This document shows positions 1 through 64,000 of a stretch of DNA of 64,000 nucleotides, in pieces. The notes below the pieces were generated by a model. It did no database searches and had not been told where the DNA came from. It worked only from the letters and a program-made list of their open reading frames with translations. Source of the stretch: Nitrospirota bacterium (GTDB lineage Bacteria > Nitrospirota > Nitrospiria > Nitrospirales > Nitrospiraceae). Made by a program: the position numbers and the translations under genes. The stretch spans positions 186,001 through 250,000 of the forward strand of contig SCVN01000015.1 in NCBI GenBank assembly GCA_004296885.1. Reading direction: 5' to 3'. The first letter of the stretch is position 1; the number at the start of each line of letters is the position of its first letter.

Positions 1-81
1 CAAGTTGCCTGAGAACCGGATTGCCGACTTTCGCAACGGGCAGGACCGCCATCACTGCTGCTCCTTGCACAAGCTACGTCA

Positions 82-103
82 CGCAAGGTGCCACCACCTT
101 GCG
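82..103 (+). terminator. GC-rich hairpin, possible terminator
   Basis: A perfect 9-bp stem (CGCAAGGTG / CACCTTGCG) encloses the 4-nt loop CCAC and is followed on the plus strand by a short T-rich stretch (CATTTTAT). This would suit a rho-independent terminator for a plus-strand gene left of the window. It also lies about 80 bp beyond the minus-strand HEAT gene, but there is no U-run in that direction. The rest of positions 1-179 shows nothing convincing. Confidence 0.4.
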
Positions 104-179
104 CACATTTTATAACACAGGCCCCCGCGGAGCCGCAACCAAAGGCCCGGGCAAGAATCCACGTGATAAATCAGCCGGT

Positions 180-1025
180 TCAGCCCTGGGGCTGCGGATT
201 TTTCGGACGGCGCGGATCGGGCAGCTCAAAGGTATCCCGGACCGACGTCCACCAGTCCGCCCATTCCTGGGCCCATTCCTGGCGATTCTCCTTGCTGGAG
301 GAGTCCCAGTCGTGGATCTCGCTCTCATGTCTTGTCAACAGCCAAAGCGAGTGAATGGCCGAGATCGACACGAACCGCTCCGGATCGGAGAGCAGACCGA
401 TCAAGACTGGCACGACGGCCTTCTGCCGGACATACCGCGCTTCGAACGCCGCCACCTTCCTGACCGAAGCATTTTGGTCCTTGGCCATCGCCTCGATCGC
501 CGGCGGCGCCAGGGCCGGGTTGAGCCGGACGGTGGCCCGCAAGGCATGCTCGCGCACACGGGGCATGTCATTCGATTCTTTGGCGGCCTCCACCAACGCC
601 GGCGCCGCGCTGGGATCCTTGATCATCAGAAGGGTTTCGATCGCGTTGTACCGGATTCTGGGGCCCGGCATCGTCAGGGCTTTGATCAGCACCGGTACCG
701 CGGGCGCCCCCAAGTGGACGAACTCCCCCATCGCCCAAAATTCCTGTTTCCCTTCCAACAGCGGCAGGAGCGCCTCGGCGCGCTTCAGCTCCTCCGGCCC
801 AAGCGGCTGGTTGGACGGAGGCACCGAGGTCGCTGGCCCCGCTTCCACCTTGGGCGGCAGATCGTAAGGCATCTGCACCGGAACGGGGCGGGCCCACTCC
901 CCTTCCTCGCCCGTCGCCCCGACAAGCCCGGGGCACAATATCACCGCGCTGCAGAGGAGAATGGTGCGCAAATCGCACCCCTCCCGCTGCTTGTGCCGGC
1001 TCCGACAAAATTTCATGAACGCCAT
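180..1025 (-). CDS. HEAT-repeat protein, exported
   Basis: About 281 residues. A hydrophobic N-terminal segment (ILLCSAVILCPGLVGA) resembles a signal peptide. It is followed by a Pro-rich stretch and then helical HEAT-like repeats over roughly residues 85-235, with units such as APAVPVLIKAL, APALVEAA and AVVPVLIGLL. HEAT repeats form protein-binding solenoids, and the partner is unknown. The C-terminus is Trp/Glu-rich. The ATG at 1025 was chosen because AAGGA lies about 9 nt upstream; a TTG two codons earlier is open. It lies just downstream of the RND efflux operon on the same strand with a 39-bp gap, so it may be co-transcribed. A role in metal resistance is only positional inference. Confidence 0.8.
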   Translation of the reverse strand: MAFMKFCRSRHKQREGCDLRTILLCSAVILCPGLVGATGEEGEWARPVPVQMPYDLPPKVEAGPATSVPPSNQPLGPEELKRAEALLPLLEGKQEFWAMGEFVHLGAPAVPVLIKALTMPGPRIRYNAIETLLMIKDPSAAPALVEAAKESNDMPRVREHALRATVRLNPALAPPAIEAMAKDQNASVRKVAAFEARYVRQKAVVPVLIGLLSDPERFVSISAIHSLWLLTRHESEIHDWDSSSKENRQEWAQEWADWWTSVRDTFELPDPRRPKNPQPQG

Positions 1026-1064
1026 CGCCAAAATTCCTTTCGACCGTTCGTTGTCGTTTCCAAA

Positions 1065-4000
1065 CTATTCGTCCCCTGGCTGTAGTTCCAATGGTTCGGC
1101 AACCCGCGCTTCCCGTTCTCCGCTTCGCCCACGATACACAAGCTGGTAGAGAACCGGCAAGACCATCAGGATCAGCACGGCGGAGGTGAGCATTCCGCCG
1201 ACCACCACGCGGGCCAACGGCTGCTGAGATTGCGCCCCGATCCCGGTGGCCACCGCCGCCGGGAGCAGCCCGATGGCGGCCGCCAGGGTCGTCATCAGCA
1301 CGGGACGCATCCGGACCTCCGCGCTCGTCAAGATCGCGGTCCGCAGGTCATGTCCCTCTTCCAAGAGGTCGCGAATCCGGACAATCAGAATCAGACCGCC
1401 CTGGATCGCGACCCCGAAGAGAGAGATGAACCCCACCGCGGCGGAGATGCTGAAGTCGGTGCCCGTGAGCACCAGCGAAAAGACGCCGCCGATCAGCGCG
1501 AACGGCACCGCGATGAACACCAGCACCGCATCCTTGAGCGAGTTCACCGCCAGGTATACGAGGAACAGCACGATCACCAGGCTGATCGGTACAATCGTGG
1601 CCAGCCGTCTCTTCTCGTCCTGCAGTTGATCGTACTCCCCGTGCCATTCGATCCGGTATCGCTCGGGCAGCTGCACCTGCGTGCGGATCCGGGCTTCCGC
1701 GTCCTTCACCGTGCTTTCCAGATCGCGGCCTCGGACGCTGAACTTGATCGGGATATAGCGTTCGCTGTTCTCTCGATAAATGATGAACGCCCCGGTTTGA
1801 TTGGTGATCTCGGCCAGCTGCTTGAGGGGAATCCGCGCCCCTTCCGGCGTGCTGACCTGGATATTTCCGATCGTCTCCATATCCTGGCGGAACTCCGGCA
1901 GGAACCGGACCACCAAGTCGAACCAGCGATCCCCTTCATAAACCTGTGTTACCGCCTGCCCTCCGATCGCCGCCTGCACGACGCTGTTCACATCCGCCAC
2001 CTGCAGTCCGTACCGGGCACACTCTTGCCGATCCACCTTGATGACCAGGTTCGGTTGCCCCAGCAGTCGGAAGATGCCCAGGTCCTTCACGCCCGGCACC
2101 TGCCGCATGACCTTCTCGATCTCGACGGCCTTCTCTTCCATCAACTTGAGGTCTGTCCCAAACAGTTTGATGGAGTTCTCGCCTTTGACCCCGGACATCG
2201 CCTCCTGAACATTGTCCTGGATAACCTGGGAAAAGTTGAAGTTCACCCCGGGGATCTTCGCGAGCTCCCCTTCGATCTCCTCGATTAGCTTATCCTTCGA
2301 GCTCACTTCCAGCCGCCATTCCTTTTTTGGCTTGAGGCTGACCAGAAATTCGGCGTTGGAAAAGCTGGTGGGATCGGTGCCATCGTCCGGTCGGCCGAGT
2401 TGCGAGACCGCCCGGTCCACCTCGGGGTAGCGGCGGAAAATACCGCGGATTTCTGCGGCCAAGCGGTCCGCCTGTTCGAAGGAAATGTCCACCGGCATCG
2501 TGGCGCGGACCCACAGATTGCCTTCTTCCAGCGCCGGCATAAATTCCCCGCCCAGAAAGGGCACCACCGCCAGCGCAACCAGCAGCAGCGCAACCGCCAC
2601 ACCGACCACGATGAACTCGTGGCTGAGGGCCCAGTGCAGTGCGTCCAGATAGACGCGCCGAATCCAGCGGACCGGGGCCGTTTCCTCCTCGCTGATGTGC
2701 CCCGTGAGCAACAACGAACAGAGCGCCGGAGCGAGCGTGAAGGCCATCAGCAAGGCCCCGGTCAATGCGAAGCCATAGGTCAGCGACATGGGGGCGAATA
2801 TCTTGCCCGGTACGCCGGTCATCGTGAACAGCGGAATGAAGGCGACCACGATGATCGTGGTCGCGAAGAAGATCGGGCGGCCGACTTCCCGCGCGGCCCG
2901 CATAATGTGCATCGGGACCGTCAAGCCTGGCCCGGCTCGGTGGGACAGGTGGGCGAAGATGCTCTCCACCATAATGAGCGTGGAGTCCACGATGATGCCG
3001 AAGTCGATGGCACCGAGCGAGATCAGGTTGGCCGATTCTCCGACCAACACCATCATGCTGAACGTGAACAACAGCGCCGCCGGCACCGTCAAAGCCACGA
3101 TCACCGCGGTCCGCATATGTCCCAGGAACACGTAGAGGATGATGAAGACCAGCACGATCCCGCTGATCAGGATGTCCATAACGGTCTCGACCGTGGTGTG
3201 GATCAGCACCGTCCGATCGTAAAAGGTCTTCACCTGCACGCCCTTGGGCAATTTCCACGTGTTCAGTTCTTCCACCTTTGCCTTGACCTTCTCGAGCACC
3301 GGGAGTGCCTTGGAGCCGCGGGCGAGCAGCACCACCCCTTCCACCACGTCATCCCGATCGTCGATGCCGACCTTGCCCAGGCGGACCCGGTGTCCGACGC
3401 TGACCTTGCCCAAATTCCGGACATAGATCGGCGTCCCATCCTTTTCGGCCACGACGACGTTCTCAATATCGTCGAGGCTGTCGATCAGTCCGACGCCCCG
3501 CACGTTGAAATTTTGCGCCCCCGCGGTGAGGTAATTGCCGCCGACATTGGCATTGCTGTTGGTCAACCCCGTCATCACTTGGGGCAAGTTCACGCCGTAG
3601 CTAATCAACGCACCGGGGTTGAGATCGACATGATATTCCTTGGTCGTCCCACCGAACGCCGTCACATCGATCACGCCCGGCACCCGCTTGAACTCCCGTT
3701 GCAGCTTCCAATCCTGCAGGGTTTTCAGCTCGGTGAGAGAGGTTCCGTTTCCGACCAGCTCGTAGCGATAGATTTCGGCAATGGCCCACCAGGGAGACAG
3801 GGTCGGCTGAGCCGGGTCCGGGAGATTGAGCATCGACAGGCGGTTGAGCACCTCCTGCCGGTCCCGGAAGTACTCGGTGCGAAAATCGAAGTACACCTTG
3901 ATGTCGTTGAGACCGAAAATGGACAAGGACCGGGTGTCAGAAAGCCCCGGCATGCCGGCCAGGCCGATTTCAATGGGGATGGCGATCTGACGTTCGATCT

Positions 4001-4178
4001 CCTCCGCGGACCACCCGGGATACTGGGTGATGATCTCGACCATCGGAGGCGACGGGTCTGGGTAAGCGACCACGTCAAGGATATGGAAGGCGTAAAGCCC
4101 CCCAAAGAGCAGCAGCAGGCCGAGGGCGCAGACAAAGAATCGTTGCCGGAGGGCGAACTCAACGATGTGTGGAATCAT
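1065..4178 (-). CDS. HME-family RND efflux pump, inner-membrane subunit (CzcA/CusA type)
   Basis: 1037 residues, the normal length for heavy-metal-efflux RND transporters. These proton-driven trimers export metal ions through an adaptor and an outer-membrane channel. The N-terminal transmembrane helix, the two large periplasmic loops and the TM4 motif DFGIIVDSTLIMVE (HME-type acidic pattern) are visible, as is the GRPDDGTDP stretch usual in CzcA-like pumps. The Met residues that mark Cu/Ag-specific CusA in the periplasmic cleft are not evident (the segment DISFEQADRLAAEIRGIF has none), so a divalent cation such as Co, Zn, Cd or Ni is a better guess than Cu or Ag. It is third in the operon after the outer-membrane protein and the adaptor. 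Confidence 0.95.
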   Translation of the reverse strand: MIPHIVEFALRQRFFVCALGLLLLFGGLYAFHILDVVAYPDPSPPMVEIITQYPGWSAEEIERQIAIPIEIGLAGMPGLSDTRSLSIFGLNDIKVYFDFRTEYFRDRQEVLNRLSMLNLPDPAQPTLSPWWAIAEIYRYELVGNGTSLTELKTLQDWKLQREFKRVPGVIDVTAFGGTTKEYHVDLNPGALISYGVNLPQVMTGLTNSNANVGGNYLTAGAQNFNVRGVGLIDSLDDIENVVVAEKDGTPIYVRNLGKVSVGHRVRLGKVGIDDRDDVVEGVVLLARGSKALPVLEKVKAKVEELNTWKLPKGVQVKTFYDRTVLIHTTVETVMDILISGIVLVFIILYVFLGHMRTAVIVALTVPAALLFTFSMMVLVGESANLISLGAIDFGIIVDSTLIMVESIFAHLSHRAGPGLTVPMHIMRAAREVGRPIFFATTIIVVAFIPLFTMTGVPGKIFAPMSLTYGFALTGALLMAFTLAPALCSLLLTGHISEEETAPVRWIRRVYLDALHWALSHEFIVVGVAVALLLVALAVVPFLGGEFMPALEEGNLWVRATMPVDISFEQADRLAAEIRGIFRRYPEVDRAVSQLGRPDDGTDPTSFSNAEFLVSLKPKKEWRLEVSSKDKLIEEIEGELAKIPGVNFNFSQVIQDNVQEAMSGVKGENSIKLFGTDLKLMEEKAVEIEKVMRQVPGVKDLGIFRLLGQPNLVIKVDRQECARYGLQVADVNSVVQAAIGGQAVTQVYEGDRWFDLVVRFLPEFRQDMETIGNIQVSTPEGARIPLKQLAEITNQTGAFIIYRENSERYIPIKFSVRGRDLESTVKDAEARIRTQVQLPERYRIEWHGEYDQLQDEKRRLATIVPISLVIVLFLVYLAVNSLKDAVLVFIAVPFALIGGVFSLVLTGTDFSISAAVGFISLFGVAIQGGLILIVRIRDLLEEGHDLRTAILTSAEVRMRPVLMTTLAAAIGLLPAAVATGIGAQSQQPLARVVVGGMLTSAVLILMVLPVLYQLVYRGRSGEREARVAEPLELQPGDE

Positions 4179-4227
4179 CGGATTGCACGGATGGGTGAAC
4201 GATCGGACGGGAACCGCTCGGCAGACA

Positions 4228-5370
4228 TCATCCTTTGACCTCCTGGCCTTTGACCAAGACGGCCCCTTTGGTCACGATTCGCTCCCCCGGTTTGAGCCCA
4301 TCCACCACCCGCACCTGGTCTCCCGAAGCCGTCGCGATCTTGACCTCGCGCTTGAGATACTTGCCGTCTCCTTGCACGACGTAGACGAAATGCTTGCCGT
4401 CCGCTTCCAAGACCGCTTCCTTGGGCACGGTCAGGAAGGCGCTGGCATCGCCGACCTGGATGTGCAGACGGGCGAACATTTCAGGCTTGAGCTTGTGCTC
4501 CACATTGGTCACCCAGGCCCGGACCTTGATGGTCCTGGTGTTGGGGTCCACGACATCGCCGATCGCCGCAATGGCGCCGGGGAAGTTGGTAGTGGGATAG
4601 GCCTCCACGGTCACAACCGCCACCTGCCCGACGTGGACCAGATCCAAGTCCCGCTCGTACACATCGGCCACGACCTGAAGATTGTCCAAGTCCGCCACCG
4701 TAAACAGCACCTGGGACTGGTCGCCGCCCACGATGGAGCCGGGCGTGACGGTCCGCTCTACCACCGTGCCGGTCAGCGGGCTCTTCATGTCGAACCGGGC
4801 CGTGATCTTTTGTTCGGCCAACGGCTTGTCCAATTCCCCGGCCGGAACCCGCAGCGAAAGGAGCCGTTCCTTCGCCCGACGAAACTCCGCTTTCGCCTTG
4901 ACCAGGTCGTTCTCCGCTTGTTTGTAATCCTTGAGGGGAATCGCCTTGTTCTCGTACAAGTCCTTGGCCAGATCATAAGCACGGATGGCAAAGTCCATGT
5001 CGGACGCTTCCTTGATGAAATCGGAATAGGCGGAGGTGATGTCCGGGCTGTCGATGATCAGCAGCACATCTCCCGCCTTTACCCGATCGCCCAATTTAGC
5101 CCGCACCTCCAAGACCCGTCCCTGCAGGGGAGAGGAAATGCGCGAGTAGCGGTCCTCCCCATACGCAACCTTTCCGGACAGGGTCACGACCGGATTGACC
5201 TGGCTCGTTGAGACCACGGCGGTTTCGATGCGTCCCTGCCCGGTTCCGGAGGGAGCGGGAGCAAGGTGGGGGGTCGCCGCGCTGGACGCGGTCGGCTCTT
5301 CATGCTGCCCGCAGGACGACAGCAGCAGGAACGGCGCGATCCACAAAACTGAACGAAGCCATCGGATCAT
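4228..5370 (-). CDS. RND efflux periplasmic adaptor lipoprotein (CzcB/CusB type)
   Basis: 380 residues. The N-terminus carries a lipoprotein signal with lipobox LLSSC, so Cys20 is the likely lipidated residue. It is followed by a barrel-sandwich (biotinyl-lipoyl-like) hybrid domain (GRVLEVRAKLGDRVKAGDVLLIIDSP), a helical hairpin around residues 110-170, then beta-barrel and membrane-proximal domains ending in DGLKPGERIVTKGAVLV. Adaptors of this family link the inner-membrane RND pump to the TolC-like channel. The start codon overlaps the stop of the upstream outer-membrane gene by 4 bases (ATGA), and the pump follows after 49 bp, indicating a single operon. No His-rich or Met-rich metal chaperone extension is seen. 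Confidence 0.95.
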   Translation of the reverse strand: MIRWLRSVLWIAPFLLLSSCGQHEEPTASSAATPHLAPAPSGTGQGRIETAVVSTSQVNPVVTLSGKVAYGEDRYSRISSPLQGRVLEVRAKLGDRVKAGDVLLIIDSPDITSAYSDFIKEASDMDFAIRAYDLAKDLYENKAIPLKDYKQAENDLVKAKAEFRRAKERLLSLRVPAGELDKPLAEQKITARFDMKSPLTGTVVERTVTPGSIVGGDQSQVLFTVADLDNLQVVADVYERDLDLVHVGQVAVVTVEAYPTTNFPGAIAAIGDVVDPNTRTIKVRAWVTNVEHKLKPEMFARLHIQVGDASAFLTVPKEAVLEADGKHFVYVVQGDGKYLKREVKIATASGDQVRVVDGLKPGERIVTKGAVLVKGQEVKG

Positions 5371-6761
5371 GATGTAATCTCCCGCCCGACTGCACTTTCC
5401 AACAGGAACACGTTTCGGAGATAGCTATACAGCGCCTCGATATAGCTCTGTTGAATCGTCCGCGACGTCCGGGCCGCGTCGAGCAGGTCCAGGATGGTGG
5501 CTCCACCCCGCTCGTAAGCCCGCTCCACGATGGTCAAGGTCGAGCGGGCGTCCTCCAAAACGCCGGCCCGGTAGGCCTCCACCAGCCGACGACTTTGCAC
5601 CAAGTTGATATAGGCCACGTCCACCTGGGTCTCGACCTGAATCAAGGTCTTGCGAAGATCCGCCTCGGCCTGCTGCACCGAGACTTCGGCTTGCACGATG
5701 CCGCCCTGATTGCGATTGAACAGGGGCAACGGCACGCCCATGTTGAGCACCACCTGTTGCTGGTTGTCCGGACCGTGAGCCCCCTGAAGCGCATAGCCAC
5801 CCCCAATGGTAATGTCCGGGTACTTGTAGGCCTGGGCCAACTTCAGATCGGCCATTCGCTGGGATTGGGTCAGACGCTTGACGCGAATATCCGGCCGGGT
5901 CTCCAAGGCGATGATCCGCAACGCATTGATGTCCGGCTCGAACCGGTGGTAGTCCAATTCCGTGGTCAGCACCAGTTCCACAACCGGCCTGAGGTTCAGG
6001 AGCACGCGCAAGTCGGCTCTGGCGTTCTCCGCATCCTGGATGGCCTGGATGACTTGCGATTGAAAATCCACCACCTGGAGGCGGATTCTGATCAGGTCCA
6101 CCTCCGCGATGTAGCCCTTTTTGAACCGGATCGTATTTACCTCCAGGATGCGGGCAAAGCGATCGCGGTTCTCCTCGGCCAAGGCCAGACGCCGCTGGGC
6201 CAACTGCACCCGGTAATAGGCATCCTTGACGGTGAAGCTGAGCTGACGGATCGTGTCTTCGAAGTTGGCCTCGGCCGTTTTAGCCCCGAAGGCGGCGCTC
6301 TCGATACGGAATCCGCGCTTGCCGGCCATTTCAAAGAGTTGCTGGATCTGAGTGGTAATTTGCCCGCTATCGGACATCGTTTGGAGACGGCCGTTTGATT
6401 GGGTATAGGCGCTCAAGGTCCCGATGGACAGATAGGGGTTCGGAAACAAGGCGGCCGTGATCTGCTGGCCCTTGGCCTGATCGATCCCGAACTTGGTGAT
6501 CAACAGGTCCAGGTTTTCGCGGAGAAAGAGTGCGATCGCTTCGTCCAGACTGAGCCTTGAGACGGATGGTAAGGACGAATCAACCGGCGGCAGCATCGCC
6601 TGTTTCGCTGCCGGCTGGGTCCCGGCCTTCACGGAAGACTCGGCCGCGGCAGACCGCCCGGGCAGAAGGCAGACGGCCAACAGAATCACCGTGATCCCAA
6701 CGCTTCGAAGCGCCACCCCGCACACAGACCGATACCCGCCGCTCACCATGTCAAAAACCAT
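5367..6761 (-). CDS. TolC-family outer-membrane channel of the metal efflux system (CzcC type)
   Basis: About 464 residues from the chosen start. It has a signal peptide (TVILLAVCLLPGRSAAA) and the two repeated outer-membrane efflux protein segments of coiled-coil helices (LSLDEAIALFLRENLDLL near the start, a second LRKTLIQVETQVDVAYINL block late). These proteins form the trimeric exit duct for the RND pump. A GTG at 6815 is open in frame, but the ATG at 6761 has an AGGGA Shine-Dalgarno, and a strong promoter lies at 6827-6854, so the ATG is preferred. If the transcript is leaderless the GTG could be used. It is the first gene of the efflux operon. Confidence 0.9.
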   Translation of the reverse strand: MVFDMVSGGYRSVCGVALRSVGITVILLAVCLLPGRSAAAESSVKAGTQPAAKQAMLPPVDSSLPSVSRLSLDEAIALFLRENLDLLITKFGIDQAKGQQITAALFPNPYLSIGTLSAYTQSNGRLQTMSDSGQITTQIQQLFEMAGKRGFRIESAAFGAKTAEANFEDTIRQLSFTVKDAYYRVQLAQRRLALAEENRDRFARILEVNTIRFKKGYIAEVDLIRIRLQVVDFQSQVIQAIQDAENARADLRVLLNLRPVVELVLTTELDYHRFEPDINALRIIALETRPDIRVKRLTQSQRMADLKLAQAYKYPDITIGGGYALQGAHGPDNQQQVVLNMGVPLPLFNRNQGGIVQAEVSVQQAEADLRKTLIQVETQVDVAYINLVQSRRLVEAYRAGVLEDARSTLTIVERAYERGGATILDLLDAARTSRTIQQSYIEALYSYLRNVFLLESAVGREITS

Positions 6762-6826
6762 AGTTCCCTTTGCTCGGACCGGGAAACAAGACCTGCCTCT
6801 GCGAGGCTCAGTCACATTGACTAATC

Positions 6827-6854
6827 ATTATAGCGAGTTCCCGCAGGCTGTAAA
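6827..6854 (-). promoter_or_regulatory. sigma70-like promoter of the RND efflux operon
   Basis: On the minus strand a TTTACA -35 (5/6 matches) is followed by a 16-nt spacer and a perfect TATAAT -10. It sits between the potD stop and the outer-membrane channel gene. A 13-bp dyad, AGTCA-CAT-TGACT at 6810-6822, covers the expected transcription start and could be an operator. No MerR-type 19-bp spacing is present. Confidence 0.6.
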
Positions 6855-6876
6855 AGCTCAATTTCTGCCGATACCT

Positions 6877-7980
6877 TCATTGCAACTTCACCTCGGTCCA
6901 GGCCCGGTCGTACAAACGGGCGGCTTCGCCCAGATCCGACATCCATTCCAGCCGATCAAAGACGGAATCCGGGGGATAGATGGCAGGATTGTCCCGATAT
7001 TGCGCCTGCACCAGCGCTTGCGCCTCTCGATTCGATGTCGCAAACAACAGCCGCTCCGTGGTCCTGGCGGCCACGTCACGGTCCAGCAAATAATTGATGA
7101 ACCGCATGGCCAGTTCTTTGTGCGAAGAGGCCTTGAGCACGACCAGACAGTCGGCCCAGATCGTCGCGCCCTCCTTGGGAATCACATATTTGATCGAGGG
7201 ACGCTCGGCCATGGCCCTTGCCACCGTCCCGCCCCACCCATGGGCCAGCGTCACTTCGCCATAGGCCAAGAGTTGCTGGTAGTTCTCGCTCGTGTAGGTC
7301 TTGACCAGGTCTTTCTGTCTCGTTAGCTTGGCCTTGGCCCTGGCGATCACCACGGGATCGACGGCGTTGGCGGACTGCCCCAGCGTCCGCAGCGCCACCC
7401 CGAATACCTCCCGTTGATCGTTCAACATGCTGATCTTGCGCTTATAGCGAGGCTCCCAGAGCGCCTCCCAGCTGTCGGGCGGCACGGGTATCACGGCTGA
7501 ATCGTAGCCGATGCCCACCGTTCCCCAGAGATAGGGAATGGAGTACTGATTGTCGGGATCGAAGGGCAAATGCTGCAATCGTTCGAACACCAACCGGACG
7601 TTCGGAATCCTGTCCAGGTCCAGCTCAGCCAGCAAGTCCTGCTTGATCATGATGGCGACCATGAAATCCGACGGCACCACCACGTCATAACCGCCGGCCC
7701 CGCTCTGCAGCTTGGCCAGCAGCTCTTCATTGCTCCCGAAGGTGTCCACCACGACCTTCACGCCGGCCTCCCGCTCGAAGGCCTGGATCACATTCTTGTC
7801 CGCATAATCGGACCAGGTGAAGTAATGCAGCGTGACCGGCGGACCTCCGGCGAACCTGGCCGGCAGCCCGCTCATAAGGCCATCGCCGGGCCATTGCTGA
7901 TGGACCACAAGGAGGACTAGGGCGGACAACAACACACCCTGCACTATTTTCCACGGCCACTGGTATTGTGAGAGATTCAT
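6877..7980 (-). CDS. potD: polyamine-type ABC transporter substrate-binding protein
   Basis: 367 residues. An N-terminal hydrophobic segment (GVLLSALVLLVVH) serves as signal or anchor. The mature part starts with the PotD/PotF hallmark TLHYFTWSDYADKNVI and continues with the periplasmic-binding fold (GYDVVVPSDFM, YSIPYLWGTVGIGYD, VAHGWGGTVARAM-like segment). PotD-family proteins bind spermidine or putrescine in the periplasm. It is last in the pot operon and is separated from potC by a small secreted ORF. The ATG has no clear Shine-Dalgarno, while TATATA lies 10 nt upstream. The ligand cannot be read from sequence alone, and other cationic ligands are possible. Confidence 0.9.
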   Translation of the reverse strand: MNLSQYQWPWKIVQGVLLSALVLLVVHQQWPGDGLMSGLPARFAGGPPVTLHYFTWSDYADKNVIQAFEREAGVKVVVDTFGSNEELLAKLQSGAGGYDVVVPSDFMVAIMIKQDLLAELDLDRIPNVRLVFERLQHLPFDPDNQYSIPYLWGTVGIGYDSAVIPVPPDSWEALWEPRYKRKISMLNDQREVFGVALRTLGQSANAVDPVVIARAKAKLTRQKDLVKTYTSENYQQLLAYGEVTLAHGWGGTVARAMAERPSIKYVIPKEGATIWADCLVVLKASSHKELAMRFINYLLDRDVAARTTERLLFATSNREAQALVQAQYRDNPAIYPPDSVFDRLEWMSDLGEAARLYDRAWTEVKLQ

Positions 7981-8093
7981 ATGTGCTCGCTATATAGAAA
8001 AGGGTATCCCCATTCAGACCTGGACGAGCCCATCCTCCACGGCGGAAGGCATGGCACGCACACGATGGTTTCAGGCGTCGAGACGGAACGGAT

Positions 8094-8462
8094 TTAGCGA
8101 ACCGGGGGGGCGCGAGCGACGGAAAAACGGAGCAACAGATACGAAGAGCCGCCAGGGCGCTGCGGATCGGACGTGCTGCGTGCAACGGCAGGCGACAGCA
8201 GGGACAGATAGCAGCCGGCGAAGTCCTGCTGGTGATCGGACAGGGGGAGTGCCCCCTTGTCTTCAGCCGGATCCGCTTCGTCCCAATCCTCCAACGCCGC
8301 CTGCGTGAGTGAAACATCCGAGGCCTGACTGGAGGGAAGCCCGACCAGACATACAAACAACAAGAGCGCGACGAAGAAACAGCCCCCCGCTCGCAAAGAT
8401 GGGAGCATGGAGGCACGCCGGCTTCGAGTTATCGTCAGTTTCACGCCAAGCCTCGGCATCAA
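8094..8462 (-). CDS. small secreted protein within the pot operon
   Basis: 122 residues at most; an internal ATG (residue 19, before LPSLRAGGCFF) is an alternative start. It has a plain signal peptide (CFFVALLLFVCLVGLPSSQASD) followed by an acidic stretch (DWDEADPAEDKGALP) and an Arg-rich C-terminus. I do not recognise a family. It lies between potC and potD on the same strand, about 80 bp after potC. The longer ORF in another frame here runs into potD and is judged a shadow. Support is the signal peptide, position and strand, so certainty is moderate. Confidence 0.5.
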   Translation of the reverse strand: MMPRLGVKLTITRSRRASMLPSLRAGGCFFVALLLFVCLVGLPSSQASDVSLTQAALEDWDEADPAEDKGALPLSDHQQDFAGCYLSLLSPAVARSTSDPQRPGGSSYLLLRFSVARAPPVR

Positions 8463-8541
8463 TAAAAACGCGCTCTTGAAGCTTCGGAGTTCCTACTCCC
8501 TAACACAGGTTTTTACGTCTGTCAACGAACCGGCCGCTTGT

Positions 8542-9312
8542 TCACCGCCGCTGCAAGGCCAGTGAAGCGCCGATCAGCGCCATGGAGACCGCGACCAGGA
8601 CGGCCGAGAGCGCATTGATCGCCGGCGTCACGCCGGATTTGACCATGGAATAGACATAGAGCGGCAAGGTTGTGGACCCGGGTCCCGCCGTGAAAAAGGT
8701 CACAATGAAATCGTCCAGTGAAATCGTGAATGCCAGCAGGACCGATCCCAGAATCGCCGGCATCAGCAGCGGCAACGTCACGCGGCGGAACGCCTGCCAC
8801 GACGTCGCCCCCAGATCGCGCGCCGCCTCTTCCAACGACGGGTCCAGCTTCCGCAGCCTGGCCCTCACGATGACCAGCACGATCGGCACATTAAACGCCG
8901 CATGGCCGATCGTGACGGTGATCAGGCTGAGCGGCAGCTTCACCAGCAGGAAGAACAGCATCAACGAGACGCCCATCATGATTTCCGGAATCACCAGCGG
9001 CAACAACATGGCCCCTTCCACGACCTCCCGCCCGCGGAACGGACGCCGCTCCAGCCCCACCGCGGCACACACGCCCAGCCCGGTCGCGACCACGGTCGAG
9101 ACCACCGCGACCACCAGGCTGTTCCGGACGGACAGGCCCAGGGCCGTCTCCTCCGCCAGCAGCCGATACCACTCCAGCGTGAACCCCTGCCAGGTCGCCG
9201 ACAGGCGCGACGCATTGAAGGAGAACAGGATCAGGACAATGATCGGCGCATAGAGAAACACCAGGTTCGCCACGCTGGCGCTCAACAACCAGGGCTGTCG
9301 TCGGCTGCTCAT
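8542..9312 (-). CDS. potC: polyamine ABC transporter permease PotC
   Basis: About 256 residues from the ATG at 9312, whose codon overlaps the potB stop (ATGA). It is a typical type I ABC permease with six predicted transmembrane helices and the EAA loop (LEEAARDLGATSWQAFRRVTLP) that contacts the ATPase. The N-terminus (FLYAPIIVLILFSFNASR) and the segment SLDDFIVTFFTAGPGS are characteristic of PotC/PotI. Together with PotB it forms the inner-membrane channel. An in-frame extension to 9423 lies inside potB and is not needed. Confidence 0.93.
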   Translation of the reverse strand: MSSRRQPWLLSASVANLVFLYAPIIVLILFSFNASRLSATWQGFTLEWYRLLAEETALGLSVRNSLVVAVVSTVVATGLGVCAAVGLERRPFRGREVVEGAMLLPLVIPEIMMGVSLMLFFLLVKLPLSLITVTIGHAAFNVPIVLVIVRARLRKLDPSLEEAARDLGATSWQAFRRVTLPLLMPAILGSVLLAFTISLDDFIVTFFTAGPGSTTLPLYVYSMVKSGVTPAINALSAVLVAVSMALIGASLALQRR

Positions 9313-10214
9313 CCTCGTGCCCACTCCTTGCCCCTGCCGGCCCCCTCCGCACGCAAGTAGATCGCCAGACCGAGCAGCACCGACGCCATCAGCACCAGCG
9401 AAATCGCCGATCCGAAAGGCCAATCCCTGGCCACGAGAAACTCATGCTGGATCAGGTTGCCGATCATCATGGTCCTCGCGCCCCCCATCAAGTCCGGCGT
9501 CATGAAGGCGCCCACTGACGGGATGAACACCAGGATGCAGCCGGCCGCCAGCCCCGGCTTCGTGAGGGGCACGATCACGCGCCACAGGACGGCCCAGCGA
9601 GAGGCATAGAGGTCCCAGGCCGCTTCTACCAGCGAGGGAGACAGCCGTTCCACCGCCGCATAGAGCGGCAGGATCATGAAGGGCAGGTAGCCATAGACCA
9701 GGCCGATCACGATGGCCGTTTCGGTATAGAGGACGTCGACCGGACTGCCGATAAGGCCCAGGCCGGCCAGCACCTGGTTCATCAGGCCCTCGGTGCGGAG
9801 AATGAAGATCCAGGCATAGGTCCGGACCAGAAAGTTGGTCCAGAAGGGAATCATGACCAGGAGCAGCCAGATGCCCTGCCGACGGGCGGGGAGCCGCGCA
9901 ATGTAATAGGCGATCGGGAACCCCAAGGCCAGACACAAAGCCGTCGTGACGAACGCCAGGAGGACCGACCGGAGAAAGACCTTCACGTAGAGGGGGTCGA
10001 GGACGTTCGCATAGTTGGCCAGACTCAGGATCCATACCACCCCGCCGTAGGTCCCGCGCGACGCGAAGCTGATGGCCAGCATCAGCGCCAGCGGCACGAA
10101 AAAGAAGAGCCCCAGCCAGGCCAGCGCAGGGAGAAGAAGCAGACTGGGAGGGCGCGGAACGAGAGTCGCACGAACGGATGCAGGCCGGTCGGGTGCAAGC
10201 ACATCGGGGTTCAC
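9309..10214 (-). CDS. potB: polyamine ABC transporter permease PotB
   Basis: About 301 residues. The start is taken as GTG at 10214 because it forms a GTGA overlap with the potA stop; a longer in-frame ATG at 10256 would lie well inside potA. It has six transmembrane helices and the EAA loop (LVEAAWDLYASRWAVLWRVIVPLT). The motif PFWTNFLVRTYAWIFIL is typical of PotB/PotH. It forms the heterodimeric permease with PotC. Translational coupling through potA-potB-potC is apparent from the two 4-base overlaps. Confidence 0.93.
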   Translation of the reverse strand: MNPDVLAPDRPASVRATLVPRPPSLLLLPALAWLGLFFFVPLALMLAISFASRGTYGGVVWILSLANYANVLDPLYVKVFLRSVLLAFVTTALCLALGFPIAYYIARLPARRQGIWLLLVMIPFWTNFLVRTYAWIFILRTEGLMNQVLAGLGLIGSPVDVLYTETAIVIGLVYGYLPFMILPLYAAVERLSPSLVEAAWDLYASRWAVLWRVIVPLTKPGLAAGCILVFIPSVGAFMTPDLMGGARTMMIGNLIQHEFLVARDWPFGSAISLVLMASVLLGLAIYLRAEGAGRGKEWARG

Positions 10215-11308
10215 TCGGGCAACACCACCGCTTCCTCGGCACGCCAGCGGAGCCATACGGACTCCCCCGGTTGGTAACGCTTCTGCCCGTTGCCGGTATT
10301 GGGAACCAAGGCCTGCCAGGAGAGACGATCGGAGAGCGCCAGGAAATACTGCGTCTCGCTCCCGTTGTAAATGACTTTGCTGACCCGGGCGGGCAGCACA
10401 TTATCATAGCCGTCCACCTGCACGTCCGCCGAGAGGTGCAGCCGCTCCGGACGCAGGACCAGCGTCGCCGGACTGCCGATCCCGACGCCGGCCGGACAAA
10501 TGGCCGCCACAGGGAACGTCGCAGGCAGATCGGCTGCTCGCACCGTGCACCGGGGCCCGCTCACCGTCTCGATCCGTCCGGTCAGACGGTTGGACCGGCC
10601 GATAAAGTTGGCCACGAACACCGACTGGGGCGCCTCGTAGATGTCCCGCGGGCTGCCGACTTGCAGCAACCGCCCCTGCCCCATCACCGCAACACGGTCG
10701 GACATCGTCAGCGCTTCTTCCTGGTGATGGGTCACGCAAATAAAAGTCAGGCCCACCCGTTCCTGGATGGTTTTGAGCTCCACCTGCATGTCCGTGCGCA
10801 ACTGCTGATCCAACGCCCCCAAGGGCTCGTCGAGCAGCAGGACCGCCGGCCGATTGACCAGGGCACGCGCCAGCGCCACCCGTTGCTGCTCCCCGCCCGA
10901 CAGCTGCGCGGGTAACCGGTCCTGCTTGCCCTGCAAGCGCACCATGTCCAGCGCCTCCTCCACGCGCGCGGCAATGTCGGCGCGGGGCACGCGGCGCATC
11001 TCCAAGCCGAAGGCGATATTGCCGGCGACGGTCAGGTGGGGAAACAAGGCGTAGGACTGGAAGACGAGATTGACCGGCCGCTCATTGGGAGGGACCCCGC
11101 GCACCGAACATCCGTCGATCAGGATGTCGCCCGCGTCGGGCGACTCGAAGCCCGCCAGCATGCGCAAGATCGTCGTCTTGCCCGACCCGCTGGGCCCCAG
11201 GATGGAAAAAAACTCGCCGCGCCGGATGCTGAGGGAGACCCGGTCCACGGCAAGGGTATCGCCATGCCGCTTGCTGACGTCCCGCAATTCGACGCTGGAC
11301 TCAGCCAT
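10211..11308 (-). CDS. potA: polyamine ABC transporter ATP-binding protein PotA
   Basis: About 365 residues from the ATG at 11308; a GTG three codons upstream is also open. Walker A is GPSGSGKTT, the signature is LSGGEQQRVALARAL, Walker B is LLLDEPLGALD, and the switch His lies in CVTHHQEEAL. The C-terminal 120 residues form the TOBE/MOP-like regulatory domain usual in PotA. It hydrolyses ATP to drive import through PotBC. The upstream small coiled-coil gene ends 14 nt before the start, so they probably share the promoter near 11.7 kb. Confidence 0.95.
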   Translation of the reverse strand: MAESSVELRDVSKRHGDTLAVDRVSLSIRRGEFFSILGPSGSGKTTILRMLAGFESPDAGDILIDGCSVRGVPPNERPVNLVFQSYALFPHLTVAGNIAFGLEMRRVPRADIAARVEEALDMVRLQGKQDRLPAQLSGGEQQRVALARALVNRPAVLLLDEPLGALDQQLRTDMQVELKTIQERVGLTFICVTHHQEEALTMSDRVAVMGQGRLLQVGSPRDIYEAPQSVFVANFIGRSNRLTGRIETVSGPRCTVRAADLPATFPVAAICPAGVGIGSPATLVLRPERLHLSADVQVDGYDNVLPARVSKVIYNGSETQYFLALSDRLSWQALVPNTGNGQKRYQPGESVWLRWRAEEAVVLPE

Positions 11309-11322
11309 GCCCTGCACGCCCG

Positions 11323-11637
11323 CTACCGCGCCAGACCTATCTTCGAACGGCGTTGCCGCGTCTGCTTCCGCAATCGCACCAACTCCCGGTGCTCCTCCAG
11401 CAACTCCCGCCGCAATACTTCATGGTCTGCGCTCACGATCCTGACCAGACGGTCGGCATCCTCCGCATGGTCCCGCACCAGCTCCGACAGGGTCCTGACC
11501 TGACGCTCCAACCGATCCACCCGCCACAGCAGACTCTGCAACAGTGGTTGCGTGGCACCGTCCAGCGGCAGCTTGTCCAACCGCTTCTTGACTTTCGCGA
11601 GGCCCGTACTCCGCTTCGGCGTTGCCTGCCTGGGCAT
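11323..11637 (-). CDS. small coiled-coil protein at the head of the pot operon
   Basis: 104 residues from the ATG at 11637, which has a strong GGAGGGAGC ribosome-binding site; two earlier in-frame starts (TTG 11658, ATG 11655) lack one. The sequence is strongly charged and helical, with heptad-like leucines (LLQSLLWRVDRLERQVRTL and a later block rich in Arg/Glu), so a coiled coil is likely. There is no signal peptide or membrane segment. The family is not recognised. It is the first gene after the pot promoter and ends close to the potA start, suggesting co-expression rather than a known transport role. Confidence 0.7.
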   Translation of the reverse strand: MPRQATPKRSTGLAKVKKRLDKLPLDGATQPLLQSLLWRVDRLERQVRTLSELVRDHAEDADRLVRIVSADHEVLRRELLEEHRELVRLRKQTRQRRSKIGLAR

Positions 11638-11681
11638 GCTCCCTCCTCTGTGCATCAATGCGCTGCCGATATTAAGGGGCT

Positions 11682-11710
11682 AGTATCGTCCGACCGGCGG
11701 CGGCTGTCAA
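11682..11710 (-). promoter_or_regulatory. sigma70-like promoter of the pot operon
   Basis: A perfect TTGACA -35 (11705-11710) is followed by a 17-nt spacer and GATACT (-10, 4/6) on the minus strand. The expected start is near 11675, about 40 nt before the small coiled-coil gene. It is divergent from the glgC promoter a few bases away. Confidence 0.6.
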
Positions 11711-11722
11711 TCGTTCCGCGGC

Positions 11723-11751
11723 TTCCTATTTGATTGCGCTCCTGTTACAAT
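11723..11751 (+). promoter_or_regulatory. promoter of glgC, probably giving a leaderless mRNA
   Basis: TTCCTA (-35, 3/6), a 17-nt spacer and TACAAT (-10, 5/6). Only 9 nt separate the -10 box from the glgC ATG at 11761, and no Shine-Dalgarno is present, so transcription would begin at or next to the start codon. Confidence 0.5.
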
Positions 11752-11760
11752 TTCGCCCGT

Positions 11761-12999
11761 ATGCAAAGCATCCTCGCTATGGTCCTGGCCGGCGGCAAAG
11801 GGGAACGCCTCTTTCCATTGACCCAGCATCGCGCCAAACCGGCGGTGCCCTTCGGCGGCAAGTACCGGATCATCGACTTTACCCTCAGCAACTGCCTTAA
11901 TTCCGGCCTCCGGAAGATCGCGGTGCTGATCCAATACAAATCCCACTCCCTCGACCGCCACATCCGGACCGGCTGGAACATCCTGAATCCGGAGCTTGGA
12001 GAGTTCATCGCCTCGATCCCGCCCCAGCAGCGCATCAGCGAAGACTGGTACCGGGGCACCGCCGACGCCGTCTTCCAGAACCTCTTCCTGCTGGACAACG
12101 AGCAGCCGGCCTTCATCCTGATCCTGGCCGGCGACCATATCTACAAGATGGATTACTCGGAGATGTTCGACTTCCTGCAAGAGAAGCAGGCGGATGTGGT
12201 GGTGGGCGCCATCGAGATCCCCATGCAGGAGGCCGGCCGGTTCGGGGTCATCGGCGTCGACGAGCAATACCGAATCCAGCAGTTCGCGGAAAAACCCGAG
12301 CACCCTACGCCGATCCCGAACGACCCCGACCATGCCTTTGTCTCGATGGGGATCTACCTATTCCGAACCGACGCGCTGCGCGATCACTTGATGCGCGACG
12401 CCAAGGAGGACAGCCTTCACGACTTCGGCCGGAACATCATTCCCCGCATGATCCGGGAGAACCGGGTCTTCGCCTTCAAGTTCCAGGATGCGAACCGTAA
12501 AGCCGTCAAGTACTGGCGCGACATCGGGACGCTGGACGCCTACTGGGAAGCGAACATGGACCTGGTCGCCGTGGACCCCCTCTTCAATCTCTACGACCAG
12601 CACTGGCCGATCCGTACCTATCAAGGCCAGTTCCCGCCCGCTAAGTTCGTATTCGCCCAGGACTTCCAGGGGGGGCGGATGGGCGTGGCGCTCGATTCCA
12701 TTGTCTGCGGCGGTTGCATCATCTCCGGCGGCCGGGTGCAAAATTCCCTGCTCTCGCCCAACGTCATCGTCCAGGACCATGCGGATGTCCGGGAGTCCAT
12801 CGTGATGGAAAACGTGACGATCGGTGAACAGTGCCGCATCCGGCGCGCCATCATCGACAAAGACGTCGTGATCCCGCCCAAGACCGAGATCGGCTATGAC
12901 ATGGAGGCCGACCGGAGCCGCTTTACCGTGACCGAGTCCGGCCTAGTGGTTATTTCCAAGGGAATGAAATTGCATGCCTCCGTCAATCCATCCGGTTGA
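11761..12999 (+). CDS. glgC: glucose-1-phosphate adenylyltransferase
   Basis: About 412 residues. It catalyses ATP + glucose-1-phosphate to ADP-glucose, the committed step of bacterial glycogen synthesis. The N-terminus AMVLAGGKGERLFPLTQHRAKPA holds the nucleotide-binding and allosteric loop; here the first part LAGGKGERL and the second KPAVPFGGKYRIIDF are both intact. The central region has GTADAVFQN and AGDHIYKMDY, and the C-terminal third is a left-handed beta-helix. The ATG at 11761 is preferred over an upstream TTG because neither has a Shine-Dalgarno and the family begins here. The last 26 nt overlap the start of the downstream helicase fragment. The glgA gene is 10 kb away on the other strand. 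Confidence 0.95.
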   Translation: MQSILAMVLAGGKGERLFPLTQHRAKPAVPFGGKYRIIDFTLSNCLNSGLRKIAVLIQYKSHSLDRHIRTGWNILNPELGEFIASIPPQQRISEDWYRGTADAVFQNLFLLDNEQPAFILILAGDHIYKMDYSEMFDFLQEKQADVVVGAIEIPMQEAGRFGVIGVDEQYRIQQFAEKPEHPTPIPNDPDHAFVSMGIYLFRTDALRDHLMRDAKEDSLHDFGRNIIPRMIRENRVFAFKFQDANRKAVKYWRDIGTLDAYWEANMDLVAVDPLFNLYDQHWPIRTYQGQFPPAKFVFAQDFQGGRMGVALDSIVCGGCIISGGRVQNSLLSPNVIVQDHADVRESIVMENVTIGEQCRIRRAIIDKDVVIPPKTEIGYDMEADRSRFTVTESGLVVISKGMKLHASVNPSG

Positions 13000-14830
13000 C
13001 CTGATCAACGCCCTGCGCGCCAAGCACCTGACCCCGGCCATCGTCTTTCTGACTTCGCGCCGCGCCTGCGACGACGCGATGCAAGCCTTCGAGCGCAGCC
13101 AAGTCGAAATCCCGCCCGCGCGCCAGGACGCCATCGCGGCGGTGCTTGCGGAGCTGGTCGCGCAGTATCCGAGCATCGCCGAGCATCCCCTCCAATCCGT
13201 GGTGCAGCGCGTCGGCGTGGCCGCGCACCACGCGGGGCACCTGCCGTCCTGGAAAATCGCCATCGAAGAACTCATGCGGCAGGGTTGTTTAGACGCCGTC
13301 TTCGCCACCACCACCCTGGCGGCCGGCGTGGATTTCCCGGCCCGCACCGTGGTGATCACCCAATCCAGCGTGCGCAAGAGCCGGGACTTCACCGACCTGA
13401 CCATCAGCGAAGTGCAGCAACTCGCCGGCCGGGCCGGGCGGCGCGGGAAAGATCTGGTCGGCTTCGCCGTGCTCACCCCCTCCCCCTACATTGATTTGAG
13501 CGTGATCACCAAGGGCCTGACCGGCCAGCCGGAGGCGATCGACAGCCAGTTCGTCATCTCCTATCCGATGATCCTGAATTTGCTCAAAGCCCACCCGCTG
13601 GATCAGATCCAGGCCATCCTGGCCAAGAGCTTCGCCCAGTTTCAACTCAACCGCCGGGCGGAAATCTTGGAAAACAAGCTGGATGTCCTGCACGTCCAGA
13701 TGGAGCCCTATGGCCCGCGCGTCTGCACGGACTGGATCACGCAATGGCAGGTCTTCGACCATGCCCGGAAACAGAAAGCCAACCGCGTGCAGATCAAACG
13801 GCACGAGTCGCCCGAGCTGACCGCCAGGCTGCAATTCCTGACGCCCGGCCGGGTGGTCGGGGTGCCCAAAGCCCGCGGGATCATCCTGCGCCAGTACCGC
13901 AGCAAGGGCCAGAGACAGCCAATGCTCACGCTCCTGCGACCGGGCGGAGCCGTCACGGAATGTCCGGCCTCAACCGTCATCCAAGTGTTCGACAAGACCT
14001 TCGAGGTAGCCGAAGCCCCTGTGTATCCCTGGTGCACGCCGGGCTGCCTGGATGAGCTGACGCACCAGGCGGACGACCTGCCGGTGCGGATGCCAGTGCT
14101 GCCCATCCTCGTGCAGGAGAAACCGGAAGAAAGCCAGATCGTGCAGACATTGAACGACGAGTTCCCCTGCCCCACCTGCCCGTCGCGGCCCGCCTGCCAG
14201 AAGGACCATGCGGGGGCGCTCAAGCTCCGGCAGGAGGTGCACCGGAACCAAAAAATGATCCAGGCCCTGCACACGGGGCTCTGGCACCGCTTCCAGTCCC
14301 GCACCGAGGTCTTGCAACAGCTCGGCTACCTGACACCCACCTGCCAGCTGACCGAGATCGGCGAATGGGCCAGGCTGATCCGGATCGACCACTCTCTGCT
14401 GATCACCGAACTGATCCGCGCCGACGCCTTCAGCGGGATCGAGCCGCAGGTCCTCGCCGGTATCATGTCCAGCATCGCACACGACGACGACCGCCCCGGC
14501 GCCTTTCCTCGCATCAGTCCGGGGTTGGCCTCGCTCTTGGGGCAAGTGCGACACCTCGCCGAGTCGTTGGAGCCGCACGAAGCCCCCCCGCTCCTGCGCG
14601 CCGATATCGCGGCCGTCACGGAGCGGTGGATCGGCGATCCGACCTTGACCTGGATCGGCCTCTGCCGCCTGACCACCATGGCCGAAGGCGACATCTACCG
14701 ATTGCTGGCCAGAACCCTGGAATTTCTGTCACAGATCCATACGCTGCGGGGCACCCATCCTGGCCTCGCCGACTGTGCCAGCCGCGCGATCAAGGCCTTA
14801 CGGAGGGGCGTGCTTGAAGAGTTACCGTAA
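12974..14830 (+). CDS. Ski2-like helicase, RecA2 plus C-terminal half (separate gene)
   Basis: 618 residues that begin exactly at the RecA2 lobe of a Ski2/DEVH-type superfamily II helicase. Motif IV is at residues 22-33 (AIVFLTSRRACD), HHAG at 85-88, motif V at 111-122 (ATTTLAAGVDFP) and motif VI at 148-158 (QQLAGRAGRRG). The rest is a long accessory region with a Cys cluster (CPTCPSRPAC) and a helical C-terminus. Motifs I-III are absent from this gene but present in the next one (14887-15942). Normally both lobes are one polypeptide in the order RecA1-RecA2. The ATG lies inside the end of glgC. The two products may assemble into one ATPase, but that is inference. Confidence 0.85.
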   Translation: MPPSIHPVDLINALRAKHLTPAIVFLTSRRACDDAMQAFERSQVEIPPARQDAIAAVLAELVAQYPSIAEHPLQSVVQRVGVAAHHAGHLPSWKIAIEELMRQGCLDAVFATTTLAAGVDFPARTVVITQSSVRKSRDFTDLTISEVQQLAGRAGRRGKDLVGFAVLTPSPYIDLSVITKGLTGQPEAIDSQFVISYPMILNLLKAHPLDQIQAILAKSFAQFQLNRRAEILENKLDVLHVQMEPYGPRVCTDWITQWQVFDHARKQKANRVQIKRHESPELTARLQFLTPGRVVGVPKARGIILRQYRSKGQRQPMLTLLRPGGAVTECPASTVIQVFDKTFEVAEAPVYPWCTPGCLDELTHQADDLPVRMPVLPILVQEKPEESQIVQTLNDEFPCPTCPSRPACQKDHAGALKLRQEVHRNQKMIQALHTGLWHRFQSRTEVLQQLGYLTPTCQLTEIGEWARLIRIDHSLLITELIRADAFSGIEPQVLAGIMSSIAHDDDRPGAFPRISPGLASLLGQVRHLAESLEPHEAPPLLRADIAAVTERWIGDPTLTWIGLCRLTTMAEGDIYRLLARTLEFLSQIHTLRGTHPGLADCASRAIKALRRGVLEELP

Positions 14831-14886
14831 AACACGATGGATAAGGCATAACACATTAGATTTAAAGTGAAATAAATCTGAAATAT

Positions 14887-15942
14887 ATGACCACAGACGA
14901 ACTTGAAAAACTCCTCGAAGAACAGCCGGTCAGCCGTCTGCACCGGCTGGCTCGGGGGCGCATCCACCGGCACTTCCGTCTGGGCAAACGCCGGCTGATC
15001 GAAGCGTTGTTGCGGTGCACGCCGGAGAACCGGCCCGGGCTGGAATCCGACCTGCAAGCCCTCATGCAAGAGCCGCTGCCCGCGCCGCCCGTTGCCGCCA
15101 AGGAGCGGCGCCCGGCAGGCCCGCAGCCGGCCAGGTCCGGCAGCCTACGCAGCGCCCATCCGGCCCAGGCCGAACCGACCGAGCCGGCCACCGATCTCAC
15201 ATCGTTCCTGGAGGGCATCGGCGTCCCAGCGCCCCAACCCTTCGTGCCGGATGGCTGGCAGGAGGAGGCCGTGGCGCACCTGGCCACCGGAGACGTGATC
15301 GTCAGCGTGCCGACCGGCAGCGGCAAGACCTATGTCGCGCTGGAAGCCACCAGGAGGGCGATCGCGGCGGAGCGGACCGTGATCTATACGTCGCCCCTGA
15401 AGGCCCTGTCGAACACCAAGTTCACCGAATTCTCGCGGCTGTTCGGGCCGGACAAGGTCGGGATCCTGACCGGGGACCGGAAGGACAACGCGCAAGCCCC
15501 GCTCCTGATCATGACCACCGAAATCTTGCGGAACCTGCTCTACGACGCGGCGAGCGGCGAGATCGACGTGCGGTTGGACACCTTGGGACTGGTCATCATG
15601 GACGAGTCCCAATATATTTCCGATCCGGAACGCGGCGTGGTCTGGGAAGAGACGATCATCTTCTGCCCGGCCCAGGCGAAGCTGCTCCTGCTCTCCGCTT
15701 CCATCGGCAACCCGCAGGATGTGGCCGACTGGCTCACCAGCATCAGGCCCAGCCCCTGCCACCTGATCCGGCATAACCGCCGCACTGTGCCCTTGCGGGC
15801 CGGCTACCTCCACCCCAACGGCAAACTCTCGCCCCTCTTCCGGTCCGTCGGCATTCCTCACGGACAGGGAGGCGCCCTCCACCCGGAGGCCAAGCGGCTC
15901 TTTGCTCAGTATGAGGAAGAGACCATCAGGCCGCGCCGTTAG
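14887..15942 (+). CDS. Ski2-like helicase, RecA1 (ATP-binding) half (separate gene)
   Basis: 351 residues. A charged helical N-terminus (1-60) and a Pro-rich linker precede a RecA1 lobe: motif I VPTGSGKT (141-148), motif Ia YTSPLKALSNTK, motif Ib region with LTGD and TTEILRN, motif II DESQ (239-242) in place of the usual DEVH/DECH, and motif III SAS (270-272). The protein stops just after the lobe, where RecA2 would follow in a normal helicase; that lobe is encoded by the preceding gene. The ATG has no clear Shine-Dalgarno and follows a 56-bp AT-rich spacer. The protein alone could bind ATP but should not act as a complete helicase. Confidence 0.85.
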   Translation: MTTDELEKLLEEQPVSRLHRLARGRIHRHFRLGKRRLIEALLRCTPENRPGLESDLQALMQEPLPAPPVAAKERRPAGPQPARSGSLRSAHPAQAEPTEPATDLTSFLEGIGVPAPQPFVPDGWQEEAVAHLATGDVIVSVPTGSGKTYVALEATRRAIAAERTVIYTSPLKALSNTKFTEFSRLFGPDKVGILTGDRKDNAQAPLLIMTTEILRNLLYDAASGEIDVRLDTLGLVIMDESQYISDPERGVVWEETIIFCPAQAKLLLLSASIGNPQDVADWLTSIRPSPCHLIRHNRRTVPLRAGYLHPNGKLSPLFRSVGIPHGQGGALHPEAKRLFAQYEEETIRPRR

Positions 15943-16052
15943 CATCTCGAACAATACGCCCAGCTCCAGTCCGCAAGCTAGAAAGATGCATGCAGAAGAC
16001 CGGACTTATTGCTGCATTGCAAAGCCTGCCTCGAAACTTTCTTCGTCGACGC

Positions 16053-19000
16053 TCAGCGCCGGCCCTGGCCAAAAGCACCGATATAGGTCCCTCCCGTTCC
16101 CTTAGAAAGCAACGGCGAGCCGGGTCTCAGCCGGAAATCCCCCCGCATGTCGTCCACGAACAATGGATCGGCTGAGATGTTGGTGCCGGAAGGGGTGACG
16201 TCGAGGTAGTTGCCTTCGGGGTTGCCGTAGACATTGTTGTGTTCGATCCGGGTTTCGGACTTCCGCACGACGATGCCCTTGCTGTTGAAGGCCACGATGT
16301 TGTTGTAGAGCGTGACCTTGCTGCCCACCTCTCTGCCGGGTGAAAATGCATCGGTATAGACGCCGATGTAGACCCCGCTGCCGCTGTTGCCATATTTGCG
16401 CGACTCGGCGGAAGTATTCCGCACGATCGTATTGTTCTCCAGCGCCACCTCCGATCCGAGAATGTCCAGGCCAATGTCGTTGTCCTGAATCAGGTTATGT
16501 TCCAGCTTGACGTTCTGCGCGTTATTGATGCCAAGGCCCATCCCCCAGCCGGAGACCACACAGTTCTTGATCAAAACCGGCTTGTTGCCTCCTACCCGGA
16601 TGCCCTCGATCAACTCGCCCTTGTCCGTGCGCTTGGCATAGCCGAGGAAGTGGACGTTCTCCAGCGTCAGGTCCTCGTTGTAGGTAGAGAAGTCCCCTCC
16701 CCGTATCGTCATCCCGCTGATCTTGATCCGTCTGGGCTCCTTGCTGTCCCAGCCGAAGGTGATCGCCGGCCCCCGTGACGCGCGCATGCTCTTCGTGAAC
16801 TCGTCCTTGGGGGTCATGTCCACCAGGACCTTTCTCGGATCGGTCGAATTCCCCAGCAGCGTAACAGAAACCTCGATCGAGAAATCGGGTTCCACATAGG
16901 TGCCCGGCTCGATCTTCAAGGTGTCGCCGGCGAAGGCCTCCTTGAGCGCCTGCGCGATGGAGGTGTAGTCGCCGCTGCCGTCCGCCGCCACCAGGATCGT
17001 CCTGGGCCCGGATCCGGTGCGGCTGGCGGTGCGATCCTTCTTGCGCAGCTCTCCGAGGTAGTTCTTGCAGTCGTAATTGTCCGGCTCCACCTGGAGCGCC
17101 CTGGTGCAATCGGCGATGGCGGCCCGGAGATCCCCCTTCTTTTCTCGCATCTGGGCTCTTTTGAAATAGAGTCGGCCATATTTGGGTTGGAATTCGATGG
17201 CCTTGGTGTAGTCCTTGATGACCCCTTCCACCTCTCCCTGCTGCTCGCGCAGCTCCGCTCGTCGGATATAGGCCCAGGAATCGGAGGGATTGCGTTCGAT
17301 GGATTTGGTGTAGTCCTGCATCGCCCCGGCAAAATCTTTCATTTCGATCCTGAGAGCGCCTCGAATCTGATAGTAATCGGTCCCGGTCCCCTTGGGTTGC
17401 AGGGCGATGGCCTGGGAGTAGTCCTGCAGGGCTCCGTCTAGGTCCTTCAATTCCCTTTTGAACCCCGCCCGGAAGCCATAGACGTCAGGATTGTCGGGCA
17501 GCAATCGAACGGCCTGGTTCGCGTCTTCCAAGGCGCCCTGCAGATCCTGAAACTGATTTTTTCTGAAGTTCGCCCGTTTCTGGTAGTTCTCGGAGGTGGG
17601 GCTCATCCGGATGATCTCCGCATAGTCCTGAAGAGCGCCTCTCGGGTCCTTTAAGTACACCTTCACGTCGATCCGGTTGAAATAGAGATTGAGGTTCTTG
17701 GGGTCCGCGGCGATGGCGCGGTCGTAGTCCTGCAAGGCGCCCACATAGTCCTGACTGGACGATCGCGCGCCGGCGCGCCGCACATAGAGCTGCGAAAGGT
17801 CGGGCGCCATCTCCAGCAACCGGCTGTAGGTGGCCGCCACCTTCTGCGACCGCTGCGTGTAATCCTCCTTGCCGGTCAAGCCGAAATCCTCGATCGCCGA
17901 ATAGGTCCAGTAGTCGTCTGGATTCTTCCTGATCACCGCCAGGGCGTCCTTGAGGGCGCTGTCCATGTCACCCTGCCTGGCCCGAATGCCAGCCATCTTG
18001 AGCTGCAGGCTGGGGCTCGGCGACAGCTCATAGGCTTTGGAGTAGTCCTGCAGAGCCCCGTAGAGATCGCTGAGCTTGTTTTTCCGAAACTCGGCGCGCG
18101 TCTCGTAGTTGGACCCGTCGGACTGGACCTCGACGGCCTTGGAGTAGTCCTCCAGCGCCCCGTCCAAATCGTTGAGTTCGATCTTGAGCTCCGCCCGGTT
18201 GCGGTAATACCAGTCATAGCCCGGGTTCAGCTCGATGGCTCTGGTGGTGTCCTCGATCGCCCCTTTCAGATCCTTGAGCTCATATTTCTTAAAGGAGGCC
18301 CGATCCCAGTAGCCCGAGGCGGTCGCCACCATGCGGACATACTGTTCCATGTCCTGCAGGGCGCCGGGGATGTCTTGCGCCTTGACCTTGAGCTTGGCCC
18401 GAAACGTCAACAGACCGGCGTCCCGTGGATAGGCCTGCATGACTTTGGTGGCGTCGTCCAGCGCACCCTCGAAATTCTTGAACACGTCGGCCTTGAAGGT
18501 GGCCAGGTTCTTGTAGTTGTCTACGGACGGGTTGAGCTGGACCGCCTTGTCGTAATCCTTAAGCGCGCCCTCGTTGTCCTTAAGACTGGCGCGCCAGCCG
18601 GCGCGCAGCCTGTAGGCGTCGTCCTGATTCGGCGCCAGCTCGATGGCTTTCGTCGCGTCCTCGACCGCGCCGGCCACGTCGCCGATTTGATAGCCGCTCC
18701 GAAACGTGGCCCGGCTGAGGTAGCTGGCGGCGACGGGCTGGACCTTGATGAGCTGGGCGTACTCCTTCAAGGCCCCTTCCTTGTCCTGCAGGGCCAGACG
18801 AAGGTCGGCGCGGGCTTCATAATGGCTCGGGTCGTTCGGAGCCAGTTGCATCGCCTGGGTCACGTCAGCCAGGGCGGCCTGCGGGTCATTCAAGGAGTAG
18901 CGAGAAAAGTAGGCGCGCTTCCGGTAGTTCTCGGGGGTGGGGTGCCTCCGGATGATCTCGTCATAGTCCTGCTTGGCGCCTTCCGTATCTTTCAGCTTGA

Positions 19001-20555
19001 GCCTGATCTCCGCCCGATAGGTGTAGCCCTCGTCCTCTGCCGGCGCAATGTCCACCGCCTTGGTCGCATCGGCCAGGGCGCCGTTCAGATCGTTCAGCTT
19101 GTCTTTCTTGAATGAGGCCCGGCGGCGGTAGTTGGCCGGAGTCGGCTGGAGGCTGACGACTTTGCTTAGGTCCTGCAGCGCGCCGTCTCTATCGGCCAGA
19201 TCGGCCCGGAGATCGGCGCGGTAGCCGTAGTTATAGTCGTAGGTTGGCTCTAACTCGATGGCCTTGTTGACATCCTCCAGCGCCGCCTTGAGATGCTTCG
19301 TCGTGTAGCGCCGGAAGGAGGCGCGCGACATGTAATTTTCAGGCGAGGAATTGAGCTCAAGGGCCTTGGCATAATCCTGACTCATGCCCTCCGTATCGCG
19401 GGATTCCCTGAGCCCGGCCCGGTAGATGTACGCCTTGTCGTTTCGCGGAGACAGCTCAATGGACTTGTTGGCGTCATCCAGAGCTCCCTTGAGGTCATTC
19501 AAACTGTAGCGTCGGAAATACGACCGGTCATGATAGGCGTCGCTGCTTGGGTTCAGGCTGACCACCTTGGCCCAATCGTCCCCGGCGCCTTTGACGTCCC
19601 CGAGCGTGAACTTGAGCGAAGCCCGCTGCCGGTAGAGCCAGTCGCTCTGGGGGTCTGTCTTGACAGCGACGTCAACCAGCTCGAGCGCTTTCGTCCAGTC
19701 GCTCTTTGCTCTTGCCTTCGTGTCCGGTCCGGTGGTGTAGGACAACAGGTCCCCGCGCATCTTGAGCAGCCGCCATTCCTTCGGAGCGAGGGCAATGGCC
19801 TTGGTGTAGTCCTCGATCTGGGCCGGCCGTGGCTGCTGGGTTTGAGCACGGTAGGCGTAGAGCCAGGGATTGTCAGGGGCACGCCGGAGGAGGGCCGTGA
19901 ACTGCTCGAAGGCGGTGGAATTCGCCGGCTTGGTGTAAAGGAGCGTCCCATAGGCCGGCAGGCTTTGGGGCTCGATAAGGATCGCCTTGACGAGATCCTG
20001 CACCGCGCAGTCCCGGTCGCTGAGAGCGGTCCTGGCTTTGCCTCTGATCTCATAGGCCAGCGCATATTGAGGGGCACGTTCGATCGCTTGCGAAAGGTCG
20101 CGAACGGCCTCCGTATGTTGCTTGAAGACATAGAACCCGATGCCGCGGACCAGCCAGTCGTCGGCTGTGGCGGGCTGCAGCGTGAGGATCGGTTGCGCCT
20201 CCCGCCTGGCCCAGTCCGCCCGGCCAAGTTCAAACTGGCTCAACGCCCCCAAGGCCCGGGCCAGCGGCCAGTCGCCCTTCTGTCCAAGCGCCTTGGCGAA
20301 CTGATCGATCGCGCCCTGCAGATTATGCCGGTCCCGCTCGAGCTTGCCCTGAACGAAGGATTTCCAGGCCGGAGCCGATTCCCCCGCGCCGAGGAGACCC
20401 TGTTTTTCAACCTTGCCGCCGGTGGGTTGCGGACAGGAGCCGGACTGCTGGCCGTCTTTCTGCAACAGCTCGGCTGAGGACAGCAGTGGATTCGACAGCG
20501 GAAGCAGCACAACCAGGAGGCAGCAGGCAAGCCGGAGGATCAGCGTCATCATCAC
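16053..20555 (-). CDS. giant exported TPR protein with C-terminal parallel beta-helix domain
   Basis: 1500 residues. A signal peptide (LACCLLVVLLPLSNPLLSSA) precedes about 1,100 residues of tandem tetratricopeptide repeats. Many units come in pairs of about 70 residues: one unit with the pattern NY..RA.F, the next with the pattern GAL.D..KA..L.P. The last 340 residues change character. They start with AADGSGDYTSIAQALKEA, as in pectinesterase or DUF1565-type beta-helix proteins, and continue with short N-rich rungs (LENVHFLG, IKNCVVSGWG, LENNTIVRNT, LYNNIVAFN) typical of right-handed parallel beta-helices. TPRs bind proteins, and the beta-helix may bind a polysaccharide or be structural. It is co-directional with and 42 bp after the caspase-FGE gene; GAGGGTG provides the ribosome-binding site. 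The function is unknown. Confidence 0.9.
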   Translation of the reverse strand: MMMTLILRLACCLLVVLLPLSNPLLSSAELLQKDGQQSGSCPQPTGGKVEKQGLLGAGESAPAWKSFVQGKLERDRHNLQGAIDQFAKALGQKGDWPLARALGALSQFELGRADWARREAQPILTLQPATADDWLVRGIGFYVFKQHTEAVRDLSQAIERAPQYALAYEIRGKARTALSDRDCAVQDLVKAILIEPQSLPAYGTLLYTKPANSTAFEQFTALLRRAPDNPWLYAYRAQTQQPRPAQIEDYTKAIALAPKEWRLLKMRGDLLSYTTGPDTKARAKSDWTKALELVDVAVKTDPQSDWLYRQRASLKFTLGDVKGAGDDWAKVVSLNPSSDAYHDRSYFRRYSLNDLKGALDDANKSIELSPRNDKAYIYRAGLRESRDTEGMSQDYAKALELNSSPENYMSRASFRRYTTKHLKAALEDVNKAIELEPTYDYNYGYRADLRADLADRDGALQDLSKVVSLQPTPANYRRRASFKKDKLNDLNGALADATKAVDIAPAEDEGYTYRAEIRLKLKDTEGAKQDYDEIIRRHPTPENYRKRAYFSRYSLNDPQAALADVTQAMQLAPNDPSHYEARADLRLALQDKEGALKEYAQLIKVQPVAASYLSRATFRSGYQIGDVAGAVEDATKAIELAPNQDDAYRLRAGWRASLKDNEGALKDYDKAVQLNPSVDNYKNLATFKADVFKNFEGALDDATKVMQAYPRDAGLLTFRAKLKVKAQDIPGALQDMEQYVRMVATASGYWDRASFKKYELKDLKGAIEDTTRAIELNPGYDWYYRNRAELKIELNDLDGALEDYSKAVEVQSDGSNYETRAEFRKNKLSDLYGALQDYSKAYELSPSPSLQLKMAGIRARQGDMDSALKDALAVIRKNPDDYWTYSAIEDFGLTGKEDYTQRSQKVAATYSRLLEMAPDLSQLYVRRAGARSSSQDYVGALQDYDRAIAADPKNLNLYFNRIDVKVYLKDPRGALQDYAEIIRMSPTSENYQKRANFRKNQFQDLQGALEDANQAVRLLPDNPDVYGFRAGFKRELKDLDGALQDYSQAIALQPKGTGTDYYQIRGALRIEMKDFAGAMQDYTKSIERNPSDSWAYIRRAELREQQGEVEGVIKDYTKAIEFQPKYGRLYFKRAQMREKKGDLRAAIADCTRALQVEPDNYDCKNYLGELRKKDRTASRTGSGPRTILVAADGSGDYTSIAQALKEAFAGDTLKIEPGTYVEPDFSIEVSVTLLGNSTDPRKVLVDMTPKDEFTKSMRASRGPAITFGWDSKEPRRIKISGMTIRGGDFSTYNEDLTLENVHFLGYAKRTDKGELIEGIRVGGNKPVLIKNCVVSGWGMGLGINNAQNVKLEHNLIQDNDIGLDILGSEVALENNTIVRNTSAESRKYGNSGSGVYIGVYTDAFSPGREVGSKVTLYNNIVAFNSKGIVVRKSETRIEHNNVYGNPEGNYLDVTPSGTNISADPLFVDDMRGDFRLRPGSPLLSKGTGGTYIGAFGQGRR

Positions 20556-20597
20556 ACCCTCATTTCTTGGAGACTCCGGAGCAGAGCAGAAAAACGG

Positions 20598-22352
20598 TCA
20601 GCGCTCGGCGTCCTGCGCACAGCGGAAGCCGATAAAGCCGGTCCGCATGGTCGGCGCGTAGGACATCCGGCTCACGGTCAGGAGCGCCCGCGCCTGGAAA
20701 TCCCAGGAACCGCCGCGGATCACCTTCTCCTCTCCGCTAGCCGGCCCGGAAGGATTCTGGTTCGGCCCGTGTCGGTAGTAGTCCTCGTCGTACCAGTCGG
20801 CCACCCACTCCCAGACATTGCCAGCCATGTCATGGGCTCCGTAGGGACTCTTTCCCTCCTCATAGCTTCCAACCGCCTTCAGCCCAGCCGTGGATGAATA
20901 TCCGCTTTCAACCTGATAATTGGCCAGCCTGGGATCGGGCGGATCGTTGCCCCATGGATAGAGCCGTCCATCTGTCCCTCTGGCCGCCTTCTCCCATTCC
21001 GTTTCGGTGGCCAGCCGCTTGCCGGCCCATTGACAGTAGGCAAGCGCGTCGTCCCAGGTCACACCGGTGATCGGCTGGCCCGCTTGATAGGTATAGGAGT
21101 TGCCCCAGTTTTCCGGCTCTTTCCTCTTCGTCGCAGTGAGAAACTTGCCGTATCGCGCCACAGTGACTTCATACTTGTCTAGATAGAATGCATCGAGGGC
21201 GACGCGACGTGTGGCCGACCCGGAGGCCATCGTGAATTCGCCTGCCGGGACCAGGACCATGGGCGCGCCGTCTTTCCCGATGATCTCCTTGATCTGGTAA
21301 CGCGGTTGCTCATAGGGCCGCGCCCGGGCCACGTCCACGGACTTGGACGGCTGAGCCGGTTTCGCCTGTTCGGCCAGCTTCCGTTCCATCTCTTCCATCC
21401 GCTTCTTCATGGCGGCGACTTCGTCCGCAGGGAGGGCGGGTACACGTGTCGGCGCCTCGGCTATCGCCGGCGCCTTGGCCGACGGCGCAAAGAACACGAA
21501 TTCCCCCTTTTCCGACGAGAGCGCCCAGAGCTCCGGCCGTTGCTGGCCCTCGGACTCGGCCGGCACACGGCCATCGAGGTAGGCATACAACTCGGAAGCT
21601 GGGATCACGCCATCCTGATTCAGGTCCGCCAGACCATCCTTCAGACCCTTCAGGATAAAATAGGTGAATACGCTGTGCCCCCATTGCGGTCCCTCAACCA
21701 CCTGCTGGCCCGCTCCGCCCGCCGTGATGAGCTGCCGGCCTGGCTCTTTGGTGATTTGCTTCAGATAGGACTCCGTTTGCGGGGGCAGGCTACGAAACTG
21801 CTGACCGGCAATGCCGCCATAACAGACATCCACGAGAAAGAGCACGTGCTTCGACGGCAGAAGCGCTGCCAGGTTCCTGATTTCGGCCATATTGATGGCC
21901 GTGCCATGCAGCCGCTCACGATACGCATCCACCGGCAGCAGATAGCCCATGGGTTGGCCGCCGCTGATCGTCCGGGTTTCGCCATGTCCGGCATAAAAGA
22001 CCAAGAGCCGATCCTCCGGCTTCATCCGAGCGGGCAGCTCATCTCCCAGCACCGCGCGGATCCGCTCGCCGGTAGCCTGCTGGTTCAACAGCCGAATGAC
22101 GGTAAACCCTCGCCGTTCCAGCTCTTCGCCGATGGCCTGGGCGTCGGCCACGGCATAACGCAGTTTCGGAATGTTGTGCTGGTACTCGTTGATCCCGATA
22201 ACGACGGCCCAGGACTTGCCATAGTGGGTGCTGATGTATGCCGCCGGATCCTTGCCCTCGATCTTCACCCCGCGCGTCTCGGCGAGGGCTGGCGCAAAGC
22301 CAACCAGAACACATGTGGCGAAGAGCAGGCTGAAACTGATGAGGCGGCGCAT
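20598..22352 (-). CDS. exported caspase-like (peptidase C14) protein fused to an FGE-sulfatase-type domain
   Basis: 584 residues. Signal peptide at 1-24 (cleavage near ALA-ET). The caspase-like domain at about 45-290 has His123 in FYAGHGE and Cys177 in VDVCYGG, the catalytic dyad, plus an EF-hand-like loop (DLNQDGVIPASE, about 243-254). A charged helical linker (about 308-335) leads to an FGE-sulfatase/SUMF1-type fold (about 360-580: MVLVPAGEFTM, YEVTVARYGKF, WGKRLATETEWEKAAR-like segment, GNVWEWVADW, VIRGGSW, GFRCAQD). The paired catalytic Cys of true formylglycine-generating enzymes are not seen, so this domain is probably for binding. It is the first gene of the operon with the giant TPR protein. 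The protease substrate is unknown. Confidence 0.9.
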   Translation of the reverse strand: MRRLISFSLLFATCVLVGFAPALAETRGVKIEGKDPAAYISTHYGKSWAVVIGINEYQHNIPKLRYAVADAQAIGEELERRGFTVIRLLNQQATGERIRAVLGDELPARMKPEDRLLVFYAGHGETRTISGGQPMGYLLPVDAYRERLHGTAINMAEIRNLAALLPSKHVLFLVDVCYGGIAGQQFRSLPPQTESYLKQITKEPGRQLITAGGAGQQVVEGPQWGHSVFTYFILKGLKDGLADLNQDGVIPASELYAYLDGRVPAESEGQQRPELWALSSEKGEFVFFAPSAKAPAIAEAPTRVPALPADEVAAMKKRMEEMERKLAEQAKPAQPSKSVDVARARPYEQPRYQIKEIIGKDGAPMVLVPAGEFTMASGSATRRVALDAFYLDKYEVTVARYGKFLTATKRKEPENWGNSYTYQAGQPITGVTWDDALAYCQWAGKRLATETEWEKAARGTDGRLYPWGNDPPDPRLANYQVESGYSSTAGLKAVGSYEEGKSPYGAHDMAGNVWEWVADWYDEDYYRHGPNQNPSGPASGEEKVIRGGSWDFQARALLTVSRMSYAPTMRTGFIGFRCAQDAER

Positions 22353-22381
22353 GGGACACCTTTAGACAAGTGTATGCGGGC

Positions 22382-22410
22382 ATGCTAGGCCAAAACACGC
22401 AGCGGGTCAA
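22382..22410 (-). promoter_or_regulatory. sigma70-like promoter of the caspase-FGE/TPR operon
   Basis: TTGACC (-35, 5/6), a 17-nt spacer and TAGCAT (-10, 4/6) on the minus strand. The expected start is near 22375, about 22 nt before the ATG at 22352, leaving room for the AAAGGTG ribosome-binding site. It lies in the gap after glgA, so the operon is likely transcribed separately from glgA. Confidence 0.5.
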
Positions 22411-22495
22411 TACGCCGAGCGGCGTGCGCACTTGCGCCAGACGTCTGCCAATGCAAACAATCCGGCGCTTTCAGCGCGATCTATCGAAGCAATGG

Positions 22496-23974
22496 CTAGG
22501 TATGAGAATGGAGGGTCGTCACCTGCTCGTAGAGGTCGGAATAGGCGCGGGCAGACTTGGCCCAGGATACATCCGTTTTCATGCCGGCCTGCATCAACGG
22601 CGCCCAGCGTTTGGGGTGGGCATAGACGACCAGGGCCGCGCGGATGGTCGAAAGGAGCGCTCCGGCTGTCGCCTCTTTGAAGGCAAATCCGGTGGGGTTC
22701 TCGCTCACCCCGTAGGACACCACCGTATCCGCCAGCCCGCCGGTTTGCCGGACGATCGGAACCGTTCCATACCGAAGACTATAGAGCTGGCTCAAGCCGC
22801 AAGGCTCGTAGCGCGAGGGCATCAAGAGCATATCCCCGCCCGCCTGAATGCGATGGGCCAACCCGTCATCGAATCCGATCCGCAACCCGAACTTCTGCGG
22901 CCACTGTTCCTGTAACGACCGAAACCGTACTTCCAGGTCCGGATCGCCGGATCCCAGCAGGACCAGCTGCAGATCCTCCGTCATCAGCGCCGGCACGATG
23001 TCGGCCACTAGATCCAGGCCCTTCTGGTCCGAGAGCCGGGAGATCACGACGAGGAGCGGGACGTTTCGCACCGGCAGCCTCATTTCCTGTTGCAAGGCCA
23101 CCTTGCACACCGACTTGCCGGTAATCGTGGTCAAGCTGTAACGGCTGGCGAGGTAATGGTCCGTTTCCGGGTCCCAAACGTCCGTATCGATGCCATTTGC
23201 GATCCCCACCAGCCGGCTTGCCCGCTCCCGCACCACTCCCTCCAACCCGAACCCGAACTCGGGCGTTTGGATCTCGCGGCTGTAGGTCGGGCTCACGGTC
23301 GTGAGCCGGTCGGCGAAGAGCAGGCCGCCCTTCATCAGGTTCAGCTTGCTGTAGAACTCCAGACCGGCCGGCGTGAACAAGTCCACTCCCAGCCCGGTCC
23401 TGGAATAGTCGGCCTCGGGGAAGTGGCCCTGATAACCGATATTGTGGATCGTAAAGACAGTGCCAAGATGATTCGCCTCCGGAACCTGCGCGTAGAGGGT
23501 CCGGGGATACACCATGCAGAGGGCGGTTTGCCAATCGTGGGCGTGGAGCAGATCGGCGGTCCAGCCGTCCTGCGCCAGTCGCGGGAGCAACTCCATCACC
23601 GCACGGCACAAGAAGGTGAACCGATCGAGGTTGTCCGGATAGTCGAGCCCTCTCTCCCCATACAGACCCGCCCGCGCAAAAAACGGATCGTGCCGCACGG
23701 CCAGGACCGGGATCTTGTCTTCCGAAAAGAAGCCGCGCTCAATCACGGCTGGGATCAGCCCGGAAGCGGAGGGCACCTCCATCTTGATCCATTCCTTGAA
23801 ACCATAGGCAGCCCCGTCAATCGAGCCATAGCGTGGGATGACGAGACGGACCCGATGGCCCAGCTTGGCCAAGGCACAAGGGAGGGCGCCGGCCACATCC
23901 GCCAGACCTCCGGTCTTCGCAAACGGAGCGGCTTCGGGAGAAACGAAGAGAATATTGAGGGGCTTGTGGACCAT
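22496..23974 (-). CDS. glgA: glycogen synthase (ADP-glucose)
   Basis: 492 residues, the normal GT5 length. It transfers glucose from ADP-glucose to the non-reducing end of alpha-1,4-glucan. The ADP-glucose binding motif KTGGLADV is at residues 20-27; HDWQTALCMVYP and IHNIGYQG follow, and the C-terminal domain has MPSRYEPCGLSQLYSLRYG and QTGGLADTV. It is the last gene of a minus-strand group with a class III cyclase, a DUF971 protein and a lipoprotein; the gap to the lipoprotein is 47 bp. No good Shine-Dalgarno precedes the ATG. It works with GlgC encoded at 11.8-13.0 kb; no branching enzyme is in the window. Confidence 0.95.
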   Translation of the reverse strand: MVHKPLNILFVSPEAAPFAKTGGLADVAGALPCALAKLGHRVRLVIPRYGSIDGAAYGFKEWIKMEVPSASGLIPAVIERGFFSEDKIPVLAVRHDPFFARAGLYGERGLDYPDNLDRFTFLCRAVMELLPRLAQDGWTADLLHAHDWQTALCMVYPRTLYAQVPEANHLGTVFTIHNIGYQGHFPEADYSRTGLGVDLFTPAGLEFYSKLNLMKGGLLFADRLTTVSPTYSREIQTPEFGFGLEGVVRERASRLVGIANGIDTDVWDPETDHYLASRYSLTTITGKSVCKVALQQEMRLPVRNVPLLVVISRLSDQKGLDLVADIVPALMTEDLQLVLLGSGDPDLEVRFRSLQEQWPQKFGLRIGFDDGLAHRIQAGGDMLLMPSRYEPCGLSQLYSLRYGTVPIVRQTGGLADTVVSYGVSENPTGFAFKEATAGALLSTIRAALVVYAHPKRWAPLMQAGMKTDVSWAKSARAYSDLYEQVTTLHSHT

Positions 23975-24021
23975 CAGCAGGATGGAGGGTGAGCCAACAA
24001 CGGCAGACAGAGGCTCCTGGG

Positions 24022-24492
24022 TTACTTAGGCACCGTGAGAGACTTTTCCAACCCGGTCTTGTAGATGTCTTCCTGCTTCCAGACCTTGCCGATCGTATGG
24101 AGATGTTCGGCCCCTAATTTCTCGCGGGAGACCAGCCGGCCCTCCAGGAATCCGAGCAACTCCCCACGCTCCAGATAGATCATGAAATAGCCGTCGCCGG
24201 TTCGAATGGTCGCATCCCAGCCGGCCGGCGCCTGGCCCATGGGGATCCGGAAACTCGGCACCCAGTTGCCGTTGTCAGCCGGGAGAAACTGGGCATGCTC
24301 CCCATGCGCATAGGTAGGCGGGCCCCAAACCTGCACAAAGGCCTCCGGTCCCAGGACCTGTCCGATCAGCTCGTTGTTCTTGATGTGGGCTTTCTGCACA
24401 TCCATGGGCGGCAGGAGCTGTAAGTCGATCGGCAAATACGAACAGGCCGTCAGGAGCAGACAGGACAGCAGGAAAATGATTAGACGCTTCAG
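24022..24492 (-). CDS. small lipoprotein with a CTG start codon
   Basis: 156 residues if begun at CTG 24492. No ATG, GTG or TTG is in frame between the upstream stop (24541) and a TTG at 24435 that would cut off the signal. CTG gives a textbook lipoprotein signal, KRLIIFLLSCLLLTACS, with lipobox LTAC. GGAGG lies 5 nt before the CTG, and the codon overlaps the stop of the DUF971 gene as CTGA, the analogue of the ATGA coupling seen elsewhere here. The mature part has no recognised domain; it contains VWGPPTYAHGEH and a C-terminal KVWKQEDIYKTGLEKSL. Probably membrane-anchored at the periplasmic face; function unknown. Confidence 0.8.
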   Translation of the reverse strand: MKRLIIFLLSCLLLTACSYLPIDLQLLPPMDVQKAHIKNNELIGQVLGPEAFVQVWGPPTYAHGEHAQFLPADNGNWVPSFRIPMGQAPAGWDATIRTGDGYFMIYLERGELLGFLEGRLVSREKLGAEHLHTIGKVWKQEDIYKTGLEKSLTVPK

Positions 24493-24845
24493 AGGAGCCT
24501 CCGGCTCTTGGGCTCTTGGGGCTTGACCGGCACACAGGTATCACATTGGCAGGCGCGCCGCAAGAAGGTATAGGAAAAGAGCCCCGTATCGTGCCCGTCG
24601 CTGAACGTGAACTTCAGGGCATACCGCCCGACCGGTTCGATGTCGTTAACCGCCACGAACATTGGAATGTCGTCGGCCTTCAAGCGCAATTCCCCGGTCC
24701 ATTCATCGGTGCAGGCCGCACAAGGACAGTGCAGGCGCAGATAGCGGACCGGATAGACCCCCTTGTGCCCGTCGGACCAGTCGATCCCGAGCACTCCCTT
24801 CTCCAACCAGCTCATGTCTCTGGGTTCAAGAACGCTAGTAGCCAT
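24489..24845 (-). CDS. DUF971-domain protein
   Basis: About 118 residues. The body matches the DUF971 (gamma-butyrobetaine hydroxylase N-terminal-like) pattern: LGIDWSDGHKGVYPVRYLR followed by LHCPCAACTDEWTG, then DIEPVGRYALKFTFSDGHDTGLFSYTFLR. Extra Cys pairs (CPCAAC, CQCDTC) could bind a metal; proteins of this family are often linked to Fe-S cluster handling, but the function here is not known. The ATG at 24845 is preferred to a start at 24917 because a promoter-like element ends at 24880 and would lie inside the longer version. It is coupled to the downstream lipoprotein by a 4-base overlap. Confidence 0.85.
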   Translation of the reverse strand: MATSVLEPRDMSWLEKGVLGIDWSDGHKGVYPVRYLRLHCPCAACTDEWTGELRLKADDIPMFVAVNDIEPVGRYALKFTFSDGHDTGLFSYTFLRRACQCDTCVPVKPQEPKSRRLL

Positions 24846-24879
24846 GCCTGCCCGCTCCCCTACCATCTCTGTCAGGCGC

Positions 24880-24909
24880 ACCATACCAGAGACAGACAGA
24901 CTCCGACAA
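24880..24909 (-). promoter_or_regulatory. possible promoter of the DUF971-lipoprotein-glgA group
   Basis: TTGTCG (-35), an 18-nt spacer and TATGGT (-10), each matching the consensus at 4 of 6 positions, on the minus strand. The predicted start is near 24873, 28 nt before the chosen ATG. Confidence 0.4.
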
Positions 24910-24981
24910 GCTGGCACCCATTGATCACAACAGGATAACGGAGGAATTGAGCAGCGGACGAGTACCGCGGAAGGGACTGCG

Positions 24982-26241
24982 TCAAGCCTGGGGTTCTTCG
25001 GCGACCATCGAGCGAAGCACAGCCTGGATCGCAGGCTGATCGACGCGGATCACCTCGGTGACAGACAAGTTGGCGATATCGGTCGATTTGGGAATGCGCT
25101 CCAGATTCGGCAGGTCTACAACACGGGAATAGGTCTTGGGAATAAACAGGTCCCGCCCCTCCATCGGCCGGCGGATCCCATACTCCACATGATCCAGTAT
25201 CTGCGAGGGCAAGGCGCTCAGCATATGCTTGCTCACCCACAAGCAGCCGTTCCGCCCTATGCCCGAGACGCGCGCTGTCACGTTGACCGTATCCCCCAAT
25301 GCGGTGAATTCCGGAGTGGAAGCCGAGGGGATGTAGCCGATCCATTCACGCCCCTCGTGAAGCCCGATGTTCAGCACCAGTTCATTGAGCCATTGTTTCT
25401 TCCGCTTCCACTCCCGGTTGATATCCGCCATGGAGCACTGAATGGCATTCGCACAGAGCAGGGCATTGACACTGTGGCCGAACGCATCGCCCGGCTTGGC
25501 CAGGAAGAACTGCACCACCCCGTCACCCACATGTTTGCCCGAATAGCAGCCATAGTCGCGGAACGGCTTTTCCAGCCTAGCCCACATGGCCGTAATCAGG
25601 TCAAAATATTCCTCGGGCGGCAGGTCGGCCGAGATTTTCACGGAGTTCTGCAAATCAGCCACCAACACCGCCATGGCGCGCATGGCCGGCAGCTTGTTGA
25701 TGAGCAGATCGTTGATGATGTTCCGCCTACCGGTCAGCAGATCCAAAACCGGTGCCAAATTCACGACGGTTGGAATCCAGATGATCAGGATCCCCTCCCG
25801 GAACATGGCCGCAACGCGGTGATACCCCTCGCACCGCGACGACTTGAAGCGAAACCGCTCTTCCCGATAGTTGATCTGGGGCAAGGCCTCGACCTCGTCC
25901 GGCCAGATTCGGCCCAGCCAACTTACGGTATCGATACCCAACGGCACCAAAAGCGGATTCCGGGACGGCGGAGGGATATCCCCCTGGACCAGCGGCAAGT
26001 GGCTCTTGATGAAGCCATCGAAATCCGTGACGAGGTCGCGGGTTTTGCTCGTGAACGCCAGCGAGAAGAAATGCCGTTCTTCGATATTGCGGAGCGTGCG
26101 GACCGACTGCCCGAAGATCAGCTCCTCGGCTTGGGGATTAATCCATTCAATATCCCACTGCCGATTGACCATGTAGGCGGGATACGCGATTTGGGTAATC
26201 GCCTCCGGAATCGTCGTCTGTGTTTTTGCACGAATCGCCAT
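24982..26241 (-). CDS. PAS-like sensor with class III adenylate/guanylate cyclase domain
   Basis: About 419 residues. The first 100 residues look like a PAS fold (PAYMVNRQWDIEWINPQAEELIFG). After a middle region, the class III cyclase homology domain starts near MAVLVADLQNSVKIS (metal-binding Asp), followed by KHVGDGVVQFF (second Asp) and GLHEGREWIGYI ... EFTALGDTVNVTARV. There is no membrane segment, so it is probably cytosolic, making cAMP or cGMP in response to a small-molecule or redox cue. The ATG at 26241 has GAGG 5 nt upstream; the ATG at 26262 has AGGAG abutting it. It heads the group that ends with glgA, so a link to carbon storage is possible but unproven. Confidence 0.88.
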   Translation of the reverse strand: MAIRAKTQTTIPEAITQIAYPAYMVNRQWDIEWINPQAEELIFGQSVRTLRNIEERHFFSLAFTSKTRDLVTDFDGFIKSHLPLVQGDIPPPSRNPLLVPLGIDTVSWLGRIWPDEVEALPQINYREERFRFKSSRCEGYHRVAAMFREGILIIWIPTVVNLAPVLDLLTGRRNIINDLLINKLPAMRAMAVLVADLQNSVKISADLPPEEYFDLITAMWARLEKPFRDYGCYSGKHVGDGVVQFFLAKPGDAFGHSVNALLCANAIQCSMADINREWKRKKQWLNELVLNIGLHEGREWIGYIPSASTPEFTALGDTVNVTARVSGIGRNGCLWVSKHMLSALPSQILDHVEYGIRRPMEGRDLFIPKTYSRVVDLPNLERIPKSTDIANLSVTEVIRVDQPAIQAVLRSMVAEEPQA

Positions 26242-26484
26242 CACGTCCTCGAAACTTCCCATCTCCTACTAAGGGAGTTCTGCTTAGAGAAACCACACCT
26301 ATCTAGATTTGTCAAACAAAAGACGATTTGCCGGCTGGCACGTAAAACTAGACGAACATTGCGTGCAAGAGATGAATAGCCAAGCAATGCAGGACGTTAC
26401 GGCACCCGTTTATCGATTATAGAGCCCTTGTTGCGTGGAGTCCGGTCCTATGCTAGCGTCGAGACGGCAGCTGGAGGTCCTGCC

Positions 26485-26832
26485 ATGAGAATCTTGCTTG
26501 TTCTTACGCTTGCCCTGCTGGCTACCACGGCCGCTGCCGAGGTTGGAGTCCCAATCAGGCCGGGCTCGTCTGAAAACCAGCCGGCGGTGATGGAATCCCT
26601 CGGCACCGGTACGGGCGTGCCCGTTTCGCCTGACGCTGTCCCGACTCCCATGGTCCCGCTCGCACCTCCACAGGCTCCAGCCTCTAGAGTTTCTCCCGGT
26701 CCTTCTCCGTCCTCTTCTTCCTTCTCTTCTCCGCAGACCGGCGGCGAGCCTCCGCCGCAATTCGACCCTTCTATCCTACCGCAGATGAACGATCCGCCCC
26801 GCCCCGATCTATATCGGCCCGACTTGCGGTAA
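26485..26832 (+). CDS. small Pro/Ser-rich secreted protein
   Basis: 115 residues from the ATG at 26485, which has GGAGG 7 nt upstream. The signal peptide MRILLVLTLALLATTAAAEV is clear. The mature part is low-complexity, rich in Pro and Ser (APPQAPASRVSPGPSPSSSS), and ends in a Pro/Asp-rich tail. There is no known domain; it is probably disordered and periplasmic or extracellular. A TATGCT -10-like hexamer lies at 26449-26454. It is convergent with recO and their 3' ends overlap by 24 bp. Confidence 0.7.
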   Translation: MRILLVLTLALLATTAAAEVGVPIRPGSSENQPAVMESLGTGTGVPVSPDAVPTPMVPLAPPQAPASRVSPGPSPSSSSFSSPQTGGEPPPQFDPSILPQMNDPPRPDLYRPDLR

Positions 26833-27621
26833 AGCAGGCTTCACCTCATATGGTGGTTCCGGCTCGGCGACCAGGAAGTCCACCGGCGGGAGGCGTTTGC
26901 CCGCCACAATCGTGACATAGGCTTCGATGGCCAAGTCCAACTCGATCCGCACCTGGCCCGAGGCTTTGAGACGGCTCAACATTTCCGGGGTCATCCGCAG
27001 CGCCTGTTGCAGAAAGGCGAGGCTGCCGGGAGACAGGAACAGGTACCGGTCGGATCGACGGCTCGTACAGCCGTCGCAGACGAGCCCGCCGGCCAGGGCC
27101 GAGAAGCGCCCCGCCGAACCGACCCCCGAGGCCTGCGTATCCCTACCGCAAGCAACGCAATGGTCGGTCTGCGGACGAAACCCGGTGAGTCCCAACAGTT
27201 TGATCTGAAACAGCAGCGTGGTGAGGCCCGGATCGTGACCTTCGTTGAGCGAACGGAACCCCCGCAAGAGCGTGTCGAAGATTTTGGGCGCCGGGTCTGC
27301 GTCCGGCGTGATGGCCGTGACCAGGTTGGCCATGCGGGCCGCCCCGGCCATAATCGCCAGGTTCTCGCGCAAGGCCGGGAAGGTTTCCCTGATGTCCGCC
27401 TGCGAGACGCGGTGCAACGTGTCGTTGGGTTTCTCAAACAGGTTCAAATCGCACTGGACGAAGGGTTCCAAGGCGCTGCCGAACCGGCTCTTGATCCGCC
27501 TGGCTCCCCGCGCCACTCCGCGCAGCTTGCCGAACCGCAGCGTGTAGAACGTGACGATCCGGTCCGCCTCGCCCCACTTGCGGCTCTTGAGTGTGATGGC
27601 GGGGGTCTTCAGCAGCGGCAT
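26809..27621 (-). CDS. recO: DNA repair protein RecO
   Basis: 270 residues from the ATG at 27621 (preceded by GAGGGG). RecO loads RecA with RecR on gapped DNA in the RecFOR pathway. The N-terminal OB fold is seen in KTPAITLKSRKWGEADRIVT and GKLRGVARGARRIKSRFG; the central part is helical, with a zinc-finger-like CVACGRD ... CDGC arrangement. The in-frame extension to 27999 is the antisense shadow of the neighbour and is discarded. It follows the TonB-C-like gene with an 8-nt gap. Confidence 0.93.
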   Translation of the reverse strand: MPLLKTPAITLKSRKWGEADRIVTFYTLRFGKLRGVARGARRIKSRFGSALEPFVQCDLNLFEKPNDTLHRVSQADIRETFPALRENLAIMAGAARMANLVTAITPDADPAPKIFDTLLRGFRSLNEGHDPGLTTLLFQIKLLGLTGFRPQTDHCVACGRDTQASGVGSAGRFSALAGGLVCDGCTSRRSDRYLFLSPGSLAFLQQALRMTPEMLSRLKASGQVRIELDLAIEAYVTIVAGKRLPPVDFLVAEPEPPYEVKPALPQVGPI

Positions 27622-27628
27622 GCGCCCC

Positions 27629-28639
27629 TCATCGTTTCTTCCCCCCTCGCGGCTGGGGCACAGGCTTCGGGGCGGCAAAGTCCACATGCACGTCCACGTA
27701 GGGATCGGCAATGTGCTCCGGAAAGGGCGGAAAGGGATGGGCATCGACGACACTGTCCATCCCCGCCTGGTCCACCTGCTGGCTTCCGGAGGACCGTTCG
27801 AGCGCAACCATCCTGGCAACACCGTCCCAATAGAGCCGGAATTGCACGCGCGGCAACCGGATCGGCGACGTTTTGGCCCGGACCCTTTGCCTGAACTGTG
27901 CGGTGACGCGCTGTTCCAGCGCCTGCCAGTAGTCCATGGACTCCACGGATACGGGGATCGGTTTGGGCAGGGGTAAGTCCGATTCCGTGATAACCCCATC
28001 CAGTACCGGAGAGACCGGCTCCCGTTCGATGCCCGGCAGAGGAGCCGACTCGGTCATGACGGCAGGCGCGACCGGTTGCGTAACTTCAGGAACCGCCTCC
28101 GGCTGGGCCGGTTCCGGCTTGGCCTCAACCTTGCGCTCAGGATGCGGCTCCAGGTTGATATAGACGGAGCGATGCAGAAACGGCGTGAGACCCATGCCCC
28201 GCAACCTGGCGAACGATACGTCCACCCGGTGAAACCGCTGCCGGAAATCGCGCCGAGCGGCTTGTCCGTTCGGCGAAGGCTCCTCTCCCCCTCCTGTTGT
28301 CGTGGCCGGCAGATCCAGGCTCACTTCGGCCTGCCAGGAACGGGGCCCTTCGCCAGGAGCCAGAGAAACCATGACTCGGGTCAGGAGGGTTCCTTCGACG
28401 ATGGCCACCATCTCCTGTGGCCCTGCCGGCTCACCATGCAAGCGCAGGGTCAGGGTAGCCCGTGGCTCGGCCTGGAGCGGCCCTTGTCCCGGTTGTTCCG
28501 CCAGTTCGAAGACCACGGATCGGCCCCCGCTTTCGTGGAGCGCAGCAGGAGGCGCGGCCGCCACAAGCCCGCTGAGGCCAAGGCTTGTCCAGAAACAAGC
28601 CGCGCCAACAGTCCAATGGGCCCAACGGGCACCCGTCAT
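27629..28639 (-). CDS. membrane or exported protein with TonB C-terminal-like domain
   Basis: 336 residues from the ATG at 28639, which overlaps the mgtE stop (ATGA). A hydrophobic N-terminus (WTVGAACFWTSLGLSGLVAAAPPA) acts as signal or anchor. The middle has a beta-rich region and a Pro/Glu/Val-rich spacer (about 185-250) like the periplasm-spanning part of TonB. The C-terminal 90 residues resemble the TonB_C fold (VQFRLYWDGVARMVALERSSG ... FPPFPEHIADPYVDVHVDF). TonB carries proton-motive energy to outer-membrane receptors, but the anchor lacks the ExbB/D-contacting His pattern that I would expect, so the role is uncertain. It sits between mgtE and recO. Confidence 0.75.
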   Translation of the reverse strand: MTGARWAHWTVGAACFWTSLGLSGLVAAAPPAALHESGGRSVVFELAEQPGQGPLQAEPRATLTLRLHGEPAGPQEMVAIVEGTLLTRVMVSLAPGEGPRSWQAEVSLDLPATTTGGGEEPSPNGQAARRDFRQRFHRVDVSFARLRGMGLTPFLHRSVYINLEPHPERKVEAKPEPAQPEAVPEVTQPVAPAVMTESAPLPGIEREPVSPVLDGVITESDLPLPKPIPVSVESMDYWQALEQRVTAQFRQRVRAKTSPIRLPRVQFRLYWDGVARMVALERSSGSQQVDQAGMDSVVDAHPFPPFPEHIADPYVDVHVDFAAPKPVPQPRGGKKR

Positions 28640-30069
28640 CGGAGATGTTCCAGCAGAAGGGTCGAGAGGGCGAGATAAATCGTGATGCCGCTGATGTCGT
28701 TGGCCGTGGTGACAAAGGGCCCGGCCGCCACCGCCGGGTCCACACCGATCCGCTTGAGCACGACCGGCATGATCGTCGCCATGCTGGTGGACACCAGAAA
28801 GGCGATCATGAGCGAGGCCCCGACGACCATGCCGAGAAACCATTGGCCATGCCAGAGCCACCCGACGATGGTAAGCAGCACCCCGCAGGTCACCCCGAGG
28901 ATGAAGCCGATGCGGACCTCGCGGAAGAAAACCTTCCACACGTCCGACAGCTCGATCCGGCCCGTCGCCAACCCCCGGATGATGAGCGTCGAGGATTGGA
29001 GTCCGACGTTGCCGCCCATCGCCGCGATGACCGGGATAAAGGTGACGATGGCCACGACTTCCTGAATGGTGAACCGAAAGAGCCAGAGTATCCAGCCCGA
29101 GACCAGGCTGCCGACGAGGTTCGTGAACAGCCAAGGCAGGCGCCGGCGCGACGAATCCAGGCTGGAGGACTCCATGAGGGCGTCCTCTTCCGTGGCCCCG
29201 GCCATCTTTAACATGTCTTCCGTGGCCTCTTCCCGGATGACGTCCACCACGTCGTCCACCGTGATGATGCCGACCAGCGTGTTGTCCTTCTCGACCACGG
29301 GAATGGCCAGCAAGTTGTAGCGCGCCACCTGGCGGGCCACCTCTTCCTGGTCCACATCCACTGCGACGCTCATCACGTCGGTGGCCATGATGTTCTTGAG
29401 CGGCGTCCCCGGTGGGACGGTCAGGAGCTGGCGGAGCGACAGGACCCCGACGAGATGCTCGTCCTTGTCGGTGACGTAGATGTAGAAGACCATCTCGGCG
29501 TCGGTCGCCTGCTGCAGGCGCCGGATGGCCTCCTGGGCCGTCGCATCCTCCGGCAGTGAGAAGAACTCCGTGGTCATGATGCCGCCCGCCGTATCCTTGG
29601 GGTACTTCAGAATCTCGGCGATCTCGGTGGAGTCCTCCGTCTTCATCAACGTGAGAATCTCCTGGGCCTGCTCGTCCGGCAGCACGCCCAGGATGTCGCC
29701 TACGTCGTCCGGCCCCAGGTCTTTCAGCAGCGCGGCCACTTCCGAGGCGGGCATGTCCGCCAGCACTTGCGGCACGCTCCCGTGATCCAATTCGCTGAGC
29801 ACCTTGCCCCGTTCCGCCTCTCCGCGCACCAGCTCGAACACCGTGCGCTTTTCCTTCTGCGAGGACAGGTGCGCGATGACCTTGGCGATATCGGCCGGAT
29901 GCATGCGGCCCATCATCTTGCCCAGATTGGTGATCGCGCCGCGGCGCAGCAGACGCTGGAAGGAGGCCAATACCAACTCGAACTTGCCCTGCCCCTTCTC
30001 CGGGACCTCCTTGGAAAGGTCCTTCAGCAGGTCCTTCTCGGCTTGTCGGGTACGTTCGGTCGGCTGCAT
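28636..30069 (-). CDS. mgtE: MgtE-family magnesium transporter
   Basis: 477 residues. MgtE is a Mg2+-gated channel for Mg2+ (some members also carry Co2+). The cytosolic N-domain of stacked helices (GMLHPADIAKVIAHL-like segment, DLGPDDVGDILGVLPDEQAQEIL) is followed by a tandem CBS pair (about 145-270, with NIMATDVMSVAVDVDQEEV and NTLVGIITVDDVVDVI), the plug helix and five transmembrane helices (WLFTNLVGSLVSGWILWLF, VGLQSSTLIIRGLATG and following). An intergenic octamer-repeat hairpin separates it from era upstream. Confidence 0.95.
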   Translation of the reverse strand: MQPTERTRQAEKDLLKDLSKEVPEKGQGKFELVLASFQRLLRRGAITNLGKMMGRMHPADIAKVIAHLSSQKEKRTVFELVRGEAERGKVLSELDHGSVPQVLADMPASEVAALLKDLGPDDVGDILGVLPDEQAQEILTLMKTEDSTEIAEILKYPKDTAGGIMTTEFFSLPEDATAQEAIRRLQQATDAEMVFYIYVTDKDEHLVGVLSLRQLLTVPPGTPLKNIMATDVMSVAVDVDQEEVARQVARYNLLAIPVVEKDNTLVGIITVDDVVDVIREEATEDMLKMAGATEEDALMESSSLDSSRRRLPWLFTNLVGSLVSGWILWLFRFTIQEVVAIVTFIPVIAAMGGNVGLQSSTLIIRGLATGRIELSDVWKVFFREVRIGFILGVTCGVLLTIVGWLWHGQWFLGMVVGASLMIAFLVSTSMATIMPVVLKRIGVDPAVAAGPFVTTANDISGITIYLALSTLLLEHLR

Positions 30070-30089
30070 CTCTAGTCTCTCACGTCAAC

Positions 30090-30166
30090 AAGCCGAAAAA
30101 GTTGGAAAGTCTCTTGGTGTGCGGTTCTTCAACGTTACACACTTTCAAACTTTTCGACTTTCTCAC
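30090..30166. repeat. head-to-head octamer repeat hairpin between era and mgtE
   Basis: Left arm: about three 8-bp units with core AAGYC/AAGTT (30090-30114). Right arm, read on the minus strand: four units of pattern NRAAGTYN at 30135-30166. The arms pair over AAAAGTTGGAAAGT (30097-30110) and its partner at 30141-30154 with 13 of 14 matches. The same design recurs at 37243-37320 and 42332-42436. Confidence 0.7.
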
Positions 30167-30170
30167 TTAT

Positions 30171-31055
30171 TTAGTAGCCCAGCTCGACAAGCGTCTGCTC
30201 GTCCTCGCGCCAGGACTCTTTCACGGTCACCCACAGCTCCAAGAACACTTTCATCCCGAAGAGCTTTTCCATTTCGACCCGCGCCTCGGTCCCCACCGTC
30301 TTGAGCAGCTCCCCGTGCTTCCCGATCACGATCGCCTTCTGGGAGTCCCGTTCGACGAAGATCGAGGCCTGAATGCGCGCCAGCTTGCCTTCCTCCTTGA
30401 AGCTGGTGATCTCCACCGCCACCGCATAGGGCACTTCGTCGCGCGTCAGATGAAGAATTTTCTCCCGAACGATCTCGGCCGCCAGCGTGCGCATGGGTTG
30501 GTCCGTGAGCATGTCCTCCTCGTATCCCGCCTCCCCTTCCGGCAGCGCGGTGACGGTCAGCTCCAGGAGCCGGTCCACGTTGATCCCGTTCTTGGCGGAC
30601 AGCGGTACGATCTCCGACCAGTCCAGCATCTTCCGGTAGGCGTCGATGAGCGGCAGCACCCGGCTCTTGTTGACCGCATCCACCTTGTTGATCAGCAGGA
30701 ACGCCGGCGGTCGCCCTTCCTTTCGCGCCTCGCGCACCTGCTCGATCGCGAACCGGTCGCCGGGCCCCGGCGCCGCCGTGGCCTCCACCATGACGTAAAA
30801 CAGGTCCGCTTCCTTCATGCAGTCCATGGTGGTGCGGACCATCCGTCGATTCAGTTGATGTTGGGGCTTGTGAATGCCCGGCGTGTCCAGCAGCGCGAAC
30901 TGCGCGCCGGGGAGGTGCACCACGCCCAGGATGCGGGTGCGGGTGGTCTGGGGCTTATCGGAGACGATTGCGATTTTTTCTTTGAGGAGCGCGTTCAGCA
31001 GGGTGGATTTCCCCACGTTCGGGCGCCCGATGATCGCCACCGTTCCCGTCTTCAT
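30171..31055 (-). CDS. era: GTPase Era
   Basis: 294 residues. Era binds the 3' end of 16S rRNA and assists 30S subunit assembly. G1 is GRPNVGKST (10-18), G3 is DTPGIHKPQ, and G4 is NKVD; the C-terminal KH domain has the expected LHLTRDEVPYAVAVEI and KAIVIGKHGELLKTVG pattern. It follows ftsB on the same strand with a 6-bp gap. Confidence 0.97.
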   Translation of the reverse strand: MKTGTVAIIGRPNVGKSTLLNALLKEKIAIVSDKPQTTRTRILGVVHLPGAQFALLDTPGIHKPQHQLNRRMVRTTMDCMKEADLFYVMVEATAAPGPGDRFAIEQVREARKEGRPPAFLLINKVDAVNKSRVLPLIDAYRKMLDWSEIVPLSAKNGINVDRLLELTVTALPEGEAGYEEDMLTDQPMRTLAAEIVREKILHLTRDEVPYAVAVEITSFKEEGKLARIQASIFVERDSQKAIVIGKHGELLKTVGTEARVEMEKLFGMKVFLELWVTVKESWREDEQTLVELGY

Positions 31056-31061
31056 GATCCC

Positions 31062-31421
31062 TCACTTCGTCGGCTCAACCTGTCCGATCTTGACCGGTTC
31101 GTCCACAACCTGATAGACCGTCTCGCCCTTACGGACGAACCCCAGCCGCTCCCGGGCCACTTCCTCGATGCGCGCCGGATCGCTCTGGAGCCGGCTGATA
31201 TCGGTCCGCAACTCCGCGTTGGCCTTGGCCATGGCCTGGATTTCAAGCTCCAGCGCCTGGGCGTTTTTGCGCATCTCCAGATATTTCGGAATGCTCATCT
31301 CTCCGAAGAAGGAGGCCGCCACGAGGGCCGCCATGACACCGCCCACCAGCCATGGCGCCCGCCGGAGCGTGAGCTGATGCCGGTGCAAGGTGTTATGGCT
31401 GCGGTTTCGTCTGGTCACCAC
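31062..31421 (-). CDS. ftsB: septum formation initiator family protein (FtsB/DivIC-like)
   Basis: 119 residues. A basic cytosolic N-terminus, one transmembrane helix (LVGGVMAALVAASFFGE) and a periplasmic coiled coil (MRKNAQALELEIQAMAKANAEL) are followed by the conserved RIEEVARERLGFVRKGE motif of FtsB/DivIC proteins. These proteins form the FtsQ-FtsB-FtsL divisome complex. Placement directly after eno matches the eno-ftsB order common in bacteria. Confidence 0.9.
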   Translation of the reverse strand: MVTRRNRSHNTLHRHQLTLRRAPWLVGGVMAALVAASFFGEMSIPKYLEMRKNAQALELEIQAMAKANAELRTDISRLQSDPARIEEVARERLGFVRKGETVYQVVDEPVKIGQVEPTK

Positions 31422-31442
31422 ACCTCCTCCGGGGTGCTGGCG

Positions 31443-32729
<1,287 letters not shown>

Positions 32730-32796
32730 TCACTCCAGTTAAAAAGTCCGTACGGTCGCCTCATCTCAACGTCGCGTGCCCGTGCAGCCGCGACTT

Positions 32797-34221
32797 CTAT
32801 CCCGCCAGTTTTTTCTTCAGCAACTCGTTCACTTTTCCCGGATTGGCCTTGCCACCGGAGGATTTCATGACTTGGCCGACCAGGAATCCGAGCACAGCTT
32901 CCTTGCCGCCCCTGTATTGCGCCACCTGCGCTTGGTTCCTGGCGATCACCTCATCAATGATCTTCGCAAGCGATCCTTCGTCCGAGACTTGCGTGAGCCC
33001 CTTTTCTTTGACGATCTGTTCGGGAGACTTCCCGCTGGCGTACAGCTCCGGGAATATCTCCCGCGCGACCTTCAGGCTGACCGTGCCCTTCTCCACCAAC
33101 TGCAACAGGCTGACGAGCCGCTCCGGGCTAACCGGCGAGGCGGCAGCGGACATCCCCGCGTTATTCAACTCACGCAGCAGTTCCCCCATGACCCAATTGC
33201 TCACGGTCTTGGGCTGAGGAAAGAGCCTGACACAAGCCTCGAAGTAATCGGCCAGGGCCTTGCTGCCGGTCAATACTCCCGCATCATACTCCGGGAGGCC
33301 GTGCTCGCCGACAAAGCGCCGCTGGCGGACCGCCGGCAACTCGGGCAGGGTCTTGCGCAGGTCGTCGATCCACTCGGGGGCAAGACTGAGCGGGACCAGA
33401 TCAGGGTCCGGAAAATACCGATAGTCGTGCGCCTCTTCCTTGCTCCGCATCGTGGCGGTCTCGCCCTTGTCCGAATCCCACAGGCGCGTTTCCTGGGCGA
33501 TCTTCCCGCCTTCATTCAGCACTTTGGTCTGTCGCTTGATCTCATACTCGATCGCCTCCTTCACGAATTTGAAGGAGTTGATGTTCTTCAGTTCGACCTT
33601 CGTGCCGAATTCTTTTTGTCCGACCGGCCGCAACGAGAGATTGGGCTCGCAGCGCAGACTCCCCTCCTCCATGTTGCCGTCGCAGACCTCCAGGTACATG
33701 AGAATCTCCCGCAACATCTTCAGATACGCCACCACTTCGTCGGCCGAGCGCATATCCGGCTCGGTCACGATTTCCAGCAACGGCGTGCCTGCCCGGTTCA
33801 AGTCCACGCGGCTCCCGTTGACGCCGGCTTCATGGATGTTCTTGCCCGCGTCCTCTTCCAGGTGCGCACGGCGGATGCGAACCGGCTTCTTCGCCGGGCC
33901 GACCTCCACCGACCCGTGCTCACAGATCGGCGCTTCGTACTGCGAGATCTGGTAGCCCTTGGGCAAGTCGGGATAGAAGTAGTTCTTGCGCGCGAACCGG
34001 TTCTGCTCGCCGATCCGACACTGCAACGCCAGCCCCGTCCGGACCGCCATCTCGACCGCCTTCTTGTTGATGACCGGCAGGGTGCCGGGCATCCCCAGGC
34101 AGATCGGGCAGGTCTGGCTGTTGGCCGGCAAACCGAATTTGGTCCCGCAGGCGCAGAACATCTTGGACTGCGTGAGCAGTTGGGCATGGACTTCCAGCCC
34201 GATCACAACTTCGTACGACAC
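32797..34221 (-). CDS. gatB: aspartyl/glutamyl-tRNA amidotransferase subunit B
   Basis: 474 residues. GatB activates and transamidates Glu-tRNAGln (and Asp-tRNAAsn) within GatCAB. The cradle domain starts [20 protein letters not shown] and has [20 protein letters not shown]; later [19 protein letters not shown] and the helical plus YqeY-like tail ([17 protein letters not shown]) are complete. The zinc Cys set (CACGTKF ... CPIC) is present. GatA and GatC lie upstream in the same run. Confidence 0.97.
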
Positions 34222-34224
34222 CCG

Positions 34225-34545
34225 TTAACCTTTCTTCTCTCCCGCCAGCCGATCCCGCTCGCGCCGCATGGCCTCGCGGCCGGCATCGAGGGCCTCGCTC
34301 AGAATGGACTTCTTTTCGTGGATGGCCTCGCGCCCCTTCTCGACCACATGGTCGAACGCCTCGGTGGCCTTGCCGGCCAGATCGCGCAGGTCATCTTCGG
34401 CCTTCCGGGCATAGCCGCGTAATTGCTCCCTGGTGTCGCGGCCCGATTGCGGAGCCATTAACAGGGCGACCGCCGCACCAACCAGAGCCCCGCTTAAAAA
34501 CGCCAACCCGACTGCCCCCGGTGAAAATCCGCGATCATCCGCCAT
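34225..34545 (-). CDS. YtxH-domain protein
   Basis: 106 residues from the ATG at 34545. One N-terminal transmembrane helix (AVGLAFLSGALVGAAVALLMAP) is followed by the YtxH hallmark PQSGRDTREQLRGYA and a charged amphipathic helix. The family is found in stress-linked small membrane proteins; its activity is unknown. It overlaps the end of the DUF948 gene by 11 nt, a frequent pairing, and lies 3 nt before gatB. Confidence 0.85.
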   Translation of the reverse strand: MADDRGFSPGAVGLAFLSGALVGAAVALLMAPQSGRDTREQLRGYARKAEDDLRDLAGKATEAFDHVVEKGREAIHEKKSILSEALDAGREAMRRERDRLAGEKKG

Positions 34546-34945
34546 TGGACTGCCCTCCTTCTCCATGAGACATCCGTGCTTTCACCACCGACGACGCGGC
34601 TTTGAATCCGGCCACCAGGCCGGCCACATTCCTCAGCCACGCACCGTTTCGCCCCCGGACCGTGTCATGCACGTTCTGCACGGTCTCGCCGACTTCTCCG
34701 ACCGCGTGGAGGAACACCGCCGCATGCTCGATCCCCTCCCGCGTATACTCGGCCAGCTGGTTCAAATTCTGGGTCGTCTCGCGCATCTCTTTCAGCAACG
34801 ACGGCAGATCCCGATTCATTTGGGCCAGCAAGAGTCCCGATTCCGCCACGGTCTTCTTGAGTTCGATCAGCACTGGGACTAGGACGCCGACAAACACGGC
34901 CACGCCCAATGCCACCACGATCGCCGCGACTTCTATGCCCGTCAT
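34535..34945 (-). CDS. DUF948-domain membrane protein
   Basis: 136 residues. An N-terminal transmembrane helix (VAAIVVALGVAVFVGVLVPVLI) is followed by a long amphipathic coiled-coil-like region (LKKTVAESGLLLAQMNRDL and onward) as in DUF948 proteins, which often sit next to YtxH genes. The C-terminus is glycine-rich. It was probably recruited into the gat run between gatA and gatB with its YtxH partner; function unknown. Confidence 0.85.
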   Translation of the reverse strand: MTGIEVAAIVVALGVAVFVGVLVPVLIELKKTVAESGLLLAQMNRDLPSLLKEMRETTQNLNQLAEYTREGIEHAAVFLHAVGEVGETVQNVHDTVRGRNGAWLRNVAGLVAGFKAASSVVKARMSHGEGGQSNGG

Positions 34946-34956
34946 GCTTCTCCTCC

Positions 34957-35037
34957 GTTAAACGCGAACGGCAAACAGTGAATTCGAGCGAGCCCTCTTG
35001 TCTTTCTAGCCCCCCTCACTATTTACCGCTCACCTTT
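34957..35037. repeat. head-to-head heptamer repeat hairpin between gatA and the DUF948 gene
   Basis: The left arm reads as 7-bp units GTTAAAC, GCGAACG, GCAAACA, GTGAATT. The right arm on the opposite strand reads GTGAGCG, GTAAATA, GTGAGGG. An 18-nt core at 34964-34981 pairs with 35016-35033 at 14 positions. It has the same architecture as the octamer elements but a different unit. Confidence 0.6.
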
Positions 35038-36504
35038 TCACCTGATATTCGGCCGCTTGGCCCGCCAGCCGGTCGCCTGCTCGTAGGCATAAGCGCCGCG
35101 CAAGAGTGTTTCCTCTTCGAACGGCCGACCGATGAGCTGTAGCCCGATCGGCAGCCCCGCCTTGCTGAACCCGCAGGGCACCGAAATGGCCGGGTTCCCC
35201 GCCAGGTTTACGGAGATCGTATAGATGTCCGAGAGGTACATCTGCAACGGATCTTCGGATTTTTCACCCAGCTTGAACGCCGGCGTCGGCGTCACCGGCG
35301 TGACAATCAGATCCACCTCGCGGAACGCCGCCTCGAAATCCTGCCGGATCAAGGTCCGCACCGCCTGGGCCTTGCCGTAGAAGGCATCATAGTAGCCGGC
35401 GCTGAGCGCATAGGTACCCAGCATGATCCGCCGCTTCACCTCCGGCCCGAACCCTTCCTGCCTGGTCTTCATGTACATGTCCAGCAGGTTCCCGGTTTCT
35501 TTGGACCGGAGCCCGAACTTGACCCCGTCGTACCGAGCCAGGTTGGAGCTGGCCTCCGCCGTCGCAATCAGGTAGTAGGTGGCGATCGCCGCATCGGTCC
35601 TCGGCAGGGCGATCTCCTTGACCTCCCCCCCCAGCTGCTTGATCTCTTCGATGGCCGCCTGCACCGCTTGCTCGACCTCCGGGTCCAGCCCTTCCGCGAA
35701 ATATTCCCGCGGCACGCCGACCTTCAACTTCTTGAAGTCTTTCTTCTTGAGTGCCTTGGCATAATCCGGCACCGGGAGGTTGGCGCTGGTGGAATCCAAG
35801 GGATCGTGCCCCGCGATTACGCCCAGCAACATCGCCGCATCCGCCACGTCTTTGGTGATCGGGCCGATCTGATCCAGCGATGACGCGAAGGCCACCAGGC
35901 CGAAACGGGACACCCGCCCGTAGGTGGGCTTCAACCCGACCACCCCGCAACAGGCAGCCGGCTGCCGGATGGAGCCGCCCGTATCCGATCCCAACGCGGC
36001 GGCGCAAAGATCCGCCGCCACGGCCGCCGCCGATCCGCCGCTGGACCCGCCCGGCACCCGACTCAGGTTCCATGGGTTCCGGCTCGGACCGAAGGCCGAG
36101 TTCTCCGTCGAAGAACCCATGGCAAATTCATCCAGGTTGGTCTTGCCCAGCAGGAGATAGCTTTGGCCGCGCAACCGCGCGATCACGGAGGCATCGTAGG
36201 GCGGCACGAAGTTGCCGAGCATCCGCGAGGCACAGGTCGTCAGCACGTTCTGCGTGCAGATATTGTCCTTGACCGCCACCGGCATGCCCATCAGCGGCAT
36301 CGTACGACGCCAGCCCTTGAGCTTTTCATCCAGGGCTGCCGCCTGGGCCAGAGCGGCCTCCTTTGTCAGCGTGATGTAGGCCCGGACCTTGGGCTCCAGC
36401 TGATTGAGACGCAGCGTATAGGCCTGCACGATCTCGCAGGCCGTGACTTCGCCCTTGGTGAACTTCTCCTGCAGTTCGCGCAACGTCAACTTGTAGAGCG
36501 ACAT
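35038..36504 (-). CDS. gatA: aspartyl/glutamyl-tRNA amidotransferase subunit A
   Basis: 488 residues. This amidase releases ammonia from glutamine for GatB. The Ser-cisSer-Lys triad is visible: Lys in [10 protein letters not shown], and the two Ser in [13 protein letters not shown] and [11 protein letters not shown]. Length and ends match the family. It is coded between panD (28 bp upstream) and the DUF948/YtxH pair. Confidence 0.97.
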
Positions 36505-36532
36505 GAACCCTCGACACCGGATGACTTACGGT

Positions 36533-36883
36533 TTACCTTACAATCTTGTTGCGCTCGCCCACTCGGATGATCTTGGGCACATGACGCTTAATCTCATCCT
36601 CCGCGTAATACTCGTAGCAGAAGATGATGATCTGGTCGCCCACCGCTCCCTTACGGGCCGTCGGGCCGTTCAGGATCACCTCGCCGCTCCCCCGCTTTCC
36701 GGCCATCGCATAGGTCGTGAACCGCTCACCGTTGTTCAGGTTGGAAATGACGATGGCCTCGTAGGGCAGGATGCCCGCCGCATCGAGCAGATCCTCGTCC
36801 ACGGTCAGACTGCCCTCGTAGTCCAGGCAGGCATCGGTCACCGCCGCACGGTGTATTTTGGATCGCAGCATTTGTCGAAACAT
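36533..36883 (-). CDS. panD: aspartate 1-decarboxylase proenzyme
   Basis: 116 residues. PanD makes beta-alanine for pantothenate synthesis. The self-cleavage site is DYEGSLT, so cleavage at Gly24-Ser25 gives the pyruvoyl group; Tyr58-type context appears in GERFTTYAM, and NGPTARKGAVGDQIIIFCY follows. It sits between gatC and gatA, splitting the usual gatCA pair, on the same strand with gaps of 62 and 28 bp. Confidence 0.96.
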   Translation of the reverse strand: MFRQMLRSKIHRAAVTDACLDYEGSLTVDEDLLDAAGILPYEAIVISNLNNGERFTTYAMAGKRGSGEVILNGPTARKGAVGDQIIIFCYEYYAEDEIKRHVPKIIRVGERNKIVR

Positions 36884-36945
36884 GATTGTCCTCTATGTCA
36901 GGTCTGTGTATGTTGCATGGCCGCGGTCCGTACGAACTCCGCCGC

Positions 36946-37236
36946 CTATTCCAGAATCCGCGGCACCCGAAAATGTCCGCTTTCACTTTCCGGCGCGTTC
37001 GCCAACGCCTTCTCCACCGGCAGGCTCGGCCGCGCCTTGTCCTCCCGAAAGACGTTGGTCTGTTCCAACACCGTCGCGGTCGGCTCCACACCAGAGGTCT
37101 CCAACGTCTTCAACTTCTCCACATAGGTCAGGATTGCACTGAGCTGCTTGCTGAACGCGTCCCGTTCCATCTCGGTGATCTCCAGCCGCGCCAGCTTGGC
37201 CACGTGCTCGACGTCTTGCTTGGTGATCTGCATCAA
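36946..37236 (-). CDS. gatC: aspartyl/glutamyl-tRNA amidotransferase subunit C
   Basis: 96 residues. GatC wraps between GatA and GatB. The pattern ITKQDVEHVAKLARLEITEMERDAF-like start and the later LSAILTYVEKLKTLETSGVEPTA are characteristic. It is the first gat gene in transcription order; panD follows. A 29-bp-arm hairpin of octamer repeats lies directly upstream, between it and glmS. Confidence 0.95.
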   Translation of the reverse strand: MMQITKQDVEHVAKLARLEITEMERDAFSKQLSAILTYVEKLKTLETSGVEPTATVLEQTNVFREDKARPSLPVEKALANAPESESGHFRVPRILE

Positions 37237-37242
37237 AAACCT

Positions 37243-37320
37243 CAGTCCGAAAGTTTAAAAGTCCGAAAGTCGTCAAGTCATGAAAGCCGCGGACTTGACG
37301 ACTTTCAGACTTTCCAACTT
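37243..37320. repeat. head-to-head octamer repeat hairpin between glmS and gatC
   Basis: Left arm: successive 8-bp units CAGTCCGA, AAGTTTAA, AAGTCCGA, AAGTCGTC, AAGTCATG (37243-37282). The arms 37251-37279 and 37292-37320 pair at 26 of 29 positions, including 15 perfect bp (GAAAGTCGTCAAGTC with its complement) around a 12-nt loop. It is the best of three octamer elements. It could terminate or process the glmS mRNA, but there is no U-run. Confidence 0.8.
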
Positions 37321-37338
37321 GAGAGACCCCCAGATTTA

Positions 37339-39168
<1,830 letters not shown>

Positions 39169-39174
39169 ATCCGT

Positions 39175-40815
39175 TCAGCCCTTTGCTTTTCTTGTTTTTC
39201 GTTTGGCCATACCGCCCTTCGTGAGGCGCGAGGGATGAGGCACGAGGGGTTTTCGGAGCGTCACCTCCCGTTTCACGTCTGACGCCTCTCGGCCCTCTGA
39301 GGCCATCAACACCCGCCGGCGCGCCGCCCAACCGGGACGGTTGACTTGCGCGGCCCGCGAGACGGCCAAAGCATCAGGCGGCACATCCTGCGTCACCGTC
39401 GAACCGGCGGCGATCACGGCCCCACGGCCGACCTTCACCGGCGCAACAAACTGGCTGTCGCTGCCCACGAAGACGTCGTCTTCGATCACGGTCTCGTGCT
39501 TATGGACGCCATCGTAGTTGCAGGTGATCGTCCCGGCACCGATGTTCACGCCTCGCCCGATCCGGGCGTCGCCCAAATAGCTCAGATGGTTGGCCTTGGA
39601 CTCCTCGCCCAGTTCGGTTTTTTTGATTTCGACGAAGTTCCCGACCTTGGCGCCTTTCCGAAGCACCGTACCGGGGCGGAGATGCGCGAAGGGCCCGATC
39701 GTGACGCCCTCCTCCAGGCATGCGTCCTTCACCACGCAGCCATCTTGCACCACGACACGCCGGCCCACCTCGCTGTTCGTCATACGCGTCTGGGCATGGA
39801 TGATACAGTCCTCGCCGATTTTGGTATGCCCTTCCAACGTCACGTTCGGATAGATCACCGTGTCCTGCCCGATCTCGACATCGTGATCGATCCACGTCGT
39901 GGCCGGATCGCGCAGCGTCACCCCCGCCTCCATCCACCGGTCGCAGATCTCCCGCCGGATGATCTGCTCGGCTGTCGCAAGTTGCTGACGCGTATTGATA
40001 CCCAGCGATTCCTCGGCGCTTGGCGCAGCCATCGCCGCCACCGTCATCCCCCGCTCCACCGCCAAGCCAACGATATCCGTGAGGTAGTACTCCCGCTGCG
40101 CATTCCGCGGCGCCAGTTTATCCAGGGCTTCGAACAGAAAGGACCCGTCCACGACATAGGTGCCGACGTTGATCTCCCGGATCGCCGTCTCGATGGCGGT
40201 CGCATCGCGATCCTCCACGATGCGCAACACCGGCCCGCCGGCGCCTTGCCGCACCACACGGCCGTAGCCGGCCGGGTTGTCCAAGAGGGCCGTCAGGATC
40301 GTCACCGTCGCTCGTTCGGATTCGTGCAACCGGATCAACGCCCGAATGGTCCCCTCCCGCAGCAAGGGGGTATCCCCGTTCAGGATCACATAGGTCGAGG
40401 CCGGCGCGCCCCGCGCGCGCAGGAACGCGCCGCGGGCCTGCATCACGGCATGGCCGGTGCCCAACTGCTGCTGCTGCTCGGCGATGAGAATCGAAGGCGT
40501 CGAAGCGGCCCCTCGACCGACATGGGCCGTGAGCCCCTTCTCGCGCTTTGCCGAACCACGCGCGCCGGCCGCGCCATGAGCGTCGATCACCGCCTTCACC
40601 TGCTCCCCCTGATGGCCGACCACGACGACCGTCCCCGCGCCGGCCAGCCGAGCCGCCAAATCCAGCGCATACAGAATCATCGGACGGCCCGCCACTGCAT
40701 GCAGGACTTTGACCTGCTTGGACTTCATCCGTTTCCCCAGCCCCGCCGCCATGACAATCGCGGCGAGACCTGCAAGGGGAGATTTGTGCATCTGTTGATC
40801 TGTTGCTTGCTTCAT
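39175..40815 (-). CDS. glmU: bifunctional UDP-GlcNAc pyrophosphorylase / GlcN-1-P acetyltransferase
   Basis: 546 residues, longer than the usual 450-470. The uridyltransferase domain begins AAIVMAAGLGKRMKS with KVLHAVAGRP and LNGDTPLL. The acetyltransferase left-handed beta-helix follows (ITCNYDGVHKHETVIEDDVFVGSDSQ, VGRGAVIAAGSTVT). The canonical end is near AAQVNRPGWAARRR; about 47 further residues are encoded by a palindromic heptamer repeat element (39221-39289) and finish in the basic tail MAKRKTRKAKG. The tail is therefore probably not required for activity. It precedes glmS in the operon. Confidence 0.94.
   Translation of the reverse strand: MKQATDQQMHKSPLAGLAAIVMAAGLGKRMKSKQVKVLHAVAGRPMILYALDLAARLAGAGTVVVVGHQGEQVKAVIDAHGAAGARGSAKREKGLTAHVGRGAASTPSILIAEQQQQLGTGHAVMQARGAFLRARGAPASTYVILNGDTPLLREGTIRALIRLHESERATVTILTALLDNPAGYGRVVRQGAGGPVLRIVEDRDATAIETAIREINVGTYVVDGSFLFEALDKLAPRNAQREYYLTDIVGLAVERGMTVAAMAAPSAEESLGINTRQQLATAEQIIRREICDRWMEAGVTLRDPATTWIDHDVEIGQDTVIYPNVTLEGHTKIGEDCIIHAQTRMTNSEVGRRVVVQDGCVVKDACLEEGVTIGPFAHLRPGTVLRKGAKVGNFVEIKKTELGEESKANHLSYLGDARIGRGVNIGAGTITCNYDGVHKHETVIEDDVFVGSDSQFVAPVKVGRGAVIAAGSTVTQDVPPDALAVSRAAQVNRPGWAARRRVLMASEGREASDVKREVTLRKPLVPHPSRLTKGGMAKRKTRKAKG
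39221..39289. repeat. head-to-head heptamer repeat inside the 3' end of glmU
   Basis: The plus strand shows GTGAGGC, GCGAGGG, ATGAGGC, ACGAGGG in tandem (39221-39248). The other arm, read on the minus strand, shows GAGGCGT, CAGACGT, GAAACGG, GAGGTGA. The arms 39223-39247 and 39264-39288 pair at 17 of 25 positions. The frame of glmU stays open through it. Confidence 0.65.
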
Positions 40816-40863
40816 TTTCGGACGACAATCACTCCATCACCAGATCGCCCAACCAACAAACTC

Positions 40864-41541
40864 TCATGCGATCGGAACCTCCACGCCGGGGCGCTCGGCC
40901 GACGCCGGCGCCGACTTGGGCTGCACGACCGCCGGCATGGACGGCGTAGGCTGGTAGAGTCCGCCCGATACGATCAGCTTCATCGCTTCTTCCACACTGA
41001 TGTCCAGCGACACGACCTCTTGCTCGGGCACCAACAAGAAATAGCCCGAGGTAGGGTTCGGCGACGTGGGCACATAGACGTTCAACAATGGCTCCGTGGA
41101 AATCTGCTGCACTTCGCCACGCGTGATGCCGGTCACAAACGCGAAACAGTAATGGCCGTTTTTGGGAAACTGGATCAGGACGACGCGGTTGTACTTTTCC
41201 TTGTCCTTGAAGGACAGGATGTCCATCATGGCTTTGAGCGTCGCGTAGATGCCGCGGACCACCGGGACTCGGTGCAACCAATCCTCCCACAGCTTGACGA
41301 CCTGCCCCCCGATGATGTTGGTCGCCAGCAGACCGGTGGTAAAAATCAACGCAATCAGGGTGAGGATGCCGATCCCTGGTACGTAGTACTCGGGAATCAC
41401 GAACTTCGCCAGCACGCCCCCCAAGATCCCGTCCACGGTCAGGAACAAGGTCTTCAGAATGAGCACCGTCCCCCAGATGGGGGTAATGACCAGCAACCCC
41501 GTCAGGAAGTAGCGTTTGAGGGAAGCTTTGAGTGTCTTCAC
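40864..41541 (-). CDS. DUF502-family membrane protein
   Basis: 225 residues from a GTG at 41541 (AAGGAG 9 nt upstream). Two transmembrane helices (YFLTGLLVITPIWGTVLILK and GILTLIALIFTTGLLATNIIGG) and the conserved VRGIYATLKAMMDILS and PTSPNPTSGYFLLVP segments mark DUF502. These proteins occur widely in bacteria and plant chloroplasts, with no agreed function. It is upstream of glmU by 48 bp and divergent from tmk. Confidence 0.9.
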   Translation of the reverse strand: MKTLKASLKRYFLTGLLVITPIWGTVLILKTLFLTVDGILGGVLAKFVIPEYYVPGIGILTLIALIFTTGLLATNIIGGQVVKLWEDWLHRVPVVRGIYATLKAMMDILSFKDKEKYNRVVLIQFPKNGHYCFAFVTGITRGEVQQISTEPLLNVYVPTSPNPTSGYFLLVPEQEVVSLDISVEEAMKLIVSGGLYQPTPSMPAVVQPKSAPASAERPGVEVPIA

Positions 41542-41564
41542 CAGGGTGCTCTCCTTGCGGCCTC

Positions 41565-41593
41565 ATCATACAGTCTTCAAAATGGTGTCGCAA
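41565..41593 (-). promoter_or_regulatory. promoter of the DUF502-glmU-glmS run
   Basis: TTGCGA (-35, 4/6), a 17-nt spacer and TATGAT (-10, 5/6) on the minus strand, with the DUF502 start codon 24 bp downstream. It is back to back with the tmk promoter; the dyad GCAAG-N6-CTTGC (41590-41605) links the two -35 boxes. Confidence 0.55.
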
Positions 41594-41601
41594 GCCTTTT
41601 C

Positions 41602-41630
41602 TTGCTATTTTCAAGCACTTGGACTAGGAT
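41602..41630 (+). promoter_or_regulatory. promoter of tmk
   Basis: TTGCTA (-35, 4/6), a 17-nt spacer and TAGGAT (-10, 4/6). The expected start is near 41637, 30 nt before the tmk ATG, leaving room for the GGGAGGGGG ribosome-binding site. Confidence 0.5.
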
Positions 41631-41666
41631 CGCCCGTCTCAAGCAGCGGAGAATCGGGAGGGGGAA

Positions 41667-42350
41667 ATGGGTGCCCAAAGGGGGGGCCGTCGAGGCCTCC
41701 TGATCACCGTCGAGGGGGTCGAAGGAAGCGGGAAAACCACCCAGTGCGCGAGGCTGGCCAAACGCCTCCGGGAAGCAGGCCACCGGGTCCTGGAGACCAG
41801 GGAACCGGGCGGGACGCCCCTGGCCGAACGGATCCGCTCTCTGTTCCTCGGCACAGTTGTCGGCACAGACCCGGCCGAACCGATCACGCCGGAGTGCGAA
41901 GCCCTGTTGGTATTTGCCTGCCGCAGCCAACACGTCAGGCAGGTGATCGAACCGGCCATCAGGGAAGGGACGATCGTCCTCTGCGACCGTTTCGTGGACT
42001 CCACCCTCGCCTACCAAGGCTATGGACGCAGGCTGGACGTCAAGACTCTCCGGACCCTCAATCGGTTTGTCACCAACGGACTCGCCCCTGTGCTGACACT
42101 GCTGTTCGACCTCCCGGCTCAGGCGGGCTTGGCCCGTCGGCGGCGCAATGAACTGGAATTAAATCGTCTCGATCGGGAAGCCAAACAATTCCACGAACGG
42201 GTGCGCCGGGGATTCCTCGCGCTGGCCGCCCTAGAGCCGCGCCGCGTCAAAGTGCTCGACGCCCGAGCGGACCCGGACCAGGTGGAAGCAGCGGCCTGGA
42301 CGCTGGTCCAGCGATGCCTGGCAAAACATCAGAAAGTCTCCAAGTCATAA
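41667..42350 (+). CDS. tmk: thymidylate kinase
   Basis: 227 residues. It phosphorylates dTMP to dTDP. The P-loop is VEGVEGSGKTTQ, the DR(Y/F) motif is DRFVDSTLAYQGYG, and the LID-type Arg-rich part follows (ARRRRNELELNRLDREAKQFHERVRRGF). It heads the plus-strand run tmk-holB-metG, a common bacterial order. Its stop is followed by an octamer-repeat hairpin. Confidence 0.96.
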   Translation: MGAQRGGRRGLLITVEGVEGSGKTTQCARLAKRLREAGHRVLETREPGGTPLAERIRSLFLGTVVGTDPAEPITPECEALLVFACRSQHVRQVIEPAIREGTIVLCDRFVDSTLAYQGYGRRLDVKTLRTLNRFVTNGLAPVLTLLFDLPAQAGLARRRRNELELNRLDREAKQFHERVRRGFLALAALEPRRVKVLDARADPDQVEAAAWTLVQRCLAKHQKVSKS

Positions 42351-42436
42351 AGTCTGGAAAGTCACGCTCATGGTAAAGAACCCCATTCCCCCTGCTTATG
42401 GCGACTTGATAACTTTCCGACTTTACGACGCTTTCT
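42332..42436. repeat. head-to-head octamer repeat hairpin between tmk and holB
   Basis: Left arm: four tandem 8-bp units GAAAGTCT, CCAAGTCA, TAAAGTCT, GGAAAGTC (42332-42363). The right arm, on the minus strand, contains GTAAAGTC, GGAAAGTT, ATCAAGTC. The parts TAAAGTCTGGAAAGT (42348-42362) and 42412-42425 pair with one bulge. It is the third octamer element, and the only one between plus-strand genes. Confidence 0.7.
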
Positions 42437-42440
42437 AACC

Positions 42441-43472
42441 ATGCCGTTTAACCAGCTCATCGGACACGACCGGCCCAAGGCGATCCTCAAGGCCTCGATC
42501 CTCCACGACCGGATCGCCCACGCCTATCTCTTCCATGGAGAAGAAGGCATCGGGAAAAAACTGGCCGCCACCCTCTTTGCCCAAACCGTCAACTGCGAAA
42601 CGCCCTATGGCGCCCAAGGCCCCGATGCCTGTGGTACCTGCCGCTCCTGCGCTCAGATCGACGCACGCACGCACCCGGACTTTCTCCTGATCGAACCGGA
42701 CCGCGAACTGGCCAACCCCCAGATCAAGATCGAGCAAGTCCGCCAGTTGGAAGAACAGATCGTCTATCGTCCCCTGGTCAGCCCCTGGAAGGTCTACCTC
42801 ATCGACGACGCGGACCGGCTGACCCAGGGCGCTGCCAACGCGCTGCTTAAAACGCTGGAGGAGCCGGCCGCACACAGTCTGTTCCTCTTGGTCAGCAACC
42901 GACCGTCGGCCTTGCCGACGACCGTCCGCTCGCGCTGCCAGAGCATCCGCTTCGTGCCGCCCGCCAGAACCCAGGTCGAAGCCGCCCTGATCACGCAGCG
43001 GAACCTGCCGCCGGACGATGCGCACTTTCTGTCCATGATCGCCCAGGGCCGGATCGGGCTGGCCCTGCGGACCGACCTGGCCGAGGCCCGCAAACAACAA
43101 GACGAGTTTTCTTCCCTCACCGACCCAGCCGCCCTGCGCTCCATTGCGACGATTTTGATGGCGGCCGAGTCGCTCCATAAATCGGACCGGGCCCTCGAAG
43201 CCCTGGAGTGGATGGCACGCTGGGGCCGCGACCTTCTGCTAGTCCGCCTGGGCGCCGACCCGGACCATCTGCTGAACCGAGACCGCTTGCCGGAATTACA
43301 GCGGGCGGCTGCAACCGTCCAGCCCCAGCTGCTAGCCGAGGTACTGGAGGAGATTCAGGCGGTCGAGCGCAACGCCGGTCGCAACCTGAATCTTCAAATG
43401 GCCCTGGAACAGATCCTCCTCCACCTGCGTGATGCGGTCGCCTCGCCGGCCCTCGCCGGCCCTCCCCGATAA
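42441..43472 (+). CDS. holB: DNA polymerase III subunit delta prime
   Basis: 343 residues. HolB is part of the clamp loader. The P-loop-like HGEEGIGKKLAA, the zinc Cys set (CETPYGAQGPDACGTCRSC), the Walker B region IDDADRLTQGAANALLKTLEEP and the SRC motif in VRSRCQSIRF are present. It begins 90 bp after tmk, across the octamer hairpin, and is followed by metG. Confidence 0.93.
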   Translation: MPFNQLIGHDRPKAILKASILHDRIAHAYLFHGEEGIGKKLAATLFAQTVNCETPYGAQGPDACGTCRSCAQIDARTHPDFLLIEPDRELANPQIKIEQVRQLEEQIVYRPLVSPWKVYLIDDADRLTQGAANALLKTLEEPAAHSLFLLVSNRPSALPTTVRSRCQSIRFVPPARTQVEAALITQRNLPPDDAHFLSMIAQGRIGLALRTDLAEARKQQDEFSSLTDPAALRSIATILMAAESLHKSDRALEALEWMARWGRDLLLVRLGADPDHLLNRDRLPELQRAAATVQPQLLAEVLEEIQAVERNAGRNLNLQMALEQILLHLRDAVASPALAGPPR

Positions 43473-43513
43473 TCTAGCTTTCGAGGCCGCCTCCCTGCTA
43501 TCTTTAGCCTGCC

Positions 43514-45514
43514 ATGCCGAAGACTTTCTACATCACGACGCCGATCTATTACGTCAACGACGTGCCCCATATCGGACATGCCTATACCACCGTGGCCGCC
43601 GACGTGCTCGCCCGCTACCGGCGACTCCGTGGCGATGACGTGTTTTTCCTGACCGGCCTAGACGAACATGGACAAAAAGTCCAGCAGGCTGCAGCCAAGG
43701 CCGGGGTCGACCCGCAAACCCATTGCGACCGCCTCGCCCCCCAGTTCAAGAACCTCTGGCAGAAGCTCAACATCTGGAATAACGGTTTCATCAGAACCAC
43801 AGATGTCAGGCACAAACGGATAGTCCAACAACATCTTCAGGAATTATTCGACAAGCAATTGATTTACAAGGCTGACTACACCGGATGGTATTGCACATTC
43901 GACGAGCGTTTTTGGACCGAAAAAGATGTTGTGGATGGCCTCTGTCCTGATTGCAAACGCCCAGTCGAACAGCTCAGTGAGCACAATTATTTCTTCAAGA
44001 TGGGGCAGTATCAGGACCGCCTGATCGACCACATCAAGGCCCACGAAAACTTTATCCGCCCCGAGTCACGCCGTAACGAAGTACTGGGATTCCTCCAGAC
44101 TCAAAAGCTCGGCGACCTCTCCATCTCGCGGCCGAAATCCCGGCTCTCCTGGGGTATCGAACTCCCCTTCGACAAAGACTACGTCACCTATGTCTGGTTC
44201 GATGCGTTGGTAAATTACATCTCTGCTTTGGAGTACCTGGTCAAAGATGGAAACGGCTCGCGCTTCTGGCCCGCCACGATCCATTTGATCGGCAAGGATA
44301 TCCTCACCACCCACGCGGTCTACTGGTCCACCATGCTCATGGCGCTGGATCTGCTCCTGCCCCAAACCATCTTCGCCCACGGTTGGTGGACCGTGAACGG
44401 CGAGAAGATGTCCAAGAGCCGCGGGAACGTGGTGGATCCCTATGCCATCGTGGACGAGTTCGGCGCGGATGCCTTCCGGTATTTTCTGCTGCGCGAAGTT
44501 CCGTTCGGACAAGACGGCGACTTTTCCAGGGAGGCATTGATCGGCCGCATCAATAGTGAGTTGGCGAACGGCATCGGAAATCTTCTCAGCCGAACATTGA
44601 CCTTGATCGAACGGAATACGGGTGGCCGCATCCCAGCACCCATTTCATCAGCAGAAACCGCGCTCGAATCAGAACTGCGCCAGGCCTGCCTCGATCTGCT
44701 CGACAAGCACTTCCCTGAAGCTATGCAACGATTGGAATTCAATCGAGCACTGGAAGCAATCTGGCGCGTCGTGCAACTCGCCAATCAATACGCCGACAAA
44801 ACCGCTCCCTGGAATTTGGCCAAGCAGCCGGAGAACGCCCAGCGCTTACACACGGTGCTGTACCACATGGCCGAAACATTGCGGATATTGAGCCTATGCC
44901 TCTCCCCGTTTATGCCCGACACGGCAAACGGGATGAACCACCGGCTAGGGTTGCGAGACCGATATGATGATTATGCCCACTTATCCATAGACTGGTCGTG
45001 GGGATCATCGGGACGCCTCGATCCCGGCCTAGAGATTCGAAAGGGTCACGTCTTGTTCCCTCGCATCGAATTGAAACCACAAGGAGCAGCACCCGTGAGC
45101 ACTGAACAATCCACGTCTCCGACACCTTCATCGTCTCCGACCACGGCCCCGGCCACATCGCCACAGCCAGCGCCTGCCGCCCCGGCAACTGATCAGATTT
45201 CCATCGACGAGTTCATGAAGATTCAACTCAAGACCGCGACGGTCCTGACCGCCGAGCGGGTCCCCAAGTCCGAGAAGCTGCTCAAGCTGCAAGTGGACCT
45301 GGGCGGCGAGCAGCGCCAGATCGTGGCCGGCATCGGCAAGAAGTACGAACCGGAGCACCTGATCGGCAAACGGATCGTGATCGTGGCCAACTTGAAGCCG
45401 GCCAAGCTGATGGGAATCGAATCGCAAGGGATGGTCCTGGCGGCCGGCGACAAGGATGTCGGCGGGCTCGTGACGGTCATTGAAGACGTGCCGCCCGGCA
45501 CGAAGGTGAAGTGA
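43514..45514 (+). CDS. metG: methionyl-tRNA synthetase with C-terminal tRNA-binding domain
   Basis: 666 residues. The Rossmann domain has the HIGH-type PHIGHAYTT and KMSKSRGN. A short CPDC knuckle lies in the connective insert. The anticodon-binding helical domain is followed by a Ser/Thr/Pro-rich linker (TPSSSPTTAPATSPQP) and a Trbp111-like OB-fold (about 560-666, SIDEFMKIQLKTATVL ... GIGKKYEPEHLIGK) used for dimerisation and tRNA binding. The start ATG is 41 bp after holB. Confidence 0.97.
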   Translation: MPKTFYITTPIYYVNDVPHIGHAYTTVAADVLARYRRLRGDDVFFLTGLDEHGQKVQQAAAKAGVDPQTHCDRLAPQFKNLWQKLNIWNNGFIRTTDVRHKRIVQQHLQELFDKQLIYKADYTGWYCTFDERFWTEKDVVDGLCPDCKRPVEQLSEHNYFFKMGQYQDRLIDHIKAHENFIRPESRRNEVLGFLQTQKLGDLSISRPKSRLSWGIELPFDKDYVTYVWFDALVNYISALEYLVKDGNGSRFWPATIHLIGKDILTTHAVYWSTMLMALDLLLPQTIFAHGWWTVNGEKMSKSRGNVVDPYAIVDEFGADAFRYFLLREVPFGQDGDFSREALIGRINSELANGIGNLLSRTLTLIERNTGGRIPAPISSAETALESELRQACLDLLDKHFPEAMQRLEFNRALEAIWRVVQLANQYADKTAPWNLAKQPENAQRLHTVLYHMAETLRILSLCLSPFMPDTANGMNHRLGLRDRYDDYAHLSIDWSWGSSGRLDPGLEIRKGHVLFPRIELKPQGAAPVSTEQSTSPTPSSSPTTAPATSPQPAPAAPATDQISIDEFMKIQLKTATVLTAERVPKSEKLLKLQVDLGGEQRQIVAGIGKKYEPEHLIGKRIVIVANLKPAKLMGIESQGMVLAAGDKDVGGLVTVIEDVPPGTKVK

Positions 45515-45530
45515 GCAAGGGCCGAGGCCG

Positions 45531-46379
45531 GTGAAACTCGCTGCAACCCTCATCGCCCTGTTCCTTCTGACCTGCTTCCCGCTCCACGCAGCAGAGGCGC
45601 CCGCCATCGCACCTCTTCCAGCCGACCAGCCCAACGAGTCGGTCGCCACCGACGTGTTGGTGCGCGTCGTGGCCCACGGAGCGATGGTCCTGGGGGACGA
45701 CGTGGGCGGCGCCCGGATCACGATCACGGATGTGGCGACGGGCCGGCTCCTCGCCACCGGCCTACAGCGGGGAGAGCCGGGGGATCAGACTCAAATCATG
45801 CGCACCCCGCGCATCATGGAAGAGCCGCGCTATTCCTCTCGCCCCTCCGCCTCGTTCAGCACCACGTTGTTTTTGGACCGGCCGACCCTGGTCGACATCG
45901 CCGTGCAAGGCCCGCTCGCCTACCCCTGGGCCATGCAACGGGCCAATAAGACCGTGCTGCTGATTCCCGGGCAGGCGATGAAGAACGACGGGATCGTGCT
46001 GCACCTCTACGGATTCATCGTCCAGATCGAAGCCCCGGCGCCGGGCACTCCCTTGATCGCCAAGGAGGACGTGACGTTGAAGGCCTCCGTCCGGACTCTC
46101 TCCGGTTCATTGGTGCGGCCGTATGGAGACTGGGATTCCCGCAAGGTGAAGATCTACGGCGAGGTCCTGATCGGCCAGCACGTGGTCGAACGGCTGCAGA
46201 TGTTTTATGCGGGCGACAAGAGCCGCTTTGAAGCCCCGTTTTTCGTGCCCCTCCCGACCGAGGCCCCGGACGGGATCACCCTACGCGTGGTCGCAGCAGA
46301 CGAGACCGGAGACCATTTCGGCGCGGGTGAGGCGAAGTACCCGGTCTTGCCGGAGCAACTCAGACCGTCCAAGCGATGA
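45531..46379 (+). CDS. secreted protein of unknown function
   Basis: 282 residues from a GTG with GAGG just upstream. The signal peptide KLAATLIALFLLTCFPLHAAEA is clear. The mature protein is predicted beta-rich (VLVRVVAHGAMVLGDDVGGARITITD), with an Ig-like or CARDB-like feel around EDVTLKASVRTLSGSLVRPYGDW, but I do not recognise a family. It follows metG by 16 bp and is coupled by ATGA to the next, GT39-like gene, so it belongs to that envelope cluster. Confidence 0.8.
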   Translation: MKLAATLIALFLLTCFPLHAAEAPAIAPLPADQPNESVATDVLVRVVAHGAMVLGDDVGGARITITDVATGRLLATGLQRGEPGDQTQIMRTPRIMEEPRYSSRPSASFSTTLFLDRPTLVDIAVQGPLAYPWAMQRANKTVLLIPGQAMKNDGIVLHLYGFIVQIEAPAPGTPLIAKEDVTLKASVRTLSGSLVRPYGDWDSRKVKIYGEVLIGQHVVERLQMFYAGDKSRFEAPFFVPLPTEAPDGITLRVVAADETGDHFGAGEAKYPVLPEQLRPSKR

Positions 46380-48388
46380 GCGATCCCCCACCCGTTTCCC
46401 GATGCCACCCGATCCCCGTGCTGCTCTGCGCAAGCGCCATCGTGCTCCTCGGCACGGCGCTCATAGACCCACCCCGCCTCTGGCTGCTCCTCATTCCCCT
46501 GTCCTTCCTGCTGTCGGCCTACGGAGCCGGCACGTTGATGGGTCGGTTCAGCGCCGACACTCTGCAAGACATCGCTGCCCCCACGATTCTCCGGACCGCC
46601 TGTATACTGGGCGTCGGCTTCGCGGCCATGGCGCCAGTGGCGGCCTTCTGTTCCATGGGCGGATGGTTCCAGTCGGCCGGGGCGGCGATCGTTGCTTGTC
46701 TCCTCTATGGACTCTGGACCCTTGCTCTGAGCGACCGGCGCGTACCTGTTCGCGGGTCGCTCCTGGTCTCCCTGGCCGGCGGGACGGTGCTGGGCGCGAG
46801 CTGGCTCCTCGTCTGGCTCTGGGCCACCATTCCCCCGACCTTCTACGACGAGCTGACCTACCATCTCGTCATCCCCCAGCGAGCCCTCGCGACGGGCAAG
46901 GACCAGTTCCTCCCCTGGGTCTATCATACAGCCATGCCCCACGTGTCGGACCTCCTGCTGGCTTGGGGCATGGTCCCAGCCGGCGAGGTCGGCGCCAAGG
47001 CCACCCACGTGAGCCTCTGGATGCTCTGTACGGTAGCTGCTTGGGGGTTGGCCGAAACTATGGCCGCCTCACGGGCAACGGCCTGGACCGGTCCGTTGGC
47101 GATCGTCGCGCTAGCCTCGTCACCGACCCTCTGGTTCCTGGGCACTCTCTCCTTTGCTGAAACGGCCCTGACTGCCGCCATGGTAACCGCCGGTTGTCTG
47201 CTGTTTGGCGCTCCTGCGGTCAGACCTTGGCTGGCCTTAGGGCTGCTTCTCGGCTTGGCAGCCTGCGTCAAACTCTCCGGCTTGGCCTGGGTCCTGGCTA
47301 CGCTTGTTGCCGCCGCCATATTGGGCTGGGACAGGCGCCACCTGGCGAAGGCCTGCCTTGTCGCCGTCTTCTGCATAGCCCCCTGGTGGGTCCGCGCATG
47401 GCTCGGCACAGGGAGCCCGATCTTTCCTCTGGCCTCCGGTCTCTTCGTCAGCCCCTACTGGAGCGAATCCAACCAAGCCAGGCTCAAAGGCGAGATCCCC
47501 CCCTCGATCCAAGACCTGGGCCTGGATGGACTCTTGCGGCTCCCCCTCGATCTCATCCAACATCCGGAACGATTCGGCTCCGCCGGCGATGCGGGCATCC
47601 TCACAGTGGCAGGCGTTGGGGTCCTTGCAATCCTGCCGCTGCTCGCCAGACTGCTTGGATGGACCGAACAGGAACGCCGCCGAGCGGATGCGGCGGGAGC
47701 CTTCACCTGGCTGGCAGGGCTTGCATGGCTGACCACGAGCACGACCGTCCGATTCTTTGCCCCGGCCCTCGTGCTTGGATTGGTCGGCTTGGTGGGAATT
47801 ACCGCCCGCCTGAGTCGCCCAGCCCAAGCCATCGTAGCTGCGTCGTTTATAATCCTGGGGCTTCTAGGGAGCAGTCGTTTCATCGAGCAACAGGAGAGTG
47901 TTTTTTCAGCCACCGATGTCGCGTTGGGGCGGGAGACCGGAGACGCCTATATGACACGCAGATTGGACCAGGATGCGGCGGCCCGATTCGTGCGCGAGCA
48001 AGTCCCCCGTGATGCGCGGATTTTGTTCATCGGCGAAGCTCGCGCCCTGTACTTCGAGCGGGACGGGATGGCCCCCTACCCGGTCAGCGAACACCCGCTC
48101 GCCCAATGGGTCATCGAAGCGGCGTCGCCGGAGACCCTGGCTCAACGGATCGCGGACGAAGGCTTCACCCACGTCGTGCTCAACGTCCGCGAGTTCAAGC
48201 GCCTGCACGACCAGTACGGCCTGTTGGCCTTTCAAGGTCCTGATGCCGCAACGCTGGATCAGCGACTCAAAGAGTTTCCTCGCGCCTTAACGCCTCTTTT
48301 CTCGAAGAACGGAGTCTACGTCTTTCAGGTGAATCAGGTTCGGCACCATAGCTCTGCCGTCACGAGCGACAAGGAGGGCACCCCATGA
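46376..48388 (+). CDS. polytopic membrane protein, GT39/ArnT-like glycosyltransferase
   Basis: 670 residues with about ten hydrophobic segments, then a soluble C-terminal region. The first large periplasmic loop holds FYDELTYHLVIPQRALATG, which corresponds to the acidic motif of GT-C (PMT/ArnT) lipid-linked sugar transferases. Such enzymes move a sugar from a polyprenyl carrier to a protein or lipid in the periplasm. The C-terminal part (FVREQVPRDARILFIGEARALY) fits family members that lack other known domains. It overlaps its neighbours by 4 bases on both sides. Confidence 0.8.
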   Translation: MSDPPPVSRCHPIPVLLCASAIVLLGTALIDPPRLWLLLIPLSFLLSAYGAGTLMGRFSADTLQDIAAPTILRTACILGVGFAAMAPVAAFCSMGGWFQSAGAAIVACLLYGLWTLALSDRRVPVRGSLLVSLAGGTVLGASWLLVWLWATIPPTFYDELTYHLVIPQRALATGKDQFLPWVYHTAMPHVSDLLLAWGMVPAGEVGAKATHVSLWMLCTVAAWGLAETMAASRATAWTGPLAIVALASSPTLWFLGTLSFAETALTAAMVTAGCLLFGAPAVRPWLALGLLLGLAACVKLSGLAWVLATLVAAAILGWDRRHLAKACLVAVFCIAPWWVRAWLGTGSPIFPLASGLFVSPYWSESNQARLKGEIPPSIQDLGLDGLLRLPLDLIQHPERFGSAGDAGILTVAGVGVLAILPLLARLLGWTEQERRRADAAGAFTWLAGLAWLTTSTTVRFFAPALVLGLVGLVGITARLSRPAQAIVAASFIILGLLGSSRFIEQQESVFSATDVALGRETGDAYMTRRLDQDAAARFVREQVPRDARILFIGEARALYFERDGMAPYPVSEHPLAQWVIEAASPETLAQRIADEGFTHVVLNVREFKRLHDQYGLLAFQGPDAATLDQRLKEFPRALTPLFSKNGVYVFQVNQVRHHSSAVTSDKEGTP

Positions 48389-49098
48389 CATTGTCTGCGC
48401 CCACTGTGATTCGTCTGATCCTCGTCCTGACCCTCTGGGCCGTGCCGGCATTGGCCCAGACCGAGCACCGGCACGGAGGACAGGAAGAACAGGGCAAGCA
48501 CCGGAATCCGACAGACCTGAAGAGCTACCTGGAACACCTGGACAGTGCCGAGCGGGACAAGGACCAGCAGCCGGCGCAAGTCGTCGAGGCGCTGGCGCTC
48601 AAGCCGGGGATGGCGGTGGCTGATTTGGGGTCCGGGTCGGGCTACTTCACTCGCCGATTTGTGGAGGCCGTCACCGTCGGTGGGAAGGTCTACGCAGTTG
48701 ATGTGGAACCGGAAATGTTGGATTACGTAAAAGCCAGCTTGGACCGCTCCCACAAACCCTACTCAGTCGAGTTCATTCTGGCCGCTCCGGACAGGCCTCA
48801 GTTGCCAAGGGAGTCCACAGACCTGATTTTCATCTGTAACGTGGCTCATCATCTCGAGGATCGGGCAACCTATTTCGCCAACGTGAAGACATCGCTCAAA
48901 GCCGGCGGCCGCATCGCGATCATCGATTTCTACCCTGACGAACGGTCCGGCAACCTCGGCTTTCCTAAACGCCATCTGGTCGCACGCGACACCCTGGTCG
49001 CAGAAATGGCCAGAGCCGGGTATCGGCTGTTGCGGGAACACAGCTTCTTGCCCAAACAGTATTTTCTGGAGTTTGTCCCGTCCGATCCTAGGTCCTGA
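48385..49098 (+). CDS. SAM-dependent methyltransferase with a signal peptide
   Basis: 237 residues. The N-terminus has a signal peptide (VIRLILVLTLWAVPALAQ) followed by a His/Glu-rich stretch (EHRHGGQEEQGKHR). The rest is a class I Rossmann methyltransferase: AVADLGSGSGYFTRRFVEAV (motif I), VYAVDVEPEMLDYV (motif II), LIFICNVAHHLED (motif IV) and GGRIAIIDFYPDE. An exported SAM enzyme is unusual because SAM is cytosolic; the signal may instead be a membrane anchor. Coupling to the GT39-like gene by a 4-base overlap suggests a shared envelope task. Confidence 0.85.
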   Translation: MTLSAPTVIRLILVLTLWAVPALAQTEHRHGGQEEQGKHRNPTDLKSYLEHLDSAERDKDQQPAQVVEALALKPGMAVADLGSGSGYFTRRFVEAVTVGGKVYAVDVEPEMLDYVKASLDRSHKPYSVEFILAAPDRPQLPRESTDLIFICNVAHHLEDRATYFANVKTSLKAGGRIAIIDFYPDERSGNLGFPKRHLVARDTLVAEMARAGYRLLREHSFLPKQYFLEFVPSDPRS

Positions 49099-49431
49099 TA
49101 GTCCGGACGTTACGCAAAAAACGTCCCTCGTGGCCAGTATTTGTCCCTGTTCTCTCCAGGAACGGCCCCTTCATTCAATAATCCCGTAGAGATTTTTTCA
49201 GGCTTCGTGCACGAGTTTGGCAATAAACAAAAGTGCGGGCGACCTGAGACCGACCGCATCCGTGGACGATCAAAATGCTTCCCACTCTTGCCAGCTTCCA
49301 CGGCACATTTCCTGCTCCTCCTAACGACTGTCCGGGATCGGCCGTCATAATGGAAATGTCCTTGACATCATGGGCAGAAGACCACAGGATGCGCACAACC
49401 TCTACCTGAGCGGGAAGACCGGATCCACCCC
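49099..49431. other. 333-bp intergenic region without a gene
   Basis: No credible ORF. A 7-bp stem (GGACGTT / AACGTCC) at 49105-49126 follows the methyltransferase stop but lacks a U-run. TTGACA at 49362-49367 with CAGGAT after 17 nt (49385-49390) could be a weak promoter for the downstream glycosyltransferase. GC is slightly lower than in the neighbours. Confidence 0.6.
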
Positions 49432-50135
49432 ATGAAGGTATCCATCATCATCCCGTCGTTCAACGAAGCAAAGACCATCAGGATGGTCATCGACCGCGTT
49501 GCGGCGGTTGACCTGGGGAGCGTTGAAAAGGAAATCGTCGTGGTGGACGACGGGTCCCACGACGAGACGCTGGATATCCTGAAAACCATCCCCGACATCC
49601 ATACCGTCGTCCATTCCCGCAACGCCGGCAAGGGTGCAGCCGTGACGACCGGCATCAAAGCCGCCGGCGGCGATGTGGTGCTTATTCAAGACGCCGACCT
49701 GGAATACGACCCCAGCGATTACCGACGGTCATCCAGCCGATTTTGGATGGGACCTGTGATGCGGTGATGGGATCACGATTCCTCTACGAACGCCCCGTAT
49801 TCTTCGGAAAACGCCGCTCCCCCTACTTTACCCACTACCTTGGCAATCTCCTCATCGTAAAGGTGACCAACTTGCTCTATGGACAGCGCTTTACGGACTA
49901 CGAAGGGTGCTACAAAGCCTTCACCAAGCAGGCGCTCGCCCAGGTGCCGGTTCAGGCGAAGGGATTTGAATTCGACAACGAGCTGATCTGCAAGATGTTG
50001 CGCAAAGGGTTCAAGATCGTCGAGGTGCCGATTCAATATAAGCCGAGAACCTACGCGACCGGCAAGAAGATTACCTGGAAACACGGAATGAAGATCCTCT
50101 GGACCATCGCCCGGTGGCGCTTCGCGCCGGTATAA
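49432..50135 (+). pseudogene. GT2 (dolichol-phosphate-mannose synthase-like) glycosyltransferase interrupted by a frameshift
   Basis: Two ORFs in different frames form one GT2 protein of about 234 residues. The first (49432-49767) has [42 protein letters not shown] and [12 protein letters not shown]. The second continues [33 protein letters not shown] and KGFEFDNELICKML. Alignment of the expected [17 protein letters not shown] shows that one base (a C) is missing near 49722-49724. Either the gene is broken or the base is a sequencing error. DPM1-like enzymes load sugar onto polyprenyl phosphate, which would fit the upstream GT39-like enzyme. Confidence 0.85.
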
Positions 50136-50178
50136 GTCTGATGAAGCACCCGCCGCATCGAACCTCGCAGGGTCCGTC

Positions 50179-51687
50179 ATGATCAATCGTGTCTGCCTCA
50201 TCATTCCCCCTTCCCCCTTTCTGCTTGATGAACGAGTCTTCATGTCGCTCGGCATCCTGAAAGTCGCCGCCATGCTGGAACGTGCTGGCGTAGGGGTGGA
50301 GCTGCTGGACCTGTCGGGGGTGGAGAATTTTGAGGAGGTGGCCGCCGACTATCTGGCCGGCACCGAGATCTCCTGCTTCGGGTTGACCGCGACCACCCCG
50401 CAATTGCCGGCGGTCACGCGCATCGTGGCGGTCATCCGACGGTTGAAGCCGCACGCCAGGCTTATCTTGGGCGGGCCTCATGTCACCCTCGTGCATGCGG
50501 CTCATGTCCAGGAGAAAAAGCGAGGGCATGCGAATCGCGCCACCGGCGCCTTGGCTCAATTGGAGAATATGTTCGACGTCCTGGTAGCCGGCGACGGCGA
50601 ACTGGCTGTCTTCGAGGCCCTTGGCGCTTCTCCGCCGCGTCTGCTCGACGGCGACAACCCGAAGTCGGATTGGTTTCTCGAGAATGCACAACTGACGAAC
50701 CTCCCCTTTCCCGCCCGGCACCTCATCGACGTGACCAGCTATCGGTACGCCATCGACGGGGTTGGGGCGCTCTCATTGATTGCACAGTTGGGCTGCCCCT
50801 TCGGCTGCGGGTTTTGCGGAGGGAGACTCAGCCCCTCCCTGCGCCGGGTGCGGATGAGGACATCGGAGAACATCGTCCAAGAGATGGTGCATTTGTACAA
50901 AGCCTACGGCGTCAAGGGATTCATGCTCTATGACGACGAGTTGAACGTGAATCCGAAAATGCTCGAGCTCATGCAAGCGATCGCGGAGGCACAAAAAACT
51001 CTGGGCGTGGAGTTCAGACTTCGAGGGTTCATCAAAGCCGAGTTGTTGACGGACCAGCAAGCCGAGGCGATGTATCGGGCCGGATTTCGATGGATCCTGG
51101 TGGGGTTTGAATCAGGCCATGAGCGGATACTGACCAACATTCACAAACAATCCACGCTTGCAGACAATACGAACTGCATCCGGATCGCCAAGCGGCATGG
51201 GTTGAAGGTGAAGGCCCTGATGTCGTTGGGCCATCCCGGCGAGTCCGAATCCACGGTGCACGCGACCCGGGCGTGGCTGCTGGCCACCAAGCCCGATGAC
51301 TTCGATGCCACCGTGATCACGACCTACCCGGGCACCCCCTATTTCGACGAGGCGATCGAAACGGCTCCGGGGATCTGGACCTATACGTTCCCGCGCACCG
51401 GCGACAGGCTGCACAGCCTGTCGGTCGACTATAGCCAGGTGGCCGAGTATTACAAGGGCATCCCGGGCTCGTACCGATCATTCGTCTATACCGATCACCT
51501 GAGCGCGGAAGACCTGGTGAGACTGAGGGACTGGCTGGAAGAAGATGTCCGGCGGACGCTGGAGATTCCCTATCCGGCTGCTGCGGGAGCCACACGTTTT
51601 GAGCACTCCATGGGCCAGGGAGAGCTGCCTTCAAACATTCTAAGAATTTCGCCTCCCGTCAGTCCTCAAGTCGGCTCAAGGGGATAG
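50179..51687 (+). CDS. B12-binding-domain radical SAM protein
   Basis: 502 residues. The N-terminal 170 residues form a cobalamin-binding Rossmann domain (RVCLIIPPSPFLLDE, LILGGPHVTL). The radical SAM core follows, with its CxxxCxxC 4Fe-4S motif CPFGCGFC and then GFMLYDDELNVNP, GFRWILVGFESG and LMSLGHPGESEST. Enzymes of this class methylate or rearrange unactivated carbons of lipids, antibiotics or cofactors. The substrate is not evident; the envelope-type neighbours suggest a lipid or glycan. Its 3' end overlaps the convergent PAP2 gene by 29 bp. Confidence 0.93.
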   Translation: MINRVCLIIPPSPFLLDERVFMSLGILKVAAMLERAGVGVELLDLSGVENFEEVAADYLAGTEISCFGLTATTPQLPAVTRIVAVIRRLKPHARLILGGPHVTLVHAAHVQEKKRGHANRATGALAQLENMFDVLVAGDGELAVFEALGASPPRLLDGDNPKSDWFLENAQLTNLPFPARHLIDVTSYRYAIDGVGALSLIAQLGCPFGCGFCGGRLSPSLRRVRMRTSENIVQEMVHLYKAYGVKGFMLYDDELNVNPKMLELMQAIAEAQKTLGVEFRLRGFIKAELLTDQQAEAMYRAGFRWILVGFESGHERILTNIHKQSTLADNTNCIRIAKRHGLKVKALMSLGHPGESESTVHATRAWLLATKPDDFDATVITTYPGTPYFDEAIETAPGIWTYTFPRTGDRLHSLSVDYSQVAEYYKGIPGSYRSFVYTDHLSAEDLVRLRDWLEEDVRRTLEIPYPAAAGATRFEHSMGQGELPSNILRISPPVSPQVGSRG

Positions 51688-52234
51688 CTGAGGAGGCGCC
51701 TCCTGCCGGCCTGAAGTAGCGCGATCGCACGAGAAGAAGGCCTGCCAACGTTCCGACCGCCCCCCCGATGACCCAACCGCCCAGCACGTCGGTCACATAG
51801 TGGGCGCCGACATACACGCGGGATAACCCGATCAAGGCAACCAGCGGCCAGGTGATCCAGCCGGTCTTGGGATAGAGCACGTGGGCAAAGGCGGCAGCCG
51901 CCGCCGTATTCAGCGCATGGTTGGATGGAAAACTGCCCGTCCCGCCGCAACCAACGAGCAGATGCATATCCGTGAATGTTTGACAGGGCCGCACTCGCCC
52001 GACCAAGTGCTTGATCTGGGCCCCGACCTGATCCACCAGGACAATGAGCAAGGCGAGCGCCCCGACTCCGATCAACGCCTCCCGCCTGTTCGCCCAGACC
52101 CAATAGGCCAGGACCAAGGCTCCCGGAAGCCACAAGCTGTTCGGTTGGGCCAACGTCAGCATGGCTGCGTCGGCCAAGCCGGAACGGCCGGCCAAACTGT
52201 TGATACTGACGAATAGTGCCCGGTCCCAGTCCAG
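51659..52234 (-). CDS. PAP2-family phosphatase with probable CTG start
   Basis: 191 residues from CTG 52234. The tool-visible TTG at 52195 removes the conserved N-terminus; from CTG the protein starts (L)DWDRALFVSINSLAGRSG, as the family does. AGGAG lies 6 nt upstream. The three PAP2 motifs are KHLVGRVRP, FPSNHA (Asn in place of the usual Gly) and SRVYVGAHYVTDVLGG. Several transmembrane helices make it an integral membrane lipid-phosphate phosphatase, for example for undecaprenyl diphosphate or phosphatidylglycerol phosphate. It is the last gene of the receptor operon. Confidence 0.85.
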   Translation of the reverse strand: MDWDRALFVSINSLAGRSGLADAAMLTLAQPNSLWLPGALVLAYWVWANRREALIGVGALALLIVLVDQVGAQIKHLVGRVRPCQTFTDMHLLVGCGGTGSFPSNHALNTAAAAAFAHVLYPKTGWITWPLVALIGLSRVYVGAHYVTDVLGGWVIGGAVGTLAGLLLVRSRYFRPAGGASSAIPLSRLED

Positions 52235-52263
52235 TGTCGTCTCCTAATCCGACTCGTCTGCGG

Positions 52264-52743
52264 TTATTTGGTCCGGAAATGGATACGGACGGTGATTTCC
52301 CCGTCCACCGGCTCGTCCCCCTTCAACTGGGGATCGAATTTCCACTGGTTCAACGCGGTCAGACCGGCGCCGGTTAGTTCCCGGTGTTTGCAGGGCTCCA
52401 GCACCACGACGGTGACCTGCGCCTCTTTGTTCACGAGAAACCGCGCCTTCATCCAGTCGTCCAACTCCTGCCCGTCCAGCGACGAGGGAATCTTCGGCCA
52501 GGGCATGTAAGTCGGCACCGGCCCCAGTTGCTGATCCTTGTTCAGCGGCAGGCCGTGGACGTGAACGTCCGGCAGGACGACGTCCACGGCATCGTCCGCA
52601 TGGTCGGCCTGGTGCGTCGCCGCATCGCCCTCCGCCGCGCCGGCCCATGCCGGAGCGAGGCAACAGGCGGCGCCGATCAGGCACGCCAACCAACCGGAAC
52701 GGAAGAGGATCTTCGCCTTTTCCTGCAAGGTGTCACCTGCCAC
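52264..52743 (-). CDS. short TonB C-terminal-domain protein
   Basis: 159 residues from a GTG. The N-terminus has a signal or anchor (WLACLIGAACCLAPAWAGAAE) and a His/Asp-rich stretch (THQADHADDAVDVVLPDVHVH). The last 70 residues resemble the TonB_C fold (VNKEAQVTVVVLEPCKHRELTGAGL ... WKFDPQLKGD ... EITVRIHF). There is no long Pro-rich spacer, so it is too short for a classic TonB. It may be a free periplasmic partner of the receptor encoded just upstream (12-bp gap). Confidence 0.8.
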   Translation of the reverse strand: MAGDTLQEKAKILFRSGWLACLIGAACCLAPAWAGAAEGDAATHQADHADDAVDVVLPDVHVHGLPLNKDQQLGPVPTYMPWPKIPSSLDGQELDDWMKARFLVNKEAQVTVVVLEPCKHRELTGAGLTALNQWKFDPQLKGDEPVDGEITVRIHFRTK

Positions 52744-52755
52744 GCTTGACGCTCC

Positions 52756-55188
52756 TCAGAAAAACCATTGGCCGCGGAAGAAGAACGACCGGGGCATGTT
52801 GGCATGGGCCACGCCCAGCCCGATACTGCCCTCGCTGGAATTGTAGAAGAATCCCTGGTTGAACAGGTTGACAATATCGAAACCCAGCAGAAACTTTTGG
52901 TGATACGGAAGCGGGATTTCCCGCGTCAACGAGGCATTGTAGATCGTATACGACGGCATGTGGGTCGAGTTTGTCTTCGCCCCCGGCAGCGAGGTGCGCA
53001 GCCCGGACCCATAGAACATCTGCCCGGAGATCGTATTCTGCTCCAGGAAGCGATAGGTCAGGTTCGCCGAGCTCGTCATGGACTGCATGTGGTCGGCAAA
53101 GACCCCGCCCTTGGAATTGATGTCGTTGATCTCGGCCTGATTCAGCAGGAAATGTCCAGACTGCAACCCGTAACCCTTGGACTGTCCCCAGGCGACATTG
53201 CCACGGCCCGTCAGGTTATCGGTGAAGTTGACTTTCACAATACCGTCGATCCCGCGCTGCCACCCGCGCTGAAACGAAAAGTAATTCAGCAGCGGGGTGG
53301 TCCCGAACTGCCCTGCGTCCGACATGTTCTCGTTGATCTTGTAGTATCCTGTGATCTGCAAGGTCGCCAGACGGCCAAACGCATGATACCACCCGGCCTC
53401 CGTATAGTGCGACCGTTCCGGCTTGGGCGTGCGGACCGTTGAGTTGTCCGGCTCCGCCGTGGTCCCGGCCGTATTCGGCACCAGAAACGCCACGGACTCC
53501 AAACTCGGGGGCGTGAACAGCCGGCCATAGAAGACGTGGAACACGTTGGATTCGTCGGCCTTGTAAGTGGCCCCGATCCGAGGGCTGATTTGCCAGGAGT
53601 CGGTCAAGGCCTGGATCTGGTCATACCGTAGCCCCAGGTTCAAGGTCAATTTATCCGTGGGCGTATACTGGTCCTGGACCCAGAACTCCTCGCGCCAGCC
53701 GATAAGCCGCCGATCTCCGTCGATGTTGATAACGGGGCCGGTCGGATCGCCCGCCCCGTCCCGCTGAAAGGCAAAGAGTCGACTCTTATTGCTCGCCTGG
53801 GTCCGGTCGATCTGGAATCCGTACTTCAGTAGGTGCTGGTTCGCGACTTGGTTGGTGTAGTCGAGCCGGACGCCCAGCGATAAACCCATGCGGTCCTGGC
53901 TGGCGGTGGAGAAGGGCTCCGTCGTATTCGGTGTGTAGGCGAGCGAATTGAACGGGTCGGTGATGAACGTGGCCCGCGACTGGCGGACATAGCCGGCCAG
54001 GCTGAAGAACTGCGTGGCATCCACGTCGTGCCGCCACACCATGTGTCCGTACTGGTTGTTCTCGCGCTGGAACTGGTTGACGTTCTGCGAGGCCACCGGG
54101 TTGAAATTCGGCTCCTGCGCCTGGAGCAGCCCGACCACCGTGGGGTTGGCATCCTGCCCCGGCGAGGTTGGAATCTGATACTTCGCCACGGAATTCAGGA
54201 ACAGCCAGGTGAAGTTGTTGCGGTTGTCGTGCTGGTAGTCGCCTCGCAGATAGGTTTGATTCCGCGTATGGTCGTCGTGAAAGACGGATTTCCCCAGCGT
54301 CGGGGGATCGATGCCCCGGTTCGTGGAGGTGTAGCTGTTCATGATGTAGTACCGGAACTTCTCCCCGATCGTGCCTCCGTATTCGAAGGACGGATTGACC
54401 GTGGCATTGGAGCCGCCGAAGTACTGAAGCGAGCCGAATCCCGGTTTGGTGCCGCTCTTGCTGGTGATATCGATCACGGCCGCCGTCCGGTTGCCGTACT
54501 GCGCTTCCAGGCCGCCCAGAATGACATCCGCGCGCTCCCAGGTCCGCGGCGAGACCACGTCGGAAAACACCGTCGAGATGGTGTCCGGAATCGGCACTCC
54601 GTCGATGCGGAGCTGGAGGAGCGCATGTTCCTGCCGGATATGGAGTTGTTTTAACGGGGCCATGGCCGCGCTGGGTATTGTTGCGAGGACTTCGTTTAGG
54701 TCGTTGTTGTTGCCGCGGGGCAACTGCTCGATCTCCTTGCGGCTCAGGCTGTAGGTCTCGCTGGACGCCTTGTATTGAATCGGCGGCAAGGGCGCCACGA
54801 TGTCCAGCGCGATTTCCTGGGTCATCGCCAACGTCAGCTTGAGCGGGGCCGGTTTGTCGGCCCCGACCTTGATGACCACATATTGGCTGCGATAGGTGTC
54901 CTGGATCGCGCTGACTGAGTAGGTGCCCTCCTGGGGGACGACGGCCGAAAATTCCCCGGCATCGTTGGTCACCGAAGCCTCAACGACCTCCCCTTCTTGA
55001 TTGCGAATCTCCACGATGGCCTGCGGAATGCGCCGCAAGTCCTGGTTTTCGACGAACCCGGTGAGCGTCCGCCGTTCGTCGGACGATTCGGCCGGCTGGG
55101 CCAGCGCGACGGAACCAGCCGGAACGAAAGCCGTCTGGCACGGCACAATGAATAAGGCCCAGATGAGGCCGATGACGATACGCCGCAT
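52756..55188 (-). CDS. TonB-dependent outer-membrane receptor with carboxypeptidase-regulatory-like domain
   Basis: 810 residues. A signal peptide (GLIWALFIVPCQTAFVPAG...) is followed by a CarboxypepD_reg-like beta-sandwich (RTLTGFVENQDLRRIPQAIV, about 40-125), the plug domain (about 140-250) and a 22-strand-type barrel that ends in Phe (RGQWFF), the outer-membrane assembly signature. It imports a large or scarce ligand using TonB energy. The His-rich leader gene and the TonB-C protein next to it suggest a metal chelate, but the ligand is not known. Confidence 0.93.
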   Translation of the reverse strand: MRRIVIGLIWALFIVPCQTAFVPAGSVALAQPAESSDERRTLTGFVENQDLRRIPQAIVEIRNQEGEVVEASVTNDAGEFSAVVPQEGTYSVSAIQDTYRSQYVVIKVGADKPAPLKLTLAMTQEIALDIVAPLPPIQYKASSETYSLSRKEIEQLPRGNNNDLNEVLATIPSAAMAPLKQLHIRQEHALLQLRIDGVPIPDTISTVFSDVVSPRTWERADVILGGLEAQYGNRTAAVIDITSKSGTKPGFGSLQYFGGSNATVNPSFEYGGTIGEKFRYYIMNSYTSTNRGIDPPTLGKSVFHDDHTRNQTYLRGDYQHDNRNNFTWLFLNSVAKYQIPTSPGQDANPTVVGLLQAQEPNFNPVASQNVNQFQRENNQYGHMVWRHDVDATQFFSLAGYVRQSRATFITDPFNSLAYTPNTTEPFSTASQDRMGLSLGVRLDYTNQVANQHLLKYGFQIDRTQASNKSRLFAFQRDGAGDPTGPVINIDGDRRLIGWREEFWVQDQYTPTDKLTLNLGLRYDQIQALTDSWQISPRIGATYKADESNVFHVFYGRLFTPPSLESVAFLVPNTAGTTAEPDNSTVRTPKPERSHYTEAGWYHAFGRLATLQITGYYKINENMSDAGQFGTTPLLNYFSFQRGWQRGIDGIVKVNFTDNLTGRGNVAWGQSKGYGLQSGHFLLNQAEINDINSKGGVFADHMQSMTSSANLTYRFLEQNTISGQMFYGSGLRTSLPGAKTNSTHMPSYTIYNASLTREIPLPYHQKFLLGFDIVNLFNQGFFYNSSEGSIGLGVAHANMPRSFFFRGQWFF

Positions 55189-55282
55189 GCCAATCTTCCG
55201 ATTCCTGATAAAAACGAAGAGACACCCAGTGCGGAGGCACCTGCCACCGACCGGAGAGTCGGAACGCCTTCATACGAGGAGA

Positions 55283-55612
55283 TCAGGAACGGGGCGGAGC
55301 GCGCGACGCGCCGGAACCAGTCAGCGTCGCCGAAACGAGAAGAGCCGGAGCGGGAAGCGGATGGACGTCGGGAACGATGAGGGCGACCAGCGTCGGCACA
55401 TCGCTCGACAGGGACTGACCGGTATGGTGCTGGACCCACTGGCAGAGGTCTGAGTCGGAATGTTCGTGGCCGTCATGATCGGCCGCGGCCAGTTCGTGGT
55501 GGATCTCGAGAGCGGCCGCAAAAGGCGCCAGGGTCAGAAGGACGCCCACCAAGGCCATGGCAAGGCCCCGTCCAACCATCAGGCAGACAGCTCTGGAGAA
55601 TAGACCGGTCAT
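55283..55612 (-). CDS. His-rich small secreted or membrane protein
   Basis: 109 residues from the ATG at 55612. A hydrophobic segment (GLAMALVGVLLTLAPFAAALE) is followed by a His/Asp-rich motif (IHHELAAADHDGHEHSDSDLCQWVQHH) likely to bind metal, then a second hydrophobic segment. It resembles DUF2946-type proteins seen beside metal-related receptors. A TTG at 55651 would lengthen it but lies within the promoter. A TTGACA-17-TAGGCT promoter ends 10 nt before the ATG, and no Shine-Dalgarno is seen. First gene of the receptor operon. Confidence 0.75.
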   Translation of the reverse strand: MTGLFSRAVCLMVGRGLAMALVGVLLTLAPFAAALEIHHELAAADHDGHEHSDSDLCQWVQHHTGQSLSSDVPTLVALIVPDVHPLPAPALLVSATLTGSGASRAPPRS

Positions 55613-55622
55613 AGACTCAGCG

Positions 55623-55651
55623 AGCCTATCAAAGCATTGCCGCCCTGTCAA
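55623..55651 (-). promoter_or_regulatory. promoter of the TonB-receptor operon
   Basis: A perfect TTGACA (-35) with a 17-nt spacer and TAGGCT (-10, 3/6) on the minus strand. The -10 lies only 10 nt before the ATG at 55612, so a leaderless start is likely. No clear Fur-type box was seen next to it. Confidence 0.45.
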
Positions 55652-55739
55652 ACGCAGGGCGGCGGACTTGCGAAACGTCGGCTTGCACGTAACCCCTTGT
55701 CCTGCGCGGCGTTCGGCCTGACGACCGACAGGCGTCTGC

Positions 55740-55769
55740 TTGACACTTCTACATACTTTGCAGTAAGGT
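55740..55769 (+). promoter_or_regulatory. possible promoter of aroG
   Basis: A perfect TTGACA (-35), an 18-nt spacer and TAAGGT (-10, 3/6). The predicted start near 55776 is 25 nt before the aroG ATG. No trp- or tyr-type operator was recognised. Confidence 0.4.
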
Positions 55770-55800
55770 GATGTCTTATTTCTGCTCCTGAGAGTTGACC

Positions 55801-56877
55801 ATGCGCGAGCCGGTTGACAATAGGAACGTCGGCGAGATCAGGCCGCTCCCGCCTCCCCGCGAGGTCAAAACCAGTCTGCCGATCACGCCGACCGCCGCCG
55901 AACTCGTCGTGCAGACCCGCCATGCCATCCGGGACATCTTGCACGGTACGGACAAGGACCACCTGCTCGTCATCGTCGGCCCCTGTTCGATTCATGACCC
56001 GCAAGCCGCCGTCGCATATGCGGAAGCGTTGAAGCGAGTCGCCGATGCCACCAAGGACCGACTCTTGATCGTCATGCGGACCTATTTCGAGAAGCCCCGC
56101 ACGACCGTCGGCTGGAAAGGGCTCATCAACGATCCCCACCTGGACGGCACCTGCGATATCGCAGCCGGTTTCGAATTGGCCCGCAAGGTGCTGCTGGAAA
56201 TCAACGAGCACGGCATCCCCTGCGCTTGCGAGCTGCTGGACCCGGTGACCCCCCAGTACATCGCCGACCTGCTGAGCTGGGTCGCCATCGGCGCGCGCAC
56301 GACCGAGAGCCAGATCCACCGCGAGATGGCCAGCGGCCTCTCCATGCCGGTGGGATTCAAGAACGGCACGGACGGAGGCCTGCAAGTGGCGGTCAACGCC
56401 ATGACCACCGCCCGCCAGCCCCACAGCTTCGTCGGCATCAACGCGAACGGCGTCACCTCGATCATCAAGACCCTCGGCAACCCGGACCGGCACATCGTCC
56501 TGCGCGGCGGGGGCGGAAAAACCAACTACGGGCCGGAAGATGTGGTGCGCGCCGCGGCGCTGGTGGCCGGGGAACAGATCGCCCGCCCGATCATGGTGGA
56601 TTGTTCGCACGACAACTCCAGCAAGGATCATCGGCGGCAAAGCGAGGTGGCCCGATCCGTCGCCCGGCAGTTCACCGGCGGACAACGGGCGATCATGGGC
56701 CTGATGCTGGAAAGCAACCTCCACCCCGGCAAGCAAACCTGGAAAGCGGGGGCCCAACTGGCCTACGGCGTGTCCATCACCGATGCCTGCCTGGGATGGG
56801 ACGAAACCGAGTCCCTGCTCCTCGAACTCGCCGACGTGCAGGCGCGCAAAGCCGCGCCGGAACCCGTGTCCTCCTAG
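55801..56877 (+). CDS. aroG: 3-deoxy-7-phosphoheptulonate synthase (class I)
   Basis: 358 residues from the ATG at 55801 (a TTG two codons earlier is less likely). It condenses phosphoenolpyruvate and erythrose-4-phosphate, the first step of aromatic amino acid synthesis. VIVGPCSIHDPQAA, MRTYFEKPRTTVGWKGLINDP-type core, and the metal/PEP ligands in DCSHDNSSKDH and GLMLESNLHPG are intact. The N-terminal extension before the barrel resembles AroG/AroF/AroH, which carry feedback control. The gene is monocistronic, convergent with the Fur-family gene. Confidence 0.96.
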   Translation: MREPVDNRNVGEIRPLPPPREVKTSLPITPTAAELVVQTRHAIRDILHGTDKDHLLVIVGPCSIHDPQAAVAYAEALKRVADATKDRLLIVMRTYFEKPRTTVGWKGLINDPHLDGTCDIAAGFELARKVLLEINEHGIPCACELLDPVTPQYIADLLSWVAIGARTTESQIHREMASGLSMPVGFKNGTDGGLQVAVNAMTTARQPHSFVGINANGVTSIIKTLGNPDRHIVLRGGGGKTNYGPEDVVRAAALVAGEQIARPIMVDCSHDNSSKDHRRQSEVARSVARQFTGGQRAIMGLMLESNLHPGKQTWKAGAQLAYGVSITDACLGWDETESLLLELADVQARKAAPEPVSS

Positions 56878-56882
56878 CCCCG

Positions 56883-57299
56883 CTACTGGCACTTCGGACA
56901 CCATCCGAAAAACTCGAGTGAATGTTCCTCGACTGTGAAACGGGTTTCCCGCTCCACCAGTGCGGTTAATTTCTTGAGCGGACAGAGCATGAGGTCGGCG
57001 ATGCGGCCGCATCCGCGACAACGGATGTGATGGTGATGCTCCCGGCCGTGGCGGGTTTCATAGCGGAACTGCCCCTCCCCCAGCTCCACCTGCGCAATCA
57101 GGCCGAGCTTCTTCAAGACGGCCAGGGTCCGGTAGACGGTGACCAGATCCACGGCCACCTGTTCCCGCTTGAGCCGCGCATGGACATCGGCCGCACTCAG
57201 GGGATATTTCGATTTCTCCAGGACGTCGAGAATGGCCTTGCGGGGACGCGTCAACCGTCGGCCCTCGGCACGCAACCCGGCAATCAGATTCTTGATCAT
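56883..57299 (-). CDS. Fur-family transcriptional regulator
   Basis: 138 residues. The winged helix (LTRPRKAILDVLEKSKYPLSAADVHARL, VTVYRTLAVLKKLGL) and the His-rich metal site HHHHIRCRGCGRIADL with a second CPKC at the C-terminus show a zinc-structured Fur/PerR/Zur-type regulator. Which metal it senses cannot be decided by eye. An inverted repeat (57318-57332) just upstream could be its own operator. It neighbours the receptor operon (one gene away), which it may control. Confidence 0.93.
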   Translation of the reverse strand: MIKNLIAGLRAEGRRLTRPRKAILDVLEKSKYPLSAADVHARLKREQVAVDLVTVYRTLAVLKKLGLIAQVELGEGQFRYETRHGREHHHHIRCRGCGRIADLMLCPLKKLTALVERETRFTVEEHSLEFFGWCPKCQ

Positions 57300-57317
57300 G
57301 TCGCCCTCGCCGTTAAT

Positions 57318-57332
57318 TGCAACTGGTTTGCA
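57318..57332. promoter_or_regulatory. possible operator dyad upstream of the Fur-family gene
   Basis: TGCAA-CTGGT-TTGCA, a perfect 5-bp inverted repeat with a 5-nt centre in an AT-richer patch, about 20 nt before the ATG. It differs from the classical Fur box, so its role is a guess. Confidence 0.3.
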
Positions 57333-57443
57333 TGTACCACGCGCACCGGAACCCTGTCAATCCTGCACCGCTTCTCACCGCCACGCCCCCTGTGCTAGGA
57401 TGCCGCCGATTCGGACCTTCCAGCCAAGGAGACCCTCTCGTCC

Positions 57444-58223
57444 ATGTTGATCGACACCCACGCCCATCTGGACGATACCCGCTACGACGACGATCGGGAA
57501 GCCGTTATCACGCGCGCGCGCGACGCCGGGGTCGAGACCTTCGTGACCATCGGATGCGACCTGGCGACCAGCAAGGCCGCCGTGGACCTGGCCGCCCGTT
57601 ACCCCTTCGTCTACGCGGCCGTGGGCGTGCATCCTCACGAAGTGAAGCACATCGAAGACGGCTGGTACGACGAATTCCGTCGGCTGGCCGGCCATGAAAA
57701 GGTCGTCGCCTACGGCGAGATCGGGCTGGATTATCACTACAACCACTCCCCACCCAAGCTCCAGCGTGAACGCTTTCGCGAGCAAGTCGGCTTGGCCAAG
57801 GAGCTACGCCTCCCCCTGGTCATCCACACGCGCGAAGCCCAGGAGGACACGATTGCGATTCTCAAAGAAGAGAAAGCCGGTGACGTCGGCGGCGTCTTCC
57901 ACTGCTTCTCCGGCGACGCCTGGCTGGCCAAGGATGCGCTGGACCTTGGGTTTTACCTGTCCTTCTCCGGCGTCATCACGTTCCAGAACGCAGCCATGTT
58001 GCGGGACATCGTGAAAACCGTCCCCCTCGACCGAATCCTGGTCGAGACGGATTGCCCCTACCTGACGCCGGTCCCCTATCGGGGCAAGCGGAACGAGCCG
58101 GCGTTCGTCAAACTGGTGGTGGAGAAAATTGCGGAAGTGAAAGGGCCGGCAGAGGTGGCCGGCGTGGAAGAAATAGGCCGGATCACGTCCGACAACGCCC
58201 GACGCCTGTTCAAAATCCCCTGA
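57444..58223 (+). CDS. TatD-family metal-dependent hydrolase
   Basis: 259 residues. The metal ligands sit in DTHAHLDD, VGVHPHEVKH, GEIGLDYHYN and ETDCPYLTP, all intact. TatD proteins are 3'-5' exonucleases active on DNA and RNA, implicated in DNA repair. The gene starts 144 bp from the Fur-family gene (divergent), and its 3' end overlaps the convergent YacP-like gene by 14 bp. Confidence 0.95.
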   Translation: MLIDTHAHLDDTRYDDDREAVITRARDAGVETFVTIGCDLATSKAAVDLAARYPFVYAAVGVHPHEVKHIEDGWYDEFRRLAGHEKVVAYGEIGLDYHYNHSPPKLQRERFREQVGLAKELRLPLVIHTREAQEDTIAILKEEKAGDVGGVFHCFSGDAWLAKDALDLGFYLSFSGVITFQNAAMLRDIVKTVPLDRILVETDCPYLTPVPYRGKRNEPAFVKLVVEKIAEVKGPAEVAGVEEIGRITSDNARRLFKIP

Positions 58224-58743
58224 GCTGTCGGCTCCGCTTGCGAAGCGCCTTGGGTAGTTTTCGCGGATTACCCTTCTTCTCCGGATTCCGTCGCGGCAGG
58301 TCGTCCTCGGGTCCATCTTTCTGATAGGGACCGCTCTGGGCCGTCACGGCTGGCCGGACCCGGAGCCTGGATTCAAACTCCGCGGCGGCGATCACGAAGG
58401 CCCCGCAAGCCCTGGCAAAGTCCGCGACCTCCCGATCCGAGGACACGACGGCGCAATCCCGCCCATACTCCTCCGCCAGACGCTGGATCACCTGATCGGC
58501 CCGTTCCCCGCGCCGGGAATAAACGACCAGCAGTCCGGCCCTGTGTTCCTGACGTTCTGCTTCTCCGCCCTGCTGCCAACCGTCGAAGACCACTGTGATC
58601 GGATGGCCCTTGCGCTGCCGATACGCCGACAAATCCCGCAGGAGTTGTTCGCGGGCCGCTTCGCCACCGGCAGCACCAGTGCGCCCGACCTGCCCCCTCA
58701 CGCCGAGGAGGTTATAGCCATCCACGATCACATGCCTCGCCAT
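58210..58743 (-). CDS. YacP-like NYN-domain protein
   Basis: 177 residues. The N-terminus VIVDGYNLLG, the central VVFDGWQQGG and the VVSSDREVADFARACGAFVIAAAEF segment give the acidic cluster of the NYN (PIN-like) nuclease fold. B. subtilis YacP/Rae1 is the best-known relative, a ribosome-associated mRNA endonuclease. The C-terminus is basic (PRKLPKALRKRSRQLRGF), as expected for RNA binding. Activity here is inferred from the family. Confidence 0.88.
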   Translation of the reverse strand: MARHVIVDGYNLLGVRGQVGRTGAAGGEAAREQLLRDLSAYRQRKGHPITVVFDGWQQGGEAERQEHRAGLLVVYSRRGERADQVIQRLAEEYGRDCAVVSSDREVADFARACGAFVIAAAEFESRLRVRPAVTAQSGPYQKDGPEDDLPRRNPEKKGNPRKLPKALRKRSRQLRGF

Positions 58744-58884
58744 GAGAACGGAGCCTAGCCGACCGATTTCCTCCTGTCAATTTCAGACAGGCCTATGCCG
58801 AAGGAGAGAGGACAGGGGTAAACACTTGACAATCAGGCTGGCTTCTGACAAGTTTTCTTAAGATTATCGCGACCCTGGACCACT

Positions 58885-60267
58885 ATGCCGACTCGCTTCC
58901 TGCTGACCTATGGCCTGACCGCTTGGCTGCTGTCCCTCGGCATCCCGGCCCCTGCCTTGTCGGTTGCCGGACCGCCCTCGCTCCCCCACGCCTCCTTGGG
59001 AATAGTTCATAGCCTGGCCCACAAGGTCAAGAAGCCCGTACACAAGAATGTCGCCCAACCCCAGGACGGCGCGTTGGTGCAAAACATCCGGGTGAAAGAC
59101 TACTCGGACTATACGCGCCTGGTGCTGGATCTCGACCAGCAGACGACCTTCACCCAGAGCCGCCAGGAAAGCCCGAACCAGGCGATCGTGGAATTGCAAA
59201 ACACCAGACTCAGCGAGCGCTTGCGAGCCAAGCTCAGCGGCAGAAAACTGCCCAATGAAGTCTCCATCGCTCAACCGCACACCCATTCCGTGACCGTGTC
59301 CGTCAACCTGAGCCAGGTCCGCGACTATAAGCTGATCGCCCTCAGCAGGCCGGAGCGGCTCGTGGTGGACCTCTACCATCGAAGCGAGAAGGACAAACCG
59401 GTGCTCGGGCAGCCAGTCGAGCCAGCGGCACCCACGACGACCGTAGCCAGGACGCCCGCCCCAGCCCCTGATCCGATTGCCGAACCCATGCCACCGGCCC
59501 AGACAGCCCAACCGACTCCTGCAGCCCATCCGGCTCCCGTGCCCTCACCGGTTCGTTCCCAGCCACGCTCCGCACCAGGGAAGGACATCAAGCTGATCGT
59601 GATCGACCCGGGGCACGGAGGCAAGGACCCGGGCGCCATCGGCCAGCAGCACACGGCTGAAAAGGACGTGACCTTGCAGGTGGGGCTGAAGCTCCGCGAC
59701 CTGATCACCAAGTACCTCGGGACCCAGGTGCTTATGACGCGGGACCGCGACGTGTTCGTGGAGCTGGGCGATCGGGCCAAGTTCGCCAACAGCAAGGACG
59801 CGGACCTCTTTGTGTCGATCCACGTCAACTCCCACCCGCAACGCAACACCAAGGGACTGGAGGTTTACCACTTCGGCGAGGCCAGCGACCGGCGCGCCCT
59901 GGCCGTGGCCGCGCGGGAAAACGGCACGCCGATCGAGAGCACCGGCGTGGGCTGGCAGTACATCCTGGCGGATTTCGTCACCAGCAAGAAAATCGAAAAG
60001 TCGCAAGAACTAGCCTGGACGACCAAACAGGCCATGGTCGCCCACTTGGACGACCATTACGACGTGGTGGATCACGGCGTGAAGACCGCGCCCTTCTATG
60101 TGATCCGCTTCACCACCATGCCCAGCATCCTGGCCGAGATCGCCTTCATCTCCAATCCTGCCGAAGAGAAGCTCATGCGGACCGATACCTTCACTAGCCG
60201 CATGGCCGACGCCATCTTCCAAGGCATCCGGGACTACGTCAACCCCATCCAGACTGCCGCGCGCTGA
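58885..60267 (+). CDS. amiC: N-acetylmuramoyl-L-alanine amidase with AMIN domain
   Basis: 460 residues. A signal peptide (LTYGLTAWLLSLGIPAPALS) is followed by an AMIN domain (about 60-165: VQNIRVKDYSDYTRLVLDLD), a Pro/Ala-rich linker, and an Amidase_3 catalytic domain (about 225-455) with zinc ligands in VIDPGHGGKDPGAIG and SIHVNSHPQR and the Glu in AEIAFISNPAEE. It splits septal peptidoglycan during cell separation. TTGACA lies at 58826, but no convincing -10 box follows. The truA gene starts 12 bp downstream. Confidence 0.95.
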   Translation: MPTRFLLTYGLTAWLLSLGIPAPALSVAGPPSLPHASLGIVHSLAHKVKKPVHKNVAQPQDGALVQNIRVKDYSDYTRLVLDLDQQTTFTQSRQESPNQAIVELQNTRLSERLRAKLSGRKLPNEVSIAQPHTHSVTVSVNLSQVRDYKLIALSRPERLVVDLYHRSEKDKPVLGQPVEPAAPTTTVARTPAPAPDPIAEPMPPAQTAQPTPAAHPAPVPSPVRSQPRSAPGKDIKLIVIDPGHGGKDPGAIGQQHTAEKDVTLQVGLKLRDLITKYLGTQVLMTRDRDVFVELGDRAKFANSKDADLFVSIHVNSHPQRNTKGLEVYHFGEASDRRALAVAARENGTPIESTGVGWQYILADFVTSKKIEKSQELAWTTKQAMVAHLDDHYDVVDHGVKTAPFYVIRFTTMPSILAEIAFISNPAEEKLMRTDTFTSRMADAIFQGIRDYVNPIQTAAR

Positions 60268-60279
60268 CCGAGGCAGGCA

Positions 60280-61014
60280 GTGCCGACCTTCAAGCTGATT
60301 CTCGAATACGATGGAACAAGCTATGCCGGCTGGCAGCGGCAGCCGGACCAGCCGACCGTGCAAGCCGCCTTGGAAGATGCCATCCAGAAGATCACGCAGA
60401 CACACATCGCCGTGATCGGCGCCGGCCGGACCGACGCAGGCGTCCATGCCCTCGGCCAGGTCGTGAGCTTCCGCTCGGACAAGCCTCTGACTCCTCGCGA
60501 CTGGCGGCGCGCGCTCAACGCCCACCTCCCGGCCGACATCAGCGTCCAGGCAGCCGAATCGGTGTCAGACGACTTCCATGCCCGCTACTCGGCCAAGGCC
60601 AAGCAGTACGAGTACAGGATTCTGAACCAGCCAGAACGGCCAGCCCTGGACCGCAACCGTGCCTGGCACATCTATGGCCCGCTGAATTTCGACGCGATGC
60701 GCCAGGCAGCCGCCTGCTTAATCGGCAAACAGGACTTCGCCTCGTTTCAAGGGCACCCGACCGACACGACGGATACGATCTGCGACTTACAACGGTTGGA
60801 TCTCGTCCAGGAAGGGCCTTTGGTACGGATACAATTTCTCGGCGATCGGTTTCTCAAACAGATGGTCCGCGCGATCGTGGGAACCTTGGTCGAGATCGGC
60901 CAAGGCAAGCGGCCACCCGAGGGCATGAAGGATATCCTGGAGGCAAAAGACCGCCGCTCCGCCGGCTACACAGCTCCCCCGCAGGGGTTGTATTTGGTGA
61001 GAGTGGATTACTGA
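60280..61014 (+). CDS. truA: tRNA pseudouridine(38-40) synthase
   Basis: 244 residues from a GTG. TruA isomerises U38-U40 in the anticodon arm. The catalytic Asp is in GAGRTDAGVHALGQV; LEYDGTSYAGWQRQP and the C-terminal FLKQMVRAIVGTLVEIG are conserved. It ends the plus-strand run; the sequence beyond has lower GC. Confidence 0.96.
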   Translation: MPTFKLILEYDGTSYAGWQRQPDQPTVQAALEDAIQKITQTHIAVIGAGRTDAGVHALGQVVSFRSDKPLTPRDWRRALNAHLPADISVQAAESVSDDFHARYSAKAKQYEYRILNQPERPALDRNRAWHIYGPLNFDAMRQAAACLIGKQDFASFQGHPTDTTDTICDLQRLDLVQEGPLVRIQFLGDRFLKQMVRAIVGTLVEIGQGKRPPEGMKDILEAKDRRSAGYTAPPQGLYLVRVDY

Positions 61015-61260
61015 ACGACGAAGGAACTGAGGAGTCTCGGCTGACGAACGAACTGGTTAATACCCAACATCACCTCTGTCAGCGCCCCGCCCCACACCTC
61101 GGGCGTGGAGAGATATTGACCTACACGTGGCATAACGAAATGCTCGCTCGCCTGCGCCATTGCAATCACTGCGTATCTCGGCATGACGTTCTTCGGCCCT
61201 GGCCAAGTACAGCGGCGGTTCGGCGAGGCTCTCGTGATGACGACGAACCTTGGGGCGCAA

Positions 61261-62163
61261 CTAATTCTCGTTGAGGCCAAATTCCCGCGTGTGAAGTCTG
61301 GTTTTCCAAGTCTGTTCCAATCGAATGACTTCGTCGGACGGCATATCAGGCGAAACACGTTGAAGGATACTGAACTTGAAATAGTTCGGGTCGCGCTTTC
61401 GTAGCTCTTTGTTTCCGCCGTGGCCGGATATACCGTAATTGAGCCATCGCCCCAGAATATTCACGGTGCTATAGGCTGCGCCAACGTATCCGCGGCCATC
61501 TGAGGAATCCAAAATGTAGTAGATACCACGCCACTCCTTCAGCGAAGCCTTCCACTTCGAAGGTAGTACCTTCAACTCTGACCACGTTACGACCAGCTCG
61601 TCCCATGCCGGCATAACCGCCTCGAAAGCGCTTGATTCGCAGATCGCGTGAATTTCAAATGTATTGCGATCTGCCCATCGCCACCAAGATCGTTCAAGCC
61701 CCGGCCAACGAATGACCAAACGACCACGCCAGGAGGAATAAAACTTGGCATTGAGGACTAGATCAAACCAAAGGGTCGCGGGTCGATCACCGCCAAAACC
61801 GGTCATACCGAAAGACTCATGGAGTTCTTTGTTCGCGGCAATCTTCCAAAACCCTTTCAAGCCGAGCGGCCGCCAACTCTTCACCGCATAGAGCCCAGCA
61901 AACAACGCCGTACCTGCATCAACGCCGATGAATGAGGCAATGTACTTGGCTCGCGTAAACGCCTTCTCCACCTTCGGGAACTGCGCTTGCTGGTATGCGT
62001 TGTATAGATTGGGCTTCTCAGCCACGAGCCACGGAAGAGTCTTACGCAGTTTCGGTTCTTGCGGGCGATGACGCAGTACCAGCACATCCGCTGGCGATAT
62101 CCCGTGTTTCCGCAGAAGATCATTCAGATGCAATACGGCTTTATCATTCACACAAGTGCTCAT
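61261..62163 (-). CDS. GIY-YIG-domain nuclease-like protein
   Basis: 300 residues. The C-terminal 90 residues show a GIY-YIG fold: RGIYYILDS (213-221), YVG (226-228), an Arg-containing LGRWLNYG and the catalytic-type Glu283 in IRLEQTWK. The first 210 residues are an unrecognised domain rich in Trp and Lys (PWLVAEKPNLYNAYQQ, WFKDLVLNAKFYSSW-like part). GIY-YIG enzymes cut DNA in repair, restriction or mobile elements. The gene has lower GC than its neighbours, stands alone, and is oriented opposite to truA, all consistent with recent acquisition. Defence or selfish functions are both possible. Confidence 0.85.
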   Translation of the reverse strand: MSTCVNDKAVLHLNDLLRKHGISPADVLVLRHRPQEPKLRKTLPWLVAEKPNLYNAYQQAQFPKVEKAFTRAKYIASFIGVDAGTALFAGLYAVKSWRPLGLKGFWKIAANKELHESFGMTGFGGDRPATLWFDLVLNAKFYSSWRGRLVIRWPGLERSWWRWADRNTFEIHAICESSAFEAVMPAWDELVVTWSELKVLPSKWKASLKEWRGIYYILDSSDGRGYVGAAYSTVNILGRWLNYGISGHGGNKELRKRDPNYFKFSILQRVSPDMPSDEVIRLEQTWKTRLHTREFGLNEN

Positions 62164-62337
62164 GATCCGCCTGCCTCACTGAACTAATGAGTATACTGAT
62201 CGGCATATCCTGCTCCTGCTAGACCGAGCGGCGATTGCGCGATTCTCATCTGATTTCGACTGCTTGTCAAGAATCGCACAGCGCAGACTAGCGTGATATG
62301 CCGATAGGTAGCCTTGTTTCACCATTGTTTCCCCAAA

Positions 62338-62578
62338 GGGTGTGTTGGGGCACAAGCCGACTTCACCGGAGGAGCGAAACAGACCGGCGAAACTCTGCCG
62401 GGAAGGAAAGCGGAAACTGACTGAGTCCGCGAAGGAATTTCCGAAGGGCGCACGGCGCGATGAATAAAGAGCGCCACGTTTGTGCGCGCCGCCGAGTCGG
62501 TGAGGCGGCCGGAACTCCGCCCGGCAGAGTCCGAGGGGCCACTCCGAAGGTGCGGAGGCGAGGCGCCCCGACACACTC
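62338..62578. repeat. 241-bp imperfect palindrome
   Basis: Outer arms GGGTGTGTTGGGGCAC (62338-62353) and the complement of GAGTGTGTCGGGGCGC (62563-62578) pair at 13 of 16 positions. The inner arms ACTCTGCCGGG (62392-62402, and inverted at 62520-62530) are identical. The central GGCGC/GCGCC (62454-62458, 62471-62475) encloses a 12-nt loop. All three pairs share nearly the same centre (about 62460). It could fold as DNA or RNA. Confidence 0.75.
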
Positions 62579-62640
62579 GCACTCCGCCCTTCGTCAGCCG
62601 AGTCTTAATCAATCTGGAAAGAGCCGCCCGCCCCGGCCAT

Positions 62641-62665
62641 CCTTCGACAGGCTCAGGATGAACGG
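62641..62665. repeat. REP-like motif (25 bp)
   Basis: It starts CCTTCGACAGGCTCAGGATG and ends AACGG. Motifs of this kind (CCTTCGACAGGCTCAGG...) are very common intergenic repeats in many GC-rich bacteria. Only one copy is in the window. Confidence 0.5.
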
Positions 62666-62764
62666 GCTTAGGGCTTTGGCTGGTTCTGCTTTCGAGTTTC
62701 TTACGGAGTTCGGTAATCTGCTCTTGAATGTGAATCTGGTAGCGTTATGGTCTCTGCAATCGGC

Positions 62765-64000
62765 CTATCGCTTGGTTCGGTCGATCAGCTTCACCCCTTT
62801 GTTGATGATGTCCTGACTGCCGATCAGCTGCGGCGTCTGGTCGTTGTTATATTCCCGCCGCGCCACCCGCTCGACTTGCGGCTTCACATAGGCAAACAGC
62901 TCGCCCAACTCGATGACTCCGTCCTTATTTTGATCCGCCTCCCCTTGCAATCCCTTGAGAAAGAAGTAGGTCAGGAGCCCGTGACTCTTCTGAGCGTAGG
63001 TGCTGGACACTTGCTCTCCTGAGCTGGCGGCGAAGACCACGGTTTTGCCCCCGGCGACCAAGGAATTTTCGACCGACAGGACCATCGGCCTGGCCCCCTT
63101 GGCCAGCACGGATCGTCCGCCTGCTCCCGAAAAGCAGGAGTCCAAGAGAACGACCACTTCTTTGGCGGGAAGCTTGGCCAGGTTCTCATACAGCCGCTTG
63201 AGCGGATAGCCCGTGGTTTCGATATAGGCCGGGTCGCCGTCGAACGGCACCAAATAAGCGTCGCCGGTCTTGGGATTCGGCGCCCCGTGGCCAGAAAAAT
63301 AGACGAAGACCGAGTCGCCTTGGTCGACCCGATTCCCCAGCCATTTTTCGAAATACTTTTCCAAGTCGGTCCGGGTGGCACGGTCGTTCGACAGAAACGC
63401 CACGTTTTCTTCCGGATACCCCAGACTCTTCACCAGATAGTCCCGCATAATCCTGGCGTCATGGTCGGCAAACTCCGCCTTGGGGAGGCCCTGCCGATAT
63501 TGCTCGATGCCGACCACCACGGCGTAGGCGGGCCGCTTCCTGGGCGGACCGCCGGCCGGCGCCATATCCACGTCGCTGGACGGAACCGGCCGCGAGGTCG
63601 ATCCTGAGGCGACGTCCGGCCCACCCGATTCTCGTTTGACATAGGCGGCCACGCGCCCGTCGCTCTGCACATCGGCGACCACAGTTCGAACCATGTGGGG
63701 CATTTCCTTCTCAACCGCTTCCAGGATCGAATCCCCGACCGCATCCGTCATGCAGGGAGCCGTGATCGGACTCAATAGAAAGAACGTAAACGCTTGCAGG
63801 ATATTGCACGCATGAAACTGCCCACTGGACAGCCAATTGCCGGGCACGCGCTTGGTTTGCGATTCCTTGGCGAGGACGACTCCGCCGCGAAGGTCTTTCA
63901 GCGTGAGGTCCAATTTGGTTTCGAAGAGCGGTGTTGACGACATGCCGCCGCTCGCGATCACATCAACATTGACCGATGCCAGCAGGTCATGATCCTTCGC
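62765..64000 (-). CDS. caspase-like (peptidase C14) protein, 5' end beyond the window
   Basis: At least 411 residues; the frame stays open to the window edge and reads coherently (KDHDLLASVNVDVIAS...), so the true start lies outside. The first in-frame GTG is at 63961. The first 130 residues visible form an unrecognised domain. The caspase domain follows: FSGHGA with the catalytic His and LLDSCFSG with the catalytic Cys, plus an EF-hand-like loop DQNKDGVIELGE. A Pro-rich linker (PVPSSDVDMAPAGGPP) precedes it. It resembles the caspase part of the 20.6-22.4 kb gene but has no FGE domain in view. Confidence 0.88.
   Translation of the reverse strand, partial: AKDHDLLASVNVDVIASGGMSSTPLFETKLDLTLKDLRGGVVLAKESQTKRVPGNWLSSGQFHACNILQAFTFFLLSPITAPCMTDAVGDSILEAVEKEMPHMVRTVVADVQSDGRVAAYVKRESGGPDVASGSTSRPVPSSDVDMAPAGGPPRKRPAYAVVVGIEQYRQGLPKAEFADHDARIMRDYLVKSLGYPEENVAFLSNDRATRTDLEKYFEKWLGNRVDQGDSVFVYFSGHGAPNPKTGDAYLVPFDGDPAYIETTGYPLKRLYENLAKLPAKEVVVLLDSCFSGAGGRSVLAKGARPMVLSVENSLVAGGKTVVFAASSGEQVSSTYAQKSHGLLTYFFLKGLQGEADQNKDGVIELGELFAYVKPQVERVARREYNNDQTPQLIGSQDIINKGVKLIDRTKR

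Follow-up and report, generated by a model that had tools for sequence, protein, structure and literature searches.

The window analysed here, a stretch of 64,000 nucleotides from a 3.26-Mb genome, carries two genes on its reverse strand that are situated between a helicase gene and glgA. The first of them (20598..22352, minus strand) encodes a caspase-FGE protein (orthocaspase) of 584 residues, in which a predicted signal peptide (~1-25) is followed by a caspase domain (47-277), a linker and an FGE-type domain (364-579). The second gene (16053..20555, minus strand) follows after a gap of 42 bp (20556..20597, minus strand) and encodes a protein of 1500 residues that comprises a predicted signal peptide (~1-28), a TPR array (~67-1170) and a right-handed beta-helix domain (~1180-1495). 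It starts with GTG, with alternative ATG codons three and six bases later. A promoter-like element, TTGACC-17-TAGCAT, is located upstream of the caspase-FGE gene (22382..22410, minus strand). The gene calls agree with the initial annotation, which had been made from the sequence alone and had noted genes for two secreted proteins at this place. The Ski2-like helicase next to the pair (12974-15942, plus strand) is encoded by two separate genes whose order is permuted: Helicase_C and DSHCT reside on the first (12974-14830) and the DEAD domain on the second (14887-15942). Congeners (94-96% identity) and further genera of the family have the same order.

Both proteins are probably exported, as had been proposed initially. 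In a hydropathy scan, each of them features an N-terminal hydrophobic, signal-peptide-like stretch, MRRLISFSLLFATCVLVGFAPALA in the case of the caspase-FGE protein, and no strong transmembrane-like segment thereafter.

Domain composition of the two proteins

The N-terminal part of the caspase-FGE protein matches Peptidase_C14 in Pfam (residues 47-277, E 1e-17). The catalytic dyad is intact, as initially described, and consists of His123 in a YAGHG and Cys177 in a DVCYGG motif, both of which are retained in all seven Nitrospirales homologues that were aligned. In a Foldseek comparison with the PDB, the caspase part of the predicted model matches MALT1 and GSU0716. Pfam, alignment and fold match thus concur in a caspase-fold, p20-like domain with a His-Cys dyad, i.e. 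in an orthocaspase. An EF-hand-like loop, DLNQDGVIPASE (also given as ADLNQDGVIPASEL), is present in the caspase domain and in most of the seven homologues; judged by its sequence, it may bind calcium. At four loci in other Nitrospirales genomes the same exported caspase core is fused to PDZ or DUF4384 domains, an arrangement in keeping with a protease core whose regulatory modules can be exchanged.

The FGE-type domain was recognized correctly at the level of the fold. It is assigned to FGE-sulfatase (PF03781) by Pfam (residues 364-579, E 8e-53), a sequence search of the PDB yields true FGEs from human and Streptomyces as the closest solved structures, and the FGE part of the model matches FGE and PvdO in Foldseek, with low AlphaFold2 confidence over this half of the protein. 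Formylglycine-generating enzymes possess, in addition to the PF03781 fold, a catalytic copper-binding cysteine pair, and here the correspondence ends: the human sequence GGSYMCHRSYC aligns with GGSWDFQAR, so that both catalytic cysteines are absent. The FGE-type domains of the homologues likewise end with RGGSW followed by non-cysteine residues and are devoid of the catalytic cysteines in the alignment. Formylglycine chemistry is therefore unlikely, and an active formylglycine enzyme was ruled out on these grounds. Probably, the domain rather serves as a C-type-lectin-fold domain for binding and recognition or for regulation, and a role as a sensor is conceivable. We also considered it as a target of a diversity-generating retroelement; this was excluded because a search of the whole genome gave no match for a reverse transcriptase.

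The 1500-residue protein is indeed a very large repeat protein, as expected for the scaffold that the initial annotation had envisaged. Pfam TPR_1 matches with an E value of 1e-58, a simple TPR profile detects 26 units between residues ~80 and ~1160, and the sequence correlates best with itself at shifts of 34 and 68 residues, pointing at about 30 TPRs with a higher order of two repeats. This is the number given originally, and the beta-helix predicted together with the repeats was located at about 1180-1495. It has no sequence relatives in the PDB, and its AlphaFold2 model from a single sequence is poor (pLDDT 47, weak beta-helix matches) and was given no weight. Most Nitrospirales encode stand-alone beta-helix relatives of about 350 aa, whose genes as a rule adjoin coaE and have trxB close by; these gene names derive from our reading of the neighbouring translations. 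The exported right-handed beta-helix protein of Nitrospira (~350 aa) shares the domain with about 34-40% identity over about 310 residues but, unlike the 1500-residue protein, lacks a TPR array, resides at a different locus and is widely conserved. The fusion of TPR array and beta-helix, on the other hand, was detected in no further genome when 346 Nitrospirota were searched, nor in a search of the genus. Matches on plasmids are confined to the TPRs, and none of them spans 80% of the query.

The helicase-glgA site and the putative promoter

Three congeners contain the flanking genes with protein identities of 88-96%, and the gene pair is missing in all three. The helicase gene and glgA, which are oriented tail to tail, are 6553 bp apart in the window (15943..22495), as opposed to distances of -4, -4 and 138 bp in the congeners, where the negative values denote a 4-bp overlap of the two ORFs. 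In other genera, different small genes occupy the slot. The close packing of the two flanking genes in the congeners together with these other contents argues for an insertion here over a loss there, and on the basis of this sequence comparison we favour the view that the pair represents a lineage-specific, 6.5-kb accessory insertion between glgA and the helicase gene. The G+C content of the pair (0.61) equals that of the window (0.62) and thus provides no compositional sign of a recent transfer from a distant genome. At four loci in other genera, the slot harbors genes for a family of small putative lipoproteins of about 170-215 aa that share an LDNTxFMxLWxxYxxCxSSxDLDxMR-like sequence.

The promoter-like element (22410-22382) matches the sigma-70 consensus; about one such match is expected by chance, and taken alone it is no better than chance. 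Additional information comes from the block TATTGACC-N2-CTG-N-GTGTTTTGGCCTAGCATG, which encloses the element and occurs at only two places in this genome, here and upstream of a caspase-FGE paralogue on contig C7 (82788-84488). The paralogue shares 52% identity with the protein studied here, and the block is the same although identity drops to about 61% in the coding DNA. When 25 genomes were searched with up to three mismatches, the block was found at both paralogue sites and at one site in a congener (G001, contig C21; L224, 6844-7402) and nowhere else. There, it precedes a gene for a cut-short exported caspase of the same subfamily. The presence of the block in front of the paralogue and of the congener's caspase gene supports the notion of a real promoter that moves with the caspase gene. 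Behind the truncated gene lies an unrelated small ORF, and this locus may represent the remains of such a cassette after decay.

The initial annotation had assigned a shared promoter to the two genes. One likely promoter, with a block common to the paralogue, can be upheld; its use by the second gene would follow from the 42-bp gap, in which no terminator-like site was found (20556-20597). Co-transcription may be proposed from this spacing, and a short gap is weak evidence for an operon.

Caspase gene neighbourhoods and possible relations of the two proteins

None of seven other caspase-FGE genes from Nitrospirales has a TPR/beta-helix neighbour, while one adjoins an ordinary TPR gene that is transcribed in antisense direction. 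Full-length caspase-FGE relatives adjoin genes for a subtilase and a second caspase, a TPR gene, PPK2, a truD-like gene or nothing recognizable, and the paralogue with the common promoter block adjoins a truD-like gene and has no TPR partner. Among 80 caspase loci from named genomes, about ten, belonging to several phyla, encode the caspase-FGE fusion, and a beta-helix neighbour was found at none of the 80. Of about 17 caspase genes inspected in the genome of the window, one other, an ankyrin-caspase gene, overlaps with a gene for a TPR protein. There may thus be a loose association of TPR and caspase genes, though not with the TPR/beta-helix protein. The genome contains about 17 to 20 caspase genes, including three tandem caspases in a row, and over a dozen FGE-type genes, an observation that concerns the end of the window (62765-64000, minus strand) as well as the genome as a whole.

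Conservation of the pair in other genomes had been named as one way to check the original proposal, and separation of the genes in most relatives as one finding that would speak against it. The latter is what we observed: an empty site in all three congeners, caspase-FGE relatives in unrelated neighbourhoods and the TPR/beta-helix fusion in a single one of 346 Nitrospirota. The pair is not kept in relatives as would be expected for a conserved two-gene system. Since it occurs in one genome only, functional cooperation is without comparative support.

Which mode of action can be envisaged on this basis? Taking all observations together, we see an even chance for a ligand-controlled periplasmic or surface caspase that is combined, in a lineage-specific insertion, with a TPR/beta-helix binding scaffold. 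The Sec-exported orthocaspase would carry a C-terminal FGE-type domain that has lost FGE chemistry and functions in lectin-like recognition or regulation. Upon binding of a ligand or substrate by this putative sensor, the caspase, possibly in a calcium-dependent manner via its EF-hand-like loop, would cut a periplasmic or surface protein. The TPR solenoid capped by the beta-helix, likewise exported and probably co-transcribed, would act as a binding scaffold. The caspase/FGE part of this mechanism derives from the domain make-up and from conservation, the connection of the two proteins from their adjacency in one genome; the substrate is conjectural, and so is a joint action of the pair.

It is possible, with a likelihood of roughly one in three in our estimate, that two independent accessory genes share one insertion. 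One would be a caspase-FGE cassette that brings its promoter along and multiplies as a family of paralogues, the other a TPR/beta-helix gene unrelated to it. Such independence is indicated by the paralogue, which has the same promoter block yet a different neighbour, by relatives whose partners are a subtilase, PPK2 or nothing recognizable, and by the near absence of TPR genes next to the remaining caspase genes of the genome. The same-strand arrangement with a gap of 42 bp and a single likely promoter, and the occurrence of TPR genes beside caspase genes at two other places, speak against it.

A direct protease-substrate relationship, in which the TPR/beta-helix protein would be cut by the caspase at the cell surface, a reading that goes back to the initial annotation, appears highly unlikely. 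Both proteins are probably exported and are encoded next to each other, and the TPR protein contains many arginines and lysines, residues after which orthocaspases cut (PMC6426788); however, paralogues and homologues of the caspase occur without this putative substrate. We similarly attach little probability to the more far-reaching idea of a newly assembled exported protease-scaffold module in one Nitrospira lineage, in which a lectin-gated caspase would cut, or be recruited by, the TPR/beta-helix surface protein and which would mirror, outside the cytoplasm, the caspase conflict systems that act inside cells.

Exported caspases are numerous in Nitrospira and almost unstudied. Beyond the reading as ligand-controlled caspase and scaffold, the locus exemplifies one way by which such caspases may spread, that is as accessory cassettes that bring a promoter along and in which the sensor domain can be exchanged.

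Comparison with described caspase systems

The initial annotation regarded the locus as a candidate for a new system. This cannot be maintained, because caspase-FGE proteins have already been published (PMC3501461) and the pairing with a TPR/beta-helix protein was found in one genome only. The caspase-FGE architecture accounts for 33 out of 671 prokaryotic metacaspases in a survey from 2012 that also named Nitrospirae for their high metacaspase density (PMC3501461), and such proteins have furthermore been reported for cyanobacteria (PMC8283722) and in a survey of aquatic metagenomes (PMC4933709). With PF03781 placed behind a C14 domain on the same polypeptide, the protein studied here is an added example of this known design, located in a lineage-specific insertion. 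It resembles the FGE-sulfatase orthocaspases of Asplund-Samuelsson et al. (2012) in the order of Peptidase_C14 and FGE-sulfatase and in the His/Cys dyad and differs from them in its signal peptide, in close relatives that carry PDZ or DUF4384 where FGE is found here, and in the giant TPR/beta-helix neighbour. Contrary to the functional guess made in that survey, our observations suggest that a caspase-fused FGE-type domain is not necessarily a formylglycine enzyme.

The second point of reference are predicted bacterial conflict systems, in which FGS (PF03781) domains with a C-type lectin fold are coupled to caspases and domains of this fold type have been proposed to function in recognition (PMC8195603). 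An exported version of such a module, with the FGE-type domain sensing an invader and the caspase acting as effector, would be in accordance with the accessory, insertion-borne nature of the locus, but we consider it improbable: the described systems are intracellular and NTPase-regulated, whereas here a signal peptide is present and an NTPase is not, the genome has no reverse transcriptase and hence no diversity-generating retroelement, and PADLOC returns a generic caspase match only, so that assignment as a defence system was rejected. A death-like adaptor domain was not found in either protein, and the locus does not conform to the FGS/caspase type. It thus has in common with the FGS lectin-fold conflict systems PF03781 as a putative recognition module joined to a caspase and is distinguished from them by the lack of a STAND NTPase, a death-like adaptor domain and a retroelement, and by a probable location outside the cytoplasm.
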